DNA from: Desulfobacterales bacterium | Lineage (GTDB): Bacteria > Desulfobacterota > Desulfobacteria > Desulfobacterales > JAFDCJ01 | DNA: 16,251 nucleotides | NCBI GenBank assembly: GCA_020345785.1 | Contig: CP070771.1 | Location: forward strand, 254,597 to 270,847 | Direction: 5' to 3' | Shown here: piece after piece, positions 1 through 16,251 of the stretch | How positions within the stretch are numbered: position 1 is the first letter of the stretch | Layout: the number at the start of each line of letters is the position of its first letter | Notes under the pieces: generated by a model | Seen by the model: only the letters and a program-made list of their open reading frames with translations | Told to the model about the DNA's origin: nothing | The model's database searches: none | Position numbers and translations under genes: made by a program

Positions 1-1
1 A

Positions 2-1855
2 AGCATGAGCTTGGCCGGCTTCATACTCTTCGTTATCATCGGCGCTGCGCTGAGCTGGAAAACAGCCATCGGTTTTTTGATCGGTGCGATTGCCTCGTTT
101 GCGGCCGGTTACATTGGAATGCGGGTATCGGTGATTGCCAACGTGCGAACCGCTGAAGCAGCCAAGGGCGGGCTGGCCAAAGGCCTGGCGATTGCATTTA
201 AAGGCGGATCGGTGACGGGTATGATCGTGGCCGGTCTGGCGCTGACGGCGGTTGCCGGTTGCTACACGGTGCTGATTGCCAGCGGAACTGAATCCAGAGA
301 AGCGGTCATTGCCCTGGTAGCTCTTGGTTTTGGCGGCAGTCTGATTTCTATTTTTGCACGACTGGGCGGCGGCATCTTCACCAAGGGCGCGGATGTCGGC
401 GCCGACCTGGTGGGGAAAGTTGAAGCCGGCATACCGGAAGACGATCCGCGGAACCCGGCGGTTATCGCCGACAACGTCGGGGACAATGTCGGTGATTGTG
501 CCGGCATGGCAGCCGATTTGTTTGAAACCTACGCCGTTACCGCAGTTGCCGCCATGCTGCTGGGAAACCTGCTTTTCCCCGCCTTGTCGATTGCAACCGA
601 ATTTCCTCTGGTGCTGGGCGCCATTTCAATTGTGGCTTCCATGATCGCCATCTTTTTTGTCAAACTCGGCAAAAATGAATACATCATGGGTGCGCTTTAC
701 AAAGGCATGTTCGGTTCCGCCGCCCTGGCGGCCATCGCATTTTTAGTGGCCTGTGTCACCATGTTTAGCGGCGTGGCGGAGCTTCATGGCATGCGGATCT
801 TTGTGGCGGCGCTCGTCGGGTTGGTTCTGACCGTCGTGATCGTGGTCATCACCGAATATTACACCGGTATCCGTAAGCCGGTTAAATTCGTGGCAGATGC
901 CTCCACCACCGGCCACGGCACCAATATCATCGCCGGTCTGGCCGTCAGCATGGAATCCACGGCACTGCCGGTGTTGGCCATCTGTTGTGCCATCGGTATC
1001 GCCAATTGGGCGGCGGGCTTGTACGGAATTGCCATGGCGGCCATGTCCATGCTTTCCATGACCGGTATGGTCATTGCCATTGATGCCTACGGCCCGATTA
1101 CCGACAATGCCGGCGGAATTGCTGAAATGGCCGAAATGGATGAAAGTGTGCGCGCGGTCACCGACCCGCTGGACGCCGTGGGCAATACCACCAAAGCGGT
1201 CACCAAGGGCTATGCCATCGGTTCGGCCGGTCTGGCGGCGCTGGTGCTGTTTGCCGCCTACACCCAGGAATTCGAGCTCCACGGCGGTGCCGGGAACCTG
1301 CGCTTTGATCTGAGCAACGTGAGGGTCATCGTCGGTCTTTTCATCGGCGGATTGCTGCCGTTCCTGTTTGCTTCGATTGCCATGCGGGCGGTCGGCAAGG
1401 CCGGCGGGGCCGTGGTGGATGAAGTCAGACGCCAATTCCGGGAGATTCCGGGTATCATGGAAGGAACCGGCAAACCGGATTACGCCCGTTGTGTGGATAT
1501 CGTCACCCGCTTTGCGCTGAAAGAAATGATCGTACCGGCCTTGTTGCCCGTGGTGACCCCGGTTCTGGTCGGTCTGATTCTCGGCAAAATCGCCCTGGGC
1601 GGACTTCTTATCGGCAGTATCGTTACCGGCCTATTTCTGGCCATTTCCATGACCACCGGCGGCGCGGCCTGGGATAATGCCAAGAAATACATCGAAGACG
1701 GCCATCTGGGCGGCAAAGGCAGCGATGCCCACAAGGCGGCCGTAACCGGCGATACCGTCGGCGATCCTTATAAAGATACCGCCGGGCCGGCAATTAACCC
1801 GATGATTAAGATTCTTAATGTCGTTGCGCTGTTGCTGGTGCCTTTCTTGCTGTAG
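2..1855 (+). CDS. hppA: Membrane-bound H+-translocating pyrophosphatase, 3' part (5' end outside window)
   Basis: Hydrolyses cytosolic pyrophosphate and pumps protons across the cytoplasmic membrane. The frame is open to the left edge. The first ATG (position 5) falls where family members are already in an early membrane helix, so I judge it internal, with roughly 60-80 N-terminal residues missing. The visible part is polytopic and carries the PPi/Mg-binding signature DNVGDNVGD preceded by [10 protein letters not shown] (about 440-490), and the conserved C-terminal loop with [13 protein letters not shown] and [18 protein letters not shown]. The motif [10 protein letters not shown] has Lys and Thr at the positions that, from family knowledge, separate K+-independent H+-PPases from K+-dependent ones (Ala there). 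The gene is followed by a strong terminator, so it is the last gene of its unit. Identification is very secure; ion specificity is inferred from the motif. Confidence 0.96.
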
Positions 1856-1882
1856 ACACTCATCTTAATCTCGAAAAAACCC

Positions 1883-1918
1883 AAAGGATTGGCGTGGCAG
1901 GTACGCCAATCCTTTTTT
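1883..1918 (+). terminator. Rho-independent terminator after hppA
   Basis: A perfect 13-bp stem (1883-1895 with 1903-1915), a 7-nt loop and a run of T residues (1913-1918), starting 27 nt after the hppA stop. It separates hppA from the downstream carD unit. The stem is preceded by an A-rich stretch, but no minus-strand gene needs it. Confidence 0.9.
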
Positions 1919-2007
1919 ATTGATTGTTGGCAAAAGGTATGCTATTAGATACGGTACCCTGAGGATCAACTTTAAATGGTGTTTATAAAACAGGTGATCG
2001 GTGGAAT

Positions 2008-2562
2008 ATGACAGAAAAAAAAGTCAACGAAAGCACACAGAGTATGAAACTAAAAGCCCGGCATTTCCAGGTCGGCGACCTGGCTGTATATCCCGCGCAC
2101 GGTGTCGGAGAGATCCAGGCCATTGAAAGCCGCGTGGTCAACGGTGAAAAGCATGATTTTTACATCATGAAAGTTCTCGAAAACGGCATGGTGATCATGA
2201 TTCCCATCAGCAACGTCGAGTCCGTCGGGTTAAGAGAAATCATCGATAAAAAGGAGATCCCCAAGGTATATGAAGTCATGAAATCCCGCAAGGATGGACT
2301 GCCGGACAACCAGACCTGGAATCGGCGTTACCGCGAGTATATGGACAAAATTAAAACCGGCTCGCTTTATGATGTGGCCGAGGTGTTCCGGGATCTATTT
2401 CTGCTCAAACTCACCAAAGATCTTTCATTTGGTGAGCGTAAACTATATGATACCGCCCAGGTTCTATTGGTAAGAGAGTTGTCGACCGCCAAGAAAACGG
2501 ACGAAGACACAATCATTTCAGAGATAGAATCTTTGTTTGTTGCGGATAGCTCTGAAAATTAA
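2008..2562 (+). CDS. CarD/CdnL-family transcriptional regulator
   Basis: A 184-residue protein with the CarD layout. An N-terminal Tudor-like RNA-polymerase-interacting domain (about residues 20-75, containing FQVGDLAVYPAHGVGEI and a region ending in MIPISNVESVGLREI) is followed by an all-helical C-terminal DNA-binding domain (about 85-180, with a conserved SFGERKLYDTA stretch). CarD proteins bind the RNA polymerase beta subunit and modulate open-complex formation, often at rRNA and stress-responsive promoters. The size fits CdnL-like stand-alone members, not the much larger TRCF/Mfd. The start at 2008 is supported by AGGTGA (1992-1997) upstream; a second in-frame ATG at 2044 lacks such a site. 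The gene is 15 nt upstream of the RluD-like gene and probably co-transcribed with it. Confidence 0.92.
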   Translation: MTEKKVNESTQSMKLKARHFQVGDLAVYPAHGVGEIQAIESRVVNGEKHDFYIMKVLENGMVIMIPISNVESVGLREIIDKKEIPKVYEVMKSRKDGLPDNQTWNRRYREYMDKIKTGSLYDVAEVFRDLFLLKLTKDLSFGERKLYDTAQVLLVRELSTAKKTDEDTIISEIESLFVADSSEN

Positions 2563-2577
2563 TCCTGCCCTAGCAGC

Positions 2578-3561
2578 ATGTCTGTGAATGGTGCCTTTAC
2601 CATTATTGCCGGCGAATCAGATGCAGGCCGACGGCTGGATACCGCTGTTGCCTTGCACATTTCTGAATGTTCCCGTTCGCTGGCGGCCAATTTAATTGTC
2701 AACCAGCGCATTCTTGTCGATGGTCAGCCCAGAAAACCGGGTTATCGGGTCAAATCCGGTGAAACCATCGAGGTGCGAATTCCGTCCCCCGCACCTGTCG
2801 ACTTCGAGCCCGAACCCATCCCAATAAAAATAATCTACCAGGATGAGCAGATTGCCGTTATTAACAAACAGCCGGGAATCGTGGTGCATCCGGCGCCCGG
2901 CCACAGCGGCGGCACATTGGTCAATGCGCTGCTCTATCATTGCCCTGATCTTGGGGCTATCGGCGGTGAAGTCCGGCCGGGGATTGTCCACCGGCTGGAT
3001 AAGGATACCTCCGGAACCATGGTAATCGCCAAAAATTCGAATGCGCATGAAGAGCTTTCGCGCCAGTTTAAGGCCCGTGAAGTGCAAAAAAAATATCTGG
3101 CCCTTGTATACGGAGACCTCCATCCGGAAACGGGGTCCATTGAGCTGCCCATCGGTCGGCACCCGGCGGATCGCAAGCGAATGTCGACAACCACCCGTCA
3201 GGGACGTGCTGCCGAGACAATCTGGAAGGTTCGCGAGCGATTTACCGGCATCACCCTGCTCGAGTTAAATTTAAAAACCGGCCGAACCCATCAAATTCGC
3301 GTGCATTGTGCCGCCATGGGCCATCCGGTTGTGGGTGATCCTGTTTATCGCCCGCGCAAGTTGTTCGCCACTTTGAAAAATAGACTGCCGAACCTTCCGC
3401 CGGCGGTCATCGCCGAGCTCAAATCGGTATCCCGTCAGATGTTGCATGCCTGGCAACTTGGCTTCATCCATCCCGTGGAAAAAAGATTTCTAATCTTTGA
3501 ATCACCCCTACCACCGGACATGGCTGACGTGATTAATTTCCTGAGACGTGCAAATCAATGA
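2578..3561 (+). CDS. rluD: RluA-family 23S rRNA pseudouridine synthase, RluD type
   Basis: A 327-residue protein, close to the length of E. coli RluD, which isomerises uridines in helix 69 of 23S rRNA. Residues about 17-70 form an S4 RNA-binding domain (RRLDTAVALHI through GYRVKSGETIEV). The catalytic domain carries GIVHRLDKDTSG with the catalytic Asp at about 141, and the conserved motif LKTGRTHQIRVH followed by GHPVVGDPVY. The combination of S4 domain and HRLDKDTSG assigns it to the RluA/C/D family; RluD over RluC is inferred from length and motif flavour. It lies 15 nt after carD, with no terminator between, so the pair is probably one transcript. No strong Shine-Dalgarno site precedes the ATG, which suggests translational coupling to carD. 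Confidence 0.9.
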   Translation: MSVNGAFTIIAGESDAGRRLDTAVALHISECSRSLAANLIVNQRILVDGQPRKPGYRVKSGETIEVRIPSPAPVDFEPEPIPIKIIYQDEQIAVINKQPGIVVHPAPGHSGGTLVNALLYHCPDLGAIGGEVRPGIVHRLDKDTSGTMVIAKNSNAHEELSRQFKAREVQKKYLALVYGDLHPETGSIELPIGRHPADRKRMSTTTRQGRAAETIWKVRERFTGITLLELNLKTGRTHQIRVHCAAMGHPVVGDPVYRPRKLFATLKNRLPNLPPAVIAELKSVSRQMLHAWQLGFIHPVEKRFLIFESPLPPDMADVINFLRRANQ

Positions 3562-3842
3562 CTGCTACCCTTATTTTCCATGTGTCTTTGTCTTGCAGAT
3601 TGATATGCGGTAAAAAATTGCCAAACAGGCTTAAGCGCTCGGGGTAGGCTTCATATATTCTTGAGGCGTTGGAATTACCCGGCGGCGCCGACGGTTGCGT
3701 TAATCCCTTTACCCTGTCCATTTTTTCTGTTATGCGATTTTTCTCGTATTATCATCTGCTGCCTCCGGATTTCAGGTTCAAATACGCGGTCTGCGATTTT
3801 TTTTATATCATTAAAATTCACTGAGGATCGGGAGAGACAACA

Positions 3843-4907
3843 ATGCCAAAAGACATATTTCGTTTAATTGGCGATGAAACCATTCTGCAGAATTTTGTCC
3901 ATGGGTTGCCGGTCATTGTTTTGATCGGGATTATTGTTGTCTGTATTATCATGTTGTCCAAGGGGGCCGACTGGATGATTGACGGCGTTGTGCATCTGGC
4001 GCGACGTACCGGCTTGCCGCGAATTGTTATCGGAGCAACGATTGTTTCACTTGGAACGACCACGCCGGAGGCGGTGGTCTCGGTGATGGCCGCCTGGATG
4101 GGCAACCCCGGATTGGCCCTCGGCAATGGCGTGGGATCTATCATCGCCGATACCGGCCTTATATTCGGGCTGACATGCATGTTAACCGTCGTGCCGGTCA
4201 ACCGTTTTATTCTCAACCGAACGGGTTGGGTGCAGGTAGGCACCGCAACGCTGCTTGTTTGCATTTCATTGCTGGCCTTGGTCATGATGCCCGAGGGGCC
4301 GATTCTGCAAAGATGGGTCGGGTTTTTATTTCTCGCATTACTGGCAGGCTATATGTACATCACCTACCTTTGGGCCAGGCAAGGTTCGGAGGCAGCTCTG
4401 GTGGAAGAGTCGGCGGATGCTTCTGAATTGCTTGGATTGGGAAAATGCTGGCTGATGCTGCTGGGCGGATTGATCCTGGTTGTTCTCAGCGCCCGCATTC
4501 TGGTCCCCAGTGCGGCAGAGATCGCCTATCGGATGGGCGTTCCTGAGGACGTGGTCGCAGCCACCATGGTAGCTTTCGGTACCTCTTTACCCGAGCTTAT
4601 GACTGCCATAGCAGCTGTGCGCAAGGGGCATCCTGAGATCATGGTGGGCAACATTGTCGGTGCCGATGTATTAAACTGCCTTTTTGTAATCGGTGCTGCC
4701 GCCGTAGCTCGACCGCTGGAAATTCCAGCCAATTTTTTTAGCTTCCACTTTCCGGCGATGATTCTGATCCTTTACTCATTCCGAGGCTTTATCTTCATGA
4801 ACAAGGATGGTCGATTCAGGAGATGGCAGGGTGTCTGGCTGTTTGGCATTTATCTGATTTACCTGATTCTGCAGTATGCTTTTAATATCGGAACCGTCGC
4901 GGGTTAG
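3843..4907 (+). CDS. CaCA-superfamily Na+(H+)/Ca2+ antiporter
   Basis: A 354-residue, highly hydrophobic protein with the two inverted alpha repeats of the cation/Ca2+ exchanger family. Repeat 1 has GTTTPE (71-76) and GSIIAD (98-103). Repeat 2 has GTSLPE (246-251) and GADVLN (273-278). The acidic residues E76 and E251 that coordinate the transported ions are present. Around ten membrane helices split by a short acidic loop (about 183-197) match YrbG-like bacterial exchangers, which exchange Ca2+ for Na+ or H+. The Asn/Asp residues near the ion site are exchanged between repeats relative to the archaeal exchanger of known structure (see findings), so the cation used is uncertain. The start is supported by GGGAG (3830-3834). 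The gene stands alone: 281 nt separate it from rluD and about 350 nt from the next gene. Confidence 0.88.
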   Translation: MPKDIFRLIGDETILQNFVHGLPVIVLIGIIVVCIIMLSKGADWMIDGVVHLARRTGLPRIVIGATIVSLGTTTPEAVVSVMAAWMGNPGLALGNGVGSIIADTGLIFGLTCMLTVVPVNRFILNRTGWVQVGTATLLVCISLLALVMMPEGPILQRWVGFLFLALLAGYMYITYLWARQGSEAALVEESADASELLGLGKCWLMLLGGLILVVLSARILVPSAAEIAYRMGVPEDVVAATMVAFGTSLPELMTAIAAVRKGHPEIMVGNIVGADVLNCLFVIGAAAVARPLEIPANFFSFHFPAMILILYSFRGFIFMNKDGRFRRWQGVWLFGIYLIYLILQYAFNIGTVAG

Positions 4908-5259
4908 AAAAATATCAGTCAATTCAGCAGCGCTAGTAAATTTACTTGATTTTCAGCTGATTTTGGTCGGGAGAGCTCTTTATCCCGTGGGAATTTTATT
5001 AACATAATGCATCAATCAGCCTGAAAAAACAATTTTCCTTGCTTTTCCACACCTTACTTTATAAGTATTTAGATGAAGCTTCATGAAGGAGGAGGATAAA
5101 ACGCTAAATGGAGTTAAATTATTAGGCGAAAGGAGGTTAAATTTAGGATTTCTCTTATTGAGGAGGAGAAAACGGTGAAAGACAAGTCTCCCACTTCATT
5201 TGGAGAGGTTCAAACTCATAGTTTCTCAAGCTAAATCCAATACGAAGGAGGCGATTATC
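4908..5259 (+). promoter_or_regulatory. Long leader of the YeiH-family gene with repeated Shine-Dalgarno-like motifs
   Basis: This 352-nt gap holds no normal-size gene. A perfect 12-bp palindrome (5073-5084) could be an operator, and TATAAG (5060-5065) about 15 nt after TTGCTT is a weak promoter candidate. Downstream are five purine-rich ribosome-binding-like motifs at 5086-5095, 5129-5137, 5160-5168, 5202-5208 and 5245-5251; only the last serves the annotated gene. The third is followed 6 nt later by a 19-codon ORF (GTG 5175 to TAA 5232-5234) that ends 25 nt before the gene start, and the first by a 5-codon ORF (5108-5125). The segments starting at 5087 and 5161 resemble each other, suggesting an imperfect duplication. 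A leader-peptide or translational-control role is possible but unproven. Confidence 0.4.
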
Positions 5260-6606
5260 ATGAGCAACGGAAATGAAAGACCATCAGTCCTGAAAAGTGA
5301 GGACTGGTGGGCGTGTTTTCTGGGATGGGCCATTTTAGTGCTGGCCATCATTGGGCTGAACGAAGCTGAAGCCGGCAAATGGGTTGTTGGGCTGTTACCC
5401 CATGGCCCCAAAATCGGCAAATGGACAAGCTTGGCGGCGGCCTTTCCCAAAGGTATCGGTACCCTTTGGTCTACCATCGGTCTCTTTGTTTTTATGCTGG
5501 TTCTCACGGGAATTGGCGGCGCCTTCATGAAATATGATTTTAAGCGGTATATACCCGGTTTCATCATTATTTTTTTCCTGGCATTTCTTGCCATGGTTTT
5601 ATCCAAACAGGCATTTTTTGCCAAATGGGGTATAGAATACGTTATCTTCGCGCTGATTTTTGGCCTGATCATAAGCAATATCTTCAATGTTCCCGAAATT
5701 ATGAGGGCTGCCGGACAAACGGAGTACTTTATAAAGATTGGCCTGGTGTGTATGGGGGCCGGCATCCTTTTCTCAGATGTTCTCAGGGGCGGATTTATGG
5801 GTCTTGTCCAGGCCGTTTTGGTGGCGACGGCGGTTTGGTTCATGACATACTGGATTTGCCGGAAGTTTCAGGTTTCCGAGCGTTTCAGCGCCATCATCGC
5901 GTCGGCCAATGCCATCTGCGGTGTATCGGCGACCATTGCCGCCGGCGGCGCCATCCAGGGCAACAAAAAGGAAGTTAGTTATATGGTGGCCTGGGTTCTG
6001 GTGTGCGCGGTGGTGCTGATCCTTATCATGCCGCCCATTGCCAAATCGTTGAATCTTCCCAATAACTGGGCCGGTGCTTGGGTCGGCGGTGTGATCGACA
6101 ATACCGGGGCCGTTGTGGCGGCCGGAGGGATCATCGGCGGAGATGCGGCCTATAAAACCGCTGCCATGGTCAAAATGGCGCAAAATGTGCTGATCGGGGT
6201 GGCGGCATTTTTGATGGCCCTCTGGGCGACCATGAGCCTGGACCGTAAAGAGTCGGGCGCTGTTGAAAGGCCCTCGTTCATGGAAATCTGGTATCGGTTT
6301 CCCAAGTTTGTCCTCGGGTTTGTGGTGGCTTCCATCGTGGTTTCGGTGTTTGTCGAACCGGTATCGGGGCTAAAGGCGGTCAAGGCCATCGGCAGTGCAA
6401 CCAAGACCTACCGGGATTGGTTCTTTGCACTGTGCTTTGTTTCCATAGGCCTGGAAACCAACTTTAAGGAATTGGTCTCGGTAGGCGGCGGCCGACCGGC
6501 AATTGCTTACTGGATTTCTCAGACCGCCAATGCCGTCTGGACCTTCTTCATCACATGGATTTTGTGGTCCAGTACTTTTTTCCCGGCAGTCATTCCGCCC
6601 GATTGA
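5260..6606 (+). CDS. YeiH/UPF0324-family putative sulfate exporter
   Basis: A 448-residue polytopic membrane protein. The family hallmarks are in the second half: RFSAIIASANAICGVSATIA, then a stretch containing WVGGVIDNTGAVVAAGG and VKMAQNVLIG, matching the putative sulfate exporter (PSE) family. Transport of sulfate or related sulfur oxyanions is a family-level prediction, not shown here. It is about 100 residues longer than typical YeiH (about 340-350), the excess being extra N-terminal hydrophobic segments. I chose the ATG at 5260 because AAGGAGG (5245-5251) sits 8 nt upstream; a longer in-frame ATG at 5200 would add an unconserved, non-hydrophobic extension and has no comparable site. The gene has its own terminator (6645-6674) and appears monocistronic behind an unusual leader. 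In a sulfate reducer it may balance internal sulfate or sulfite. Confidence 0.87.
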   Translation: MSNGNERPSVLKSEDWWACFLGWAILVLAIIGLNEAEAGKWVVGLLPHGPKIGKWTSLAAAFPKGIGTLWSTIGLFVFMLVLTGIGGAFMKYDFKRYIPGFIIIFFLAFLAMVLSKQAFFAKWGIEYVIFALIFGLIISNIFNVPEIMRAAGQTEYFIKIGLVCMGAGILFSDVLRGGFMGLVQAVLVATAVWFMTYWICRKFQVSERFSAIIASANAICGVSATIAAGGAIQGNKKEVSYMVAWVLVCAVVLILIMPPIAKSLNLPNNWAGAWVGGVIDNTGAVVAAGGIIGGDAAYKTAAMVKMAQNVLIGVAAFLMALWATMSLDRKESGAVERPSFMEIWYRFPKFVLGFVVASIVVSVFVEPVSGLKAVKAIGSATKTYRDWFFALCFVSIGLETNFKELVSVGGGRPAIAYWISQTANAVWTFFITWILWSSTFFPAVIPPD

Positions 6607-6644
6607 TCCGATTAACTCGTTTACAACTTCGCAGTTCTTGTGAT

Positions 6645-6674
6645 AGGCGCCCTGATAAAAGGGCGCCTTTCTTT
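6645..6674 (+). terminator. Rho-independent terminator after the YeiH-family gene
   Basis: A perfect 8-bp GC-rich stem (6645-6652 with 6661-6668), an 8-nt loop, and a T-rich tail (6668-6674, one C), 38 nt after the stop codon. It separates the transporter from the cassette starting at 6736. Confidence 0.85.
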
Positions 6675-6735
6675 ATTCAATTGTTTGACAGATGAAGTGA
6701 TTCGATGTTATGCATGCCATCAGGGATGGGGGCCC

Positions 6736-7317
6736 ATGAGCAAATACGAAATGATTTTAGCTGCCGAGAAGCAGTTTGCCAGGGAAGTTACTCTGGGTGT
6801 CATTGTTCAGCAACCGCTATCGGTGTGGCACTATTTGATACCCGGCATGTTCATTTTCGACTTTTTACGCCGGACGTCGGCGATCAGTCGCTACACCAAG
6901 CACTTCATGTTTCCCCGCCAACTGGCGATTGATGCGGCCCAGCATCTTCTGCAGGGCTATGAACAATCAGCCGTCAATTCGCGCATGGCCGCGGACATCG
7001 AAACCTGGCTCAACTCGCTCAAACTTTACTCCCCACAGCTGGCCCAGGCCCAACGGCGCGCCGTTGATCTACTGATCGCCCATTACAGCAAGCTGCTCAG
7101 GGCCGAGGGAAACAGCCATCTCGAGTTAATTGAAAATGCTTACAGCTCCCAAGAGGACTATGAAGCGCATGTTCGCGAACTCACATCGGCCGAAGCGGAA
7201 ATCGACCTGGCCATATTGGAAAAAACGGGAAGCAACGAAAAGCTAAAGGAAAAGTTGCATCTGGAAGCCCAACAAGTTGAATTACGGCGCAACAAAATTT
7301 TGGAAAATATTTTTTAA
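6736..7317 (+). CDS. Uncharacterised protein with single hydrophobic segment, paralogue 1
   Basis: I do not assign a function. The 193-residue protein begins with a short amphipathic stretch, then one hydrophobic segment (about residues 26-46, QPLSVWHYLIPGMFIFDFLR) that could be a monotopic or hairpin membrane anchor, then an alpha-helical, charged C-terminal half with AVDLLIAHYSKLLRAEG (109-125) and a coiled-coil-like tail ending in ENIF. The downstream gene encodes a clear paralogue sharing each of these blocks. The ATG at 6736 follows a purine-rich AGGGATGGGGG. The longer frame from 6640 is rejected because it would start inside the terminator stem region and add 32 unconserved residues. 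It lies 29 nt before the paralogue, so it is probably the first gene of a three-gene operon. Confidence 0.75.
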   Translation: MSKYEMILAAEKQFAREVTLGVIVQQPLSVWHYLIPGMFIFDFLRRTSAISRYTKHFMFPRQLAIDAAQHLLQGYEQSAVNSRMAADIETWLNSLKLYSPQLAQAQRRAVDLLIAHYSKLLRAEGNSHLELIENAYSSQEDYEAHVRELTSAEAEIDLAILEKTGSNEKLKEKLHLEAQQVELRRNKILENIF

Positions 7318-7346
7318 GTGGTCGCCGCTGCGAAACAGGAGCAAAT

Positions 7347-7967
7347 TTGTCGTACAAATTGAAAAAAAAATTTAATGTCATCCTTGCCCGGGAAAGTCGG
7401 ATGGCCAAATCCGTTGCCTTGCAAGCGATCAAGCCGAAGCCCTTTTCCGTCTGGGAGGTGTTGATACCGGTTATCTTCATTTTAAGTTTCATGCGGTCAA
7501 AAGAACAGCGTGAAATATTTAGCCAGAATTTGATGTTCACCAAAAAAATGGCTCTGGAAGCCGCCTTTGAGATGCTCAATAAGGAGCAGGCAAAAGAAGC
7601 GGTCATGCGTCGCATTGCGTCCGAAACGCAAAGGCTGCTGTCGGCCGTCCCCAATGGGGTATACTCCGATGCGATCCGGCAAAAACAGCTAAAGGAGATC
7701 GATTTGCTGATTGATCATTACTGCAAGCTGATGCGGGCTGAGGGAGGTGATTATGTCACGCTCGTCGCCAACGCCTATCAGACAAAGGAAAAGTATGCGG
7801 TTTTCCAGGATAAGCTGACGTCCGCCGAACGGGCGGTAACCCAGGCTGCGCGCGAAACCCTGGGCGATCAGACCGACGATCAAATGGCCGCCAGAATCGA
7901 GGCGGCCAGCGGCAAATTCAGAAGGCAAGAGGTCGAAACGATTTTCAGTCCCCATGCACAGCACTAA
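7347..7967 (+). CDS. Uncharacterised protein with single hydrophobic segment, paralogue 2 (TTG start)
   Basis: A 206-residue paralogue of the preceding gene product, of unknown function. Shared blocks in the same order are a hydrophobic segment (31-50, KPFSVWEVLIPVIFILSFMR), EIDLLIDHYCKLMRAEG (117-133), an NAY-x3-E-x-Y stretch followed by LTSAE (about 141-161), and a C-terminus with RRQEVETIF. The N-terminus is lysine-rich (KLKKKF), which would fit the cytoplasmic side of a membrane anchor. The start is TTG at 7347, supported by AGGAG (7337-7341) 5 nt upstream; no ATG is as well placed. It ends 2 nt before the next gene, so translation of the two is likely coupled. Tandem duplication with divergence suggests a hetero-oligomer or two specialised copies. 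Confidence 0.75.
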   Translation: MSYKLKKKFNVILARESRMAKSVALQAIKPKPFSVWEVLIPVIFILSFMRSKEQREIFSQNLMFTKKMALEAAFEMLNKEQAKEAVMRRIASETQRLLSAVPNGVYSDAIRQKQLKEIDLLIDHYCKLMRAEGGDYVTLVANAYQTKEKYAVFQDKLTSAERAVTQAARETLGDQTDDQMAARIEAASGKFRRQEVETIFSPHAQH

Positions 7968-7969
7968 AG

Positions 7970-8794
7970 ATGCTCAGCAAAGAAGAACGCCATCGTATTC
8001 ACCGGCAAGCCTATATACCCGAACACCTTCCGGACTATGTCACAGCGATTTCCGGTGCCAAGCCTTACCTTATTGAAAATCATCTTTGCTTCTGTCACCG
8101 CCGCCACATGATGTTCATTGGTTTTCCATTGGGCGATTCGCCCAGCGATACCGGCCAGGCCTATCTTTCAGCCTGCGAGAGATGCAAACCCGTCACGGTT
8201 TCAATCATTGCTCCTGAGATCTGGCTTGCGGAGGATGATTATGAAAAACAGCCGCCGGACAGCTTTTATCGGCTCAAGCTGCCTCTGAACGCGATTCAGG
8301 CCGAGGTTGCCTACATGGTACGGCGGGCGCAGAGAGATCTCACGATCAGCCGCGGCAAATTCGGCCGTGAACATAAGCGAATCGTCAAAGAATTCTTAAA
8401 AGCTCGTCAACTCACGCCGGAGCAAATTTATCTCTTCGAACACCTTCGCCATTATTTGAAACTTTCACCTTCAGCAGTGCTGCTGGATGCCAGAAAAGGC
8501 AGTGAGCTTGTGGCATTCACCGTCCTGGACCTTGGTGCGGCCGATTATGCATTTTATCTCTTCAACTTCCGCTCATTAAAATTTAATATTCCGGGGGCTT
8601 CGGACCTTCTATTTCGTGAAATGGCGAATATCGCCCAATCTGACGGCAAAAAAGCCATTAATCTTGGGCTGGCAATTAATGCGGGCATTCGCCGTTTTAA
8701 GGAAAAGTGGGGCGGCGTTCCATTTTTGTCCTATAACGCGGCGCTGGTTTACCGGGAGACACCGGATTTAGACGAATTGGCCCGGAAATTATGA
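7970..8794 (+). CDS. GNAT/FemAB-like acyltransferase-fold protein with two Cys pairs
   Basis: A 274-residue protein. The C-terminal half (about 165-262) resembles the GNAT-fold domain of FemAB/peptidoglycan-bridge and lysylphosphatidylglycerol-synthase C-terminal (DUF2156-like) proteins. A beta-rich stretch (AVLLDARKGSELVAFTVLDL) is followed by GASDLLFREM, a KKAINLGLAINAGI segment, and RRFKEKWGGVPF, where K-x-K-W-G is typical of this group. This suggests transfer of an acyl or aminoacyl group to a lipid, cell-wall or protein acceptor; the substrate is unknown. The N-terminal part has C40-x-C42 and C69-x2-C72, a possible metal site not usual in GNAT enzymes. It starts 2 nt after the preceding gene without a clear ribosome-binding site, so coupling is likely. 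Its stop is 1 nt from the stop of the convergent stress-protein gene. Confidence 0.72.
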   Translation: MLSKEERHRIHRQAYIPEHLPDYVTAISGAKPYLIENHLCFCHRRHMMFIGFPLGDSPSDTGQAYLSACERCKPVTVSIIAPEIWLAEDDYEKQPPDSFYRLKLPLNAIQAEVAYMVRRAQRDLTISRGKFGREHKRIVKEFLKARQLTPEQIYLFEHLRHYLKLSPSAVLLDARKGSELVAFTVLDLGAADYAFYLFNFRSLKFNIPGASDLLFREMANIAQSDGKKAINLGLAINAGIRRFKEKWGGVPFLSYNAALVYRETPDLDELARKL

Positions 8795-8795
8795 T

Positions 8796-9281
8796 TCAAC
8801 TACTTTTTTCTTTAGATTCACAACCCGGCGCTCGCACCATCAAGACCGGACAGCAGGAATTCCGAAGGATTCGGTCCGCGACGCTTCCCATGACCCAGCG
8901 ACTGATACCCGACCGCCCATGGCTTGCAATCAGTATCAGATCAACATCTTTTTTTGCCGTATAGTCGACAAGACTTTCGGCAACTTTCCCGACGAGAATC
9001 TCCGATTCAACTTTAACCCAATTGTAATTAAGCCGAGATATCAGCTGGGTGAGATAATCTTCAGCGAGGGTGGTGCGGTGTTTTTCCAATTGTTCCAAAT
9101 CTGTCCTGCGCAAGCCGAATTCACTGCTGGTTGGCCAACTATCCGGCGGCAGGCCGGGGTCAACCACCCGGACAAACACGACCGTGCTTATCCTGCATCC
9201 CCGAGCAATAGTCACCAGGTGAGGCAACACACACTCAGCCAATTCCGAACCGTCCAGCGGCACCATGATTTTGTTATACAT
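8796..9281 (-). CDS. Universal stress protein, UspA family
   Basis: A 161-residue single-domain Usp. It opens with MYNKIMVPLDGSELAECVLPH, the standard first strand with the nucleotide-contacting Asp, and ends with DLILIASHGRSGISRWVMGS followed by VADRILRNSCCPVLMVR. The loop fits the ATP-binding pattern G-x2-G-x9-G-S, except that the first Gly is Ala (ASHG), a common variant. Usp proteins of this type bind ATP and act in starvation and stress tolerance; the specific partner is unknown. AGGAAGGAA on the minus strand (about 9292-9300) supports the start. A good promoter lies at 9434-9462. The gene is convergent with the three-gene cassette, separated from it by 1 bp, with no terminator between them. 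Confidence 0.92.
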   Translation of the reverse strand: MYNKIMVPLDGSELAECVLPHLVTIARGCRISTVVFVRVVDPGLPPDSWPTSSEFGLRRTDLEQLEKHRTTLAEDYLTQLISRLNYNWVKVESEILVGKVAESLVDYTAKKDVDLILIASHGRSGISRWVMGSVADRILRNSCCPVLMVRAPGCESKEKSS

Positions 9282-9343
9282 AATTTTTTGTTCCTTCCTA
9301 ACCCGGACAAACCGGAACCAAAAAAGAAATTAATCATAAAAGG

Positions 9344-9403
9344 ACGAAAACACGAAAAGGAGAAAATAAAAGTTTCATGTTTTCTAAATTTTGTGTTTTC
9401 GTG
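9344..9403. repeat. Short inverted repeat in usp leader
   Basis: Arms 9344-9358 and 9389-9403 are reverse complements except for one inserted base (core ACGAAAACAC), around a 30-nt AT-rich centre. Similar CACGAAAACACGAAAA-type strings are, in my recollection, frequent in intergenic DNA of Desulfobacterota; that is not checked here. It could form a hairpin in the usp mRNA leader. Confidence 0.55.
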
Positions 9404-9433
9404 ATGGAAAAAAAATTCATAAAATGCAAAAAA

Positions 9434-9462
9434 ATAACAATTAAGATTCTAAAAGATGTCAA
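9434..9462 (-). promoter_or_regulatory. Sigma70-type promoter, probably for the usp gene
   Basis: Read on the minus strand: a consensus TTGACA (9457-9462), a 17-nt spacer, and TGTTAT (9434-9439, 4 of 6 matches) in AT-rich DNA. It points to the universal stress protein gene and implies an untranslated leader of roughly 145 nt that contains the inverted repeat at 9344-9403. Confidence 0.6.
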
Positions 9463-9634
9463 TCCATTGACTGCAAATTTCAGATTTCGGATTGCAGATT
9501 GAAGGCGCATGGAGCAGAGGGCATGGCGCATAGCGTCACGAATGAAGAGGGTAGCAAGGATGGTGGAAAATGCAGAGGAGGTTTCAGGTGTTCCGCCGCC
9601 GCCGGCCAGGCTGTCTGCTTCCCTATGAGCTACG

Positions 9635-9908
9635 AGCTATTACCTGAATCTTGCATGAAAATTAATGAGATGGTTGTTTTATACTTTCAATGTTTGTTTT
9701 AGCAAATTTTTCAGTTTCGAGTATTGTACTTATCGGTTAAATCGGAATATATTCTATTTTATCTCATTAATTTTCACCCTGCGGGCAAGTCGGAGGCTTT
9801 TATCTGCTGCGTTATTAAGGGTTCGGCATCCGCCTCAGGCGGATCGCCTCACCCTTAAGTGCCTTGCATATAAAAGCCTCCGACTCGTGCAAAATTCAAG
9901 TATTAGCT
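9635..9908. repeat. Nested inverted-repeat element, MITE/REP-like, without coding capacity
   Basis: Imperfect terminal inverted repeats of 23 nt (9635-9657 with 9886-9908; 19 of 23 match) bound two internal perfect 16-bp inverted repeats. Pair A is 9656-9671 with 9761-9776, around an AT-rich 89-nt centre. Pair B is 9788-9803 with 9870-9885, around a smaller hairpin (9815-9822 with 9851-9858, and 9828-9835 with 9837-9844 around a single base). Every part of the element is abutting or nested. No open frame inside resembles a protein. A 9-bp direct copy, CTATGAGCT, occurs at 9623-9631 and 9959-9967, a few bases to tens of bases outside the ends. Whether the element is repeated elsewhere in the genome cannot be seen here. 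Confidence 0.6.
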
Positions 9909-9970
9909 GGCGCGTCAGCGCCTCTGCTTCACGGCCTTCCAGCTTCCCAGCCTGAATACTATGAGCTGTC

Positions 9971-10546
9971 TTATACCATCCCTTTGAAGGCAAAAAAGGT
10001 CAGCGATAGAATCCCGGCCGTTACCAGGGCGATGGAGGTGTCCTGCAGGGGACGGGGAACCCGGGCGAGAAGAATTTTTTCCCGAACACCGGCGAAAAGA
10101 ATCAGGGCCAGGCCGAAACCCACCGCGTAGCTGAAGGATGCCACCAGGGCTTGCATGAAATTATACTCTTCGTTGACATTGATCAGACACACGCCCATAA
10201 CAGCGCAGTTGGTAGTGATCAGGGGAAGGAAGATTCCCAGTCCTGCGTACAGGGCGGGGATACTCTTTTTTAAAAACATCTCAACGAACTGGACAAGAGA
10301 GGCAATCACTAAAATAAACGCCACGGTCCGCAAGTATTCGAGGTCGAATTTAACCAGGAAAAACGTGTTGGTTAACCAGGTGATGACGCCGGCCAGCACC
10401 AGGACGAAGACCACTGCCATGGCCATGCCGATGGCGGTTTCCATTTTCTTGGAGGTTCCCAGAAAGGGGCAGTTGCCCAGGTACTGGGCCAGTAGGATAT
10501 TGTTTATGAGAATACAGCTGATGGCAAGGACAAATAAATCACCCAT
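9971..10546 (-). CDS. rnfA: Rnf electron transport complex subunit RnfA
   Basis: A 191-residue integral membrane subunit with six predicted helices. RnfA and RnfE form the inverted-topology core of Rnf that holds a membrane-embedded [2Fe-2S] cluster. The expected ligands are C26 in LGNCPFLG and C114 in TTNCAVMGVCL. Length and motifs match the family (about 190 residues). AGGAG lies 7 nt before the ATG. It is the last gene of the visible operon, 9 nt after rnfE. In most bacterial rnf operons rnfB comes next, but here only spacer DNA follows. Confidence 0.96.
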   Translation of the reverse strand: MGDLFVLAISCILINNILLAQYLGNCPFLGTSKKMETAIGMAMAVVFVLVLAGVITWLTNTFFLVKFDLEYLRTVAFILVIASLVQFVEMFLKKSIPALYAGLGIFLPLITTNCAVMGVCLINVNEEYNFMQALVASFSYAVGFGLALILFAGVREKILLARVPRPLQDTSIALVTAGILSLTFFAFKGMV

Positions 10547-10555
10547 GTTCGTCTC

Positions 10556-11161
10556 CTATTTTTTGCCGGCCAGATTCATGAGGCACAGCATCAAACCCAG
10601 GGCCATGAAGGCACCGGGGGCCTCGACCATAAATGAAAACGGTTTAAATGAAGGTCCGAAGATCTGAATCGGTGTCACCCAGAATGTGAGCGCGCCGGTT
10701 CCGAGCAATTCCCGCACGGCAGCCAGGGCAATCAGAGCCAACGTAAACCCGACCCCGATACCAAGACCGTCCAACAATGATCGAAACACGCCGTTTTTAG
10801 AGGCGAAAGCTTCGGCCCGGCCCAGTACAATGCAGTTTACCACGATCAACGGTATGAATATGCCGAGCTTGAGAAACAGCGGGTAGGCGTACGCCTGCAT
10901 GAGCAGTTCCACAACGGTGACAAAGGTGGCGATGATCACGATGTAGCAGGCGATGCGGACTTTTGAGGGTATGAGTTTGCGCAATGCCGACACCAGTACG
11001 TTGGAACCCACCAGAACAAAGGTTGTCGCAACTCCCATTCCGATCCCATTTTCTATGGATTTGGTTACGGCAAGGGTCGGGCAGAGGCCCAGCACCAACC
11101 GAAACGGCGGCACTTCATCCCAGAGGCCCTTAACAAATTCCTGAGTAAGAGATTTCGCCAT
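10556..11161 (-). CDS. rnfE: Rnf electron transport complex subunit RnfE
   Basis: A 201-residue polytopic membrane protein homologous to RnfA. It carries LGLCPTLAVT with C27 and VVNCIVLGRAEAFA with C110, the cysteine pair that together with RnfA's binds the intramembrane [2Fe-2S] cluster. The N-terminus EFVKGLWDEVPPFRLVLGLCP is typical of RnfE (wEnNPvfvqlLGlCP in many homologues). An AAGGGGA site precedes the ATG by 6 nt. It sits 10 nt after rnfG and 9 nt before rnfA, in the standard D-G-E-A order. Confidence 0.96.
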   Translation of the reverse strand: MAKSLTQEFVKGLWDEVPPFRLVLGLCPTLAVTKSIENGIGMGVATTFVLVGSNVLVSALRKLIPSKVRIACYIVIIATFVTVVELLMQAYAYPLFLKLGIFIPLIVVNCIVLGRAEAFASKNGVFRSLLDGLGIGVGFTLALIALAAVRELLGTGALTFWVTPIQIFGPSFKPFSFMVEAPGAFMALGLMLCLMNLAGKK

Positions 11162-11171
11162 AAAGTTCCCC

Positions 11172-11765
11172 TTATTTTTTAAAGCCCTTTAATTTATCAT
11201 CGATCTCAGATTTGAGTTTTTCATATATTTTTTCGGCGTCCGTAGTCGCCGCCGATACGGCGCGTGAGGTGATGGTCGCCCCGCTGATGGCATTGATGGA
11301 ACCGCCGTCCGCTGTCACTTTTAGAGGTTCTTTTGCTGACAGATCCTTAAATTGGGCCACAAAGTTCGGATCGGTTTTGGCCTTGGCGCCCATGCCGGGT
11401 GTTTCGCTGTGGGTGGTTACCCCGACGCCCAGCAGTTTATCATCTTTGACGTCGATGCCGACCATTACCCCGACATCGCCGCCGAAGCCCTTGCCTGAAG
11501 TTTCAAAGGCAATACCCCGAGGTTCACCATCGAGGACACCGACAAAAAACGTTCTCTCAACATCCCCGTCCTTTAGGGTGAAACGGTCGGCGATGGGATT
11601 ATTGCCGGCCCCCTCGAAAATGGTCCGGACCGCAGGGCCTTTGACGAACTCCAGCACCTGATTGTCGATCCGTTCCTGGGTGCTGTTGCGCAGGTAGGCG
11701 AGTACGCCCCCCGAAAAGCAGCTCAGAATGGTGAGAACGATGACCATTTTTATCATTTCACGCAT
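11172..11765 (-). CDS. rnfG: Rnf electron transport complex subunit RnfG (covalent FMN protein)
   Basis: A 197-residue protein with one N-terminal transmembrane helix (about 5-25) and a periplasmic FMN-binding domain. It has GKGFGGDVGVMVGID (about 91-105), HSETPGMGAK (119-128) and SGATITS, where T164 of SGAT is the predicted covalent FMN attachment site made by the flavin transferase ApbE. The family consensus has Asp three residues before the Ser of SGAT; here it is Asn (NAISGAT). I chose the ATG at 11765 because AAAGG lies about 9 nt upstream and it starts 1 nt after the rnfD stop. A TTG three codons earlier is possible but overlaps rnfD. No apbE is in the window, so it must be elsewhere. 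Confidence 0.94.
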   Translation of the reverse strand: MREMIKMVIVLTILSCFSGGVLAYLRNSTQERIDNQVLEFVKGPAVRTIFEGAGNNPIADRFTLKDGDVERTFFVGVLDGEPRGIAFETSGKGFGGDVGVMVGIDVKDDKLLGVGVTTHSETPGMGAKAKTDPNFVAQFKDLSAKEPLKVTADGGSINAISGATITSRAVSAATTDAEKIYEKLKSEIDDKLKGFKK

Positions 11766-11766
11766 G

Positions 11767-12726
11767 TTAAACAACCTTTCCCAAAGCTTTTGGTCTAATT
11801 TTGTCCAGCAGGGGATTGATGAGATTGATGACCAGGATGGCCAGGATCACGCCGTCAACATAGGCGCCGATGTTGCGAATCAATACCGTCATGATACCAC
11901 CGGCGGCGCCATAGATGAGCATGGGAACAAACCAGACCGGTGAAGACGAATCATCGGTGGCCAGGAAAAAAGCTCCGATCAGGGTATAACCCGTAAAAAG
12001 ATGAAATCCGGGACCGGCGAAACGGGCCGGATCAATGATGTTGAACAAGAGGGCGGTAAGATACACGCCGGCGATAAACGTCAGAGAAATTTCCCAGCGA
12101 ATGAAGCCGCGGATCATCAGATATACTCCCCCGATGATCAGACCGAGCCCGAAGGTCGATCCGATGGCGCCCGTTTGCCGTCCCATCATCAAATCGCCCA
12201 AGTTAAATGAGTCAATGGAAGACGTTCCGAAATTTTTGACTGCCGTCAGGGGATATACCGCATCGAAATTAAAATCATAGTTCAACAGCATGCCGTTAAA
12301 ATCGAACAGATCCTTCCAGGAAACCATCATGATCGCCACGGTAAGGGCCACCGGATTAAAGGCATTGCTGCCGATGCCGCCAAAAATATGCTTGCCGACG
12401 ACGATGGCGATAAACGTACCGGTAATGACGGCCCACCACGGCATTGTAGCAGGCAGTACCATTGCCAGGAGCAAACCGATCAGGGCGGCATGGCCGTCGC
12501 CGATGGTGGGTGCTTTTTTCATCACTTTATTGATGGCCAGTTCCCAGATCATCGCCGAGGCCACAGACAGACTGACAACTCCAATGACCGGTACGCCGTA
12601 GTAAACGATCCCGGCGATTATCGCAGGCAGGCAGGCCAGCATCGTGTGATAGCTGCGTTCGGTGACTCTGCTGCCGTTGTGCCAGAAAGGGGCGTGTGAT
12701 ACGATTAATTTTTTTTGCTCAAGCAT
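11767..12726 (-). CDS. rnfD: Rnf electron transport complex subunit RnfD (covalent FMN protein)
   Basis: A 319-residue polytopic membrane subunit related to NqrB. Diagnostic stretches are GDGHAALIGLLLAMVLP (about 76-92), GKHIFGGIGSNAFNPVAL (111-128) and the flavinylation region TGAIGSTFGLGLIIGG, in which T191 is the predicted FMN-carrying threonine; further on, FFLATDDSSSPV matches the conserved TD-x-x-S-x-P motif. It forms the ion-translocating part of Rnf together with RnfG, A and E. GGAGG lies about 6 nt before the start. The start overlaps the rnfC stop by 8 nt, indicating translational coupling. Confidence 0.95.
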   Translation of the reverse strand: MLEQKKLIVSHAPFWHNGSRVTERSYHTMLACLPAIIAGIVYYGVPVIGVVSLSVASAMIWELAINKVMKKAPTIGDGHAALIGLLLAMVLPATMPWWAVITGTFIAIVVGKHIFGGIGSNAFNPVALTVAIMMVSWKDLFDFNGMLLNYDFNFDAVYPLTAVKNFGTSSIDSFNLGDLMMGRQTGAIGSTFGLGLIIGGVYLMIRGFIRWEISLTFIAGVYLTALLFNIIDPARFAGPGFHLFTGYTLIGAFFLATDDSSSPVWFVPMLIYGAAGGIMTVLIRNIGAYVDGVILAILVINLINPLLDKIRPKALGKVV

Positions 12727-14005
12727 CCGTTGCCTCCGCGGTTTTAGCCCGGCTCAGTTCATATTTGGCTAACCTGATGTACTGGAATATCGGTATCTTG
12801 GATACGCAGACATAGCTGCACAGTCCGCATTCGACACAGGAATACAGATCGTAGCTGTCGGCAGCTTCTTCATATTGTCCGGCTTCTAAAAATCTAACCA
12901 GCATGTTGACGGCGATTTGAGCAGGACAGGCCCGCACGCAATCGCCGCAATTGATGCAGGGATAATCGGATGTGTAGGCGGCCTTGGCCCGATCCAGCAC
13001 CAGAATGGCATCCGTGTCGGGCAAAACCGGCTGATCCAGTGAATACACCGCCGAACCCGTCATGGGGCCGCCGAATATCACACGGTCTGCTTCGTTGATG
13101 GTGACGTCATACGCTGAGAGAATATCTTTGATGGGAGTTCCAATCGTTGTTTGAATGATGCGCTGATGTTCTTCTTTTGTGGTCAGGGTCATGATTTTGC
13201 GAACCGGGATGTGACCGCTCTGGTAAGCGTCGCCGATCGAAACCACCGCTTCGACGCTTATAAAACAGACGCCCAGATCTTCACAGCTTTTGCCGGCCGG
13301 CACAATTTTTCCCAGGACATTCTTCATGATCATTTGGGGCAGGGCCGCCGGGTAAGTGGTGTCTATGCTTTTGCCGTCCGCTCCGATGTGACCGAAGCCC
13401 TGAAGTGCATCACGGGCCGTGACCAGAATAATGCGTTCGACGCCGGTGATTTGTTTCAGGATCTTGATGCCGGCTTTTAAATCAGCGACGCGGGTTTTGG
13501 TAATATACTGCCGTGTGCCGACAAGCAGATCGCTGTCGACGCCTGTAATAACAATGGTTTTTATCGGGTTGTCAGAGGCGGCCGCCAGTGCGGCCAGCGG
13601 GGGGCTGCCCGGTATGAATGCCAGGTAGTCAAGGGTACTGGCCAGTGTGGGGGATTGGCATTGCGCTGCAAACTGATCGTCCAAGCTTTCATTTTTATCA
13701 ATATTGATGGTGACGGCGCTGTAGGTTTTGCCGAAATCGCCGGTGTGCGGCGAGATGGCAGAGATGGTGCCGCCGGCACTGGCAATGACATAGGCCGGGT
13801 CGTCCGCAAACAGCGAAATTTTCTGGCCGGCTCTGACCTTGTCGCCCACCTGGAAGGAGAAAGGCGCCTTCTGATCAGATTTTTTTGGATGCAGCAGCGT
13901 GACCGTTTTTGATGCCGTCACCGTTTCAGGCTCAGGCAGTCGCGTAGGTAGCAGCTGGTATTCAAATTGCGGAATGAACAGACCGAGGAACGATTTCTTA
14001 AGCAT
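12719..14005 (-). CDS. rnfC: RnfC-like subunit with two [4Fe-4S] motifs but no classical NADH/FMN site
   Basis: A 428-residue soluble, membrane-associated subunit. It has an RnfC N-terminal barrel-sandwich region (QVGDKVRAGQKISLF, about 50-65), a central domain with an SLBB-like part (around YQSGHIPVRKIMTL), a conserved IFGGPMTGSAVY, and two C-terminal cluster motifs: C350-x2-C353-x2-C356-x3-C360-P and C390-x2-C393-x2-C396-x3-C400. In classical RnfC the centre contains GLGGAGFPT, a stretch like N-x-x-ECEPY-x-x-D, and GGEKQ, which bind FMN and NADH. Here the corresponding region reads AFIPGSPPLAAL, VITGVDSDLLVG and YPAALPQMI, so these binding residues are missing. It probably still relays electrons through its clusters but does not bind NADH. 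The gene overlaps rnfD by 8 nt and follows the cytochrome gene by 71 nt. Confidence 0.9.
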   Translation of the reverse strand: MLKKSFLGLFIPQFEYQLLPTRLPEPETVTASKTVTLLHPKKSDQKAPFSFQVGDKVRAGQKISLFADDPAYVIASAGGTISAISPHTGDFGKTYSAVTINIDKNESLDDQFAAQCQSPTLASTLDYLAFIPGSPPLAALAAASDNPIKTIVITGVDSDLLVGTRQYITKTRVADLKAGIKILKQITGVERIILVTARDALQGFGHIGADGKSIDTTYPAALPQMIMKNVLGKIVPAGKSCEDLGVCFISVEAVVSIGDAYQSGHIPVRKIMTLTTKEEHQRIIQTTIGTPIKDILSAYDVTINEADRVIFGGPMTGSAVYSLDQPVLPDTDAILVLDRAKAAYTSDYPCINCGDCVRACPAQIAVNMLVRFLEAGQYEEAADSYDLYSCVECGLCSYVCVSKIPIFQYIRLAKYELSRAKTAEATDA

Positions 14006-14076
14006 AGCTCACCCTTTTTGTAATGCTGCGAGATAAGACATCCGTGCCGCAAGCAGCAGCAACTTCATTTTGCGAT

Positions 14077-14466
14077 TTATCTGACATGGCATATGGTGCA
14101 TTCACTTTCAAGCGGTCCGGCACCATATGACTCGTGACAGCCGCCACACTGCTTATGAAAGGCGTCCGCTAGTTTCGGCACTTCTTCATCGCCCTCATCC
14201 GGTTCATGACATTCACTGCACGATCCGGCATCATCATACTCATCTTCAGCAAGCGTATGATGGCAGTCACCGCATGACAACCCGTATCCGTCGGCCGAAT
14301 GATGCTTTTTGTGGTCGAATATTACATTTCCCGCCGTAACCTCATACTTTATGCGAATCGGCTCATGGGGCTTTTGGGGTGGAAACGCCGCATAACACAA
14401 AACGCCGACGAAAAGAAAATAAATGATCAGACCGTATGCCAGTTTCAGCTCGTTTTTTGAAAACAT
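14077..14466 (-). CDS. Membrane-anchored tetraheme c-type cytochrome, Rnf-associated
   Basis: A 129-residue protein with four CXXCH heme-attachment motifs at 65-69 (CGDCH), 83-87 (CSECH), 107-111 (CGGCH) and 123-127 (CTICH). Extra histidines at 52, 55, 56, 70 and 104 could serve as distal ligands, as in class III (c3-like) cytochromes. A single hydrophobic segment (about 8-28) without a convincing cleavage site should anchor it with the hemes in the periplasm. Multiheme cytochromes accompany rnf genes in Desulfobacterota and in Methanosarcina (MmcA), linking Rnf to periplasmic or membrane electron carriers. It lies between the flavoprotein gene and rnfC. The ribosome-binding site is weak: AAGG about 11 nt upstream. 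Confidence 0.93.
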   Translation of the reverse strand: MFSKNELKLAYGLIIYFLFVGVLCYAAFPPQKPHEPIRIKYEVTAGNVIFDHKKHHSADGYGLSCGDCHHTLAEDEYDDAGSCSECHEPDEGDEEVPKLADAFHKQCGGCHESYGAGPLESECTICHVR

Positions 14467-14617
14467 ATCCTGTCCATACCTTGATTCTAATCTTGAAATT
14501 CTCGTCCTCTGGGTTAGAATTCTTTGTTTAGCGTCTCAAAGTTACTGCGCCGCCGCCAGCAAAAAATTCACAGTTCGACTACCACAATGCTCTAAAGCTT
14601 TCAAGAAGTTTTTTATG

Positions 14618-14635
14618 AGACGTGCAATCACGTCT
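14618..14635. other. Intercistronic hairpin between flavoprotein and cytochrome genes
   Basis: A perfect 7-bp stem (14618-14624 with 14629-14635) and 4-nt loop, 15 nt past the flavoprotein stop. On the transcribed minus strand it is followed by an A-rich run, not a T-run, so it is not an intrinsic terminator. The surrounding 14467-14649 spacer (183 nt) is the longest gap inside the operon and could hold an mRNA-processing site or a second promoter. Confidence 0.35.
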
Positions 14636-14649
14636 TGCAGCCGTTCGGG

Positions 14650-16251
14650 TCAGGCGGGCTCGGATTCGGTGCGCAAGTCCTGAATCATCGCCTGATCCGC
14701 ATAGGCCTTGTCCGGGTTGTAGCAGGTGAGACAGCAATACAGACACCGGTTGCTTTCCCCCTGGGCGGCTTCCTCGGATAAAACCTGGTCGACTTCGACA
14801 AAAGAATGAATCCGTTCGGCAACCGGCAGTTCCGGCATGGGGGCCCTTCGGTTTTTAACGACTCCCGGTACCTGGTCGAAAATGGTTTCAGCTATCAGAT
14901 CCTTGGCCAATTCCTTTGGATCCGCACTGACCGGTTGTCCCATGACGTACTGATGAATCGAGCGGGCGGCCCGTCGTCCACCGCCGATGGCAGTTACCAC
15001 CAGGCTTGGGCCGGTGGCCGCATCCCCCGCGGCGAACAGATGGGGAATATTGGACTGCAGGGTTGCAGGATCGACTTCGATGGTATTCCAGCGGGTGGTT
15101 TTAAGTTCCATGACCTGTTCCATGATGCCTTCGGTGAAGGCAACCTCCGGGGATTGGCCGATGGCGGTGATCACCATGTCCGTTTCGATCAGGGTCTCCG
15201 AACCTTCAATGGGGACGGGTCTTCTCCTGCCGCTGGCATCCGGTTCGCCCAACTCCATTTTTAAATATTCAAGATGGGTGACATTGCCGTTATCATCTCC
15301 GATGACGCGAACCGGAGCCGCCAAAAACTGAAATTTGACACCTTCCTCCTCAGCGGCATCGATTTCCACCTCGTTGGCCGGCATTTCATTGCGGGTCCGG
15401 CGATAGACGATGTAAACATTTTCGACTCCCAGCCGGAGCAGATTGCGGGTACAGTCAATGGCCGTATTGCCGCCGCCGATAATAACGGCTGAGCGGCCGA
15501 CCGGTATTTTTTCACCGCCGGCCAGACGCGATAAAAAGTCAATGCCTGTGTAGCACCCTTTCAAATCCTCACCTTCCACCCGCAGTTTTGAATCCTGCCA
15601 GGCGCCGATACCCAGAAAAACGGCATCATAGCCTTTGGCTGCCAGGGATGCCAGGTCAAAATCGCGGCCGAATTTCATATTGGTGTGCGCTTCGATGCCA
15701 AGATTGAGGATGCCTTCGATTTCCCAATCCAGCACCTTTTTGGGCAGCCGGTATTCGGGAATGCCGTAGCGCAGCATGCCGCCCAATTTCGGCATGGCTT
15801 CATATATGGTTACATCGTGTCCCAGTCTTTTCAAAAAGAAAGCACAGGTCAGCCCGGCCGGGCCGCCGCCGACAACCGCCACATGCTTGCCCGTGGAGGG
15901 CGCCACCGGTACCGGCAATCGTTTGCCGGCGTTCATTTCATAATCCGCAGCAAAGCGTTTCAGCTGGTTGATGGAGACCGGATCGTCTTCGATTCCCCTT
16001 CGGCAATTCTCCTCGCAGGGATGCGGACACACCCGGCCGCACGCCAGCAGCAAAGGATTGCGCTCCCGGATCGTGCTGACGGCACCCTCATAGTCGCCCC
16101 CCCGAATTTGAGCGATGTATTTAGGGATATCGATTTCCGCCGGGCAGGTTTGCCGGCAGGGTGCCAGTCGATCATCGGATTGGTTGAAATGCAGAATACG
16201 CTGGGATGCCGTCGTTACATTCATGACACCTTTGGGGCAGATCTGCTCGCA
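14650..16251 (-). CDS. GltD/NfnB-like FAD/NAD(P)H oxidoreductase, C-terminal part of a probable RnfB fusion (5' end outside window)
   Basis: Numbered from the internal ATG at 16224 (524 residues). A Fer4_20-type N-terminal domain has C23, C27, C62, C66, C70 and C74. The FAD site is VAVVGGGPAGL (115-125), the NAD(P)H site is AVIIGGGNTAIDC (246-258) with YRRTRNEMPA (274-283), and a second FAD contact is FAAGDAATGPS (397-407). This is the architecture of the glutamate synthase small subunit and of bifurcating NfnB. The frame does not begin at this ATG: the nine upstream codons to the window edge are open and read CEQICPKGV, the end of a C-x2-C-x2-C-x3-C-P ferredoxin motif of the kind found in RnfB. 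No ribosome-binding site precedes the ATG. A C-terminal RCLYCCLTC (493-501) is unusual. Position ahead of cytochrome and rnfC suggests it feeds the Rnf complex. Confidence 0.85.
   Translation of the reverse strand, partial: CEQICPKGVMNVTTASQRILHFNQSDDRLAPCRQTCPAEIDIPKYIAQIRGGDYEGAVSTIRERNPLLLACGRVCPHPCEENCRRGIEDDPVSINQLKRFAADYEMNAGKRLPVPVAPSTGKHVAVVGGGPAGLTCAFFLKRLGHDVTIYEAMPKLGGMLRYGIPEYRLPKKVLDWEIEGILNLGIEAHTNMKFGRDFDLASLAAKGYDAVFLGIGAWQDSKLRVEGEDLKGCYTGIDFLSRLAGGEKIPVGRSAVIIGGGNTAIDCTRNLLRLGVENVYIVYRRTRNEMPANEVEIDAAEEEGVKFQFLAAPVRVIGDDNGNVTHLEYLKMELGEPDASGRRRPVPIEGSETLIETDMVITAIGQSPEVAFTEGIMEQVMELKTTRWNTIEVDPATLQSNIPHLFAAGDAATGPSLVVTAIGGGRRAARSIHQYVMGQPVSADPKELAKDLIAETIFDQVPGVVKNRRAPMPELPVAERIHSFVEVDQVLSEEAAQGESNRCLYCCLTCYNPDKAYADQAMIQDLRTESEPA

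What the first reader, a model, noticed from the sequence alone, without database searches (positions are those of the whole stretch)
14650..16251. Probable RnfB fused to a GltD/NfnB-like NAD(P)H flavoprotein
Seen: the GltD-like frame is open upstream to the window edge and its last visible codons read CEQICPKGV, the third and fourth Cys of a ferredoxin cluster; the following residues (HFNQSDD) sit where RnfB proteins usually have a V-x-C-x-S-x-D-K-G stretch. Also seen: no rnfB follows rnfA. Known: RnfB carries a membrane helix and ferredoxin clusters and receives electrons from ferredoxin; NfnB-type GltD-like proteins bind FAD and NAD(P)H, and some bifurcate electrons. Inference: one polypeptide joins the ferredoxin-accepting RnfB head with a pyridine-nucleotide flavoprotein, which would let an Rnf pump be driven by, or reduce, NAD(P)H at the RnfB end.
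Basis: partly seen in the sequence, partly recalled or inferred. Interest (0 to 1): 0.78.

Follow-up and report, generated by a model that had tools for sequence, protein, structure and literature searches.

The report
RnfB fused to NAD(P)H flavoprotein
In this sulfate-reducer-type operon, the part of the membrane ion pump Rnf that normally takes electrons from ferredoxin carries an NAD(P)H-handling flavoprotein instead; the arrangement has been reported before, but I found no test of what it does, and the sequences point to a specific testable rewiring.

Summary
The fusion is real. The window holds only the last 9 codons of the RnfB part, but a locus 89% identical (L001) reads through: 712 aa, predicted membrane helix, FeS domain, one Fer4 pair, then a GltD-like FAD/NAD(P)H domain. 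58 of 80 retrieved loci carry the join, isolates among them.

It is not new. "Rnf2", with a ~700-aa RnfB carrying NAD sites and an RnfC lacking NADH domains, is in print for Desulfobacula toluolica, Desulfococcus multivorans and Desulfobacteraceae; its mode of action is described there as unverified.

What I add: (1) the fusion stands in place of RnfB's C-terminal cluster pair, the proposed ferredoxin dock; (2) RnfC of the 46 fused operons aligned lacks the FMN/NADH loops but keeps both [4Fe-4S] motifs; (3) 4 of 24 unfused relatives have lost the loops too, so the loss is broader than the fusion; (4) the GltD domain is nearest to StnC-type NADPH input modules and has their ligand Lys, not Nfn's Glu; (5) bins labelled SAR324, Krumholzibacteriia and Acidobacteriota have it.

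Best reading: an NAD(P)H-driven Rnf whose electrons leave to a periplasmic cytochrome or an unknown RnfC partner, convergent with Nqr. The electron path is inferred; nothing was tested biochemically.

The parts
14650..16251 (-). 3' part of the fused rnfB (RnfB-GltD); 5' end beyond the window edge
16225..16251 (-). last visible codons of the RnfB Fer4 pair (CEQICPKGV)
15928..16164 (-). Fer4_20, the [4Fe-4S] domain of GltD/NfnB-type proteins
   Evidence: (residues 30-108)
15958..15960 (-). Lys codon at the StnC K170 position (Glu in NfnB)
   Evidence: invariant in the 30 rows of A2
14977..15885 (-). Pyr_redox_2: FAD- and NAD(P)H-binding Rossmann domains, with YRR after the GGGNTA motif
14731..14868 (-). 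C-terminal segment matching the N-terminus of NfnB (RCLxC loop), i.e. order permuted as in StnC
14077..14466 (-). tetraheme (4 CxxCH) class III cytochrome c with a hydrophobic N-terminal stretch
12719..14005 (-). rnfC, FMN/NADH loops absent, both [4Fe-4S] motifs kept
13580..13636 (-). rnfC stretch where C. tetanomorphum RnfC has AGIVGMGGATFPTHVKLAP (here TLDYLAFIPGSPPLAALAA)
   Evidence: one search aligns it two columns shifted
13499..13558 (-). rnfC stretch where C. tetanomorphum RnfC has SIVVNAAECEPYLTCDHRMM (here TIVITGVDSDLLVGTRQYIT)
11767..12726 (-). rnfD; Thr at the covalent-FMN position kept
11172..11774 (-). rnfG; Thr of the flavin-binding GATIT motif kept
10556..11161 (-). rnfE; Cys aligned to both A. 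woodii cluster Cys kept
9971..10546 (-). rnfA; both cluster Cys kept; no rnfB follows

Best explanation
An Rnf2-type complex in which the pyridine-nucleotide site has moved from RnfC to RnfB. NAD(P)H (probably NADPH) binds the GltD-like domain. FAD takes the hydride and passes single electrons through that domain's clusters into the RnfB Fer4 pair and the membrane-proximal FeS cluster, then to the RnfA/E [2Fe-2S] and the RnfG/RnfD flavins, pumping Na+ or H+ as in other Rnf. Because RnfC has lost its FMN/NADH loops, electrons leave elsewhere: most likely from RnfG to the operon's tetraheme cytochrome, or through the RnfC clusters to an unidentified partner. Shown: domain order, absence of the distal RnfB clusters, loss of the RnfC loops, intact ligands of the membrane chain, cytochrome gene in the window-type operons. 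Inferred: NADPH over NADH, direction of flow, the acceptor, pumping.
For: Fusion. RnfC loops absent in 39 of 39 window-type rows; of 7 other fused rows, 6 of 6 with the first stretch visible and 7 of 7 for the second; both [4Fe-4S] motifs in 46 of 46 (L002's 104-aa fragment not aligned). Ligands of the membrane chain kept. No second Fer4-type motif after the first pair in 65 of 65 fused frames scanned (60 without any pattern hit there; the 5 hits are the first pair in a longer frame or, in L054, also the Fer4_20 motif), whereas the five unfused RnfB on the same side of the tree all have it. The A. woodii paper places ferredoxin docking near B1-B2 and calls the RnfB C-terminus a fishing hook (PMC11889175, passages). 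Cytochrome gene in 38 of 38 window-type loci with a full rnfC. Nearest solved relatives of the GltD part: 9bov_A, 9n5u_A, 8oh5_C by sequence and by fold. StnC shuttles electrons from NADPH linearly and its K170 appears to coordinate the cluster next to FAD (PMC10482914, passages); the Lys is invariant in 30 of 30 aligned fusions. Precedents: M. acetivorans Rnf does not use NAD(P) and works with a cytochrome c (PMC4023990, passages); Nqr oxidises NADH at the RnfB-side subunit and its RnfC homologue lost its cofactors (PMC11889175).
Against: No biochemistry. No frame with two or more CxxCH was found in the stretches of fused loci L046, L047, L054, L067, L072, L121, L125, L136 and L147 (L136 is cut close upstream of rnfC), so the cytochrome cannot be shown to be the general acceptor. 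In D. alaskensis mutants of the cytochrome gene had no fitness effect on ethanol, formate or H2 (reported in PMC4841214). RnfC still keeps two clusters, unexplained if electrons leave at RnfG. The A. vinelandii RnfB is short (174 aa) and not all unfused RnfB have a full second pair (7 of 14 examined), so ferredoxin might dock on what remains. PMC11887813 itself links Rnf2 to the ferredoxin and NADH pools. The AlphaFold model of the fusion is weak (pLDDT 71).
Confidence: 0.55

Rival explanations
1. Opposite direction or swapped polarity: reduced ferredoxin delivers electrons, at the remaining RnfB clusters or at the RnfC clusters, and the GltD domain reduces NADP+. Rnf2 is then a ferredoxin:NADP+ pump or a tethered ferredoxin:NADP+ reductase.
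For: RnfC keeps both [4Fe-4S] motifs without the nucleotide loops, leaving a possible ferredoxin port; the StnABC complex also reduces NADP+ (PMC10482914); some unfused RnfB are short.
Against: The cluster pair near which ferredoxin is proposed to dock is absent; a cytochrome gene accompanies the window-type operons.
Confidence: 0.2
2. Bifurcation or confurcation: the FAD splits or merges electrons between NADPH, the RnfB chain and ferredoxin, as NfnB does.
For: Related fold to NfnB; the Arg at the NfnB R201 position is invariant.
Against: That Arg is also in StnC, which does not bifurcate; the residue at the ligand position is Lys as in StnC, not Glu; no NfnA-like (FNR-type) domain among the 16 window frames scanned.
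Confidence: 0.12
3. The GltD domain is inert or regulatory on an ordinary ferredoxin:NAD+ Rnf.
For: Related stand-alone fusions (L119, L129, L131, L142) have a changed second Rossmann motif, so decay happens.
Against: In the 30 aligned fusions the GGGN motif, Arg residues and cluster Cys are invariant, and it is RnfC that lacks the NAD loops.
Confidence: 0.08

Closest known systems
Rnf2 (large-RnfB Rnf) of Desulfobacula toluolica Tol2, Desulfococcus multivorans and Desulfobacteraceae
   Same: ~700-aa RnfB with NAD-binding sites, RnfC without NADH domains, small cytochrome in the D. multivorans cluster (PMC5109826, section 23 read; PMC11887813, passages)
   Different: Gene order: in the window, L001, L002 and L011 the fused rnfB precedes the cytochrome and rnfC; in the other window-type loci with both, it follows rnfA
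Canonical ferredoxin:NAD+ Rnf (A. woodii 9eri, C. tetanomorphum 7zc6, A. vinelandii 8ahx)
   Same: RnfA/E/D/G cofactor ligands and the RnfC fold
   Different: RnfC lacks the FMN/NADH loops; RnfB lacks the distal clusters and carries GltD
StnC of StnABC (8oh5) and Nfn-ABC (9bov, 9n5u)
   Same: GltD-like FAD/NAD(P)H domain; with StnC and 9bov_A also the C-terminal cluster segment and Lys at the K170 position
   Different: Attached to a membrane RnfB, not to a NuoG-like domain
Na+-NQR
   Same: Nucleotide-oxidising flavin domain at the RnfB-side end, RnfC homologue without FMN/NADH chemistry
   Different: NqrF is an FNR-type domain; NqrA also lost its clusters
M. acetivorans Rnf with cytochrome c
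   Same: Cytochrome-linked Rnf that does not use NAD(P)
   Different: Donor is ferredoxin; its RnfB is not fused (recalled)

Membership tests
Rnf2 / Tol2-type Rnf | RnfB of ~700 aa with FeS/Fer4 plus NAD-binding domains | tested here: met
   Seen in L001 (712 aa); the window shows the matching 3' part only
Rnf2 / Tol2-type Rnf | RnfC lacking the NADH-binding (51K) and SLBB domains | tested here: met
   51K 24.1 bits, below its cut-off of 31.2, and no SLBB; canonical L085 has both; loops absent
Rnf2 / Tol2-type Rnf | cytochrome in the gene cluster | tested here: met
   14077-14466
Ferredoxin:NAD+ oxidoreductase (canonical Rnf) | FMN/NADH site in RnfC | tested here: not met
   Judged by sequence loops only
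Ferredoxin:NAD+ oxidoreductase (canonical Rnf) | measured Fd:NAD+ activity | not testable with these tools
   -
Bifurcating NfnB | Glu at the cluster-ligand position | tested here: not met
   Lys there, Glu in 5jca_L and 4ylf_B; that the Glu is a ligand in NfnB is recalled
Bifurcating NfnB | an NfnA partner | tested here: inconclusive
   None among 16 window frames scanned; the rest of the genome is not held
StnC-type NADPH input domain | GltD fold with C-terminal cluster segment and ligand Lys | tested here: met
StnC-type NADPH input domain | NADPH specificity | tested here: inconclusive
   YRR stretch shared with the relatives; not a specificity test
Rnf complex (any) | RnfA/E cluster Cys and RnfG/RnfD covalent-flavin Thr | tested here: met

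The most novel reading that the evidence does not exclude
There is a large Rnf superclade without the RnfC nucleotide site: RnfC lost the FMN/NADH loops before or alongside the fusion, and the clade includes unfused, mostly cytochrome-bearing Rnf and, by the RnfG model named for DVU2794, probably Desulfovibrio vulgaris (PMC11887813 instead groups Desulfovibrionaceae with ordinary Rnf1). Within it a single fusion put an NADPH module in place of the ferredoxin-docking end of RnfB, giving an NADPH:cytochrome ion pump convergent with Nqr. The usual ferredoxin:NAD+ label would then be wrong for much of sulfate-reducer Rnf.
Probability: 0.4. Interest if true: 0.75.

Novelty: new member of a known kind. 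Interest (0 to 1): 0.5.

Why it matters
Rnf2 is reported as part of the Desulfobacteraceae core genome and as abundant in all six strains studied (PMC11887813, passages), a family credited with much of seabed sulfate-dependent carbon oxidation (its abstract), yet its donor and acceptor are described as unknown (PMC5109826). If the donor is NADPH and the exit a cytochrome, energy budgets of these bacteria change, and the complex is a second, independent case of turning Rnf into an NAD(P)H-driven pump.

Tried and rejected
Upstream domains of another family (NuoG, Hdr, Fdh): rejected for this gene, though 19 of 80 retrieved GltD relatives have something else upstream. Artefact or chimeric contig: rejected, many contigs and isolates share the join. 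A strict one-to-one link of RnfC loop loss with fusion: rejected, since 4 of 24 unfused loci with a visible RnfC have lost the loops too (L127, L138, L140, L146). In one of these (L140) the 51K domain still scores above its cut-off (69.1 against 31.2), so its loss rests on the loop residues alone. Apparent exception L091 (loops lost, RnfB unseen) turned out to be a fused operon when extended (L148). Cytochrome as universal partner: not supported. Atomic distances between clusters: not possible, as no coordinates are given. SECIS folding of the RnfE TGA: energies not better than shuffles (z -1.16 and -0.67). D. vulgaris and D. alaskensis RnfC themselves were not retrieved; the nearest named are Desulfonatronovibrio and Desulfonatronum, whose RnfB was not seen.

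Rows left out: the RnfA/E/D tree used 15 of 38 window-type rows, and for the two TGA-split RnfE (L127, L140) only one piece. The GltD tree used 15 of the 19 other GltD-like loci, and 30 fused ones. Alignment A2 has 30 rows; five of the 35 first listed (L003, L030, L034, L049, L074) were left out, two of them after an error on their coordinates. L072 fell out of the scan because of runs of N, which also hide its rnfC region. The sample missed at least one known fused gene (the Rnf2 operon of L015, genome G002), so its count of fusions is a lower bound.

Papers: Wohlbrand et al. 2013 (Tol2) was not seen, only as cited in PMC5109826.

Full report
What is there. The minus-strand frame at 14650-16251 is open at the window edge and begins with the last codons of a Fer4 pair. 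It continues into Fer4_20 and Pyr_redox_2. Downstream on the same strand lie a tetraheme class III cytochrome, rnfC, rnfD, rnfG, rnfE and rnfA. The window's own genome is not held, so the missing 5' end was read in relatives. L001 (Olavius-associated MAG) has the same gene order, 89% identity over all 533 codons, and an ATG 179 codons upstream. Its 712-aa product has a predicted N-terminal helix (residues 6-32), FeS, Fer4_7, Fer4_20 and Pyr_redox_2.

How common. Of 80 loci retrieved with the window protein, 57 have both parts in one frame, plus L072. They include isolates: Desulfocicer vacuolatum (L015), Desulfobacter latus (L037), Desulfocarbo indianensis (L054). They also include bins labelled SAR324 (L048, L049), Krumholzibacteriia (L050) and Acidobacteriota (L072). 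The fused gene is not always in an rnf operon: L005 shows no other rnf gene in 17.8 kb. In a separate sample of 198 genomes of the phylum of G002, 35 had an rnfB hit at E <= 1e-20, at 37 places; 12 of the 37 are fused and 25 are not. That cut-off missed at least the Rnf2 gene of L015, so 12 is a lower bound.

Already published. PMC5109826 (section 23 read) states that D. toluolica Tol2 has an RnfB of ~700 aa with NAD-binding sites and an RnfC lacking the NADH and soluble ligand-binding domains, that D. multivorans has both types (Rnf1, Rnf2) and a cytochrome in the rnf2 cluster, and that the mode of action awaits verification. PMC11887813 (passages) reports Rnf2 in the Desulfobacteraceae core genome and abundant in all six strains. 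The fusion is therefore known; this locus is a member.

RnfC. RnfC of C. tetanomorphum and the canonical loci carry AGIVGMGGATFPTHVKL-like and NAAECEPYLTCDHRMM-like stretches. The window has neither. Across 46 RnfC of fused operons none has them: 39 window-type rows, and 7 others of which L049 is cut before the first stretch. All 46 keep both [4Fe-4S] motifs. Five further loci with a fusion and a visible RnfC agree (L121, L125, L129, L136, L147); in L129 that RnfC belongs to a separate rnf operon 6.7 kb away on the other strand, and L125 duplicates L046. The model of the window RnfC is good (pLDDT 89) and matches solved RnfC first, then NqrA.

Unfused controls. Of 25 unfused loci, RnfC is visible in 24: 20 keep the loops (18 by pattern; L143 and L144 with a small variant) and 4 do not (L127, L138, L140, L146). 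Three of those four have a tetraheme cytochrome gene upstream (L127, L140, L146). In L140 the 51K domain still passes its cut-off, so the loss there is of loop residues only. Named proteins of this kind are Desulfonatronovibrio and Desulfonatronum RnfC. On a tree of RnfA/E/D the 20 canonical rows and the 34 others part at a branch with support 99 (the other side holds 29 fused rows, the 4 site-less unfused ones and L135, whose RnfC is not visible). 28 fused rows group at 87, below the starred level, with fused L055 outside and unresolved. On a tree of the GltD domain 30 fused rows part from 15 other GltD-like proteins at 94, also below the starred level. One loss of the RnfC loops and one fusion are thus the simplest account, the second less firmly. 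The NCBIfam model RnfG_DVU2794 scores 184-258 bits in seven rows of the site-less side and 96-126 in four canonical rows, which suggests that D. vulgaris belongs to the site-less side. Its RnfC was not seen, and PMC11887813 places Desulfovibrionaceae with Rnf1.

RnfB. Of 14 unfused RnfB examined, 7 have at least two full cluster motifs after the first pair, 4 one, and 3 none by pattern; the five unfused ones on the site-less side all have two. Of 65 fused frames scanned, none has a second Fer4-type motif there: 60 gave no pattern hit, and the hits in the other 5 are the first pair in a longer frame or, in L054, also the Fer4_20 motif. In A. woodii the C-terminal part near clusters B1-B2 is the proposed docking place of ferredoxin (PMC11889175, passages). 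The flavoprotein thus stands where ferredoxin is thought to bind.

The flavoprotein. The nearest solved chains are Nfn-ABC 9bov_A and 9n5u_A and StnC 8oh5_C, ahead of NfnB. As in StnC and 9bov_A, the segment with the RCLxC loop is at the C-terminus, where NfnB has it at the N-terminus. In StnC the GltD domain oxidises NADPH and passes electrons linearly, and K170 appears to coordinate the cluster next to FAD (PMC10482914, passages). By position count in the alignment, K170 falls on the Lys of QLKRF, invariant in 30 of 30 aligned fusions. The two NfnB shown have Glu there. This favours plain electron input over bifurcation.

Mechanism. Shown: domain order, absence of the distal RnfB clusters, loss of the RnfC loops, intact ligands at RnfA/E, RnfG and RnfD, cytochrome gene in 38 of 38 window-type loci with a full rnfC. 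Inferred: NADPH -> FAD -> [4Fe-4S] clusters -> RnfB Fer4 pair -> FeS cluster -> RnfA/E -> RnfG -> cytochrome, with ion pumping. Support from other systems: M. acetivorans Rnf does not use NAD(P) and is proposed to pass electrons from RnfG to cytochrome c (PMC4023990, passages). Nqr takes NADH at the RnfB-side subunit and has a cofactor-less RnfC homologue. Attempts to show ferredoxin:NAD+ coupling in D. alaskensis vesicles were unsuccessful (PMC4841214, passage). Against: nine fused loci show no multiheme frame, mutants of the D. alaskensis cytochrome gene had no fitness effect under three conditions, and the RnfC clusters remain unexplained.

Literature reach. Searches listed papers of which I read passages or one section of some. 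No passage read states the RnfC loop loss in unfused relatives, the absence of the docking clusters, or the StnC-type Lys. Wohlbrand 2013 was not available, and supplementary files were not open to me.

Noticed in passing
L127 8089-8727 (+), L140 8117-8722 (+), L151 (G026:C2:107665-108231, -): Candidate selenoprotein RnfE: one in-frame TGA exactly at the Cys aligned to A. woodii RnfE C108, a ligand of the membrane [2Fe-2S] cluster. 3 of the 4 rnfE-bearing genomes of that order have it, the fourth has Cys. selB is present in the 5 genomes tested, which include those of L127 and L140 but not that of L151. A hairpin starts 12 nt after the TGA, but the folding energy is not better than shuffles. 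A search for selenocysteine with RnfE listed two papers, not opened.
   Followed up: partly
L115, L119, L131, L142 (and L129 7606-9654): Stand-alone RnfB-GltD proteins with no other rnf gene found in the stretch (L129: 6.7 kb from an rnfC on the other strand). L119, L129, L131 and L142 have a changed second Rossmann motif and form one group. In L142 (genome of Desulfocicer vacuolatum) it sits beside a two-piece gene that reads by eye like a formate dehydrogenase.
   Followed up: partly
L048 5319-7613 (765 aa; same gene in L092): In a SAR324 bin RnfC and RnfD appear to be one polypeptide.
   Followed up: no
L048 11545-13197, L049 6073-7596, L050 4691-5368, L055 3673-4560: Frames with 16 (SAR324) or 8 CxxCH motifs directly beside other fused rnf operons, different from the tetraheme one of the window.
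   Followed up: no
window 14650-16251, L001, L002, L011: In this lineage the fused rnfB stands upstream of the cytochrome-rnfC genes; in the other window-type loci it follows rnfA.
   Followed up: no
window 6640-7317 and 7347-7967: Two neighbouring, similar-looking frames without a Pfam match, followed by a frame with a weak lysyltransferase match (7970-8794); similar frames stand near the operon in L001.
   Followed up: no
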